From the NCBI GenBank assembly GCA_937918935.1, contig CAKZSI010000052.1:1-39663 (forward strand): 39,663 nt of DNA, read 5' to 3'. The position numbers and the translations under genes were made by a program. Each line of letters opens with the position of its first letter. The stretch's first letter is position 1. Positions 1 to 39,663 of this stretch are shown piece after piece. The notes under the pieces were generated by a model. That model did no database searches and was not told where the DNA came from. It saw only the letters and a list, made by a program, of their open reading frames with translations. The DNA comes from an uncultured Chloroflexales bacterium. Lineage in GTDB: Bacteria; Chloroflexota; Chloroflexia; Chloroflexales; Chloroflexaceae.

Positions 1-644
1 CGCGTCAACATGAGTTCCAGCATGACATAATTCGTGAGAAGAATATCGGGCGGGTTGGTGATGATCGCCTGGCGCGTCTCATCATCCTCCTGCCCTGTGT
101 AGCGGGCGAACGTGACCGGTCCTTGCCCGTCGGGGTAGCCAAGGTGCAGAAACTTGCGCAGCTCGCCCTCCTGACTATTCGCCAGCGCATTCATCGGGTA
201 GACGATGATGGCCTGAATGCCCCGCCGCGTGCCGTGGCGCAGCACGTGATCGACAATCGGGACGATGTAGGAAAGACTCTTGCCCGAACCGGTGCCGGTC
301 GTCAGGACATAATTGTGGCCCTGGCGGGCAAGGCGCACTGCCTCTTCCTGGTGCTGGTGCAGCCGCAGGGGGCGTCCCGCGCCGTGGTATTCGGGGCGTT
401 CCTTGTCCTTGCGGAAGATGCGACGGCACTCCTCATGCAACACGCCCCCGGCGACCAGGTCATCAATCCAGGCGCCAGGGGCGAATGCCGGATTCAACTG
501 GATCAGCGCCTCGGGCCAGAGCAGACCGGCGTGGATGGCCTCGTCCACCGTCGCACGAATGCGCGGGTCGCGGATCTGGAAGAAGCTGCTGATGTAGGCG
601 TTGTAATCTTCAATCAGGCGGTTGCGGAGGTCGAAGATGTTCAT
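1..644 (-). CDS. DEAD/DEAH-box helicase, N-terminal part (runs off window)
   Basis: About 214 N-terminal residues of a superfamily 2 helicase; the rest lies beyond the left edge. The protein starts MNIFDLRNRLIEDYN and has an N-terminal helical region of about 100 residues. A Walker A motif TGTGSGKSLSY follows near residues 115-125. Next come the helicase stretches IIVYPMNALANSQ (motif Ia region), FARYTGQED and PPDILLTNYVMLE. ATP binding is supported directly; the nucleic-acid substrate is unknown. Similar long helicases with this N-terminus are, as I recall, often found in accessory or defence loci, but nothing here proves that. The ATG at 644 was chosen; an in-frame GTG at 656 and TTG at 671 are alternatives, and no clear ribosome-binding site separates them. 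Family confidence is high; the specific role is unknown. Confidence 0.85.
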   Translation of the reverse strand, partial: MNIFDLRNRLIEDYNAYISSFFQIRDPRIRATVDEAIHAGLLWPEALIQLNPAFAPGAWIDDLVAGGVLHEECRRIFRKDKERPEYHGAGRPLRLHQHQEEAVRLARQGHNYVLTTGTGSGKSLSYIVPIVDHVLRHGTRRGIQAIIVYPMNALANSQEGELRKFLHLGYPDGQGPVTFARYTGQEDDETRQAIITNPPDILLTNYVMLELMLT

Positions 645-904
645 GCGCGCCTGCACCAGATAGTCTGTTAACAAATTGCGATGAGTATACCATGCGGTGC
701 TTACTGTTGCAGAAGGTGCGGCGAGGCAGGCGCAACCCGCCCCCGCCTGACCGGCTGATTGTCTGGCCTGGTGGAAGTGCGCACTGCGGTGAGCCAGCGC
801 AGGTTCTATGCAATCAGAGCGGAGACAAGCAGAAACAGGGGTGTGTTTCAGGGTGTATTCATCCTCACAAGGCTTTGCCAGACCTGTGAGGTCAGAGGGC
901 GGCC
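645..904. other. Intergenic gap with a weak terminator-like hairpin
   Basis: No convincing gene is present. An inverted repeat CCTCACA (863-869) / TGTGAGG (885-891) lies 14 bp downstream of the stop of the minus-strand gene ending at 905. It could end that transcript, although no T-run follows it. Confidence 0.4.
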
Positions 905-2266
905 TCAGGGGCTTGCCTGTGTGGTATCCATCTGCGCCTCCGGGGGCCAGGGTTGCAGATTGCCGGCCCGGTCGCGGGCGCGCACACGAAAGGCGAAGTG
1001 TTTCCCTTCATCCGGGCCGAACCAGGCCGTGGTTAGTTCCACCTGGCGCTTCCAGTCGGTCCAGCCGCCGCGGGGCAGCATCCGCACCTGCACATCGTAG
1101 CTGGCGATGCCGCTCAGGTCGTCGCTTCCGCCCCAGGTGATCTGGTAGCCATTGCCCTTGCGCTGGATGCCTGTAACCTGGGCGGCGGGCGGCGCGCTGT
1201 CCTGGCGCAAGGCCCACATCAGCGCATCGTAACGCACGACGCGGCGGTCGTCGCCGGTTAGATTGCTCAACTCTACCCCGGAGACCGAGCCGCCACTTCC
1301 GAAGCCGAAGACCCCCAGGGTCACCCACTTCCCCCCGCTGGCCTGTTGATCAATGCGCGCCTCGCTCACCCCGCCGTCGTGGTAGATGACATAGCGGGCT
1401 GACTCCGTCGCTCGTTCTCCGCACTCGGGGATGTAGGCCCGTAGTTCATAGAATCCCGCACCCGTAAGCTGGGGAGTCCAGGTAGCACTGATGGTGGCCT
1501 TCGCGGGATCGCTGGTTGAGTAGGTCCAGGCGTGGCTTCCGCCAAGACCACAGGCCGCCTCGGACCAGGAGGCGCTACTGGCGGCGAAGCCCGGATCGCC
1601 GTTATCCACGGCAATGGCGCCCGGTTCTACCGTAACCGGTCTGGGAGGGGGTGGGGCCGGCGGCGGGGCCGGCGCGGGGGCCGGAACCTCGATGGGGACG
1701 GCGTTGCCCGGCCCCGGGTCGGCGCCCAGCCAGAGAAAGGTCACCTCCACCCAGTCGTTGCGGGTCATACCCAGATCGTCCCAGAACGTGCCATCGGCGA
1801 TATCAATGCCATTGGGGTCCTGGATACGGCGCCCGCGTTCATCGCGGCCGCCGTTGTAGCCGTGCAACACGGCGGCCTGGGCCATGGGCATGCCCACCGG
1901 GAGATCCTTGTAGCGTCGGTTGACATTCCAGTAGTCGTCGGTGGTGTTCCAGGGGCCTACATCCCAGACCGGCACAACCACAGTGCGGCCCTTATAGGTC
2001 AGGCGCACGCGGAACTTGTCGGAGCCACGGGGAGAGAGGACGGTCCAGGAGGGCAGGGCGACGAAGCGGTCACGCGGCTGAATGATATGGCCATTGGCCG
2101 TGCGCTGCCCGACCAGCCCTTCACGGGTGGCGAAGATGCGGTAGGTGGGAGCGAGGGCCGGTCGCGATTCCTCGGCGGCGGGCCCGGCCCGGGCCTGGGG
2201 GGTCAGGGCAGCCATCAGGGCGAAGATGGCGAGGCCGAGAACGCGACGGAGCTGGCCTGCGATCAT
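905..2266 (-). CDS. Secreted golvesin/fibronectin-like multidomain protein
   Basis: A 453-residue exported protein of unknown function. The N-terminus MIAGQLRRVLGLAIFALMAALTPQARA is a signal peptide. Residues about 30-185 form a conserved beta-rich domain (contains VVPVWDVGPWN and DPNGIDIADGTFWDDLG). A Pro/Ala-rich linker (PAPAPAPPPAPPPP) follows. A golvesin/Xly carbohydrate-binding-like domain (AWTYSTSDPAKATISATW ... YVIYHDGG) comes next, then a C-terminal Fn3/Ig-type domain (ISGIASYDVQVR-like core, FRVRARDRAGN). The start is set at the ATG at 2266 because AGGAGAGAGC precedes it and the signal peptide begins there. An outer-surface polymer-binding role is inference; domain identities are by eye. 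Confidence 0.8.
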   Translation of the reverse strand: MIAGQLRRVLGLAIFALMAALTPQARAGPAAEESRPALAPTYRIFATREGLVGQRTANGHIIQPRDRFVALPSWTVLSPRGSDKFRVRLTYKGRTVVVPVWDVGPWNTTDDYWNVNRRYKDLPVGMPMAQAAVLHGYNGGRDERGRRIQDPNGIDIADGTFWDDLGMTRNDWVEVTFLWLGADPGPGNAVPIEVPAPAPAPPPAPPPPRPVTVEPGAIAVDNGDPGFAASSASWSEAACGLGGSHAWTYSTSDPAKATISATWTPQLTGAGFYELRAYIPECGERATESARYVIYHDGGVSEARIDQQASGGKWVTLGVFGFGSGGSVSGVELSNLTGDDRRVVRYDALMWALRQDSAPPAAQVTGIQRKGNGYQITWGGSDDLSGIASYDVQVRMLPRGGWTDWKRQVELTTAWFGPDEGKHFAFRVRARDRAGNLQPWPPEAQMDTTQASP

Positions 2267-2512
2267 GCTCTCTCCTGGAGACGTGTTGGTTGGACGAACC
2301 CTGCCTGAGGTGAGGGTGTCGTGGTCTGTGAATGAGGTTTCCTTGCATTTCCGTCCCTCTCCCAACCTCCCCTCGTTGGAGGGAGAAGGCGGAAGCCCTC
2401 CTCCAGCGGGGGAGGGTTGGGGAGGGGGCGGAGTTACCGAAAAACTTCGTTCACAGAATACCAGTAGCCCTCCCAGAAAAGACAGCGAAGACCCTGACTA
2501 TCCGGATGGCTC
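2267..2512. repeat. Gap with large imperfect palindrome and G-run cluster
   Basis: The C-rich arm at 2355-2372 (CCCTCTCCCAACCTCCCC) can pair with the G-rich arm at 2408-2428. The G-rich arm has runs GGGGG-A-GGG-TT-GGGG-A-GGGGG, a canonical four-run G-quadruplex pattern on the plus strand. The gap lies between the start of the golvesin-like gene and the end of the DUF3048 gene. It may act as a terminator for the latter; no coding region is seen. Confidence 0.55.
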
Positions 2513-3514
2513 TTATTCCACCGTAAGATTCTGCAGCGATGGAATGGCGGCGAACCAGATCGGCCCGCTGTTGAGCGGAAGCTCGCGATCGTAGCGATCG
2601 AAGATGCGCAACTGGGCGAAGCCAGCGCCTTTGCGCCAGGTTGCCTCAATCATCCGCCCGTCGAGGAACACGCGCGCCGGCCCCTGGCCGATCACATCTT
2701 GCTGAATGCGCTGTTTGGGATCGCCGGGAATAGGGCGTTCCGGCACCTCGAGGACCACGATGTTCTTAAAGCGCAACTGTTCGCCGGTGACGGCATCCAC
2801 GTGGGGACGCTGCTGGCGGAAGTAGAGATAGCTATTCGTGGTCCGGTCATAGCGCCAGCTCACATAGGACTCCGGGTAGATGAAGTAATAGCTGATGCGC
2901 TGAGCAGTGGGTCTTGCAACGGGCCGGTCGCGCTTGATACGAAAGCCGATCTCGCCCAGATCAGGCTCTTCAGCCCGGCGCTTATCGAGGAAGGCGGCGA
3001 TGCGGGCGCTGGAGGTGTAGAGATTGTGGGGGGCAAGGCGGTCGGCGCTGCGGATGAAGGAAGTGCTGGCGTTGTTGTGCAGCGCGTCCATATCCACAAT
3101 TTCGACCGAGGTGGCGGCCATGGTCAGCGCATCGGGGGCCCCGCCGGCATGCACATACACCCCGCGCAGCCCCCTGGCCCATTCGACGAAATAGGCCCGG
3201 GCGCTACGCACCGGCCCGATGGTCGCCAGGTCGGGAGTGATGCCGGGGAAATAGACCGCCATGTAGCGGGTAATGCCGTACTCGGCGAGGGCCTCGAAAA
3301 CGATCGCCGCCTGGTTGAGGCCGGTTTGAGGATAAGCCTTCGGGTGATTGTCAATCATCACCGTGTAGGGCCGGCTGGTCACGCTGCCACGCGGGATAGA
3401 CGCCTCTGCGGCGCTGCGGGGCGTCGGGGTGCGCGCAACAACAGGGCCTCCGCCAGCCAGGAGAGCAAGCGCCAGCGCCATCAGCAGGGCGGCGCGGTAC
3501 GTGGTTCTGAGCAT
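2513..3514 (-). CDS. DUF3048 domain-containing exported protein (YerB-like)
   Basis: A 333-residue protein with an N-terminal hydrophobic signal (MLRTTYRAALLMALALALLAGGG). It carries the DUF3048 hallmarks: RPYTVMIDNHPKAYPQTGLNQAAIVFEALAEYGITRYMAVYF, shown here only as family context across residues about 45-85, then IGPVRSARAYFVEWA and YVHAGGAPDAL. The C-terminal half holds the second conserved block (YFRQQRPHVDAVTGEQLRFKNI region). Bacillus YerB is a lipoprotein of unknown function in this family. This copy has no lipobox, so it is probably released or anchored by its N-terminus. The ATG at 3514 is preceded by GGAAGGAAGAT; an upstream in-frame ATG at 3535 is less likely. Confidence 0.85.
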   Translation of the reverse strand: MLRTTYRAALLMALALALLAGGGPVVARTPTPRSAAEASIPRGSVTSRPYTVMIDNHPKAYPQTGLNQAAIVFEALAEYGITRYMAVYFPGITPDLATIGPVRSARAYFVEWARGLRGVYVHAGGAPDALTMAATSVEIVDMDALHNNASTSFIRSADRLAPHNLYTSSARIAAFLDKRRAEEPDLGEIGFRIKRDRPVARPTAQRISYYFIYPESYVSWRYDRTTNSYLYFRQQRPHVDAVTGEQLRFKNIVVLEVPERPIPGDPKQRIQQDVIGQGPARVFLDGRMIEATWRKGAGFAQLRIFDRYDRELPLNSGPIWFAAIPSLQNLTVE

Positions 3515-3548
3515 GCCGTAATCTTCCTTCCGCATCCGTGGCGGTGTG

Positions 3549-3600
3549 CACGAACAGGGCCATTTTAACATAAATCCTGCCTTACAAAAAGAGGGGAGTT
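3549..3600 (-). promoter_or_regulatory. Weak candidate promoter for the DUF3048 gene
   Basis: On the minus strand the segment has an AT-rich stretch containing TTTTTG, then about 17 nt, then TAAAAT, within 60 nt of the start codon. It is the only AT-rich patch in this divergent gap. The -35 match is poor, so confidence is low. No good promoter for the plus-strand gene at 3825 was found in 3600-3824. Confidence 0.3.
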
Positions 3601-3824
3601 TGTTAGCAGGTTGTAAGTCCCCTGTCATCTTCTCGTTACTTACGACGTTCGTTCGGACAGGGGGGCGTGGGGTAGTCTGGCAGTAGGAAAAAAACCGCGC
3701 ATCGTGCGCCAATGACCGTGATCTGCACTCCACGAGTGATAGGCGCGGCATCTGGAGGTGAACCACCAGCACAGACACAGCCTTGCATAGGCCGTCGATC
3801 TCATTTCAACACAGGAGAACAGCT

Positions 3825-4877
3825 ATGCTCAAACGACAGCAATTGGTTGTACGGATCGTTCTTGCCTGCTTTGTTGCTGGTCTGGCGCTGTTGATCGGTT
3901 TGTGGACCTGGCAGAGCGCCGCCAGTTCGGCCAGCCTGATAGCCACGCCCGCTACGCCTCGGCAGAATGATACGGTAACCCTGATCGGTTCTGGCTTCTC
4001 GCCCGGTGAGACGGTGTCCATCTGGATCACCTATCCTGATTTCTCGGTTTTTGGCGTCACCGAAGTTGTTACCAATGGCGATGGGGCCTTCAACTTCCCC
4101 TACGTGCCCGATTTCCTGGGCGCTACGTTTACACCGGTTGGCCGCTACACCTATACCGCCTTCGGGCAGAGCAGCGGCCGTGAAGTCTACGCCTCGATTG
4201 AGGTGAGCATCGGCCAGGCGCCTGGCCCGTCACCAAACGTTACGCTGAGCGTCCATCCGGCGGGGGATCGCCAGGGCCGCACCTTTATCTTCCGCGGCAG
4301 CGGGTATCGTACCAACGAGCCAGTCGCGGTCTGGTTGCGCTACCCCGATGCAACCGTAGAAGAACTGGGGCGCACGCAGGCAGGGCCAGGCGGACAGATC
4401 GAGTACGTGCTGAAGGTTACTGGTGCGCCGGTGGGCCGCTATGCCCTGACAGCTCGTGGTGTGGACAGCGGCGCCAATGGCATTGCCGAGTTCGATGTGC
4501 AGGTGGCTGATCTGACCGTGCCTTCGGGCCGCGCGAATCTGCGGATCGAGTCCTCGCCCGATGACCAGCGGAGCTTTGCCGTCTTCAGCGGTTGGGGCTA
4601 CCAGCCGGGCGAAATCGTGACGATCTGGGTCACCCTACCGGATGCTTCCACTCTCTGGATCGGCGATGTGGTCGTTGATACGGGCGGCGCCTTCGTGGCG
4701 CGGCTCTACCTCAGCGAGCAGGAGCCGGTTGGCCTGCGCACGTACACCGCCTTTGGCAATACGAGCCGCCTGCGGGCAACCGCTGAGTACCGCCTCGTGC
4801 CTGGCGGCGGGCCGGGTACCACGCCTGTTGTTACCCCGGAACCGGATAGTGTGTGTGGCGGGGCCGGATGCCTCTGA
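3825..4877 (+). CDS. Membrane-anchored protein with three Ig-like repeats
   Basis: A 350-residue protein. After an N-terminal hydrophobic helix (VRIVLACFVAGLALLIGLW) come three homologous repeats of about 100 residues. Each contains an F/L-x-GxGY/F-xxxE-xVxIW-xxxPD core and ends near VGRY/LRTYTAFG. The cores are GSGFSPGETVSIWITYPD, GSGYRTNEPVAVWLRYPD and GWGYQPGEIVTIWVTLPD. This looks like a bacterial Ig-like surface protein; binding partners are unknown. The tail PDSVCGGAGCL has two Cys that may be lipidated or disulfide-bonded (inference). The start is the ATG at 3825 with upstream ACAGGAGAAC. It is divergent from the DUF3048 gene. Confidence 0.8.
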   Translation: MLKRQQLVVRIVLACFVAGLALLIGLWTWQSAASSASLIATPATPRQNDTVTLIGSGFSPGETVSIWITYPDFSVFGVTEVVTNGDGAFNFPYVPDFLGATFTPVGRYTYTAFGQSSGREVYASIEVSIGQAPGPSPNVTLSVHPAGDRQGRTFIFRGSGYRTNEPVAVWLRYPDATVEELGRTQAGPGGQIEYVLKVTGAPVGRYALTARGVDSGANGIAEFDVQVADLTVPSGRANLRIESSPDDQRSFAVFSGWGYQPGEIVTIWVTLPDASTLWIGDVVVDTGGAFVARLYLSEQEPVGLRTYTAFGNTSRLRATAEYRLVPGGGPGTTPVVTPEPDSVCGGAGCL

Positions 4878-4906
4878 GGCGCTGTTGCTCTGCCTGACGG
4901 GGCGCG

Positions 4907-5023
4907 GGAGGGTCGCGGGGAGGCGTAGCCTTCCCGCGACCGCCGTTGTGCGGCCCTGCCGCGCGCCAGGAGGGTCTGGGAGGGCGAAACCCTTCGGGGA
5001 TACGCTACGTCGTCGTTGTGCGG
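4907..5023. repeat. Two adjacent copies of a dispersed palindromic repeat
   Basis: Copy 1 (4907-4952) has arms GTCGCGGG (4912-4919) and CCCGCGAC (4933-4940) around GAGGCGTAGCCTT, then CGTTGTGCGGC. Copy 2 (4969-5023) has GGAGGGTCTGGGAGGGCGAAACCC-type sequence, also ending in CGTTGTGCGGC. The same GGGAGGGTC-xGGGAGGGC motif recurs at 11361, 22229, 34473 and 39639. It follows the Ig-repeat gene and may double as its terminator. Confidence 0.65.
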
Positions 5024-5112
5024 CGAAGCTGTATGGGGTTCAGCGTCAGGCCGATGGAGGAATGACAGGAAATCAGGGTTCCCCACACGCCTTTCTGCCG
5101 CGAGAGTCAGGG

Positions 5113-5355
5113 TTACCCGTCACTGATCTCAAACGTTTCGGGCGGCAGCACAGGCAATTCACTCAACCCGGCCGAGATCGCCGCTTCCAGACGGCGCTTC
5201 AGGTCCCAGAGGTGTTCCAGTTCTTCGTTGATCACGCTGAGGCGCGGGTGCTCGAACTCGTCAACATGGCTGTCTTCGTAGATGACCCGTCGCTCCTCTT
5301 CCAGAGCCTCAATCTTTGCGTTAACCTCGATAAGACGGTGCTTTAGATCAGCCAT
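5113..5355 (-). CDS. Small coiled-coil protein (DUF2630-like)
   Basis: An 80-residue soluble, acidic, mostly helical protein: MADLKHRLIEVNAKIEALEEE, then EELEHLWDLKRRLEAA. The L-x2-LWDLKRR segment resembles the LDxCWDLLRQRR signature of the small DUF2630 family, but the match is by memory and weak. No signal peptide or membrane helix is present. The ATG at 5355 has GGGGAGGAG four bases upstream; an earlier ATG at 5370 would add MGRSL. Function unknown. Confidence 0.7.
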   Translation of the reverse strand: MADLKHRLIEVNAKIEALEEERRVIYEDSHVDEFEHPRLSVINEELEHLWDLKRRLEAAISAGLSELPVLPPETFEISDG

Positions 5356-5462
5356 CAGGCTCCTCCCCATTGATGTATGAGCCCGGTTCTTCGCCCCATC
5401 ATAACACGCTTCATGCCGAGAAACAATCACGTCGGGCCACAGGCCAGTGTTGATGCAACGCT

Positions 5463-5550
5463 ACTGCTGGCAAACCCGGGTGTGCGGGCCGGAGGCTGGC
5501 ATGCGGGCGGGACGCCCGCGCTCCCAGCCACGCGGGAGTTCGCCAGCAGT
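5463..5550. repeat. Nested palindromic repeat (cruciform-capable)
   Basis: Three nested inverted repeats are visible. The outer arms are ACTGCTGGC (5463-5471) and GCCAGCAGT (5542-5550). The middle arms are GGCTGG (5494-5499) and CCAGCC (5524-5529). The inner arms are GCGGGCG (5503-5509) and CGCCCGC (5513-5519) with a GGA loop. It fills the gap between the YbaK-like gene end and the start of the small coiled-coil gene. Confidence 0.7.
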
Positions 5551-5598
5551 ATGATGCACCTTCAGCGCCAGGCTGAGATAATGCTCCAGGTCAGGAAC

Positions 5599-6078
5599 CT
5601 ATGCCGCTACCTCTACCAGTTGGGCGCCGAGCACCCGCAGCAGGTCGGCGACGGCCACGCCAAGCATGACCCCCCGCTGGCCAGCGTTGACGTAGATGCG
5701 CTCGTGGGCCGTTGCCGAATGGTCCAGGTAGCAGGGCCAGCGTCTGGGGACAAGGGCCAGGGCGCCGATGCCGCCAATCTTCAGCCCGGTGAGCCGCTCG
5801 GTCTCCGCTCGGGGCAGCAGTTCGAGACGCTTCTGGCCAGGCGCGGACGCGCAACGCTTCAGATCGAGCTGCCGATTGGCGGGGAGCATGACCAGCACGG
5901 GTCGTCCGTGACTGGCCCCGCCGAGCACCAGGGTCTTGTAGACCTGGCCGGGCGGCAGGCCAATGCGGCGGGCAACCTCTTCAGCGTCCGGCGGGTCGTC
6001 GGGGTCGTAAACGTAGGTGTGGGTGGTGTAGGCGACCCGATGGCGCTCAAGCAGGCGCTGGGAGTTGAGTTTGCTCAT
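5599..6078 (-). CDS. ybaK: YbaK/EbsC-family aminoacyl-tRNA deacylase (Cys-tRNA(Pro) type)
   Basis: A 159-residue protein, the usual length for YbaK. The family hydrolyses misacylated tRNAs, chiefly Cys-tRNA(Pro), in the cytoplasm. Visible family features include the N-terminal HTYVYDPD segment, EVARRIGLPPGQVYKTLVL with the conserved K in VYKTLV, and the C-terminal GGIGALALVPRR and YVNAGQRGVMLGV segments (G-x-R-G motif). It is the last gene of a possible minus-strand group with the HAD phosphatase, kinase and binding protein. The ATG at 6078 is the only sensible start, with a weak ribosome-binding site. The exact tRNA substrate cannot be told from sequence. Confidence 0.88.
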   Translation of the reverse strand: MSKLNSQRLLERHRVAYTTHTYVYDPDDPPDAEEVARRIGLPPGQVYKTLVLGGASHGRPVLVMLPANRQLDLKRCASAPGQKRLELLPRAETERLTGLKIGGIGALALVPRRWPCYLDHSATAHERIYVNAGQRGVMLGVAVADLLRVLGAQLVEVAA

Positions 6079-6091
6079 GGTCTTTAGATAT

Positions 6092-6146
6092 GCGCCGGGA
6101 GACCTCTCCCGGCGCGCAGGGGTGCGGGGAGATCTGCTTTCCCCGC
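6092..6146. repeat. Two tandem perfect hairpins in an 81-bp gap
   Basis: The first hairpin is GCGCCGGGAGA (6092-6102), CC, TCTCCCGGCGC (6105-6115): 11 perfect pairs with a 2-nt centre. The second is GCGGGGA (6124-6130) and TCCCCGC (6140-6146). They separate the HAD gene from ybaK and could attenuate or terminate the shared transcript. Confidence 0.65.
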
Positions 6147-6159
6147 GCTCCCGCTGGCG

Positions 6160-6963
6160 TCAACAGGCGACGCCCTGGCACAGGACGAATCTCCGCAGCG
6201 CCTCCGCTACTCCGCCCTCGCCGCAGGCGCCGGTAAGCGCGCACGCCCGGGCGCGCACGGCCGCCGGAGCGTCGGCCATAGCCACGCTCATACCGGCCAC
6301 CGCGAACATGCTCAGGTCGTTCTCGCCATCGCCGATTGCCAGCACCTCGTCGCGGGTCACACCGTAGCGCGCCATCAATTCGCTCAACGCCTCGCCCTTA
6401 CTCACTCCCGGCGGCACGAACTCGAAGAAGGCCGCGCCGCTGCGGAGTGTTGCCACGCGCTCGCCGACGACCGCGGCGAGTTCCTGGTCGAGCGCGCCGG
6501 CGTGGAGGAAGGCCAGCACCTTGAGCGGCTCAGGCACGTCGCGTAGCTCCGCGGGAGCACAGAAGACGGCAGGCGCCTCGCCGTAGGGCGCCAGCAGGTC
6601 CAGGTGCGGCGTTCCGGGCACGGCGTAGATCCCCGCGGCCCCGTAGACAATGTGGGCAATGCCGCGGGCGTCGAGCAGATCGAGCGCCAGGGCCAACTGT
6701 TCGGTGGTGAGGGTCGCGCGAACGGTAAAGCGCCCGGTCTCTGGCTCGGCCAGGATCGAGCCGTTGAGGGTGATGTGCGGCGGTCTCAACCCCAGGATGC
6801 GCGCGTAGGGCGCGGCCGAGACGAAACTGCGCCCGGTGGCGAGTACCACGCGCGCGCCGCGGGCCTCGCAGGCGGCGATGGCTGCCGCGCTGCCCGGCCC
6901 CGGGCGGTGTGCGGCGTCGATCAGCGTTCCGTCGAGGTCAATGGCGATGAGCCGGTAGGGCAT
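6160..6963 (-). CDS. Cof-type HAD-superfamily phosphatase
   Basis: A 267-residue cytoplasmic hydrolase of the Cof/YidA (HAD IIB) subfamily, which dephosphorylates sugar phosphates or nucleotides. Motif I is IDLDGTL with nucleophile Asp9 and acid/base Asp11. Motif II is VVLATGRS with Thr. The conserved Lys lies in VSKGEALSELM, and motif IV is IGDGENDLSMF. The large insertion between motifs II and III is the type IIB cap. The ATG at 6963 puts motif I at the normal distance; longer starts add no conserved residues. It lies 79 bp after the kinase stop, same strand. Substrate unknown. Confidence 0.9.
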   Translation of the reverse strand: MPYRLIAIDLDGTLIDAAHRPGPGSAAAIAACEARGARVVLATGRSFVSAAPYARILGLRPPHITLNGSILAEPETGRFTVRATLTTEQLALALDLLDARGIAHIVYGAAGIYAVPGTPHLDLLAPYGEAPAVFCAPAELRDVPEPLKVLAFLHAGALDQELAAVVGERVATLRSGAAFFEFVPPGVSKGEALSELMARYGVTRDEVLAIGDGENDLSMFAVAGMSVAMADAPAAVRARACALTGACGEGGVAEALRRFVLCQGVAC

Positions 6964-7042
6964 AAGCGTGATTTCGGATTTGACGTGTGTGGCATTCCGG
7001 TGCGACCTGGCGATGATGTGCACGCGGTCTGTGCAACAGCCA

Positions 7043-8623
7043 TCAGGGTTGCGGGGTCAACAGCGTTGCCTCCAGCGAGGCCCGGTAGCGCTCGCGGTTT
7101 CCCACAATGCCGATCTCGCGCGGCTCACCTCCATTGCTATACACCAGACTGCCGGGCGCGATCTGCGCGTCGCACTGGCATTCCTGGCGAGCCAGGGCCA
7201 GGAAGGCAGCTTCAAAGGCCCTGTCCACCTCGTTGCGGCTGGCGCCGTAGGGCACGTCAATCTCCAGATCCCGCACACTGAAGGGCCGTGCCACCAGCAC
7301 CTGCGGTGTTCCCGTAGCTCCTGGCACGGGCGCCACCGCAGGTAGGCGGAGTAGCACGACGGCTCCGGCGGCGCCGGCCAGCAGCAGCGTCAGCAAGCCC
7401 AGGACCCAGGGCAGGCGCGAGCGTCGTCTGGTCGCCGTCGCGGTTGGTGCGGGCGTCGGGGCGGGTGCAGGTGCCGGGGCCGGAGTAGGCCGGGGTACCG
7501 CCGGCGGTGGCGTAGCGGGCGCAGCCGGTACGGGTGTGGCCGGGGCTGTTGGCGGTGGCGTAGCGGGCGCAGCCGGTACGGGTGTGGCCGGGGCTGCCGG
7601 CGGTGGCGTAGCGGGCGCAGCCGGTACGGGCGTGGCCGGAGCTGCCGGCGGTAGCGTAGCGGGCGCAGCCGGTACGGGCGTGGCGGGTGGTGCGGGCGCC
7701 GAGATGGGGACCGGCGTAGGTGCCGGGCGGGTCACCGCGGGTGTCGCCGGCGTGGAGGCCACTGCCACCACTGGCGGCGGGGCCGGTCGCAGCGCCGCGC
7801 GAAACTCGGCGATGCTCTGGAAGCGATCCTCCGGGCGCATCTGCACCGCCCGCTCGATCGCGTCGGCGGTGCGCTCCGACACGTTGGTGAGGCGCGGGAA
7901 GGTAAAGGGCGGATGGTCGCGCGGGTCGCGCCCGCTGAGCAGGTGGTGCAGGGTCGCCCCCAGGGCGTAGATGTCTGAACGGGGCGTAGCCAGGCCCTGG
8001 TACTGCTCGGGGGGCGCATAGCCCGGCGTGCCAATCTGTGTCACCCGTTGCTGGGGCTGAAAGACCCGGGCAATCCCGAAGTCAATCACCTTCAGCGTCC
8101 CGGCAGGCTGTTCGATCATCACATTGGAAGGCTTCATATCGCGGTAGATCAGGCCCTGGCCGTGCAGATATTCCAGCACATCGCAGAGCTGGTCGGCCCA
8201 TTCGAGCACCCGGGCCTCGGGCTGGGCGCCCTCACGGCTGACCAGGTCCTCCAGATCCTGGCCACGGATAAACTCCATCACCAGGTAGTGCCGCCCGCCA
8301 TCGTCGAACGAGGCGAAGATCCGTGGGATGCGCGGGTGGCTGAGGCGCCTCAGCATCTCCGCCTCGGCCTTGAAGCGTTGCATCGCCTCGGCACGCTCCT
8401 GCGGGTCGGTAAAGCGGTCGAGCATCTCCTTGACCGCGACCACCTGACCGGCCTCGTCACGCCCCTCGAACACCGCGCCCTGCCCGCCCTCCTTGATGGT
8501 TCTGGTCAGGAAGAACTGCGGCCCGTCGTTGTTCAGGATCAGATCGTACCCGCAGTGCTGGCAAAAGCGCGCCCGCGGCAGATTGCTGGCGTGACAGGCG
8601 GGGCAGATCAGTGGTTGTTGCAT
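7043..8623 (-). CDS. Membrane Ser/Thr protein kinase with N-terminal zinc ribbon
   Basis: 526 residues. A zinc ribbon with Cys7, Cys10, Cys21 and Cys24 precedes a PknB-type kinase domain (about 37-275). Visible kinase elements are the glycine loop KEGGQGAVFEG, Lys65 in VAVKE, YRDMKPSN (Tyr160-Arg161-Asp162 replaces HRD), DFG at 181-183 and GYAPPEQY. The kinase should be active because Lys, catalytic Asp and DFG are intact. A Pro/Ala/Thr linker with 16-residue repeats runs to about residue 405. A single membrane helix (WVLGLLTLLLAGAAGAVVLL) follows, then an extracellular tail of about 90 residues with a CQC motif. It starts 12 bp after the stop of the binding-protein gene, so the two are probably co-transcribed and may form a sensing pair (inference). 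Confidence 0.92.
   Translation of the reverse strand: MQQPLICPACHASNLPRARFCQHCGYDLILNNDGPQFFLTRTIKEGGQGAVFEGRDEAGQVVAVKEMLDRFTDPQERAEAMQRFKAEAEMLRRLSHPRIPRIFASFDDGGRHYLVMEFIRGQDLEDLVSREGAQPEARVLEWADQLCDVLEYLHGQGLIYRDMKPSNVMIEQPAGTLKVIDFGIARVFQPQQRVTQIGTPGYAPPEQYQGLATPRSDIYALGATLHHLLSGRDPRDHPPFTFPRLTNVSERTADAIERAVQMRPEDRFQSIAEFRAALRPAPPPVVAVASTPATPAVTRPAPTPVPISAPAPPATPVPAAPATLPPAAPATPVPAAPATPPPAAPATPVPAAPATPPPTAPATPVPAAPATPPPAVPRPTPAPAPAPAPTPAPTATATRRRSRLPWVLGLLTLLLAGAAGAVVLLRLPAVAPVPGATGTPQVLVARPFSVRDLEIDVPYGASRNEVDRAFEAAFLALARQECQCDAQIAPGSLVYSNGGEPREIGIVGNRERYRASLEATLLTPQP
7511..7682. repeat. 48-bp tandem repeat within the kinase linker
   Basis: Near-identical 48-bp units start at 7511, 7559 and 7607, with a partial fourth at 7655. 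Each begins CGTAGCGGGCGCAGCCGGTA. On the coding strand each unit encodes 16 residues of the ATPVPAAPATPPPxAP type. Copy number could vary between strains by slippage without changing the frame. Confidence 0.9.
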
Positions 8624-8635
8624 GACTGGGTGATA

Positions 8636-9892
8636 CTAGCGAAACGGCGGCGAGGCCAGCACGCCGCCCTGGCCGAGGTTCCAGACCTTGTTGGGGCCGC
8701 GGTCGAGGGCGAAGGGCGTGCGCGGCCCCAGGTTGCGATCGTAGATGTCACCGTAGTTGCCGACTTCGCGGATTATTGCGTAAGCGAAATCGTTGCTCAG
8801 GCCCAGGCCCTGGCCGAAGTCGCCCTCCAGCCCGAGCAGGCGCCTGACCCGCGGGTCATCGCTCCGGGCGCGCTGCTGCTCGACATTCTCCTGGTTGACC
8901 CGCAACTCCTCGGCGTAGATCGTCGCGAACACCACCCAGCTTACCACGTCGCGCCACTGCTCATCGTTCTCGATAAACACCGGCCCCAGCGGTTCGCGCG
9001 AGATCCGCTCGCCCAGGACGACGTGATCCGCCGGGGCGCTGAGGGTCTGGCGCTTGGAGGCCAGTTGGGAGCTGTCGCTGGTCACCGCGTCGCATTCACC
9101 GCGGTCATAGGCCGGGTAGAGTTGGCCCTCATCGTCGAAGAGCACGGCCTCGAAGTCGATCCCCCGGGCGGCGAAGTCATCGGTCAGATTCTGCTCGCTG
9201 GTCGTGCCCTGCGCCACGCAGATGCGTTTGCCGGCCAGGTCGGCTGAGGTGGTGATGCGGGCGCTGGCGCGCACCATAAAGGTCTGCCCGTCGTGAAAGG
9301 TGGTTGGCCCGAAGGCCAGCCCGGCAATGTCGCGGCCCAGGGTCCAGGTCGTATTGCGAATAAGCACGTCCACCGTCCCATTGCGCACAGCCGCGAAGCG
9401 CTCATTGCGGCCCGAGGTGGTCAGACCGATGAACTCCACGGCGTCGGGATTGTTGAAGATCGCCGCGGCGATGGCCCGGCAAAAATCTACATCGAAGCCG
9501 CTCCACTCATCGCGCACCCGGTCGTAGAACCCGAAGCCGGGAAGATCGGCATTGGCGCCACAGATCAGCCGCCCGCGCTCGCGCACCCGTTGCAGCAACC
9601 CCGAGCGCGCCTCAGTAGCCGGGGTTGCGGTCGTATCGCTGGCGACGAGAGCCGGGGTGGGGGTCGGGGCTTCGGTGGGCGCAACCGGCGGCGGTGCAGG
9701 CGGCGGCGGGGGGGTGGTTGGCTGGCCGGGGGCCGGGGTGGCGGTGACAATCACCACCACGGGGCTGGGCTGCTCGCCGGGCAACAGGTCAGTGCAGGCG
9801 CCGAGCAGCATGGCCGCTGCCAGCAGGGTCAATGGGCGGACAACCAGGCGACGTGACCGCAGCGACGGCCACAGGGCAAATCGACATCCCAC
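8636..9892 (-). CDS. Amino-acid ABC transporter substrate-binding lipoprotein (AapJ-like)
   Basis: 418 residues from a GTG start. The lipoprotein signal is VRPLTLLAAAMLLGAC, with the lipobox Cys about residue 32. A Pro/Thr-rich spacer (TPAPGQPTTPPPPPAPPP) follows, then a class 3 solute-binding domain. Visible motifs include RERGRLICGANADLPGFGF, WSGFDVDFCRAIAAAIF, DVLIRNTTWTLGRD, GKRICVAQGTTSEQNL and EVGNYGDIYDRNLG. This pattern matches general L-amino-acid binding proteins. No permease or ATPase gene is nearby, so it may serve a distant transporter or act as a sensor with the adjoining kinase. GTG at 9892 was chosen because AGGGAGAG precedes it by 5 bases; upstream ATG codons lack such a site. 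Confidence 0.88.
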   Translation of the reverse strand: MGCRFALWPSLRSRRLVVRPLTLLAAAMLLGACTDLLPGEQPSPVVVIVTATPAPGQPTTPPPPPAPPPVAPTEAPTPTPALVASDTTATPATEARSGLLQRVRERGRLICGANADLPGFGFYDRVRDEWSGFDVDFCRAIAAAIFNNPDAVEFIGLTTSGRNERFAAVRNGTVDVLIRNTTWTLGRDIAGLAFGPTTFHDGQTFMVRASARITTSADLAGKRICVAQGTTSEQNLTDDFAARGIDFEAVLFDDEGQLYPAYDRGECDAVTSDSSQLASKRQTLSAPADHVVLGERISREPLGPVFIENDEQWRDVVSWVVFATIYAEELRVNQENVEQQRARSDDPRVRRLLGLEGDFGQGLGLSNDFAYAIIREVGNYGDIYDRNLGPRTPFALDRGPNKVWNLGQGGVLASPPFR

Positions 9893-9956
9893 GGCTACTC
9901 TCCCTGGCAAGGCGCAGAAACGCAGCGGAACCGGACCCGCCGCGAAGCCTGCTCCT

Positions 9957-9966
9957 ATCATACCAG
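9957..9966 (-). promoter_or_regulatory. Candidate extended -10 promoter for the binding protein-kinase operon
   Basis: On the minus strand, TGG-TATGAT (an extended -10 with TG one base before) lies about 65 nt upstream of the GTG start at 9892. The -35 region is poor, as is common for extended -10 promoters. Confidence 0.4.
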
Positions 9967-10076
9967 CGTTGTTCAATCCCTGGAGTCGCGATCTGGCCTC
10001 ATGCAAGGTCTTTGGAGTTGCCCCAACCCACCTGCCGGAGGTGGACTTTGCTCAAGCCCCGGATCGGGATATTTTT

Positions 10077-10108
10077 CCTTTGCTAAATGTTTGCAAAGGT
10101 AGTACAAT
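10077..10108 (+). promoter_or_regulatory. Sigma-70 promoter with overlapping inverted repeat
   Basis: TTGCTA (10080-10085) and TACAAT (10103-10108) are separated by exactly 17 bp. An inverted repeat CCTTTGC (10077-10083) / GCAAAGG (10093-10099) covers the -35 box and spacer, as an operator would. It drives the small membrane protein at 10211 after a leader of about 95 nt. The regulator is unknown. Confidence 0.6.
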
Positions 10109-10210
10109 ACTTGTGTACCCCACTGGTAATCACTATCCGTTCTCTGGCTACGGCTGGCACAGCGTTCAGGCGTGGCCCTGGCTATCAGTATCCGTACAAG
10201 GAGGTTGCGC

Positions 10211-10546
10211 ATGCTCTGGAAGGGTCTGGTGGTGAGTGGCGCGGTCGCCGTCGTGGTGTTCGCGGTCATTGCCGCGCTGGCGTTCAGCCCTGCGCCGGCG
10301 GGCGGCACGCTGGCCCAGCCCGCGGCGGGCAAAGTGATGGTGCTGCCGAACGGCGTTGCAGCGCCGCAGTTGCAGCCGGCCCAGCCGGCCTCGGCACCCG
10401 TTCTGGTTTCTGAGGGCAGCCTGGTGAGCCTGGTGGGCATAGCTCGCGACAGCGCCGAGACCACTGCCCTGAAGCTGGCGGCTGAGCGGCAAACTGCGAC
10501 CGATGCCGCCGAGCAGAAGGCTCTGATGGGCTGCGGCGGCAAGTAA
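10211..10546 (+). CDS. Small single-pass membrane/exported protein, unknown
   Basis: A 111-residue protein. One N-terminal hydrophobic helix (LVVSGAVAVVVFAVIAALAF) is followed by an Ala/Pro/Gln-rich extracytoplasmic stretch (QLQPAQPASAPV) and a short helical tail ending LMGCGGK. No family is recognised. The ATG at 10211 is preceded by AAGGAGG with 7-base spacing, so the start is firm. The promoter at 10080-10108, with a possible operator, suggests regulated expression. Confidence 0.72.
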   Translation: MLWKGLVVSGAVAVVVFAVIAALAFSPAPAGGTLAQPAAGKVMVLPNGVAAPQLQPAQPASAPVLVSEGSLVSLVGIARDSAETTALKLAAERQTATDAAEQKALMGCGGK

Positions 10547-10854
10547 CGCACAGGACGGCGGCCCCTCCACTTTCCCGTGGGGCGCGGCAACCCCTCGTCC
10601 CACGGGAACATACCGGGGTAAGCCGGCGCATTCAGCTCTCCGGGAAGGTGGTGCTGGTTGCCAGATCGCCACCTACGGTTGTGACACGCCTCGTTGCAGC
10701 CAGTGCGGGATGTGCTACCATCAAGGATACTAAAAGATTGGATTGGACGGGTAAACAAGTACGAGGCCTCTGCAAAGAGGAAAACGGAACGTTTCCCGTT
10801 CAATACCGGGGCCGAGGAGATCAAAACGATCGCTCGGCCTCGTGGATTCTCGGG
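10547..10854. terminator. Gap between convergent genes with terminator-like hairpins
   Basis: Hairpin TTCCCGTGGG (10572-10581) / CCCACGGGAA (10599-10608) lies 26 bp after the small gene. A second structure, GGCCGA ... TCGGCC (about 10812-10842), sits just beyond the stop of the convergent adenosine-specific kinase gene. Neither has a clear T-run. No gene is seen in the remaining sequence. Confidence 0.45.
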
Positions 10855-11340
10855 CTACAGTTTATAGCCAATGGTCCGTAGCAGGCCCTTGCGCCAGGCG
10901 ATCCCCGTCTCGTCTTCAATCCCCAGGGGCGTGGCGCCATCAATCACCCCCAGAATGCCCCGGCCTGCCGCCGTCTCCGCAATCACCACCTCGACCGGAT
11001 TGGCGGTAGCGCAGAAGATCCGGCACACCTCCGGCACCAGTTTGATCGCGTTCAACACGTTCACCGGGTAGAACCCCGCGCCGAGGACGATGATGAAACT
11101 GTGGCCCGCCCCCAGCGCCAGAGCGTTGGTCCGTGCCAGGTCAATCAGGGCCTCATCGGTGCCGCTCCAGCGCACCAGCCGCGCCCCCGAGGCCTCGCAG
11201 AAGGCCAGGCCAAAACGTATCCCCGGCACCGCAGTGACCAGCGTCTCGTGCAGATCCTCAACCGACTTGATGAAGTGCGTCTGCCCGAGGATGATGTTCA
11301 GGTCGTCGGGCTTGCGTATCGGCACGACGTGCAGTTCCAT
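10855..11340 (-). CDS. Adenosine-specific kinase family protein (PF04008)
   Basis: A 161-residue protein, the normal length for this small family, best known in archaea, where a member phosphorylates adenosine. Visible features are MELHVVPIRKPDDLNIILGQTHFIK at the N-terminus (first half of a conserved strand-helix unit), IRFGLAFCEASGARLVR, HSFIIVLGAGFYPVNVLNAIK, VCRIFCATANPVEVV and the C-terminal GRGILGVIDG. It is presumed to act on nucleosides in the cytoplasm. AAGGAGGGCGCC precedes the ATG at 11340. It is downstream of, and may be co-transcribed with, the YbaK-like gene at 11422, although a perfect hairpin lies between them. Confidence 0.85.
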   Translation of the reverse strand: MELHVVPIRKPDDLNIILGQTHFIKSVEDLHETLVTAVPGIRFGLAFCEASGARLVRWSGTDEALIDLARTNALALGAGHSFIIVLGAGFYPVNVLNAIKLVPEVCRIFCATANPVEVVIAETAAGRGILGVIDGATPLGIEDETGIAWRKGLLRTIGYKL

Positions 11341-11360
11341 GGCGCCCTCCTTAGAAGAGG

Positions 11361-11383
11361 CTGGGAGGGCATGGCCCTCCCAG
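11361..11383. repeat. Perfect 10-bp palindrome, dispersed repeat copy
   Basis: CTGGGAGGGC (11361-11370), ATG, GCCCTCCCAG (11374-11383). It belongs to the GGGAGGGC/GCCCTCCC repeat family found in several gaps of this window and could attenuate transcription into the adenosine-specific kinase gene. Confidence 0.75.
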
Positions 11384-11421
11384 AACTGTCTTTCGGCTAC
11401 CCGGGTTATCCGAACATGCGC

Positions 11422-11940
11422 TCACCAGCCGCCCAGTTCGTGAATGTCTTCGTAGGTGGCCGCCAGACGCCGCGGCTCGGCAGTGAACTCCGCCAGGCGC
11501 GGCTGCACCAGCCGCGCATAGTCGGCGAAGGCCATGCTCATGGCCACGCTGTGACTGCCGGCCTGGAAGAAGATCACCGGTTCTTCGGCCAGCGAGCGGT
11601 CAACCAGGAGTGGCATATTGTACCCGGCGTTGAAGGGCGGAGTAGCGCCAACTTCACAGTCGGGAAACGCCGTGGCCATCTCCGTCTCGGTTGCCAGGCG
11701 CACCTCCCGAGCGTTGAGCGCCTCCCTCACCCTGGCCAGGTCAACCCGGCGGGACGTGGGCAGCGCCAGCATGGTCAACTCCCCGTCGGCGACCACGATC
11801 ACCACCTTGGCCATCAGCTTGTTGGGAATGTGCTCCCGCTCTGCTACCGCCTGGGCCGTGTAGGCGGCCGGGTGCTCGTAGACCCGGTACTGCACCCCCC
11901 GGGCCTGCAGGTAGGCTTCCAGTCGTTCTCGGCACGTCAT
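11422..11940 (-). CDS. YbaK/ProX-domain deacylase, second paralogue
   Basis: 172 residues of the YbaK/aminoacyl-tRNA editing superfamily. Family features are VQYRVYEHPAAYTAQAVAE, HIPNKLMAKVVIVVADGEL with the conserved Lys in LMAKVV, LPTSRRVDLARVREAL, and the central EVGATPPF with the Gly-x-x-PPF block typical of the YeaK/ProX branch. It probably hydrolyses a mischarged tRNA, but the substrate differs from that of the YbaK at 5599 because the sequences diverge strongly. The start has GGAGGGAGGTAGCACA before the ATG at 11940. Confidence 0.82.
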   Translation of the reverse strand: MTCRERLEAYLQARGVQYRVYEHPAAYTAQAVAEREHIPNKLMAKVVIVVADGELTMLALPTSRRVDLARVREALNAREVRLATETEMATAFPDCEVGATPPFNAGYNMPLLVDRSLAEEPVIFFQAGSHSVAMSMAFADYARLVQPRLAEFTAEPRRLAATYEDIHELGGW

Positions 11941-12073
11941 TGTGCTACCTCCCTCCGCGCTGCAAGGATTTTCCGAACGGACATTGCACGACGGTCATCA
12001 GACGCGCGCTGCGCGTATGCCACCGCAGGAGGTTGTCGGCTGCGCTCCCGAACCCTCCCTTTCGGCAGACATA

Positions 12074-12143
12074 GGAAAACCAGGTTTCCCCCTTACCCCT
12101 TCACTCGACCTGGGCTTGCCAGGGCAGAGAAACCCGGTTTTCC
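12074..12143. repeat. Nested palindrome of the GGAAACC/GGTTTCC family
   Basis: The left arm GGAAAACCAGGTTTC (12074-12088) pairs with GAAACCCGGTTTTCC (12129-12143) with one mismatch. An inner stem CCTGG (12109-12113) / CCAGG (12119-12123) sits in the loop. Related palindromes lie at 18274, 22291, 22365, 29641 and 33246. Confidence 0.7.
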
Positions 12144-12191
12144 CATTTTCGTTTCAGTATAGCTGCAAACCGTGGTCCTGCGCGAAATAGT

Positions 12192-12358
12192 ATGCTCACC
12201 GTGCGGAAAGGTCTCTTCACACGCGGCGGGTGAATGATGCGCAACGCGCGCAACTCATCCGCGAGCAGACTACATACACGCTGCTCCAGTTCCCGGAGGT
12301 GCGCGGGGTGAATATGCGTGTCGTTACGCTGCCTGGCAGCGAGGGTGAGGTGTTTTGA
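12192..12358 (+). pseudogene. Possible GerMN-domain gene remnant
   Basis: After a TAG at 12189-12191 the plus frame reads through NDAQRAQLIREQTTYTLLQ, FPEVRGVNMRV and ends GEVF-stop at 12358. The pattern 'TLLQFPEVRGVNMRV' resembles the helix-strand end of GerMN domains, which are frequent in Chloroflexota. There is no start codon with a ribosome-binding site and no upstream half, so it is probably a decayed 3' end. The rest of the 11941-12405 gap holds only the palindrome at 12074. Confidence 0.25.
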
Positions 12359-12405
12359 CGTCGGGGCTGGGCCGCACCTCCGTGGAGGGAGAAGCAACTA
12401 AGGGC

Positions 12406-13296
12406 CTACTCCCCCGTGTTTCGGCGCCGCCAGGGCAGGCGATGCCTGATCCAGCGCCACATGGCCCGCACACGTCTGTCGGCGCTCAGCAGAACGAGCC
12501 CGACGACGAGCAGTGGCAGGGCGGGCCAGAGGGCTTGCAGGGCCGTGCCATGGTGGAAGCCGGGCAGGTTGGCTACCAGCCAGATGCACAGCGAGCCGGC
12601 GTAGCCGGCCCAGCCGGCGCGGATACCCACCAGCAGCGCCAGCGTGATCAGGGCCAGGGGCAGGCCGGCGGGCCGCTCGGGGATCTGGCCGCCGAGAAGC
12701 GGCAGCAAGAGGAGTAACACGCCGCTGGCCGCCAGGAGGATGGCCCCGTTCCGGCGCCAGCCCGTGGGTTGCTCGAATTCGTCTGCGGCATACGCCGAAA
12801 GGGGTGGCGGGGGCGTCAGCGCCTCCAGGTTGTCGGGGTAGGGAAACTCATCCGGCGCCTGTTGCACTGCCAGCCGCAGCCCATCGCGCGCTGCGGTCTC
12901 GGCGAGGGTGCTGAGGTCCGGGTCCGTGGCGAGTGGTTCGGGCAACCACTCCAGGTCAACCGGGCCCGCCGGAAGCGCGGTTCGCAACTCGGGTGGCACG
13001 GCGGCGCGCCGAACGGCGAGTGCGGCGCAGATCAGGGCGAAGACGCGCCGGCCGCGTTTCTCATCAACCAGCAGCGCGTCTCGCAGTGGCATTGGCCCCA
13101 GCGCCCGCTGCTGCCAGGCCGTCAGCAGGGCCTCAAGCTCGGCGGCCTGCCTCGGGTTGAGCCGTGTCCCAAACCGTCCGGCGCGTAATTCCTGGGCAAG
13201 CTGCTGGGTGCTCCAGTCGCGGAGGATCGTTTCAACCAGATTCCGGTCATAAGCGACAATGTTGATGGTGGCGGCGCGTAGTCGGTCGGACAACAT
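12406..13296 (-). CDS. Membrane protein of unknown function
   Basis: 296 residues. The N-terminal 200 residues are soluble and helical (MLSDRLRAATINIVAYDRNLVETILRDW-type start, then LNPRQAAELEALL). The C-terminal 100 residues carry about four hydrophobic helices (AILLAASGVLLLLLPLLGG, LALITLALLVGIRAGWAG, CIWLVANLPG, LPLLVVGLVLLS) and a very basic tail (RRVRAMWRWIRHRLPWRRR). No family is recognised. The ATG at 13296 lacks a strong ribosome-binding site; a longer N-terminus would cross the intergenic repeats, so it is rejected. It lies 167 bp downstream of the antiporter gene, same strand. Confidence 0.65.
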   Translation of the reverse strand: MLSDRLRAATINIVAYDRNLVETILRDWSTQQLAQELRAGRFGTRLNPRQAAELEALLTAWQQRALGPMPLRDALLVDEKRGRRVFALICAALAVRRAAVPPELRTALPAGPVDLEWLPEPLATDPDLSTLAETAARDGLRLAVQQAPDEFPYPDNLEALTPPPPLSAYAADEFEQPTGWRRNGAILLAASGVLLLLLPLLGGQIPERPAGLPLALITLALLVGIRAGWAGYAGSLCIWLVANLPGFHHGTALQALWPALPLLVVGLVLLSADRRVRAMWRWIRHRLPWRRRNTGE

Positions 13297-13338
13297 GGCA
13301 GAGACCGTCTCAGAATGAACGAGAAGTGGTTGAGTCTG

Positions 13339-13444
13339 GAGGGCGTAGCCCTCGCAAACTGACACCAAAGAGACTTCGTCGCGGCGGGGATGGCGCAGGG
13401 GTAAAGCCCCGCCACCCTTACCCTGCAAGGAGAAGTCTTGCAGG
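13339..13444. repeat. Three short hairpins between antiporter and membrane-protein genes
   Basis: GAGGGC-GTA-GCCCTC (13339-13353); GGCGGGG (about 13383-13389) with CCCCGCC (13407-13413); CCTGCAAG (13422-13429) with CTTGCAGG (13437-13444). All are perfect. The first matches the core of the dispersed GGGC-GTA-GCCC palindromes. Confidence 0.65.
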
Positions 13445-13463
13445 TCAAAAACCCAACATCGCA

Positions 13464-14987
13464 TTACCCTCGGCGCGTCTGGCTGGAAAGCAACTCAACC
13501 GGACGAACCAGGGTCACCGGGCTGAGTAGTTGCACGCTGCACTCGTCGCACAACTGCTCGAGGGCCGATTGGGCGTCGGGCGTGGCCAGCACCAGCAGGT
13601 GGTCGCCGGTGTGGAGCACGGTGCTGCCGTTGGGGATGAGTACAGCGCCGTCACGCTGGATCTGCACCACCAGAACCCCCCGTGGCAACCCCAGTTCCAG
13701 CAGGCTGCTGCCCACCAGCGAGGATTCCTGGGGGACAATGACCTCGAACAGGCGGCTGTTGAGGCGCACGTCCGGCACAAACGTGTGGCGGTCGGCGCCG
13801 CGCGGCTCGTCGGTGTTCAGCCCCAGCCAGCGCGCCACCCAGTTGATGGACATCCCCTGCAGCAGCACCGATACCAGCACCACGAAGAAGACGATATTGA
13901 AAATCGTTGTGGCGCCAGGTATGCCACTGGTCAGGGGAAACGTCGCCAGCACAATCGGCACCGCCCCGCGCAGTCCTGCCCACGAGACCATGAGCAGCTC
14001 GCGCAGCGAGCGCCGGAACCAGATCAGCGACCCGATGACGCTCAGCGGCCGGGCGACCAGAACCAGGAACAGGGCCACCAGCAGCCCCACCGGCGCCACC
14101 GCCAGCAACTGTGAGGGGAAGACCAGCAGGCCCAGCGTCAGGAACATGGCGATCTGCATCAGCCAGGCGATCCCATCGTGAAAGCGCAGAATGCTGCGCT
14201 TGTGCACGATGTTGCGGTTCCCCACCACGATCCCTGCCAGGTAGACCGCCAGGAAACCATTGCCGCCAACCAGGGCAGTGGCCGCGTAGGTCAGCATCGT
14301 CGCGGCGAGGGTCAACACCACGTACAGTCCCTCCTGTTGCAGGCGGATGCGGTTGACCGTGAACACGGTCAGCCAGCCGAAGAGGGCGCCGCCTGCTGCG
14401 CCGAGGGCCATCTGGAGGATGAAACTGGGTGCCAGGTTCAGCAGCGTGGCCCCGGGGGTGGTGATCAGGTCCACCAACCCGATGGTCAGAAAGACCGCAA
14501 TCGGGTCATTCGAGCCTGACTCCAGTTCTATCAGCGGTTCGAGATTATGCTTCAGATTGACGCCCCGCTCGCGCAGCACCGAGAAGACCGCCGCCGCGTC
14601 GGTAGATGAGACGATCGCTCCCAGCAGCAGGCCGGCGCGCCAGTCGAGGTTGAGCACCAGCACGGCAAAGCCGCACAGGAGCACGGCGCTGAGCACTACC
14701 CCGGCATTGGCCAGCACCAACCCCTGGACCAGCACCGGACGAATCGATCTCCACTCGGTATCCAGACCACCGGAAAACAAGATATAGGCCAGCGCAATGA
14801 TGCCAATGGTCTGCGTCAGGCCAAAATCGCTGAAGGCGATCCCCCCCGGGCCGTCGGAGCCGGCGAGCATCCCGATACTCAGAAACAACAGCAGGGCCGG
14901 CACGCCTAAGCGGCTGGAAGTGCGGGTTGCCACAACGCTGAGTAACACCAATCCCGCCGCGATCAGCATCACAAACTCGATTCGCAT
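13464..14987 (-). CDS. nhaP2: K+/H+ antiporter with C-terminal RCK domain (NhaP2/CvrA-like)
   Basis: 507 residues. About 12 membrane helices of the CPA1 Na+(K+)/H+ exchanger fold are followed by a cytoplasmic RCK_C (TrkA-C) regulatory domain near residues 410-490. Visible landmarks are GVPALLLFLSIGMLAGSDGPGG, LAYILFSGGLDTEW, the ion-site segment GAIVSSTDAAAVFSVLRERGV and LESGSNDPIAVFLT with the paired acidic residues, and RGAVPIVLATFPL. The RCK portion reads VVQIQRDGAVLIPNGSTVL and HTGDHLLVLA. This architecture is that of NhaP2 (CvrA), which exports K+ in exchange for protons. The ATG at 14987 has GAGGGCAGG immediately upstream. Ion preference is inferred. Confidence 0.92.
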   Translation of the reverse strand: MRIEFVMLIAAGLVLLSVVATRTSSRLGVPALLLFLSIGMLAGSDGPGGIAFSDFGLTQTIGIIALAYILFSGGLDTEWRSIRPVLVQGLVLANAGVVLSAVLLCGFAVLVLNLDWRAGLLLGAIVSSTDAAAVFSVLRERGVNLKHNLEPLIELESGSNDPIAVFLTIGLVDLITTPGATLLNLAPSFILQMALGAAGGALFGWLTVFTVNRIRLQQEGLYVVLTLAATMLTYAATALVGGNGFLAVYLAGIVVGNRNIVHKRSILRFHDGIAWLMQIAMFLTLGLLVFPSQLLAVAPVGLLVALFLVLVARPLSVIGSLIWFRRSLRELLMVSWAGLRGAVPIVLATFPLTSGIPGATTIFNIVFFVVLVSVLLQGMSINWVARWLGLNTDEPRGADRHTFVPDVRLNSRLFEVIVPQESSLVGSSLLELGLPRGVLVVQIQRDGAVLIPNGSTVLHTGDHLLVLATPDAQSALEQLCDECSVQLLSPVTLVRPVELLSSQTRRG

Positions 14988-15282
14988 CCTGCCCTCATCT
15001 CGTTCGGTAGTGATCAACGGCAGGTTCCGCAATTTGAACCATGCCCCCATCGCGCCTGCGCGGGCGCGGGCGGTGCATCACCCTGCGCGATAGAACCGTC
15101 TGGGAAAGAGGCGCACAGCCTGAACCGCAAGGTTCCGGCCACCACGAAGCGTGGAACAATGGGGGCTTCCCCCTGCATGGTACGAGTGACGGGAGGGAGT
15201 GTCAAGGCGAGCGCGGGTGAGGGTAAGAATATCAACGGATGGGCGGGTGTGGGAGGGGGTCGCCCTGCTACCCTCCCCGCCT
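14988..15282. other. Gap downstream of uvrA with terminator-like hairpin
   Basis: GGGAGGG (15251-15257) and CCCTCCC (15271-15277) lie 6 bp past the uvrA stop and could form its terminator. A weaker stem, GTTCC/GGAAC, is near 15132-15158. No gene or clear promoter for the antiporter was found. Confidence 0.4.
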
Positions 15283-18228
15283 CTATCCTTTGAGTGAGGC
15301 CGAAAGGCACGCACGCAGATAGGCGCCAGTGTAGGAATCAGGAAGAGCGGCGAGTTGCTCGGGGGTGCCGCTGCCCACGAGCCGGCCGCCGTCGGGGCCG
15401 CCGCCGGGGCCGAGGTCAATCACCCAGTCGGCGCTTTTGATCATGTCGAGGTTGTGTTCGATCACCACCACGGTATTGCCGCTGTCCACCAGTCGCTGCA
15501 ACACCTTGAGCAGTTGTTCAATGTCGGCGAAGTGAAGGCCGGTGGTCGGCTCGTCGAGAATGTAGAGGGTGCGCCCGGTGGAGCGCCGGGCCAGTTCGCT
15601 CGCCAGTTTGATGCGCTGGGCCTCGCCGCCGGAAAGGGTCGTGGCCGGCTGGCCGAGCCGCACGTAGCCCAGGCCAACGTCGCGCAGGGCCTGAAGCCGC
15701 TCGTTAATCGCCGGCACCCGCGCGAAAAAGTCCGCCGCCTCTTCCACCGTCATATCCAGCACTTCGGCGATGGTCCTGCCGCGATAGCGAATGTCGAGCG
15801 TTTCACGGTTGTAGCGCGTGCCGCCGCAAACCTCGCAGGGCACGAACAGGTCAGGGAGAAACTGCATTTCCACCTGGATCAACCCCTCGCCGTCGCAGGC
15901 GTCGCAGCGCCCGCCCTTGACGTTGAAACTAAAGCGCGAGGCGTCGTAGCCCCGCGCGCGCGCCTCGGGAGTGGCGGCGAAGAGCGCGCGGATAGGGTCA
16001 AACACCCTGGTGTAGGTGGCAGGATTGGAGCGCGGCGTGCGCCCGATCGGGCTCTGGTCAATGCTGATGACCTTGTCGAGGTGTTCGAGGCCGTGGATGG
16101 CATCGTGGGCGCCGGCGCGCCCGCGGGCGCCGTGCAGGACCTGGGCCGCCTTCGGGTAGAGTGTGTCCATGATCAGGCTGCTCTTCCCGCTCCCGCTCAC
16201 CCCGGTGACGACCACGAAGGTTCCCAGGGGAATGCTCACGTTAATGCCCTGAAGGTTGTGCTCGCGGGCGCCGCGGATCTCGATGCGCTTGCCATTGCCG
16301 CTGCGGCGCTGCCGTGGCACGGGGATGCGCCGCTTGCCGCTGAGGTACTGGCCGGTCAGCGAGCGTGGCTCGGCGAGCACCTCGGTCAGGGGACCGCTGG
16401 CGATCACCTCGCCTCCGGCTTCGCCTGCCCCGGGGCCGATGTCAACCACCCAGTCGGCGGCGCGAATGGTCGCTTCGTCGTGCTCCACCACCAGCACGCT
16501 GTTGCCCAGGTCGCGCAGGCGCAGCAGCGTCTGCAGCAGGCGGTCGTGGTCACGCGGGTGCAGACCGATACTCGGTTCGTCGAGCACGTAGAGGACACCG
16601 GAGAGGCCGGCGCCGACCTGGGTTGCCAGGCGGATGCGCTGACTTTCGCCTCCGGAGAGGGTGACCGCCGAGCGATCCAGTTCCAGGTAGCCCAGACCAA
16701 CATCGCAGAGAAAGGCCAGCCGGTTACGGATCTCCCGCACAATCGGTGCGGCGATCAGCTTCTCGCGCTCGCTGAGCGTTGCCCGCATTTCCTGGCGCTG
16801 GCGCGTCTCCCCTTCAGACGGTTCGCTCTGCGCCGCCTGGTCCCCAATCGCCTCAAGGAGTCCCTCGGCCCAACCCAGCGCCTCGGCCACCCTCATGCGT
16901 GTGATTGCCCCGATTGTGTGCCCGGCTACGGTGACGGCGCGCACCTCCGGGCGCAGCCGGGACCCGCCGCAGGCCCCACAGGGTCGCGGCGTCATGTAGC
17001 GCGCCAGGGCCTCGCGCTCGGCATCGTCGCGGGTCTCGGCGAAGCGTCGCCGCAGGTTGGGGATGACCCCCTCGAAGGGCGCCTGCACCTCGCGGATCTT
17101 GCCGCCAATATGGTAGTGCAGGGAGAGGGCCTCACCATTGGTGCCGTAGAGCAATGCGCCCACCGCCTCGGGCGGCAGGGCGCGGAGCGGAGTGTCGAGC
17201 GAAAACCCCAGGTGCTCGGCCAGCGATCCCAGCATGTCGTCGTAGTAGCGCCGGTTGGCCTTGCTTCCCTCGGCCCACGGCGCCACCGCGCCCTCACGCA
17301 GCGACTTGTTCCGATCCGGGATCACCAGGGCCGGGTCAAGTTCCTGGACCACCCCCAGACCTCCGCAGGCGGGACAGGCGCCCTGGGGGTTGTTGAAGGA
17401 GAAGTCGCGTGGTTCCAGGCGCCCCAGGTTCACCGCGCCATGCACGGGGCAGGCGTACTGTTCCGAGAAGGTCAGTTCCTCGCCGCCGACGATCTGCGCC
17501 AGCATCTGCCCGGCGCCCAGTTTCAGCGCCGCTTCTACCGAGTCGCTCAGGCGCACGCGGTCGGGATGGGTGGCGGGTGAAGCGTTCCCGGGCGGATGGC
17601 GGATCACCAGACGATCCACCACCGCCTCGATGGTGTGGGGGCGGTACTTCTCCAGTTTCAGCGGCTCGTCCAGTTCGTGCACGTTGCCATCCACGCGTGC
17701 GCGCACAAAGCCGCGCCGGCGCAGATCGTCGAAGACGGCCTGATGCTCGCCCTTCTGGCCCCGCACCACGGGGGCCAGGATGAGTATCCGGCTGCCGTCA
17801 GGAAGGGACAGGAGGGCATCCACGATCTGTTGCGGGGTCTGGCGGGTCAACGGGCGATCGCACTGGGGGCAGTGGGGGTGGCCGATGCGCGCGAAGAGCA
17901 GGCGCAGAAAGTCGTAGATCTCGGTAACCGTGCCGACGGTCGAGCGGGGATTGCGACTGCCGCTTTTCTGATCAATCGCAATTGCCGGCGAGAGGCCATC
18001 GATCGAATCTACATCCGGCTTTTCGATCTGCCCGAAAAACTGGCGTGCGTAGGTAGAAAGACTCTCGACGTAACGCCGTTGACCCTCGGCAAAGATGGTG
18101 TCGAAGGCCAGAGAACTCTTGCCCGAACCCGACAGACCGGTAATGACCACCAGCCGGTTGCGCGGGAGTCGCACATCAATGTTCTTCAGGTTGTGCTCGC
18201 GGGCGCCACGGACGACGATCCAGTCCAT
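15283..18228 (-). CDS. uvrA: Excinuclease ABC subunit UvrA
   Basis: A complete 981-residue UvrA, the damage-sensing ATPase of nucleotide excision repair. It has two ABC modules: Walker [11 protein letters not shown] near 33 and [10 protein letters not shown] near 680; signatures LSGGESQRI near 520 and LSGGEAQRI near 862; Walker [14 protein letters not shown] and [13 protein letters not shown]. Zinc module 1 reads CPVHG ... CPACGGLG (near 257-290), with His in place of the second Cys, as in several other phyla. Module 2 is CDACDGEG ... CEVCGGTRY. The insertion [20 protein letters not shown] is intact. The ATG at 18228 starts directly at the conserved [14 protein letters not shown]. It is transcribed alone, divergent from the DUF1800 gene. 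Confidence 0.98.
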
Positions 18229-18273
18229 ATCCGGGTCTGTAGGCTAGCACGTTTGACCGCCAGTTGGAGGAGG

Positions 18274-18296
18274 GCGGGGAAACTGTATTTCCCCGC
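18274..18296. repeat. Perfect 9-bp hairpin in uvrA leader
   Basis: GCGGGGAAA (18274-18282), loop CTGTA, TTTCCCCGC (18288-18296). It falls inside the predicted uvrA leader, 46 bp upstream of the start codon, and belongs to the GGGGAAAC palindrome family. Confidence 0.7.
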
Positions 18297-18350
18297 ACGC
18301 CTGCCCGATGGGAAGGTCCGCGCCATTGAGGTATCATGGGACAGTGCGTC

Positions 18351-18379
18351 ATCGTAGCATACAACCCCCGTCGCGGCAA
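18351..18379 (-). promoter_or_regulatory. Candidate sigma-70 promoter for uvrA
   Basis: On the minus strand TTGCCG (18379-18374), a 17-bp spacer, then TACGAT (18356-18351). The predicted leader is about 115 nt and includes the hairpin at 18274. No SOS box was identified. Confidence 0.5.
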
Positions 18380-18464
18380 GCGCAACCTTTCCCTCTTTTC
18401 CCCGACAGTAGACCGTACGCCCCGTCTTACGAGGAGCGCCATACCTTCGGGACCATTGTCATCC

Positions 18465-18492
18465 TTGCCAATCTTTTAACCAATTTTATACT
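18465..18492 (+). promoter_or_regulatory. Candidate promoter for the DUF1800-DUF1501 operon
   Basis: TTGCCA (18465-18470), 16-bp spacer, TATACT (18487-18492), in the only AT-rich part of this 427-bp divergent gap. The leader to the ATG at 18656 would be about 157 nt. Confidence 0.5.
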
Positions 18493-18655
18493 AATGCCGT
18501 GCCCATCAGGAAACGCCGCTGCGTGGCCCCCGGCGGTATCTCTCGGAAGCGTCTGCCGGGCGCCCCTGGTGACGTGAGTTTCCGTTCTAGATGCGCTGCT
18601 AACCGTTTGAACGATAGTGTCGCACCGCACGCTCCACCATACGAAGCGAGGCTCT

Positions 18656-20440
18656 ATGAGGCTGACTCGACGGAACTTGCTCGGTAGTGGCGTGGCCCTG
18701 GCGGCCACAGCCGCAACGGCGCGCACGCTGGTCTTTGAGCCGGCGCCGGCCCTGGCGGCCTGCCAGGTGCTTCCCCCGGCTTCTCCGGCGAGCGTTGCGC
18801 TTAACCGGCTCGCCTATGGGATGCGCGCCCAGGATCTCGCCGCTTTCAATGCCCTGGGCGCCACCCCCGATGAGTGCTACGAACGCTGGGTCGATCAGCA
18901 ACTCAATCCGGCGACGATTGATGATAGCGAGTGCGAGCAACAGATCGCCGCTACGCGCCTGAAGATCCGTTATGGTACTGTCAACCAGGCCCGTCCCCTG
19001 GAATTGCTCGGCGCAAGTACTGCCGAGCTGTGGGCGCGCGTCAACAGTGGGATGGCCATGGACTGGAGCGAGCGGATCAGGCCCTTCAACGAGGTGCGCG
19101 TCGCCACCTGGATCCGCGCAGTCTATAGCCGGCGCCAGCTCTTCGAGGTGCTGGTGGATTTCTGGCACAACCACTTCAACGTGAAGGCCTCCTCTGATGG
19201 GAGCATTGCTGCCACCTGGCCGGCCTACGATCGCGTGATCCGCACCCACGCCCTGGGAAACTTTCGCACCTTCGTAGAGGAAGTGGGCAAGAGCGTCGCA
19301 ATGATGCTCTACCTCGATAATGCCAGCAATCGCGCCGCCGGGGGCGAAGGCGGCAACGAGAACTATGCCCGCGAGTTGTTTGAGTTGCACACGCTCGGCT
19401 CAGACAATTATCTCAAGTTCTACGACAACCGCGGCATGATAGAAACCATCAGCTACGCCGGCGAGACCTTTCCGCGCGGCTACCTTGACGACGATGTCTA
19501 CGAAGCGGCCCGCTGTTTCACCGGCTGGACGATTGCCAATGGGCGGGATGGCCGCCCCAATACCGGCGAGTTCTACTTCCTCGCCGACTGGCACGATACC
19601 AATCCCAAGACCGTGCTGGCCGTGCGTCCCGCGCCGGGCATCCCGCCAGCGCCCAATATCCCCCGCAATCAGCCCGGTCTGACCGACGGCCAGCAGGTCT
19701 TCGATCTGCTCTGTAATCACCCCGGCACGGCGCGACACATCTGCACCAGACTGGCCCGGCGGCTCGTCGCCGACGATCCGCCCCAACGAGTGATTGACGC
19801 GGCAGTCGAGGTCTGGATGGCCAATCGCCGGGCGCCTGATCAGATCCGCCAGGTGGTGCGCGCAATCGTGTTGGCGCCGGAGTGCCGCGCCACATTTGGG
19901 CGCAAGATGCGCCGGCCGCTTGAGGCGATGTGGGCCTTTCTCCGCGCAACCGACGCCCGCCTGCCGAGCGACGTGGAGTCCGTGGACGGTGACCCGGCCC
20001 GCGGCGGCTACTGGAGCAGCCTGTTTTACACCGCCGACCAGAGCGGGCACCAGCTCTTCGATTGGGACACGCCAACCGGCCACCCCGATACGGCCAGTTA
20101 CTGGGCGAACACTAACAGTTTGCTGGCGCGCTGGAACAGCTTCTACTCCATGACCCAGGGCTGGGGTGGGAACGTGAGCATTGACGTTATTGCCCAGACC
20201 AATCTCAACGCCTCGTGTCGCGAGATCGTTGACGAGTGGAGCAGGCGTCTCTGCGGGTTCGAGCTCACCCCTCGGGTGCGGACCGAACTGATCAACTTTC
20301 TTGCCTTTGGCGGCGACCCCAACGCCCCGCCGCGCCCGACGCCGCGCGCCCCGGATTGGGGCGCGATAGAGGGCGTTCACGATCGCGTGCGCGCGATGGT
20401 GCAGCTTCTGGCGATGAGTCCTGAATTTAACCTGCGCTAG
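18656..20440 (+). CDS. Tat-exported DUF1800 protein
   Basis: 594 residues. The N-terminus MRLTRRNLLGSGVALAATAA is a twin-arginine signal (TRRNLL). The body matches DUF1800: SVALNRLAYGMRAQDL, VRVATWIRAVYSRRQLFEVLVDFWHNHFNV (conserved WHNHFN core), GNENYARELFELHTLG, and ARCFTGWTI. The late part has HICTRLARRLVADDPP and RRPLEAMWAFLRAT. DUF1800 proteins are usually encoded beside DUF1501 proteins, as here, and are exported folded; the biochemical function is not established. GAGG precedes the ATG at 18656. The stop is 199 bp before the DUF1501 start. Confidence 0.92.
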   Translation: MRLTRRNLLGSGVALAATAATARTLVFEPAPALAACQVLPPASPASVALNRLAYGMRAQDLAAFNALGATPDECYERWVDQQLNPATIDDSECEQQIAATRLKIRYGTVNQARPLELLGASTAELWARVNSGMAMDWSERIRPFNEVRVATWIRAVYSRRQLFEVLVDFWHNHFNVKASSDGSIAATWPAYDRVIRTHALGNFRTFVEEVGKSVAMMLYLDNASNRAAGGEGGNENYARELFELHTLGSDNYLKFYDNRGMIETISYAGETFPRGYLDDDVYEAARCFTGWTIANGRDGRPNTGEFYFLADWHDTNPKTVLAVRPAPGIPPAPNIPRNQPGLTDGQQVFDLLCNHPGTARHICTRLARRLVADDPPQRVIDAAVEVWMANRRAPDQIRQVVRAIVLAPECRATFGRKMRRPLEAMWAFLRATDARLPSDVESVDGDPARGGYWSSLFYTADQSGHQLFDWDTPTGHPDTASYWANTNSLLARWNSFYSMTQGWGGNVSIDVIAQTNLNASCREIVDEWSRRLCGFELTPRVRTELINFLAFGGDPNAPPRPTPRAPDWGAIEGVHDRVRAMVQLLAMSPEFNLR

Positions 20441-20639
20441 GTCATGTGTCTGGCGCGTTCCGCCGGAGGGCCGACCTTCCCCCCTGGTCGCCCTCACGTG
20501 GCCGGGTGTGTCCCCCCCGCCCGGCCACGCTCTCTCTGTATGCTTCGACCGGGGGTAGGGGAATCCACGAGGGCCGCCCCTACCTCCTGCAAAGACTTAT
20601 CTTGATGCATCACCGCACGTTCGATAGGAGGAACAACCC
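20441..20639. terminator. Hairpin between DUF1800 and DUF1501 genes
   Basis: GTGGCCGGG (20498-20506) and CCCGGCCAC (20520-20528) form a perfect 9-bp stem with a C-rich loop. No T-run follows, so it may stabilise or attenuate the message rather than end it. A ribosome-binding site, AGGAGG, at 20627-20632 serves the next gene. Confidence 0.5.
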
Positions 20640-22037
20640 GTGGAAGTTACACGACGTGAATTTCTTGTAGGGTGCAGTGCGGCAATCGCGGCCCTGGCAG
20701 CCGGCCGCGTCGGCCAGTTGATCTTTGCCGACCCGGTCAGTGCCGCCGGCAGTGACGAGATTCTGGTGGTCGTGTTCCTGCGGGGCGGCTGTGATGGCTT
20801 GAGCCTGCTCTGCCCCTACGATGACCCGGCCTACCGGCAGGCGCGCGGCTCGCTCGCCCTGCCCCTCACGGGTGAAAACGCGCCATTGCGGATCGATCCG
20901 CGCAACCCCTCCTACGGCACGAGCAGTTTCGGCCTGAACAGCAAAATGCCCCATCTCAGGGAACTCTACGACGCCGGGCGGCTGGCCATGGTCCACGCCT
21001 GTGGCCTCAACGACGATACGCGCAGCCATTTCGATGCTATGGACTACATCGAGCGCGGCACGCCGGGCAACAAGACTACCGAGAGCGGCTGGATCACCCG
21101 TCACCTCCAAACCAGCGGCCTGAGCATCGGGCTGCTGCCCGCGGTCTCTGCCGGCAACCAGACCCCGGCCTCGCTGCTGGCCTACCGAGACGCTGTGGCG
21201 ATGCCCAACCCGCGCTCGTTCACCATCAACACCTACTGGCGCTACAACCGCCCCGAGGATAACTATCCGCTGATGCGCGCGTTGGAGACCTTCTACCCGG
21301 GCAGCGGTCTCAACCCCCTGGATATCGCCGGACGCCGCACCATTGAGACGATCAAGGCCATCCGCGCCGCCAATCCAGGGAACTATACGCCGCGCGATGG
21401 CGTTACCTACCCTGGCGGCTCGTTCGGCAATGCGTTACGCACCGTGGCGCAGCTTGTCAAAATGGAGCAAGGGCTGCGCATTGCCACGGTGGACCTGGGG
21501 GGCTGGGATACCCACGAGAACCAGGCTCAGAGTGATGGCAACGGCTACCTGCCCGAGCGGCTGGGGATGCTCTCACAGGGACTGTTCGCCCTCTACAGCG
21601 ACCTGGTCGATTACCAGAGCCGCTTAACCATCGTCGTGATGAGCGAGTTTGGCCGGCGTCTGGGGCGCAACGCCAGCAATGGCACCGACCACGGCCACGG
21701 CAACGTCATGCTTGTCCTTGGCGGCGGGGTCAACGGCGGCCAGGTGTACGGCGCCTGGCCTGGCCTGCAAGACCTCGACCAGGGTCAGGATCTGCGGATC
21801 ACCACCGATTTTCGGGTCGTGCTGGGCGAGATTATCCTCCGGCGCCTGGGCAACCCCAATCTCGGGGCGATCTTCCCTGGCATGACCCCGCAGATGTTCC
21901 AGCCCCCTGGCCTGGTCAGCGGGGTGGATCCAGGGCCAATCGTCTGGGCCGGGGCCGTCGGTGAGGAACCGGCACAGCCCGCGCAGAGCCGCGATTTGCC
22001 GCAGCGAATCTATCTGCCGCTCACGGCGAATTGCTGA
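20640..22037 (+). CDS. Tat-exported DUF1501 protein
   Basis: 465 residues from a GTG start, preceded by TAGGAGGAACAACCC. The signal VEVTRREFLVGCSAAIAALAAG carries the twin-arginine motif TRREFL. The DUF1501 body has EILVVVFLRGGCDGLSLLCPY, LNSKMPHLRELYDAGRLAMVHA, and the late metal-enzyme-like block MSEFGRRLGRNASNGTDHGHG followed by GGGVNGGQVYG. The family is related to alkaline-phosphatase-fold sulfatases, but activity is unproven. The C-terminal RIYLPLTANC resembles the YLPL-type tail common on Chloroflexota surface proteins. It is probably co-expressed with, and works with, the DUF1800 partner. Confidence 0.92.
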   Translation: MEVTRREFLVGCSAAIAALAAGRVGQLIFADPVSAAGSDEILVVVFLRGGCDGLSLLCPYDDPAYRQARGSLALPLTGENAPLRIDPRNPSYGTSSFGLNSKMPHLRELYDAGRLAMVHACGLNDDTRSHFDAMDYIERGTPGNKTTESGWITRHLQTSGLSIGLLPAVSAGNQTPASLLAYRDAVAMPNPRSFTINTYWRYNRPEDNYPLMRALETFYPGSGLNPLDIAGRRTIETIKAIRAANPGNYTPRDGVTYPGGSFGNALRTVAQLVKMEQGLRIATVDLGGWDTHENQAQSDGNGYLPERLGMLSQGLFALYSDLVDYQSRLTIVVMSEFGRRLGRNASNGTDHGHGNVMLVLGGGVNGGQVYGAWPGLQDLDQGQDLRITTDFRVVLGEIILRRLGNPNLGAIFPGMTPQMFQPPGLVSGVDPGPIVWAGAVGEEPAQPAQSRDLPQRIYLPLTANC

Positions 22038-22054
22038 GAAGGTGAGGGTCCGGG

Positions 22055-22228
22055 TTCTCAGGTGTAGGGTTTTTCGAGCGAGAAGGGGTTTTCGGCGTTC
22101 CAATGCGCTTCCGACCCTCACCCCCTGCCCCCCTCTCCCGCGCGCGGGAGAGGGGGGAATTCGGCGTCCCAATGCCCCGGATGACGAATGCGACGCGAGG
22201 ATGTGCCGGAAAACCCTACACCTGAGAA
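22055..22228. mobile_element. 174-bp MITE-like element with 19-bp TIRs
   Basis: The terminal inverted repeats TTCTCAGGTGTAGGGTTTT (22055-22073) and its exact complement (22210-22228) are perfect over 19 bp. GAGGGTCCGGG occurs directly outside both ends (22044-22054 and 22229-22239), an 11-bp target duplication. Inside lie a perfect 15-bp palindrome (22128-22157) and two 17-bp near-direct repeats, TTCGGCGTTCCAATGCG and TTCGGCGTCCCAATGCC. There is no coding capacity. The insertion interrupts a dispersed palindrome whose right part (22231-22261, arms GGGTCCGGG/CCCGGACCC) is intact. Confidence 0.75.
22128..22157. repeat. Perfect 15-bp palindrome
   Basis: CCCCCCTCTCCCGCG (22128-22142) followed directly by its complement (22143-22157). 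A related stem lies at 38572-38602. It sits inside the MITE-like element. Confidence 0.8.
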
Positions 22229-22290
22229 GAGGGTCCGGGGGGGTGGAGCCTTCCCGGACCCGCCTCATTTCTTGCCTGTTTGGAGGAGGG

Positions 22291-22400
22291 GTGGGGCAAC
22301 CCGGTTTCCCCACGCCCCTGCCTGAAATCGGCCTCCACCCGCAACCCCTCTTCGGCCTGTACGAGTGGGGCAACCCGGTTTCCCCACGCCCCTGCCTGAA
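22291..22400. repeat. Two identical 36-bp direct repeats, each palindromic
   Basis: Copies at 22291-22326 and 22365-22400, 74 bp apart. Each starts with the palindrome GTGGGGCAACCCGGTTTCCC-AC, then GCCCCTGCCTGAA. Both lie downstream of the TPM-protein gene end (22466, minus strand). Two copies with unequal flanks do not make a CRISPR array. Confidence 0.75.
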
Positions 22401-22465
22401 GAGAGGGTCTTGAAGGGCAAAGCTCTTGCAGGAATACCCGGTAGATGCGAAACGTCGTTCGCTTC

Positions 22466-24160
22466 CTACCATCCCCCGCCGGAGCGGCCCCCGCCGAAGG
22501 AGCCGCCCGCGCTTCCCCCGCCAAACGAACCGCCCGACCCGTGGCGGCTGCCCCAACCGCTGCCACCGCTACTACCGCCGCCACTGCTCCAACTGCCGCT
22601 GCCGCCCCAGCCGCCTCCAGCGATAATGATCGGGCCAGGGCCGGGCATGTTCGGCCGGTCGTAGGAGCGGAGCTGGCGCTCGATGTCGCGGGCCTCATCA
22701 CGGATGCGCTCGGCGCGTTTGAGGGCCTTGTTCAGGGCTTCCTCCCCGGTGATCGGCAGGCGGATCTGGTCGAAGTCCTGCCGGAGGGCCTGCAAACGCT
22801 GGAACAGGTTCGCGGGTGCGCGCACACGCACGCGCGTGCCGACGCTCTCGGCGGAGTTGAGCCAGTTGCGCGCCTCGGCCAGGGTGCCATTGAGCTTGCT
22901 CCGAAGCTGTTCCAGGCGTTGCACGTCACCATACACCGCCTGGTAGACCGTCTGCGACTCGCGCTGCAACTCCTGATAGGCGACGCTCAGTTGCTCGAGC
23001 GCCGCGCGCCGCTCTTCTTCCTCCACCTGGCGAGCGCGGGTGTCGAGGGCCCGGGTCTGCTCGAAGCGCTGGAGCAGCTTCTTCACCGCAGCGATGCTGG
23101 CGGGAGTAATGTCAGCATCGTGGACATTGACGAACCTGGCGATCTTGTTGACCTCGCCGGTGATAATGGGCTGGAGACGATCGGCCTGCTGGCGGAGCTT
23201 CTGCATCGTCTCGGCCTCGGAGCGGGCCCGGGCCAGGGCCTCGTCGGCGAGACGGTCGGCGGTGGTGGCTGCCTCGGCGAGGCGCAGCCAGTCGGGTTTT
23301 TCCCGTTGGGCCTCGGCCCGGGCAATCGCCAGTTGTGCGGCGGCCTCGCGGAGTTGTTCCTCAGGCGCCTTGCTCACATCGGGGTCGTGGGTGCGCACGA
23401 ACTCTTCACCGGCAGCAATGCTGCGCTCGGCCTCGGCAAGCAGGGCGCGGGCGGCGTCGCGGGCCTGCTCGAGAGCCTTGAGACGCTCGATAATTGCCTC
23501 GATCAACTGGTCCACGAAGGCCAGTTCCTGCTCTGCGGCGTCAAGCTGTTCCTGGGCGAAGAGGAACTGCTGGGCCTCCATGGAATTGGCGGTGCGGGCG
23601 CGCTCCCAGTGCTCATGGGCGCGATCGGCAGCAGCCTGGGCCTCGCTGCCGTTGCCGCGGATGTCGTTCCAGGCGCTCTCGGCGAACTCGTCAACGATGT
23701 CAAAGACGCGGCGCCCCTCAGCGATGCGTTCGGCGGCCCGCAGGCCACGTTGCTCAAGCTCGGCGATGCGCCGGGTGTTGGCCTCGTAGAGCGCGGGCGC
23801 GCCACTGCCCTGGGCGATGGCGGCCTCCAGATGCGCCTGGGCCGCCTCGAGCCGGGGGAGGGTGGCGTCCGGTTCGCCGCGCTGCAGGGCAGCGGCGGCC
23901 TCGGCCAGGGCCTGATCGGCCTCGTCCAGGGCCTCACGGCTGGCGTCGAGCCGGAAGCCCTGCCGTTCAACGGCGATGCCGCTCTCGCGCTCCTGTGAGA
24001 TGCCGGAGCGGATCTGGGCGTGGCGTTCGGCGATGGCGCCGATCTGCTGGCTGCGTTCCGACGCTGCCCGGGCGGCAGCAACGGCATCGGCGAAGGCGAA
24101 CTTCGCCAGGGCCGCCGCCGCGCGCTCCACCTGCTGCTGGACCGGGGCGAGGGCCGCCAT
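22466..24160 (-). CDS. Coiled-coil C-terminal half of TPM-domain protein (frame -1 relative to first half)
   Basis: 564 residues from the first ATG, but the open frame continues upstream to the A7 run at 24217-24223. It is almost wholly alpha-helical coiled coil (for example ALYEANTRRIAELEQRG, LLAEAERSIAAGEEFVRTHD, VEEEERRAALEQL). It ends in a Gly/Ser-rich tail with repeated GGGSSGGSGWG and SFGGGSAGG units and a final GGGW. Such Gly-Ser-Trp tails are usual at the C-terminus of TPM-domain (YgcG-like) membrane proteins, so this is the missing end of the gene at 24211-25188. The ATG at 24160 has only a distant GAGGAG (12 bases), so independent initiation would be weak. Without frameshifting it would be a cytoplasmic fragment. 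Confidence 0.8.
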   Translation of the reverse strand: MAALAPVQQQVERAAAALAKFAFADAVAAARAASERSQQIGAIAERHAQIRSGISQERESGIAVERQGFRLDASREALDEADQALAEAAAALQRGEPDATLPRLEAAQAHLEAAIAQGSGAPALYEANTRRIAELEQRGLRAAERIAEGRRVFDIVDEFAESAWNDIRGNGSEAQAAADRAHEHWERARTANSMEAQQFLFAQEQLDAAEQELAFVDQLIEAIIERLKALEQARDAARALLAEAERSIAAGEEFVRTHDPDVSKAPEEQLREAAAQLAIARAEAQREKPDWLRLAEAATTADRLADEALARARSEAETMQKLRQQADRLQPIITGEVNKIARFVNVHDADITPASIAAVKKLLQRFEQTRALDTRARQVEEEERRAALEQLSVAYQELQRESQTVYQAVYGDVQRLEQLRSKLNGTLAEARNWLNSAESVGTRVRVRAPANLFQRLQALRQDFDQIRLPITGEEALNKALKRAERIRDEARDIERQLRSYDRPNMPGPGPIIIAGGGWGGSGSWSSGGGSSGGSGWGSRHGSGGSFGGGSAGGSFGGGRSGGGW

Positions 24161-24210
24161 AGGGTCGGCAAGCTCCTCACCCAGGACCGCAAGCCGGTCG
24201 GCAGCGCCGG

Positions 24211-25188
24211 TCAGGCTTTTTTTGCCCGCTCGACCTCCTCGCGCGCCTGCCGCGCCTGTTCATCGAGTTCGGTGCGGAGTCGTTCAACCACCGCCAGATC
24301 CTCGCCGATCTCCCTGGCCTCAGCCACAATCGTTTCGTAGGTGGCGGCGGCCTGAAGCAACTGCTCGTTGGCAGGCTTCTCGCGGCGCTCCAACTGCTCG
24401 GCGGTCTCCTTGAAACGGAGCTGGGCCGCGACAAAGCGATCGCTGGCGGCGCGCTGGAGCTGGCTCAGCCGCTCCACTTCAGCCGGAGGGTAGGAGACCC
24501 GGTCGAACTTCGCCTTCTCCGCGGCGGCGTTGAAACGCTGGCCGAGAGCGGTGATAAGCGCCGCGGCCTCCTCGCGGGCATCTTTGAGCCGCTGCTGGGC
24601 GGCGCCACGGGCCTTCGCCGCACGCCGCCGGCGAGCCAGGGCGTAGCCGCCTGCGCCCAGAGCCGCCAGGCCGCCAACACCAACGACAATCGGTGTTGGA
24701 TCAATGTTGGTGCCGCCGCCGGGTTGGGGTGGGTTCTTTATCGACTCCTCAATCGCCCCGAGGGCCGTGGTCACGCCGCGGGTAAAATCGCCGGCGGAGA
24801 GACCAGGGTTAAGGGCGGTGGTGCGGATGTACTCGGCATTGTCGTTGACTTCGAGTGCCGCGTTCCAGTCATCGCCATAGCTGATCTCGCTATAGCGCTG
24901 GTTGAGCGCGACATAGATGGCGATGGCATTGGTGCGCATCGCGCCGTCGCTGCGCATCAGGCCGTCGTCCACGAGACGTTCGGTAAAATCGTTGGAACCG
25001 CCGTCTTCCACCAGGTAGACCGCCACGGCGGCCCCCCGGTTGACCAGGGGGCGGGCGGCTCGCTCGACCGCGTTCCGGTCCAGGCGCCCGCCGGGGTCGC
25101 GGATGATCAACTGGCCCTGGGCGAGGGCCGGAACCGCCAGCAGCAGCAGGAGGGCCACCGCGGCTGCGAGACGGATCAACTGGCGCAT
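24211..25188 (-). CDS. TPM-domain (YgcG-like) membrane protein, first half
   Basis: 325 residues to a TGA at 24211. The signal peptide MRQLIRLAAAVALLLLLAVPALA is followed by a TPM_phosphatase domain (about 28-150) with LDRNAVERAARPL, VAVYLVEDG, AIYVALNQRYSEISYGDDW and FTRGVTTALGAIEESI. A membrane helix (PIVVGVGGLAALGAGGYALA) precedes RRRR, and a cytoplasmic coiled coil reaches EEVERAKKA-stop. The stop truncates a helix in mid-run. A -1 shift at A-AAA-AAA continues it as KKSLTGAADRLAVLGEELA into the gene at 22466, giving about 907 residues. AGAGGAG precedes the ATG. It starts 21 bp after the gamma-synthase stop, so the two probably form an operon. Confidence 0.88.
   Translation of the reverse strand: MRQLIRLAAAVALLLLLAVPALAQGQLIIRDPGGRLDRNAVERAARPLVNRGAAVAVYLVEDGGSNDFTERLVDDGLMRSDGAMRTNAIAIYVALNQRYSEISYGDDWNAALEVNDNAEYIRTTALNPGLSAGDFTRGVTTALGAIEESIKNPPQPGGGTNIDPTPIVVGVGGLAALGAGGYALARRRRAAKARGAAQQRLKDAREEAAALITALGQRFNAAAEKAKFDRVSYPPAEVERLSQLQRAASDRFVAAQLRFKETAEQLERREKPANEQLLQAAATYETIVAEAREIGEDLAVVERLRTELDEQARQAREEVERAKKA
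24217..24239 (-). promoter_or_regulatory. Candidate programmed -1 frameshift site (A-AAA-AAA with upstream SD)
   Basis: On the minus strand AGGAGG (24239-24234) is followed by 10 nt and then A7 (24223-24217), read in the first frame as GC-A-AAA-AAA-G. This is the canonical X-XXY-YYZ phasing. Re-reading one A enters the frame of the downstream half with no stop until 22466. A GACCG/CGGTC stem can form just downstream. In dnaX, a Shine-Dalgarno element at about this distance stimulates -1 shifting on A-AAA-AAG. A one-base sequencing error in the A run is the main alternative. Confidence 0.55.
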
Positions 25189-25209
25189 GGCAGTTTTCTC
25201 CTCTGGCTT

Positions 25210-26358
25210 TTAATCGGCAGCCTCCAGGGCCTGTTCCAGGTCGGCAAGGAGGTCGTCCACGTCCTCGATGCCGACGCTGAGGCGCACCAGGCCGGCGGGA
25301 ACCTCCAGGGGCGAACCGGCGACGGAGGCGTGGGTCATGGCGGCGGGAACCTCGATCAGGCTCTCGACGCCGCCAAGGCTTTCGGCCAGGGTGAAGAGGC
25401 GTGTGCGGCTAACGAGACGGTGGGCGGCGGGCGCACCTCCCGCGGCTACGAATGAGACCATGCCGCTGAAGCCATGCATCTGACGGCAGGCCAGGTCATA
25501 CTGTGGATGTTCGGGCAGCCCGGGGTAGAATACCTGCGTCACGGCGGGATGGCCCTGCAGGAATCGGGCGACGGCGAGGGCGTTTTCGCCGTGCTGGCGC
25601 ATGCGGATGGCGAGGGTCTTGATCCCCCGCAGCACCAGCCAGCAATCGAAGGGGCCGGGGGTGGCCCCGGCGGCGTTCTGCGTGAAGCGCAGCCGGGCGG
25701 CGACCTCGTCCTGCGAGGTGATCACCGCGCCGCCAACCACATCGGAATGCCCCCCGAGGTACTTGGTGGTGGAATGGAGCACGATATCGGCGCCGAGTGC
25801 GAGGGGCCGCTGGCAGGCGGGGGAGGCGAAGGTATTGTCAACCACCGTCAGCGCGCCGTGCTGGTGCCCGATGGCGCTGATCGCGGCGATGTCGGCCAGC
25901 TTCAGGAGAGGGTTCGTAGGTGTTTCGAGCCAGATCAGGCGCGTGGCGGGGCGCAACGCCGCCGCCACGCGCTCCGGGTCGCGAGTGTCAACAAAACTGG
26001 TGCTGATGCCCTTGTCTTCCAGCACACGCTTGAAAAGCCGGTAGGTGCCGCCGTACACATCGTCGCCGCAGAGCACGTGATCGCCCGCCCGCAGCAGGGC
26101 CAGGGCGATGGTGGTTTCGGCGGCCAGGCCAGAGGCGAAGCACAGGCCGTGCGCGCCACCTTCGAGAGAGGCGAGGGCCGTTTCCAGCGCGGTGCGAGTG
26201 GGGTTGCCAGAGCGGGCATAGTCGTAGCCCTTGTGCACGCCCACGGCTTCCTGAGCAAAGGTGCTGGTCTGGTAAATCGGGACGATCACCGCGCCGGTGG
26301 CGGGGTCGGGTTCCTGACCGGCGTGGATGGCGCGGGTGGAAAAACCGTAGTCGGGCAT
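25210..26358 (-). CDS. metB: PLP-dependent cystathionine gamma-synthase/lyase family enzyme
   Basis: 382 residues, full length for the Cys/Met metabolism PLP family. The PLP lysine is in HSTTKYLGGHSDVVGG; YDYARSGNPTR holds the phosphate-contacting Tyr-x-Arg; FASGLAAE and VVDNTFASP are also intact. It catalyses gamma-replacement or gamma-elimination on activated homoserine or cystathionine; sequence alone does not separate synthase from lyase. A second family member lies at 32016. GGAGGCGACG precedes the ATG at 26358, which matches the usual N-terminus (PDYGFSTRAIHAG). It is followed 21 bp later by the TPM gene. Confidence 0.9.
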   Translation of the reverse strand: MPDYGFSTRAIHAGQEPDPATGAVIVPIYQTSTFAQEAVGVHKGYDYARSGNPTRTALETALASLEGGAHGLCFASGLAAETTIALALLRAGDHVLCGDDVYGGTYRLFKRVLEDKGISTSFVDTRDPERVAAALRPATRLIWLETPTNPLLKLADIAAISAIGHQHGALTVVDNTFASPACQRPLALGADIVLHSTTKYLGGHSDVVGGAVITSQDEVAARLRFTQNAAGATPGPFDCWLVLRGIKTLAIRMRQHGENALAVARFLQGHPAVTQVFYPGLPEHPQYDLACRQMHGFSGMVSFVAAGGAPAAHRLVSRTRLFTLAESLGGVESLIEVPAAMTHASVAGSPLEVPAGLVRLSVGIEDVDDLLADLEQALEAAD

Positions 26359-26392
26359 CGTCGCCTCCGTGGCTGTAATGGGCCGCACCGGG

Positions 26393-26401
26393 ATTATAGC
26401 A
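26393..26401 (-). promoter_or_regulatory. Extended -10 promoter for the gamma-synthase operon
   Basis: On the minus strand TG-C-TATAAT (26401-26393): a perfect -10 hexamer with the extended TG. The -35 region is not recognisable. The start codon is 35 nt downstream. Confidence 0.55.
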
Positions 26402-26433
26402 CGCTGATCATAGTCGGAACGGCCCGGCAGGAG

Positions 26434-26439
26434 TATAAT
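26434..26439 (+). promoter_or_regulatory. Perfect -10 hexamer facing a 300-bp non-coding stretch
   Basis: TATAAT at 26434-26439 with a poor -35 (TAGTCG at 17 bp). It faces away from the gamma-synthase promoter and toward the hairpin at 26554. It may start a small RNA or a long leader for the gene at 26742. Confidence 0.35.
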
Positions 26440-26553
26440 GGTGCGTAGAAATACCCCGCGCCCCGCGGCGGGAGATGGTTCTTGCTCAAGCTCTGGCCAC
26501 CCGAACCAGAGGAGCTGTAACGTCCAGGGGGAGGCCCCTAGACTTCACGCATT

Positions 26554-26590
26554 GCGTTGGTTCTGGCGGCGTAGCCGCCAGAACCAACGC
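26554..26590. repeat. Perfect 17-bp hairpin with GTA loop
   Basis: GCGTTGGTTCTGGCGGC (26554-26570), GTA, then the exact complement (26574-26590). It is the longest perfect short-loop stem in the window. It has the GGC-GTA-GCC core shared with the dispersed palindromes at 4921 and 13339. No T-run follows. Confidence 0.85.
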
Positions 26591-26677
26591 CATATGGCTC
26601 TATCAAGCGGTATGGCCGCCCTACCCCTCCTGCGGGAAGCGGACCTTCTATCGGCCCTGCCCCCTGGACAAAGGGTA

Positions 26678-26706
26678 TTGTTTAGAACGTCAACTTGCGG
26701 TATGAT
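26678..26706 (+). promoter_or_regulatory. Sigma-70 promoter for small membrane protein
   Basis: TTGTTT (26678-26683), 17-bp spacer, TATGAT (26701-26706). The ATG is 36 bp after the -10 box. Confidence 0.55.
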
Positions 26707-26741
26707 ATGACAACGAGAAGCCGCAGAAAGGCAGGGGTGCC

Positions 26742-26942
26742 ATGAATGACGCGCTGATTATGTTCGGCATCATGCTGTTCGTGCTGGTGGCGCAGGGGAT
26801 CCTGTGGGCCTGGGTGTTTACCGAGCGCAACCGTAAGATTCCCGATGTGAAGATCATGAACTGGCGCGAGTTGCTCGAAATGTCGCAGAAGGGGATCGAA
26901 GACGCCTATCGCCGCGCGCGGAGCGGTCTGACACGGCGGTAG
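26742..26942 (+). CDS. Small single-pass membrane protein, unknown
   Basis: 66 residues. One N-terminal hydrophobic helix (ALIMFGIMLFVLVAQGILWAWVF) is followed by a basic, amphipathic cytoplasmic tail (TERNRKIPDVKIMNW ... YRRARSGLTRR). No family is recognised. Its own promoter, a GGCAGGGG ribosome-binding site and a strong terminator hairpin support a real gene. It is convergent with the Crp/Fnr gene and overlaps its terminator. Confidence 0.7.
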   Translation: MNDALIMFGIMLFVLVAQGILWAWVFTERNRKIPDVKIMNWRELLEMSQKGIEDAYRRARSGLTRR

Positions 26943-26966
26943 GACTGCATCCAGGCTTCGTTGTTG

Positions 26967-27001
26967 GGCCGAAGGATTGGCTGCACCAATCCTTCGGCCT
27001 T
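26967..27001. terminator. Bidirectional terminator between convergent genes
   Basis: GGCCGAAGGATTGG (26967-26980), loop CTGCA, then its exact complement (26986-26999), a 14-bp perfect stem. It ends at the stop codon of the crp-type gene and 24 bp past the small membrane-protein stop. Confidence 0.7.
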
Positions 27002-27701
27002 ACTGTCGTCCTGCGAGGCGCTGCAACTGTTCCACGTCGATCAACGAAATAACATCGTCGTCAATGCGGATCATCCCGGCTTCACGCAGTTCGCCGATGG
27101 CCCTGGTAACGGTCTCGCGATAGGAGCCAATCATCTCGGCGAGTTGCTGGTGGGTGTAGCGCACGACGATGGGCGGGCTGTCGGGGAGGGCCGCGGGCAG
27201 GGACGGGAGCCCTGCCAGGTTGAGGAGCACGCTGGCGAGGCGCTGGGCGACGTTTTTGAAGGCGATGTCGGCCAGTTTATTCTCCATGGCGCGCAGGCGC
27301 TGGCCCATCAGTTCCATGAAGGCAAGGGCTACCTGAGGGTAGCGTTCGAGGATGCGGCGCAGGGTATCGCGCCCGATCAGCCCGATGACGCACTCGGTCA
27401 TCGCCTCGGCAAAGGTGTCGTGGAGCCACTGCCCCACCAGGGTCATCTCGCCGAAGATCGTGACCGGTTCGAGCACCATGAGCGTTAGCGCACGGCCCTC
27501 GGGCGAGAGCTTGTAGATCCGCACGCGCCCGGAGCGCAGCACGAAGAGTTGCTCGCCAACTTCATTGGGTGAATGGAAGATCTGCCCGGCAGGGTAGATG
27601 CTGTAGCTGATCAGGCGTTCGATCTCGGCCCGCTCGGCGGCGCCGAGGTGGGCGAAGATGTCGCCCGCAGTTACGCAGTGGATGGCGGGTTCATTGGTCA
27701 T
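27000..27701 (-). CDS. Crp/Fnr-family transcriptional regulator
   Basis: 233 residues. An N-terminal cyclic-nucleotide-binding-like beta-roll (about 15-125; QIFHSPNEVGEQLFVLRSGRV, IFGEMTLVGQ) is joined by a long dimerisation helix to a winged helix-turn-helix (about 155-225). The recognition segment is HQQLAEMIGSYRETVTRAIGELREAGMI. There is no Fnr-type N-terminal Cys cluster. Residues contacting cAMP are only partly conserved (GEMTLV instead of GELALM), so the ligand is uncertain. The ATG overlaps the argB TGA (ATGA), indicating translational coupling. Confidence 0.92.
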   Translation of the reverse strand: MTNEPAIHCVTAGDIFAHLGAAERAEIERLISYSIYPAGQIFHSPNEVGEQLFVLRSGRVRIYKLSPEGRALTLMVLEPVTIFGEMTLVGQWLHDTFAEAMTECVIGLIGRDTLRRILERYPQVALAFMELMGQRLRAMENKLADIAFKNVAQRLASVLLNLAGLPSLPAALPDSPPIVVRYTHQQLAEMIGSYRETVTRAIGELREAGMIRIDDDVISLIDVEQLQRLAGRQ

Positions 27702-28489
27702 GAATTAGAACCTGGGAGCGCGCCCGACGGTTCGTCGAGCGCGCCGGCAATGCGCGTGCCGCCCTCCGTGAAGCCGGCAAGGTTGGTGATACGCGCCGCG
27801 ACGGCGCCAGCGGCGAGTGCGTCGAGGGCCGCGCGCACCTTGGGGATCATGCCGCCGCTGATGGCCCCCCTGGCGATGGCCGCCTCGATGGCCGCCGCAT
27901 TGAGCCGGGGGGCGATGTGGCCGTCGAGGATGACACCAGGCACATTGCTGACAAAGACCAGTTCGCTGTCTCCCAGCGCCCCGGCGATGGCCTGGGCGAC
28001 CATGTCGGCGTTGATGTTGTAGCTCAGCCCATCGGATTCGCCCATAGCCACGGGCGCGAACACCGGTAGCCAGCCTAGATCGAGCATCGCGCGGATGGCG
28101 GCAACATCAACGCCAGTAACCACCCCGACGCGACCAAGGTCGGCTCCATCGGGGCGGTAGGGCGCGCAACGCAGCAACCCCAGGTCAATGCCGCTGAGAC
28201 CCACCGCGCGGGCGCCGCGCGTCACCAGATGAGCCACCAGCCGCTTGTTGATCGTGCCACAGACCACCGCCTGCATAATCGCCATCGCCTCGGGCGAGGT
28301 TACTCGCAGCCCCGCGATGAACTGCACCGGCAGGCCGGCGCGGTCCAGGGCCGCGCTGATTTCCTTGCCGCCCCCGTGCACCAGTACCAGCGGCCCGCCA
28401 AAGGCAGCCACGGCGGCGCTCAGGCCCTCCAGAAAGGCCGGCTCGTCCAGTTCGTTGCCGCCGACTTTCACCACGGTAATGCGTGCCAC
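27698..28489 (-). CDS. argB: Acetylglutamate kinase
   Basis: 263 residues from GTG. The amino-acid kinase fold converts N-acetylglutamate to N-acetylglutamyl phosphate, the second step of arginine synthesis. Motifs include VVKVGGNELDEP (phosphate-binding Lys and GG), LVHGGGKEIS, GLRVTSPEAMAIMQAVVCGTINKRLVAHL, spanning residues about 60-90 (substrate site), YNINADMVAQAIAGAL and the C-terminal SGGMIPKVRAALDAL with the catalytic Lys. No N-terminal helix for allosteric arginine binding is seen. GTG at 28489 was chosen because GGGGAG lies 8 bases upstream; the ATG at 28513 has no such site. No other arg gene is in the window, and it is coupled to a crp-type gene. LysW-aminoadipate kinase is a less likely reading. 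Confidence 0.88.
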   Translation of the reverse strand: MARITVVKVGGNELDEPAFLEGLSAAVAAFGGPLVLVHGGGKEISAALDRAGLPVQFIAGLRVTSPEAMAIMQAVVCGTINKRLVAHLVTRGARAVGLSGIDLGLLRCAPYRPDGADLGRVGVVTGVDVAAIRAMLDLGWLPVFAPVAMGESDGLSYNINADMVAQAIAGALGDSELVFVSNVPGVILDGHIAPRLNAAAIEAAIARGAISGGMIPKVRAALDALAAGAVAARITNLAGFTEGGTRIAGALDEPSGALPGSNS

Positions 28490-28577
28490 ACGCTGTGCTC
28501 CCCGGAGGAACATATCGAAACCGCGGTCAGGGCTGCGCCCTCCACGAAACTCGTAACATATGGCTCACGGTTATTTC

Positions 28578-28606
28578 AGGATAACAATATTTCTAAGAAG
28601 ATGCAA
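28578..28606 (-). promoter_or_regulatory. Candidate promoter for argB-crp
   Basis: On the minus strand TTGCAT (28606-28601), 17-bp spacer, TATCCT (28583-28578). The leader to the GTG is about 80 nt. It lies in an AT-rich island in an otherwise GC-rich gap. Confidence 0.5.
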
Positions 28607-28650
28607 GCCGGCCTTACACTCAACCAGACGTCGGCGACCGAGGGTGTTAT

Positions 28651-29619
28651 TTACCCCGCCTCGCCGCTTGTCGGCGCGAGTGCCGCGAGCCGCATTGTCA
28701 GGTCATCGCCCCGCCAGGCCGCCAGACGGCGCCGGTACAGCAGGGCCATCCAGATTGGCAGCAGGGGCAGGGCGACATTAACCGCGCCTACCCAGACCGC
28801 CGCAGTAATGGCGCGCCCGGCGAGCGACTCGGCGCCGAGTAGAAAGAGTACTGGCAGTGACACCAGCACTCCGATAGCCAGCGTTGCGGCCACGGCAATC
28901 GCGCCAAAGACCAGGCTGGCGCAGACGAAGGTCAGGAGGTTCTGGCCGAAACGGTAGAAGGTGAGATCAAGACTGCGTCTGATGGCCTGGCCCGCCGTAA
29001 GGTGTTCGTGCACGAAGGGCTGCACGGCGAAGATCGCGCTGCTGTAGGCCGCGCCATTGACAACCAGCAAGACCGCGTAGATCAGCACCACCCCGAGGAT
29101 GACGGCCACGATCCCCGCCACCGACACCGCCGTGCCCGCTGGTCCCCCAACAACACTGGCCGAAGAAAACACCACAAAGCCTGCGAAGCCGAACACATAG
29201 GCCACGCAGATACAAACGCTGCTGATCACCGATACTACGCTCACCGCCACCACGACGAACACCGTCCCGTAGCAGCCCATGCCAAGCATGCGGAGCGGTC
29301 CCAGGGCCAGGGCCCCGCGCAGGGTGACGGCCTCGCCGTTGGCGGCCATCGCGGCGGCGCGGCTCACCGCACCCATTACGTACAGACCGAGGGGCAGACC
29401 CGGCAGTGTGGCCAGGAGGAGGAGCACCGTGCCCGATGGGGTGGCGAGCCAGTCGCTGGCGATGACCGACGCGGTAAGCAGCGCACCGGCGGGCAGAGCA
29501 GCGAGGGAAGCCAGCATCAGCATGCGCGGAAAGGTGCGTCGGTACAGGCGCAGGCCCTCGTCGAGCAGATCGAGGACCGGCTCCAGCACTGCCCGCAGGG
29601 ATTGTCGCTGTGTACGCAT
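28651..29619 (-). CDS. Polytopic membrane protein of unknown function
   Basis: 322 residues with about six membrane helices (for example MLMLASLAALPAGALLTASVIA, VVVAVSVVSVISSVCICVAYVF, VAGIVAVILGVVLIYAVLLVV). A conserved-looking loop, YSSAIFAVQPFVHEHLTAGQAIRRSLDLT (residues about 192-220), resembles the amphipathic segment of membrane proteins related to glycerophosphodiesterase membrane domains, but no firm family is assigned. AGAGGAGGCA precedes the ATG at 29619. It follows the DUF4350 gene, separated by a GGGAAACC palindrome. Confidence 0.75.
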   Translation of the reverse strand: MRTQRQSLRAVLEPVLDLLDEGLRLYRRTFPRMLMLASLAALPAGALLTASVIASDWLATPSGTVLLLLATLPGLPLGLYVMGAVSRAAAMAANGEAVTLRGALALGPLRMLGMGCYGTVFVVVAVSVVSVISSVCICVAYVFGFAGFVVFSSASVVGGPAGTAVSVAGIVAVILGVVLIYAVLLVVNGAAYSSAIFAVQPFVHEHLTAGQAIRRSLDLTFYRFGQNLLTFVCASLVFGAIAVAATLAIGVLVSLPVLFLLGAESLAGRAITAAVWVGAVNVALPLLPIWMALLYRRRLAAWRGDDLTMRLAALAPTSGEAG

Positions 29620-29640
29620 TGCCTCCTCTGGCAGGGCATT

Positions 29641-29657
29641 GGGAAACCAGGTTTCCC
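29641..29657. repeat. Perfect GGGAAACC-A-GGTTTCCC palindrome
   Basis: Eight-base arms around a single A, in the 82-bp gap between the DUF4350 gene and the membrane-protein gene. It is a copy of the dispersed family seen at 12074, 22291 and 33246. Confidence 0.75.
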
Positions 29658-29701
29658 ACCTTCACCCAATCGCTGCTGGCGGAGGACCTCACCCTCTATC
29701 G

Positions 29702-30850
29702 CTAGAGATTGCCGTCTGCAATCTGATCGGCCTCGGCCACCAGGCGCAGGAGCACGGCATCGCTGGCGACCGGGGCGGCCATGGCCGTCAGGAGGGCGCT
29801 GGCGCGTGCGGCGCGCTCAGGGGCGATGGCGGCCAGGGCGGCCAGAAAGGCCGCGTCGTCGAGGTGTGGGCTCAGCCCGCTGGCGCGGGCCAGGCGCCGT
29901 TTGAAGGTCGCGCGGTAGTGGGCCTGCAGCGCCTCGCGCTTGCCGGCACGGTGCAGCAAACCGGCCATACTCTCCAGATATTCGGCGCTGCTGCGGCGCG
30001 CGATCTCCTCACGCAGCGGCGTCGCCCGGCCAAAGCGCCGCCCGGTGAGCGCCAGGTAGGCGGCCAGTGTTAGCGCGGTGTAGAGAATGGCCCACCCCCA
30101 GGGGGTGCCGAGTAGCAGCGCGCGCAACGAGGGCTGGCTGACGAACCCGTGGTGGTACTCGTCGAAAACCACGCGCCTGCCCGGTGGCACACGCCGAAGC
30201 ATGTTCAGCACCATGGCCGCATTGTCGCCATCGTCCAGACCGGCGTTGGTGAAGGGGTACAGCGCGGCGCTGGCAAAGACATAACCGGCCCCATATGGCA
30301 GACCCAGCACCAGCGGTGCGTTGTTGGCGCCTGCCAGGGGCGCGGCGTCTGCACGGGTAGTGCGCAGGGCCGTGGTGGTGCCGGCAACCACGGCGCGGGC
30401 TGGCGGTGCACTAAAAGCCGGCTGGAGCACCGGCGCCGGTTCGAGCGACTGGTCCGGCGGCGGGGTAAAGAGTGCCAGGTCGAAGACCCGAAACAACGGC
30501 GCCGCTCCCCCCAGTTGCCCGGGGCGGTCGTCGGCCACTATCAGAATACCGCCTTTCTCAACCCAGTCTGCCACCGCCGTGGCTTCGTCGAGGGTATAGT
30601 GCTCGCTGGGGCCGAGGACGATCAGCATGGCCGCTTCAGGGTCGGGCACAAAGCGCTCGCGGTACTGCAAACGGCGCACATCGTAGCCAAGGGCGTCGAT
30701 CCAGCGGTAGAGCGCCAGCGCCCCACGTGGCCCGCTGGCGTGGCTGCTGGCGCCGATGCCCGGCACACTGGCCGCCCGTCCCGGCCCCAGGGCGATAAAC
30801 AGCGCCAGAGCAGCAAACAGGCTGGCGAGGATGAGGATGTCACGCCGCAT
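29702..30850 (-). CDS. DUF4350-domain membrane protein
   Basis: 382 residues. The N-terminal membrane helix is MRRDILILASLFAALALFIALG. A DUF4350 domain follows with GPRGALALYRWIDALGYDVRRL, YTLDEATAVADWVEKGGILIVADD and RRVVFDEYHHGF. A second helix (WGWAILYTALTLAAYLAL) precedes a cytoplasmic helical tail. DUF4350 proteins usually sit with DUF4129, MoxR and DUF58 genes; only DUF4129 is here. The ATG at 30850 has GGGAG at 10 bases; the ATG at 30859 is too close to it. The gene overlaps the DUF4129 stop by 11 bp, indicating coupling. Confidence 0.88.
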   Translation of the reverse strand: MRRDILILASLFAALALFIALGPGRAASVPGIGASSHASGPRGALALYRWIDALGYDVRRLQYRERFVPDPEAAMLIVLGPSEHYTLDEATAVADWVEKGGILIVADDRPGQLGGAAPLFRVFDLALFTPPPDQSLEPAPVLQPAFSAPPARAVVAGTTTALRTTRADAAPLAGANNAPLVLGLPYGAGYVFASAALYPFTNAGLDDGDNAAMVLNMLRRVPPGRRVVFDEYHHGFVSQPSLRALLLGTPWGWAILYTALTLAAYLALTGRRFGRATPLREEIARRSSAEYLESMAGLLHRAGKREALQAHYRATFKRRLARASGLSPHLDDAAFLAALAAIAPERAARASALLTAMAAPVASDAVLLRLVAEADQIADGNL

Positions 30851-31835
30851 CGCCGGCATGCTCCCGCAATTCGCCTACCCGGCGCGCATACTCGGCATAC
30901 TCCCGGGCATCGATCGGCGCCTTGCCGTACCAGACCCGGTCGGCGGTTTCCACGACCGGTTCGAGGCGTTCGTGCAGCGGAGGCTGATCGCGCAGGCGGG
31001 CCAGGTGCTCACGGTTGGTCTGGTGAGGTTCATAGCGCAGGCGCCCGCGCTCATCGAGCCACAGGAGCGCGGCCAGGGCCAGCACGCGCACGGCCTCGCG
31101 GTAGTTGCCCTCGCGGGCAAGTTCGTCGGCGCGATTGCGCGCCTCGGCGGCGGTCTGCACCGTCGCGGCGGGCCGGGCGTCCAGACGGCTCTCCGTCCGC
31201 AGGGTCCGGCGCAGGTCCCGTAGCCACAGCCACAGCACCGCGAGGACCAGGGCGCCGCCGGCGGCGAGCAGCGCCCAGCCAGCGACGGTTCCAGAGGGAC
31301 CAGCCGCCTCGCCGATGGGTCCGGGTAGACCCTCCAGCAGGCGCGCCAGGCGCTCAAAGAACTGGTCGAGAGGACCGGGTTCGCGTGGCCGCGACTCGGG
31401 GCGGGCGAAGGGTGGACGGGCGAGAATCTCCTTCAGCCGTTCCAGAGCGTCGTCCGGAGGAGACGGACCGGCCCCCGCCAGGGTGTCAATCAGGGCGCCG
31501 AGGCGCGCAGCGATCAGGGGCAGGCGCGGCTCAGGACGCGCCAGTTCCTCGGCCAGCCAGCGATTGTCCACCGGCGCGCTTTCGCCATCGGGGAGCGCCA
31601 CCGAGGTGGTGGCGATCAGACGGGGAGCCACCAGGTCCAGGCTGATGCGATCGCCCCGTTCGGCGGCCGCGCGCGCCTCGCGCAGGGCCTGTTCGTAGGC
31701 CGCCAGGCTCAGGGTGGCCTCCTGAGCAGCCACTGGTACGGCCCACGCCAGCAAGGGTAGAATGATCAACCCTGCGATACCAGACAGGAACAATGCGACG
31801 ATGCGGCGGTACGTGGTGATGGGGCGAAGGGCCAT
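30840..31835 (-). CDS. DUF4129-domain membrane protein
   Basis: 331 residues. The N-terminus is an export signal or anchor (IVALFLSGIAGLIILPLLAWAVPVAAQ). An extracytoplasmic helical region and a central helix (TVAGWALLAAGGALVLAVLWLWL) follow, then the cytoplasmic DUF4129 domain: ARNRADELAREGNYREAVRVLALAALLWLDERG in residues about 235-268, HQTNREHL, and VVETADRVWYGKAPIDAREY. The YG-x-x-PIDAREY ending is typical. The function is unknown; family members are often linked to transglutaminase-like proteins or MoxR ATPases. The ATG at 31835 was chosen because the signal begins there. It leads the minus-strand group with DUF4350. Confidence 0.87.
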   Translation of the reverse strand: MALRPITTYRRIVALFLSGIAGLIILPLLAWAVPVAAQEATLSLAAYEQALREARAAAERGDRISLDLVAPRLIATTSVALPDGESAPVDNRWLAEELARPEPRLPLIAARLGALIDTLAGAGPSPPDDALERLKEILARPPFARPESRPREPGPLDQFFERLARLLEGLPGPIGEAAGPSGTVAGWALLAAGGALVLAVLWLWLRDLRRTLRTESRLDARPAATVQTAAEARNRADELAREGNYREAVRVLALAALLWLDERGRLRYEPHQTNREHLARLRDQPPLHERLEPVVETADRVWYGKAPIDAREYAEYARRVGELREHAGDAA

Positions 31836-31856
31836 AGTGCTGGTGTTTGCCTTTGT

Positions 31857-31893
31857 GGATGGCTGTTCTGGTTGGCCATCCCCACTTATTGTA
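31857..31893 (-). promoter_or_regulatory. Possible -10 box and leader hairpin for DUF4129 gene
   Basis: On the minus strand TACAAT (31893-31888), preceded by ATTTGG and a poor -35. The predicted leader begins with a hairpin, GGATGGC/GCCATCC (31881-31857). Confidence 0.35.
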
Positions 31894-31948
31894 CCAAATG
31901 TGGCGTAAAGCCGTCCCGTCGAGAAGGCTCTATGCCACGCCGGAGCAA

Positions 31949-31977
31949 TTGACAACCAGCCACCACGCGCGTACCAT
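31949..31977 (+). promoter_or_regulatory. Consensus sigma-70 promoter for second gamma-synthase gene
   Basis: TTGACA (31949-31954), exactly 17 bp, TACCAT (31972-31977). The leader to the GTG at 32016 is about 32 nt and includes AAGGAG. Confidence 0.75.
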
Positions 31978-32015
31978 TGCCGGCGATGACACCCGGCTTG
32001 CGGAAGGAGATCCCG

Positions 32016-33239
32016 GTGAACGAACAGCAAGACACGCCACAATGGCGTCTGGAGACCAGCCTGGTTCACGCCGGGGAGCGTGCCGCCGCCCCACAGGCCC
32101 TGCCCACGACGACGCCGATCTACACCACCAGCACCTACCTCTACCCCACGCTGGCCGAGCTTGATGCCGCCTTTGCCAGCGGTGCGGGCTACCTCTATGC
32201 GCGCTACGGCAACCCCACCGTTGCTGCTCTGGAGAGTGCCATCGCCGCCATCGAGGGCGCGCGGGGGGCGGTAGCCTACGCTTCGGGGATGGCCGCGCTA
32301 CACGCCGCCCTGCTCGCCGCCGCAACGCCCCGCGGCGAAACCGCGCCGCAGCCACGGGCCATTCTCGCCGCCCGCGACCTCTATGGGGCGACCACGGTGC
32401 TGCTGGAAGAACTCTTCGTGGCCCGCGGCGTGGTGGTGGCCTACGCCGATATGTGCGACCTCAACGCGGTCGAGGCGGCCCTGGCCGATCTGCGTCCCGA
32501 GGTGGTGCTGGTCGAGCAACTGTCGAACCCGCTGCTGCGCGTGGTTGACGTGGCCGGCCTGACGGCGCGCTGCCGGGCGGCAGGGGCGCGCCTGGTGGTT
32601 GACAGCACCATCGCCACCCCGCTGCTGCAACGCCCGTTGAGCCTGGGCGCCGATATTGTGGTTCACAGTGCGACCAAGTACCTGTCAGGCCATGGCGACA
32701 CCCTGGGCGGTGTGGCCGCGGCGCGCACCGCCCTGTTGCACGACACGCTGGTGCGGCAGGCGCGGCTCCTGGGCGCTTCGCCGGGGCCGTTCGAGGCCCA
32801 GCAGACGCTGCGCGGTATGAAGACCCTGGCCCTGCGCTTCGAGCGCCAGTGTGCCAGCGCCGCCCGTATCGCCACGTTTCTCGACAACCACCCCGCCGTG
32901 ATACAGGTTTACTACCCCGGTCTCCCCGGGCATCCCCAGCATGCCCTGGCGGTCGCGGCCTTCGGTGGGCGCTTCGGCGGCCTGGTGAGCTTTGAACTGG
33001 TCGGAGATACGCTCGCCCTGCAGCGCTTTGTGGATGGGTTGCGCCTGTTCCTGCCCGCCACCACCCTGGGCGACATCTACAGCCTGGTGAGCGTGCCGGC
33101 ACTCGCCTCGCACCGTGAACTCGGCCCCGAGCGGCGCGCCGAACGCGGCATCAGTGAGATGCTGGTGCGCCTCTCCGTCGGCATCGAGGCGGTTGAGGAT
33201 CTGATTGCCGACCTGGAGGCGGCGTTAGACCTGCTATGA
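32016..33239 (+). CDS. PLP-dependent Cys/Met-metabolism enzyme, second paralogue
   Basis: 407 residues of the cystathionine gamma-synthase / O-acetylhomoserine sulfhydrylase family. PLP Lys lies in HSATKYLSGHGDTLGG; YLYARYGNPT and YASGMAALHAAL are intact. VVDSTIATPLLQRPL has Ser where most members have Asn, adjacent to the PLP-binding Asp. It is longer than the enzyme at 25210 by a small insert (TPRGETAPQPRAIL). The specific reaction (metB, metZ, mgl type) cannot be assigned. The GTG at 32016 has AAGGAGATCCCG upstream and a consensus promoter, so it seems well expressed on its own. Confidence 0.88.
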   Translation: MNEQQDTPQWRLETSLVHAGERAAAPQALPTTTPIYTTSTYLYPTLAELDAAFASGAGYLYARYGNPTVAALESAIAAIEGARGAVAYASGMAALHAALLAAATPRGETAPQPRAILAARDLYGATTVLLEELFVARGVVVAYADMCDLNAVEAALADLRPEVVLVEQLSNPLLRVVDVAGLTARCRAAGARLVVDSTIATPLLQRPLSLGADIVVHSATKYLSGHGDTLGGVAAARTALLHDTLVRQARLLGASPGPFEAQQTLRGMKTLALRFERQCASAARIATFLDNHPAVIQVYYPGLPGHPQHALAVAAFGGRFGGLVSFELVGDTLALQRFVDGLRLFLPATTLGDIYSLVSVPALASHRELGPERRAERGISEMLVRLSVGIEAVEDLIADLEAALDLL

Positions 33240-33245
33240 ACCCGG

Positions 33246-33260
33246 GGAAACCGGGTTTCC
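33246..33260. repeat. GGAAACC-G-GGTTTCC palindrome
   Basis: A perfect 7-bp-arm palindrome 7 bp after the gamma-synthase stop; probable 3' hairpin and copy of the dispersed family. Confidence 0.7.
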
Positions 33261-33314
33261 TCATACCCCGGCCCGTGGGCGGGCGCCCCCTGTACCGCAA
33301 GTGCTCGCGGAACG

Positions 33315-33323
33315 TGTTACACT
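33315..33323 (+). promoter_or_regulatory. Extended -10 promoter placing the start site at the ATG (leaderless)
   Basis: TG-T-TACACT ends 7 bp before the ATG at 33331, so transcription would begin at or next to the start codon. No ribosome-binding site is present between 33300 and 33331. Confidence 0.5.
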
Positions 33324-33330
33324 ATAGGCT

Positions 33331-34446
33331 ATGCAAATGCTTATCTTTACCGGTCCCGCGGGCATTACCGCCCTGGCCGCTGCCGCCACCGCCGCGGCGA
33401 CGGCTGTCGCTGGTGCGCGGACGCTGCTCGCGAGCGTGGGGCCTTCGCATTCGGTCGCGACCCTGACTCAAATCCCTCTGGGAGGTAACCCGCACCCCGT
33501 TGGGCCGAGATTGGATGCCTGGTGCCTCGATCCGCTGGCCGACCTGGCGCGTATCTGGTCCGCGCTGCCGGCGAAATCGCCCATCGCTGGCGATGAACTG
33601 CCGGTGATCCCCGGCAGTGACCTCTTCCTCGCCGTAGCAAACCTGCGCACGCTGGGCGCCGGTTATGATCTGGTCTGCGTTGACGCCGGGCCACCTGACA
33701 CGCTGCTCCGCGCCCTTGGCGTGCCCGACACCTTTCGCTGGACGATGCGCCTCTTTCTTGGTCTCGACCGGGGTCCCGGACGTTCCAGCGCATCGGTCTC
33801 GCGCGCCCTGGTACCGATCGGTTTGCTGCCCTTTCCCATGGAGTGGACCAGTAACCTCCAGGAGGCCCGGGTGCGCCTGGAACAGCTTCGTGATGAAACG
33901 GTAGCTCCCACGCGGGCCAGGGTTCGTTACGTGTTGCGAGCGGATCGCGCCGGCCTGGAAGAGGCGCGCGTCAGTTTGCCCGCGCTGCAACTGTTCGGCC
34001 TGGCCGTTGAGGCGATTATCGCCGGTCCGCTGCTTCCCTGCACGGATGGACTTACGCCTATCGTCGAGGAGCAGGAATATGTCACCGGCGAGGCCGCGAC
34101 CATCTGGAAGGAACGTCCCCTGCTCCGCATGCCGGCAACGGTGACACCCTCCGGCCCCGCAGAACTGGTCGCCCTCGGCGCGCGGATCTACGCCGACACC
34201 TCGCCGTTGCCCCGGACCCCGCTACCCTCGCCGGTGCGCCTCAGCGGGCCGCCTGACCCGATGGTGGCCCTGGATGTTCCCGGCTTGCCCCGTGAGACCC
34301 TCGGCCTGACCCTCAGCGGCGATGAGTTGATCGTGCGCGCGGGGATCTACCGGCGCCATATTTTGCTCCCCGACGGGCTGCGAGGCGTCACGGCGATCAA
34401 GGCCGCCCGCCAGGGCGAGACGTTGATTGTCCGCCCGCGGAAGTAA
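33331..34446 (+). CDS. ArsA/Get3-like protein with degenerate P-loop and HSP20-type tail
   Basis: 371 residues. The fold is that of ArsA-type anion-transporting ATPases. The N-terminal strand-loop-helix MLIFTGPAGITALAAAATA replaces the expected GKGGVGKTT, so both P-loop lysines are lost. GPSHS replaces DPAHS, and VCVDAGPPDTLLRALGVPD stands where DTAPTGHTLRLL is usual. The end (PPDPMVALDVPGLPRE ... GDELIVRAGIYRRHI) is an ArsA_HSP20 alpha-crystallin-like domain. It is therefore probably not an ATPase and may pair with an active paralogue elsewhere (inference). It begins with ATG directly after an extended -10 box. Start alternatives: ATG at 33337. Confidence 0.82.
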   Translation: MQMLIFTGPAGITALAAAATAAATAVAGARTLLASVGPSHSVATLTQIPLGGNPHPVGPRLDAWCLDPLADLARIWSALPAKSPIAGDELPVIPGSDLFLAVANLRTLGAGYDLVCVDAGPPDTLLRALGVPDTFRWTMRLFLGLDRGPGRSSASVSRALVPIGLLPFPMEWTSNLQEARVRLEQLRDETVAPTRARVRYVLRADRAGLEEARVSLPALQLFGLAVEAIIAGPLLPCTDGLTPIVEEQEYVTGEAATIWKERPLLRMPATVTPSGPAELVALGARIYADTSPLPRTPLPSPVRLSGPPDPMVALDVPGLPRETLGLTLSGDELIVRAGIYRRHILLPDGLRGVTAIKAARQGETLIVRPRK

Positions 34447-34472
34447 GCAACCCGCACGGCTCATTCTCGAAT

Positions 34473-34503
34473 GGGAGGGTCCGGGAGGTCGGAGCCCCTC
34501 CAG
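34473..34503. repeat. Dispersed GGGAGGGTCCGGGAGG palindrome copy
   Basis: GGGAGGGTCCGGGAGG (34473-34488) followed by TCGGAGCCCCTCC. It lies 27 bp past the ArsA-like stop and is similar to copies at 4969, 22229 and 39639. Confidence 0.6.
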
Positions 34504-34583
34504 AAACCATCTTCCCCAACCGTTGAGTAACGGAACGTGGCCGGGACGCCAACAAGCCACGCTACACTTCGGGTTACAGGGTT

Positions 34584-35396
34584 ATGGCAAAGCGACAAAC
34601 TTCACTCCACGATCGAGTGGCGGTCATTACCGGGAGCACACGGGGAATCGGACGGGCTATTGCCGAAACCTACGGCCGCGCCGGAGCGCGCGTGGTGGTC
34701 TCCTCATCGCGGGCAGAGGCCGTGACGCGCACGATCGGCGAGTTGCGCGCCAGGGGCATCACCTGCGAGGGCATTGCCTGCGACGTGAGCGACCGCGAGC
34801 AGGTCTGCGCCCTCTTTCGCCACGCCATCGAGGCTTTTGGCCACGTAGACATCTGGGTCAACAACGCCGCTATCTCCGGGCCATTCGCCTACACCCTCGA
34901 CGTGTCGCCGGAGGAGTGGGAACGGGTGATCCGCGTAAACCTGTTCGGCTGCCTGTACGGCTGTCGGGCCGTGCTGCCGCACATGCTGCAACGGCGCTAC
35001 GGCAAGATCATCAACGTTACCGGGGGCGGCTACAAACGCGCCCAGCGGTTTCTTAGCGCCTACAGCGCCTCCAAGGCGGGGATCGTGCGCCTCACCGAGG
35101 GGCTGGCCCGCGAATACCAGGCCCAGAAGGGGTTTCTTTCGATCAACGTCCTCGCGCCGGGCATCGTGCCCACGGATATGACCACACAATGGGCGCCTAT
35201 CGGCGCGGCTGCCGAGGCGCTCAGCGCCTTTCCGCGCATCATGCGCATCTTCGGCACCACCGCCGAAGAAACCGCGGCGATGGCCCTCCGTATGGCCTCC
35301 TCAGCCACCGATGGGGTGACTGGCAGGGTCTACGAACTTATGCCCCGTCACCGCGCCCTCTGGCGCATGGCCCGGGCGGCGGTTGGGCGACGGTAG
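34584..35396 (+). CDS. Short-chain dehydrogenase/reductase
   Basis: 270 residues of the classical SDR family. The NAD(P)-binding motif is TGSTRGIG; NNAAIS is the structural motif. The catalytic Tyr and Lys lie in YSASKAG, and the upstream NVTGGG occupies the Ser position: the usual Ser of the triad appears replaced by Thr/Gly in this stretch, so check the alignment. After Asn-Val-Leu-Ala-Pro-Gly (NVLAPGIVPTDM) the C-terminus ends with a basic tail. The substrate is unknown. The start has only a weak ACAGGG before the ATG at 34584. Confidence 0.88.
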   Translation: MAKRQTSLHDRVAVITGSTRGIGRAIAETYGRAGARVVVSSSRAEAVTRTIGELRARGITCEGIACDVSDREQVCALFRHAIEAFGHVDIWVNNAAISGPFAYTLDVSPEEWERVIRVNLFGCLYGCRAVLPHMLQRRYGKIINVTGGGYKRAQRFLSAYSASKAGIVRLTEGLAREYQAQKGFLSINVLAPGIVPTDMTTQWAPIGAAAEALSAFPRIMRIFGTTAEETAAMALRMASSATDGVTGRVYELMPRHRALWRMARAAVGRR

Positions 35397-35399
35397 GCT

Positions 35400-35431
35400 G
35401 GGGGATTGGGGATTGGGGATTGGGGGTGGGG
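35400..35431 (+). repeat. G-quadruplex motif of five G-runs
   Basis: GGGGG-ATT-GGGG-ATT-GGGG-ATT-GGGGG-T-GGGG begins 4 bp after the SDR stop codon, on the coding strand. All loops are 1-3 nt, an ideal quadruplex pattern. Confidence 0.8.
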
Positions 35432-35595
35432 TGCTCCCAATCTGTTTTCTGTTTCCACGGTTACGGATTGGTTCGTTCGCAACGCTATAGTGCATAACGA
35501 TTGACCGTCGTAGGCGCGGATCTCGCGGCACGAATAGGGTCGTGGCCCATCCTTCGGCATCAACACATCGCAGTCAGCATCGCAGGAGGTGCCCG

Positions 35596-36885
35596 ATGGA
35601 CGTGTTCGTCGTCATTGTGGCTGTCGTAGGCGGCGTTATTGCCGGCGCGTTCGTTGCCTGGCTCATGCTCGCCCGTCTGGGAGCTAATGGTCTGTCCGAG
35701 CAACGCATCCGTGATATGTTCGCCAGCATCGGTCAGGAGGCGCTGCGCACAAACAGCAACGATTTCAACGAGCGCGCCCGACGCGAGATCGAGACCCTGA
35801 CCGCCCCGCTCAAGGCCACCCTCGATGAGCAGCAACGCAAACTTGATGAGTTGGAACGCGAACGGCAGAAGGCCTACGGCAGCATCGAGCAGCAATTACA
35901 CCGAATGACCCAGGACCAGCGGTTGCTTCAGCAAGAGACCGCCAGACTGGTGAGCAGCCTGCGCCAGCCCCAGGTCCGCGGACGGTGGGGCGAGATGCAG
36001 CTTCGCAGGGTGGTTGAACTGGCTGGAATGAGCGAGCACTGCGATTTTGTGGAGCAGGAGCCCATAACCAGCGCAGGCAAAGCCCAGCGCCCGGATCTGG
36101 TGGTGCGTTTGCCCAACCAGCGGGTCGTTGCCGTGGATGCGAAAGCACCCCTGGATGCCTATCTCAAGGCCCACGAATGCCAGGACGACAGCAAAGCCGG
36201 GGAATATCTCAAAGAGCACGCCAAACGTATCAGGGACCATATCAAGGAGATGGCAAAGCGCGATTATCAGAGCGCAATCGGCGGCGCTTTCGAGCTCCTG
36301 GTGCTGTTCATCCCCGGCGAGCCTTTCTACCGCGCGGCCCTGGAACACGATCCCGAACTGATTGATTTTGCGTTCCAGCACAACGTTGTGCTGGCCAGTC
36401 CTACTACCCTGATTGTCCTGCTCAGGACGATCGCCCACGGCTGGCGCGAGGCGCGCCTGGCCGAGAACGCCCGTAAGATCAGGGATGAGGGGGAGAAGGT
36501 CTACAAGGCCCTGAGCGGCGTAGCCGAGCATGTGGGGAGGCTCGGCAAAGCTCTTGGTGAGAGCGTGGAGAAATATAATGCCACGATCGGGGGGCTGGAG
36601 CGCACGCTATTCCTGAGTGCAAAGCGCCTGCGCGAGCTGGACATCGGCAACACCGAGCTTCAAATCCCCGAGCTTATAGAGGGGGCGCCCCGCTTATTTA
36701 CTCGCTCAGAATTGTTGACCCCGCCCGCCAATGGCGAGGAAGGCGCTTCGAGGGAAAGTGCCAATGGCCATCTGCCTGACGCTTCACATGTGACCCCTGA
36801 CGCACATCTACGTGAAGATGTCTCTGCCCAGGAATCCACCCATTCCCGGCCGGCCCTGCGCCGCCTGCGCCGCAACGGGGCATGA
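35596..36885 (+). CDS. rmuC: DNA recombination protein RmuC
   Basis: 429 residues. An N-terminal membrane helix (VFVVIVAVVGGVIAGAFVAWLML), a coiled coil (LDEQQRKLDELERERQKAYG region, about 75-125) and the RmuC nuclease-like domain. Conserved blocks are RGRWGEMQLRRVVELAGMSEHCDF, PDLVVRLPNQRVVAVDAKAPLDAYL and SPTTLIVLLRTIAHGWR. RmuC limits inversions at short inverted repeats in E. coli, of interest given the many palindromes here. AGGAGGTGCCCG precedes the ATG at 35596. The C-terminal 70 residues (from PELIEGAPRL) are a low-complexity tail. Confidence 0.95.
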   Translation: MDVFVVIVAVVGGVIAGAFVAWLMLARLGANGLSEQRIRDMFASIGQEALRTNSNDFNERARREIETLTAPLKATLDEQQRKLDELERERQKAYGSIEQQLHRMTQDQRLLQQETARLVSSLRQPQVRGRWGEMQLRRVVELAGMSEHCDFVEQEPITSAGKAQRPDLVVRLPNQRVVAVDAKAPLDAYLKAHECQDDSKAGEYLKEHAKRIRDHIKEMAKRDYQSAIGGAFELLVLFIPGEPFYRAALEHDPELIDFAFQHNVVLASPTTLIVLLRTIAHGWREARLAENARKIRDEGEKVYKALSGVAEHVGRLGKALGESVEKYNATIGGLERTLFLSAKRLRELDIGNTELQIPELIEGAPRLFTRSELLTPPANGEEGASRESANGHLPDASHVTPDAHLREDVSAQESTHSRPALRRLRRNGA

Positions 36886-36939
36886 GGAAATGGAGCATGC
36901 GTAGCGCATACCGGCGCGAAGCGCAACTCATACGATGGT

Positions 36940-37003
36940 GGATTGTGGATTTTGGATTGCTGATCGAGCGAGGTGTGGAACGGCAATCCAAAATCCACAA
37001 TCC
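36940..37003. terminator. 21-bp perfect inverted repeat between convergent genes
   Basis: Left arm 36940-36960 and right arm 36983-37003 are exact complements over 21 bp with a 22-nt loop. The arms are built from GGATT(G/T) units and are AT-richer than their surroundings. It lies between the stop of rmuC and the stop of the M23 gene and should end both transcripts. Confidence 0.75.
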
Positions 37004-37012
37004 AAAATCACA

Positions 37013-38179
37013 TTACGGCCCCACCGTCACTGCTCCGAGCGTGACCCACGGGCTGCTGTTCCCCGCCACGTCCAGCGCCTGGACGCGCAGCAGATAGCGT
37101 CCCGGGGCCAGCGGCTCGGTTTTTACCGCGGCTTCCGTGGTAAACCACTCAGACGTGCCCTCCGGGTTGGCCCCGACGTAGACGCGGTAGCCCCCGATGC
37201 CCGAATGCGCATCGCTGGCGGGCTGCCATTGCAACGCCACGGGACCGGCAGGGACCGTCAGTTCACCGATGAGTGCGGGCATGGTGGGGGGCGTAACATC
37301 GTAGCCTACCGGCCCGAACTCGGCCAGGGTCACCCGGCCATCCGGCCCCCAGGCGCGCACCTTCAGCGTGTGCATGCCCTCACCGGCATCGGCAAGCTGG
37401 GCGTAGCCATCGGTGACACGGGGAAACATCGGCGCGTCGGCCGGCGGCGGCTGGTTCCAGGCCTGGCTGAGACCGCCTCCGCCCCATGCGACGACGAACT
37501 CGATCCGCTGGTCGCTGGTGTACCACTGGCCCGGCTGCGCCGCACTCTGGAAGGCCACCTCGGGTTCCTTAATTGACGCCGCGCGCACGATCTTTCCGCC
37601 ATGCTGGTTGCACCCGCCGATTTCCGGCAAATCGATCCCTTCAGCGAAGTGCAGCGGTACCGACTGCTTGCCGCTCCAGCCGTCGCCGCGGGCGGTGTAG
37701 GCCGTAAAGTGCAGGTGCGGCACCCCCGGCGAACCGCGATCCCCGGCGAAGCCCAGGGTCTCCCCGACCTGGAAGGAGCGCCCAGCCTGGGTAGAGACGG
37801 CGCGGGCCAGATGGGTGAACATCGTGAAGAAGTTTCCGCTGTGGCGCAGGATCAGCGTGCCGCTGCCACCCTCCCAGTACCATACCGTGCCGCCGGCCGC
37901 GGCGCGAATGGGCGCGTTGTAGGTTGGACCGTTGACCTGGGCCAGGTCGAGCGAATAGCGATCCCAGCCATTGTGGGTCCCACAGGCGTATCCCTGGATA
38001 ATGCGCCAGTCTTCTCCCGGTGGTGTCGGCAGGATCAGCACCGGTGCAGCCTGGGCAGCACGGGGGCCAGGGGTTGAGAACAGGGAGAGAAAGGATACCA
38101 GCAGCCCGAGGAGCAGGCGGAACGGAAGATTGCGGGTCTCATTGCTGCGGCATGGCATAAACAGATGCGAACGTGGCAA
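37013..38179 (-). CDS. Exported M23-family peptidase (LytM) with C-terminal Ig/Fn3 domains
   Basis: 388 residues from a TTG start. A signal peptide (FRLLLGLLVSFLSLFSTPGPRAAQA) is followed by an M23 domain: HNGWDRYSLDLA (H-x3-D zinc ligands) and PHLHFTAY (H-x-H). After that come a CNQHGG segment and two Ig/Fn3-like domains, the second reading PLAPGRYLLRVQALDVAGNSSPW. M23 enzymes cut peptidoglycan cross-bridges outside the membrane. AGGAGG lies 6 bases before the TTG at 38179; the ATG at 38158 has no ribosome-binding site. The gene has a good promoter at 38386-38414 and a leader of about 200 nt. Confidence 0.88.
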   Translation of the reverse strand: MPRSHLFMPCRSNETRNLPFRLLLGLLVSFLSLFSTPGPRAAQAAPVLILPTPPGEDWRIIQGYACGTHNGWDRYSLDLAQVNGPTYNAPIRAAAGGTVWYWEGGSGTLILRHSGNFFTMFTHLARAVSTQAGRSFQVGETLGFAGDRGSPGVPHLHFTAYTARGDGWSGKQSVPLHFAEGIDLPEIGGCNQHGGKIVRAASIKEPEVAFQSAAQPGQWYTSDQRIEFVVAWGGGGLSQAWNQPPPADAPMFPRVTDGYAQLADAGEGMHTLKVRAWGPDGRVTLAEFGPVGYDVTPPTMPALIGELTVPAGPVALQWQPASDAHSGIGGYRVYVGANPEGTSEWFTTEAAVKTEPLAPGRYLLRVQALDVAGNSSPWVTLGAVTVGP

Positions 38180-38379
38180 AGACAACCTCCTGGTCCTGGG
38201 GAGCACGGCTCCCTGGTGATCGACGTGGATCCGGCTGGCGCACACGGAGCACCAGACCCTCAACGGAACCGGACCGGTATCGGCGCGGGACGGGCGCCAT
38301 CGCCCGGCGCCGCACCTGGCGGCTCGGACTCGGTCGCACCGGGGCGACGTGACGCCGCGACGGTCGGGGTCGCTGGCGG
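38180..38379 (-). other. Long GC-rich leader of the M23 peptidase gene
   Basis: About 200 nt lie between the predicted transcription start and the TTG. They are rich in short complementary blocks (for example GGGCGCC with GGCGCC near 38307-38325). Riboswitches of the ydaO (c-di-AMP) type precede M23 genes in other bacteria. I could not fit that consensus by eye. Confidence 0.3.
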
Positions 38380-38385
38380 GGCGGA

Positions 38386-38414
38386 AGGATATCATAAAGT
38401 CCGAAAAAGGTCAA
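38386..38414 (-). promoter_or_regulatory. Sigma-70 promoter for M23 gene
   Basis: On the minus strand TTGACC (38414-38409), exactly 17 bp, TATCCT (38391-38386). It lies 30 bp from the divergent promoter at 38444. Confidence 0.65.
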
Positions 38415-38443
38415 ATATTTCTGAAAGGTTGCTGAGAGAATGG

Positions 38444-38472
38444 TTGACAGCGCGTTGCTGCCCGCCTACAAT
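38444..38472 (+). promoter_or_regulatory. Consensus sigma-70 promoter for phosphatase-like gene
   Basis: TTGACA (38444-38449), exactly 17 bp, TACAAT (38467-38472). The leader to the ATG at 38726 is about 247 nt and holds the hairpin at 38572. Confidence 0.8.
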
Positions 38473-38571
38473 CCAGACGGATAATTCCCGTGGACAACCG
38501 CCCTTGCCAGGGGAAGTTCAGGGGCGGATGGAACACTCATCGCGTTGGGATGCGCCGTTGCACCCTCACCC

Positions 38572-38602
38572 CTGCCCGTCTCTCCCGCACGGGAGAGGGC
38601 AG
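38572..38602. repeat. Palindrome CTCTCCCG/CGGGAGAG in leader
   Basis: CTGCC-CGT-CTCTCCCG, CA, CGGGAGAG-GGCAG. It is closely related to the palindrome at 22128, including the preceding CACCCTCACCCC context, and lies in the predicted leader of the phosphatase-like gene. Confidence 0.7.
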
Positions 38603-38725
38603 GTCAGAGCCGTGCCCGGGACCGTCCCGATGTGCTAGAGGCCGTGTTCGCCCGGCTGTTCTGTCTGCCTCTCAAGTCAGGGAGAGTACCGGGGAGAGCG
38701 ACGCTACGAGGAACACACCTTCTCA

Positions 38726-39601
38726 ATGGATGAACCCTTCGTGTTGATTGTCGGCGCTGCCGACACGGGGCGTGCCCCGATCACCGTGGCGCTGTTGCGC
38801 CGTCTGGCCGAACAGCGCGGCCTGAACTGGCGCGTCGAGTCGGCCGGGGTGGTCGGCCACGATGACGATCCCGCCGAACCCGAGGCCCGCGATGCGCTGC
38901 TGATCCTTGGCCTCGATCTGAGCGCCCATCGCGCCCGCTCGCTCACCGACGAGATGGTCCGGGCCGCGCAGGCGATCATTACAGTTGATCGCGGCGTGGC
39001 CCGCGTGGTGCGCGCCAGGCGCCCCGGCACAACCGTCGCCGCACTCGGCGAACTCGCCGGGCGTGAACGTGACGTCCCCGATCCCTTCCGCATGCAAGTA
39101 GGCGCCTGGGTGCAGTACGCGCGCGAGATCGAGGCGCTGTTGCTGGCCGGGTTGCCCCGTCTCCAGGCACTGTTGACGGGTGAGGCGTCGCCGGATAAAG
39201 GACCTCCCACGCCTGCCCCCGTCGGGCCTTCAGACGAGCGGCCAGACAGTGTGCCGAACCTGGACGCGCCGGTTGCCTCGGTGGCGCATGAGCCACGACT
39301 GGCCGCCGTTGCGCGCATTACGCGGCTCCTCGATCTGGGCGCTGAGCTGCCCGGCGTTATTGATTGGGCCGGCGCGCGCCGCCAGATCGAAGCTGACCTC
39401 AAGCTGATGGAACAACCCCTCGCTTCCGATGACCTGGCGCGGCCCTACGTTGCCGTGCTGCGGGCCATGCTGGCCCTGCTCCCCGAGCCCCCCGCCGCCG
39501 GTCAGTGCGCCGGGTTGCGGGCCGCCGTGGCGCGCTTGCAGGCGCCCGTCACCAGCGGCGATCTCGAAAACCTCTCGCGAGAACTGGCCGCCTTCGCCTG
39601 A
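38726..39601 (+). CDS. LMW protein-tyrosine-phosphatase-like protein lacking the catalytic Cys
   Basis: 291 residues. The first 150 have the low-molecular-weight PTP / arsenate-reductase fold. The P-loop expected as VCxGNxCRSP reads VGAADTGRAP, so the nucleophilic Cys is Gly while Arg and Pro remain. WRVESAGVVGH, GLDLSAHRARSLTDEMV and the acid loop VPDPF (general-acid Asp) are conserved. The protein should bind phosphate-like ligands but not hydrolyse by the Cys mechanism (inference). A C-terminal helical extension of about 130 residues follows a Pro-rich linker. GAGG lies 14 bases before the ATG, a weak site. Confidence 0.82.
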   Translation: MDEPFVLIVGAADTGRAPITVALLRRLAEQRGLNWRVESAGVVGHDDDPAEPEARDALLILGLDLSAHRARSLTDEMVRAAQAIITVDRGVARVVRARRPGTTVAALGELAGRERDVPDPFRMQVGAWVQYAREIEALLLAGLPRLQALLTGEASPDKGPPTPAPVGPSDERPDSVPNLDAPVASVAHEPRLAAVARITRLLDLGAELPGVIDWAGARRQIEADLKLMEQPLASDDLARPYVAVLRAMLALLPEPPAAGQCAGLRAAVARLQAPVTSGDLENLSRELAAFA

Positions 39602-39638
39602 GTTTCGCAGCTTCCATGCCGCTGCGCCGCAAAACAAC

Positions 39639-39663
39639 GGGAGGGTCTGGGAGGGATGCTCCC
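39639..39663. repeat. Dispersed palindrome copy cut by the window edge
   Basis: GGGAGGGTCTGGGAGGGATG followed by CTCCC, preceded by GCCGCAAAACAAC. This is the same arrangement, in reverse order of flank, as the copies at 4907-5023 that end in CGTTGTGCGGC. Confidence 0.6.

Follow-up and report, generated by a model that had tools for sequence, protein, structure and literature searches.

The window analyzed here, the whole stretch of DNA of 39,663 bases, contains on its minus strand a gene for a TPM-domain membrane protein whose reading frame is broken in two. The first open reading frame (ORF1) ends with GAG CGG GCA AAA AAA GCC TGA, and the second half of the gene lies in the -1 frame. When one A of the run is reread, the frame passes into AGC CTG ACC GGC and stays open to a stop codon at 22468-22466, giving a protein of 907 residues with the C-terminus SGGGW. 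These observations agree with a preliminary description of the locus, which had proposed that the frame breaks at a run of seven As and resumes one base back, an unshifted product of 325 residues and a joined protein of about 907; 28 of 49 orthologues are split in the same way. The features of the locus are collected in Table 1.

Table 1. Features of the TPM-domain gene and its neighbors (window positions, except where another locus, L, is named).
Feature	Position	Strand	Basis
Whole TPM-domain gene, both halves	25188-22466	minus	split at GCA AAA AAA GCC TGA, second half in -1 frame
ORF1, unshifted product of 325 aa with signal sequence, TPM domain, membrane helix and start of helical region	24211..25188	minus	ORF and Pfam
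Part of the long product read in the -1 frame, 583 aa past the shift, with the helical region and a Gly-rich tail (GGGW at its end)	22466..24217, stop codon included	minus	matches in relatives cover it wholly or for the most part
AGGAGG, SD-like putative stimulator, 10 nt before A7	24234..24239	minus	exceeds synonymous expectation among split and among in-frame genes
Putative slippery heptamer A_AAA_AAA, in phase	24217..24223	minus	A7 in 28/28 split and 16/17 in-frame orthologues
0-frame TGA, one codon past the heptamer	24211..24213	minus	sequence and split orthologues
5′ arm of long-range helix, 11 nt, 6 nt past A7	24200..24210	minus	RNAalifold, pair counts
131-nt loop closed by the helix; two further arms predicted in the window's genus (three-way junction)	24069..24199	minus	folding
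3′ arm of long-range helix, 11 nt	24058..24068	minus	RNAalifold, pair counts
TerB-domain genes in relatives, examples	L094:9963-10895, L096:8117-9094, L112:7895-9082		PF05099

Just 3′ of the gene, the sequence TTCAGGCAGGGGCGTGGGGAAACCGGGTTGCCCCAC is present twice (22400-22366 and 22326-22292). Of 43 named loci, 15 have a TerB-domain (PF05099) gene 3′ of the TPM gene, and a number of the others are short contigs; a search of the window for PF05099 gave no match. On the other side, cystathionine gamma-synthase is encoded directly upstream in five of five genomes of the window's genus and in all eight genomes of family f3, and it was not found in the approximately 1 kb examined upstream in most other relatives.

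The TPM domain (PF04536) is recognized in ORF1 with 25.7 bits, above the Pfam gathering cut-off of 22.1, and six of 15 in-frame relatives also match it (E up to 0.01), with Viridilinea mediisalina absent among the matches listed. A predicted model of the 917-amino-acid V. mediisalina protein (pLDDT 82.7, pTM 0.42) begins with an N-terminal helix, followed by a compact domain at the position of the TPM domain (residues 28-153), a likely membrane helix from residue 181, long helices that continue up to residue 846, and a disordered tail after that. The best Foldseek matches of this model are TPM structures (Psb32, TLP18.3 and R. marinus Rhom172_1776; probability 1.00, E 0.008-0.013), no match had an E of 0.001 or better, and a sequence search for a solved relative found none at E up to 0.01. 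A likeness to EzrA was set aside as not significant (Foldseek E 0.25). The known TPM-domain proteins share the fold of the N-terminal domain with the protein described here, which unlike them has a helical region of approximately 650 residues and a probable frameshift. In the V. mediisalina model the slip lysines (325-326) lie within a helix that spans residues 276-337; the short form would therefore consist of the TPM domain and the membrane helix, together with the greater part of the first helical bundle.

Within the order, 82 genomes were searched, 68 of which match; 55 carry the TPM gene, the site is readable in 51, and 49 were counted. Those left out are G009 (A6 at the site) and G020 (A8 and several frame breaks), four genomes whose contigs end short of the site (G013, G014, G027 and G032), and 13 with a TPM or distant match only (49+2+4+13=68). 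The A6 and A8 runs stand on contigs with coverage of 3.8 and 2.1, respectively, in the attributed records, and are likely sequencing errors. At the level of the class, the second half of the window's gene matched 53 of 150 sampled genomes, all but G085 within the window's order; the distant homologues in G085 and G049 have no A run at such a place.

Twenty-eight of the 49 orthologues, from two families (f1 and f3) and with identities down to approximately 32%, are split, without exception by -1 and at an A7 run that the 0-frame stop follows one codon later. They include Herpetosiphon aurantiacus DSM 785, whose genome is complete, Ca. Chloroploca asiatica, Ca. Oscillochloris fontis and Ca. Viridilinea halotolerans. 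In several of them the stretch open in both frames is just 16-19 nt long, with the -1 frame closed again just upstream; taken with the identical -1 split at the same A7 in so many genes, this argues that the split is not due to chance. A further 17 orthologues, among them Chloroflexus, Roseiflexus and V. mediisalina, read through without a break and still have the run in phase (16 with A7, one with A10), and alignment A2 places one extra base just after the run. In these in-frame genes a -1 slip reaches a stop after 3-6 codons and would yield nearly the same short form. All 17 have a -1 stop within six codons, compared with 4.2 on average and at most 10 in any of 500 synonymous randomizations, although these genes represent only about four lineages. 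Related rows were counted separately here and in the SD and codon tests, and shuffle counts throughout overstate independence because the rows are related. Judging from these sequences, slippage seems to be selected also where the short form is its result. The preliminary description had taken it that slippage yields the second, longer form; this holds for the split genes and has to be amended for the 17 in-frame orthologues, in which the slip would make the short form.

The run is missing from the remaining four orthologues, all of family f4, which implies that the short form is dispensable in those four. Uninterrupted relatives that lack a slippery run had been named beforehand as evidence that would speak against recoding; these four are of that kind, and the other 45 are not. 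The alignment of orthologues that had been proposed as a check came out in favor of recoding, with a conserved A7 accompanying the split frames in all 28 split genes and a GAGG upstream in 23 of them. On the protein tree the split/unsplit label needs four changes, and also four when well-supported branches alone are trusted, a count that comes from a single gene tree without an established root; three in-frame groups are nested in f1.

The run at the slip site has exactly seven As, in the canonical phase that the preliminary description had assigned to it, and no other A run in the window exceeds five bases; one T7 run is present. Among the 45 orthologues with a run, its length is exactly seven in 44, the A10 of genome G017 being the sole exception. 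In the in-frame genes, GCA-AAA-AAA ranks first among three-codon windows in synonymous conservation (687 scored columns), tied after rounding with the overlapping window one codon on. AAA AAA is used in 17 of 17 of these genes, whereas the remaining conserved Lys columns mix AAA with AAG (for example, seven AAA and 10 AAG). In the split group the same window ranks third, behind windows at +52 codons, which is the 3′ arm of the helix described below, and at +24. This highly conserved window 24 codons past the slip lysines falls in the loop, outside the proven helix arms. A genome-wide search for the motif A7-NNN-TRACC found one occurrence in 4.6 Mb; the backward control also occurs once, so this search says little.

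The sequence of the heptamer itself counts to some degree against a ribosomal reading, because in Escherichia coli A_AAA_AAG is a far better slip site than A_AAA_AAA (PMC5009743). The window's genome codes for both tRNA-Lys(ttt) and tRNA-Lys(ctt), as found with Rfam and ARAGORN (40 of 45 tRNA loci scanned, the other five overlapping these); a tRNA pattern search, with its five matches judged by eye, had given no Lys tRNA. The presence of two Lys tRNAs may fit AAA AAA rather than AAA AAG, in that a CUU tRNA on AAG would re-pair poorly with AAA.

Upstream of the heptamer, the preliminary description had noted AGGAGG at a distance of 10 nt, and this element is both present and stronger than expected. 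An SD-like element also lies 10 nt upstream in E. coli dnaX. Energies of pairing were calculated with the anti-SD sequence as it is generally known. The SD energy is -9.76 in the split group, compared with -7.36±0.53 in synonymous shuffles (0/200), and -10.04 in the in-frame group, compared with -6.61±0.78 (0/200); genes without A7 have no excess (-3.48, with -3.78 expected). GAGG occurs in 23 of 28 split, 16 of 17 in-frame and one of four no-A7 genes, and the five split genes without it have a weaker purine-rich stretch. By eye, the spacing from the SD-like sequence to A7 is 10-13 nt across orthologues.

The preliminary description had also suggested a downstream stem, without coordinates. 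The structure that is conserved there is a long-range helix of 11 base pairs that closes a loop of approximately 130 nt. Given the 45 sites with a run, from 20 nt before to 185 nt after it, RNAalifold returned a single consensus helix, pairing columns 35-45 with 177-187; across orthologues it starts 6-7 nt after A7 and closes a loop of 119-131 nt. Pairing is found in 96.8% of 495 cells, compared with 90.9±0.5 after shuffling, 38 cells are changed on both sides (9.9±2.3 expected), and the covariation score is 0.342 (0.220±0.010 expected); none of 500 shuffles reached any of these values. Two weaker tests point the same way: six of 11 pairs have changes on both sides (3.8±0.9 expected; 9/500 shuffles) and there are 15 further pair types (12.9±1.0 expected; 32/500). 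Shifting the partner by 1-3 positions reduces pairing to just 25-54%, and synonymous codon randomization reduces the paired fraction from 0.968 to 0.663±0.020. Compensatory changes occur in several lineages. In columns 36-186, C-G has become U-A in Roseiflexus and V. mediisalina and is kept in V. halotolerans; in columns 42-180, U-A is replaced by C-G in the Oscillochloris group (f1g5) and in seven of eight Chloroflexus; and in columns 43-179, G-C is replaced by A-U in Chloroploca.

At least 10 of the 11 helix pairs can form in 28 of 28 split genes, in 15 of 17 in-frame genes (the exceptions being G017 and G012) and in none of the four no-A7 genes. The helix is part of the minimum free energy structure at 41 of 45 sites, with a mean probability of 0.91. 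It is missing from that structure in G017, G012, G016 and G023, although in the last two the pairs are possible (probability 0.81 and 0.45, respectively). G012, an in-frame Chloroflexus MAG, has kept A7 and lost the helix, and this counts against the frameshift reading. Inside the loop, one of the two arms predicted in the window's genus recurs as a suggestive second helix (columns 47-54 with 109-116), which pairs well in many split genes and does not do so in Roseiflexus or most Chloroflexus. An extra basal pair at columns 34/188 of alignment A2 appears possible by eye in in-frame lineages, as G-C in Roseiflexus and as A-U in six of eight Chloroflexus; it would restore a spacer of 6 nt and so offset the additional base.

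Could the split be an artifact, or mark the border between two separate proteins? A base lost from the run by sequencing error or by decay into a pseudogene would be in keeping with a draft assembly of 85 contigs, in which a one-base difference would join the frames. The same split, however, recurs in 28 genomes of different species, including the complete genome of H. aurantiacus, and the second half is conserved; the relatives already contradict this explanation, to which we give practically no credence. Translation of ORF2 as a protein of its own, begun by reinitiation near the ORF1 stop, could draw on an ATG in the ORF2 frame that overlaps the end of A7 in seven of 28 split genes, Herpetosiphon among them. 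In the other 21 the codon at that place is AGC, AGT or ATC, alignment of the joined protein to uninterrupted orthologues shows no gap where the halves meet, and reinitiation leaves the retention of A7 in in-frame genes unexplained; we consider it very improbable.

Transcriptional slippage deserves more weight, although it too is improbable. Here RNA polymerase would add an A at A7, and the mixed mRNAs would give the two forms, as the preliminary description had offered as an alternative. The site is a homopolymer run; An with n>7 is listed among the runs that serve transcriptional realignment, and it has been argued that dnaX may rely on this mechanism even where its run is shorter (Antonov 2013, PMC3711429). 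Against this, the run stays at seven in 44 of 45 genes, short of the approximately nine or more A/T of the Thermus dnaX type, and selection against slippage is reported to be evident at nine nucleotides in a large proportion of genomes (Baranov 2005). The SD-like element and the helix are both selected, and both are absent together with A7, which again argues for the ribosome. We know of no need for an SD-like element, or for a helix 6 nt downstream, in transcriptional slippage. Ribosomal slippage is thus the better supported explanation for A7, and transcriptional slippage may apply in one genome. In the in-frame gene of G017 (L064, 2843-2852, minus strand) the run is A10, and both the helix and the G-rich SD are lost; this lineage may have gone from ribosomal to transcriptional slippage.

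These results have mechanistic implications. An in-phase heptamer of the X_XXY_YYZ type, an SD-like stimulator upstream that is frequent without being universal, a downstream RNA structure, and a -1 frame that in relatives leads to a conserved product or a prompt stop are all features of bacterial -1 programmed ribosomal frameshifting, and each of them is seen in the sequences examined here. An SD-like element, a heptamer and a helix 6-7 nt ahead are its classic parts, which favors the ribosomal reading, and recoding at A7 is supported by conservation over families, by selection on heptamer, SD-like element and helix, and by their joint absence from the no-A7 genes. Thus, the site is very probably a -1 programmed ribosomal frameshift that gives rise to TPM-domain membrane proteins of 325 and approximately 907 amino acids. 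We propose that 16S rRNA base-pairs with the SD-like stretch of the mRNA behind the ribosome, that the helix 6 nt ahead holds the ribosome with two Lys-tRNAs on A_AAA_AAA, and that a share of ribosomes then re-pairs one base back. In the window's genome, unshifted ribosomes would stop at the TGA and release the short membrane protein; shifted ribosomes would make the long form, which extends through the long helical region to the Gly-rich tail. The extra base after A7 would reverse these roles in Chloroflexus, Roseiflexus and V. mediisalina, the long form being made without a shift and the short form with one.

We infer action in translation, as well as any function of the short form. The purpose is probably to set a ratio of two forms, not to rescue a broken gene, and the role reversals suggest that the efficiency of frameshifting is probably substantial. 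Because the signal is mostly kept through swaps caused by single-base indels, selection may act on the ratio of the full-length, membrane-anchored helical protein to the truncated form. We lean, by a little, toward a two-product switch whose signal (SD, A7 and helix) outlasts the frame arrangement, with indels repeatedly swapping the unshifted form and selection keeping a ratio that is perhaps near one to one. As a guess, the role of the two forms could be ratio-controlled assembly at the membrane.

Several known systems resemble this one. The -1 frameshift of dnaX (tau and gamma in E. coli, with the reversed form in Chlorobium and others) likewise has an A-rich heptamer, a downstream stem, a pair of short and long products, a stop one codon after the slip, and reversed roles in some lineages (PMC5009743, PMC3711429). 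Unlike dnaX, the gene described here codes for an unrelated protein, uses A_AAA_AAA instead of A_AAA_AAG, has helix arms about 130 nt apart, and has kept its signal through several reversals within one order. Branched or distant structures 3′ of the slip site are found in IS911 (three-way junction) and IS3411 (apical loop-internal loop) (PMC5009743); those are transposon genes, in contrast to a cellular gene with one conserved closing helix. In csoS2, a 50% shift gives long and short forms of a cellular protein; that protein is a different one, and the account in PMC5009743 apparently includes no SD stimulator for it. Bacteria seem to have few conserved -1 frameshifts in cellular genes, those named in PMC5009743 and PMC3711429 being dnaX, csoS2, Mg-chelatase, DUF111 and a spore germination protein. 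In the literature searched on the TPM domain or on frameshifting in Chloroflexus or Herpetosiphon, supplements aside, we found no report of this gene, and the word TPM is absent from the main text of Antonov 2013 (PMC3711429).

-1 frameshift signals themselves are known; the probable frameshift in this TPM-domain membrane protein appears to be new, and it comes with an unusual helix and a repeated reversal of roles. It adds a membrane protein to the known cases, and with it a natural experiment in which a single signal would act one way in some lineages and the reverse way in their sisters. Routine annotation would probably list a split gene as a pseudogene or as two genes, and would overlook the short form of an unsplit one. 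If the reading is true, a helix that closes a branched loop of approximately 130 nt would be uncommon as the stimulator in a chromosomal gene. In the green non-sulfur bacteria and their relatives, an old and conserved signal seems to allow one gene to make both a short and a long protein.
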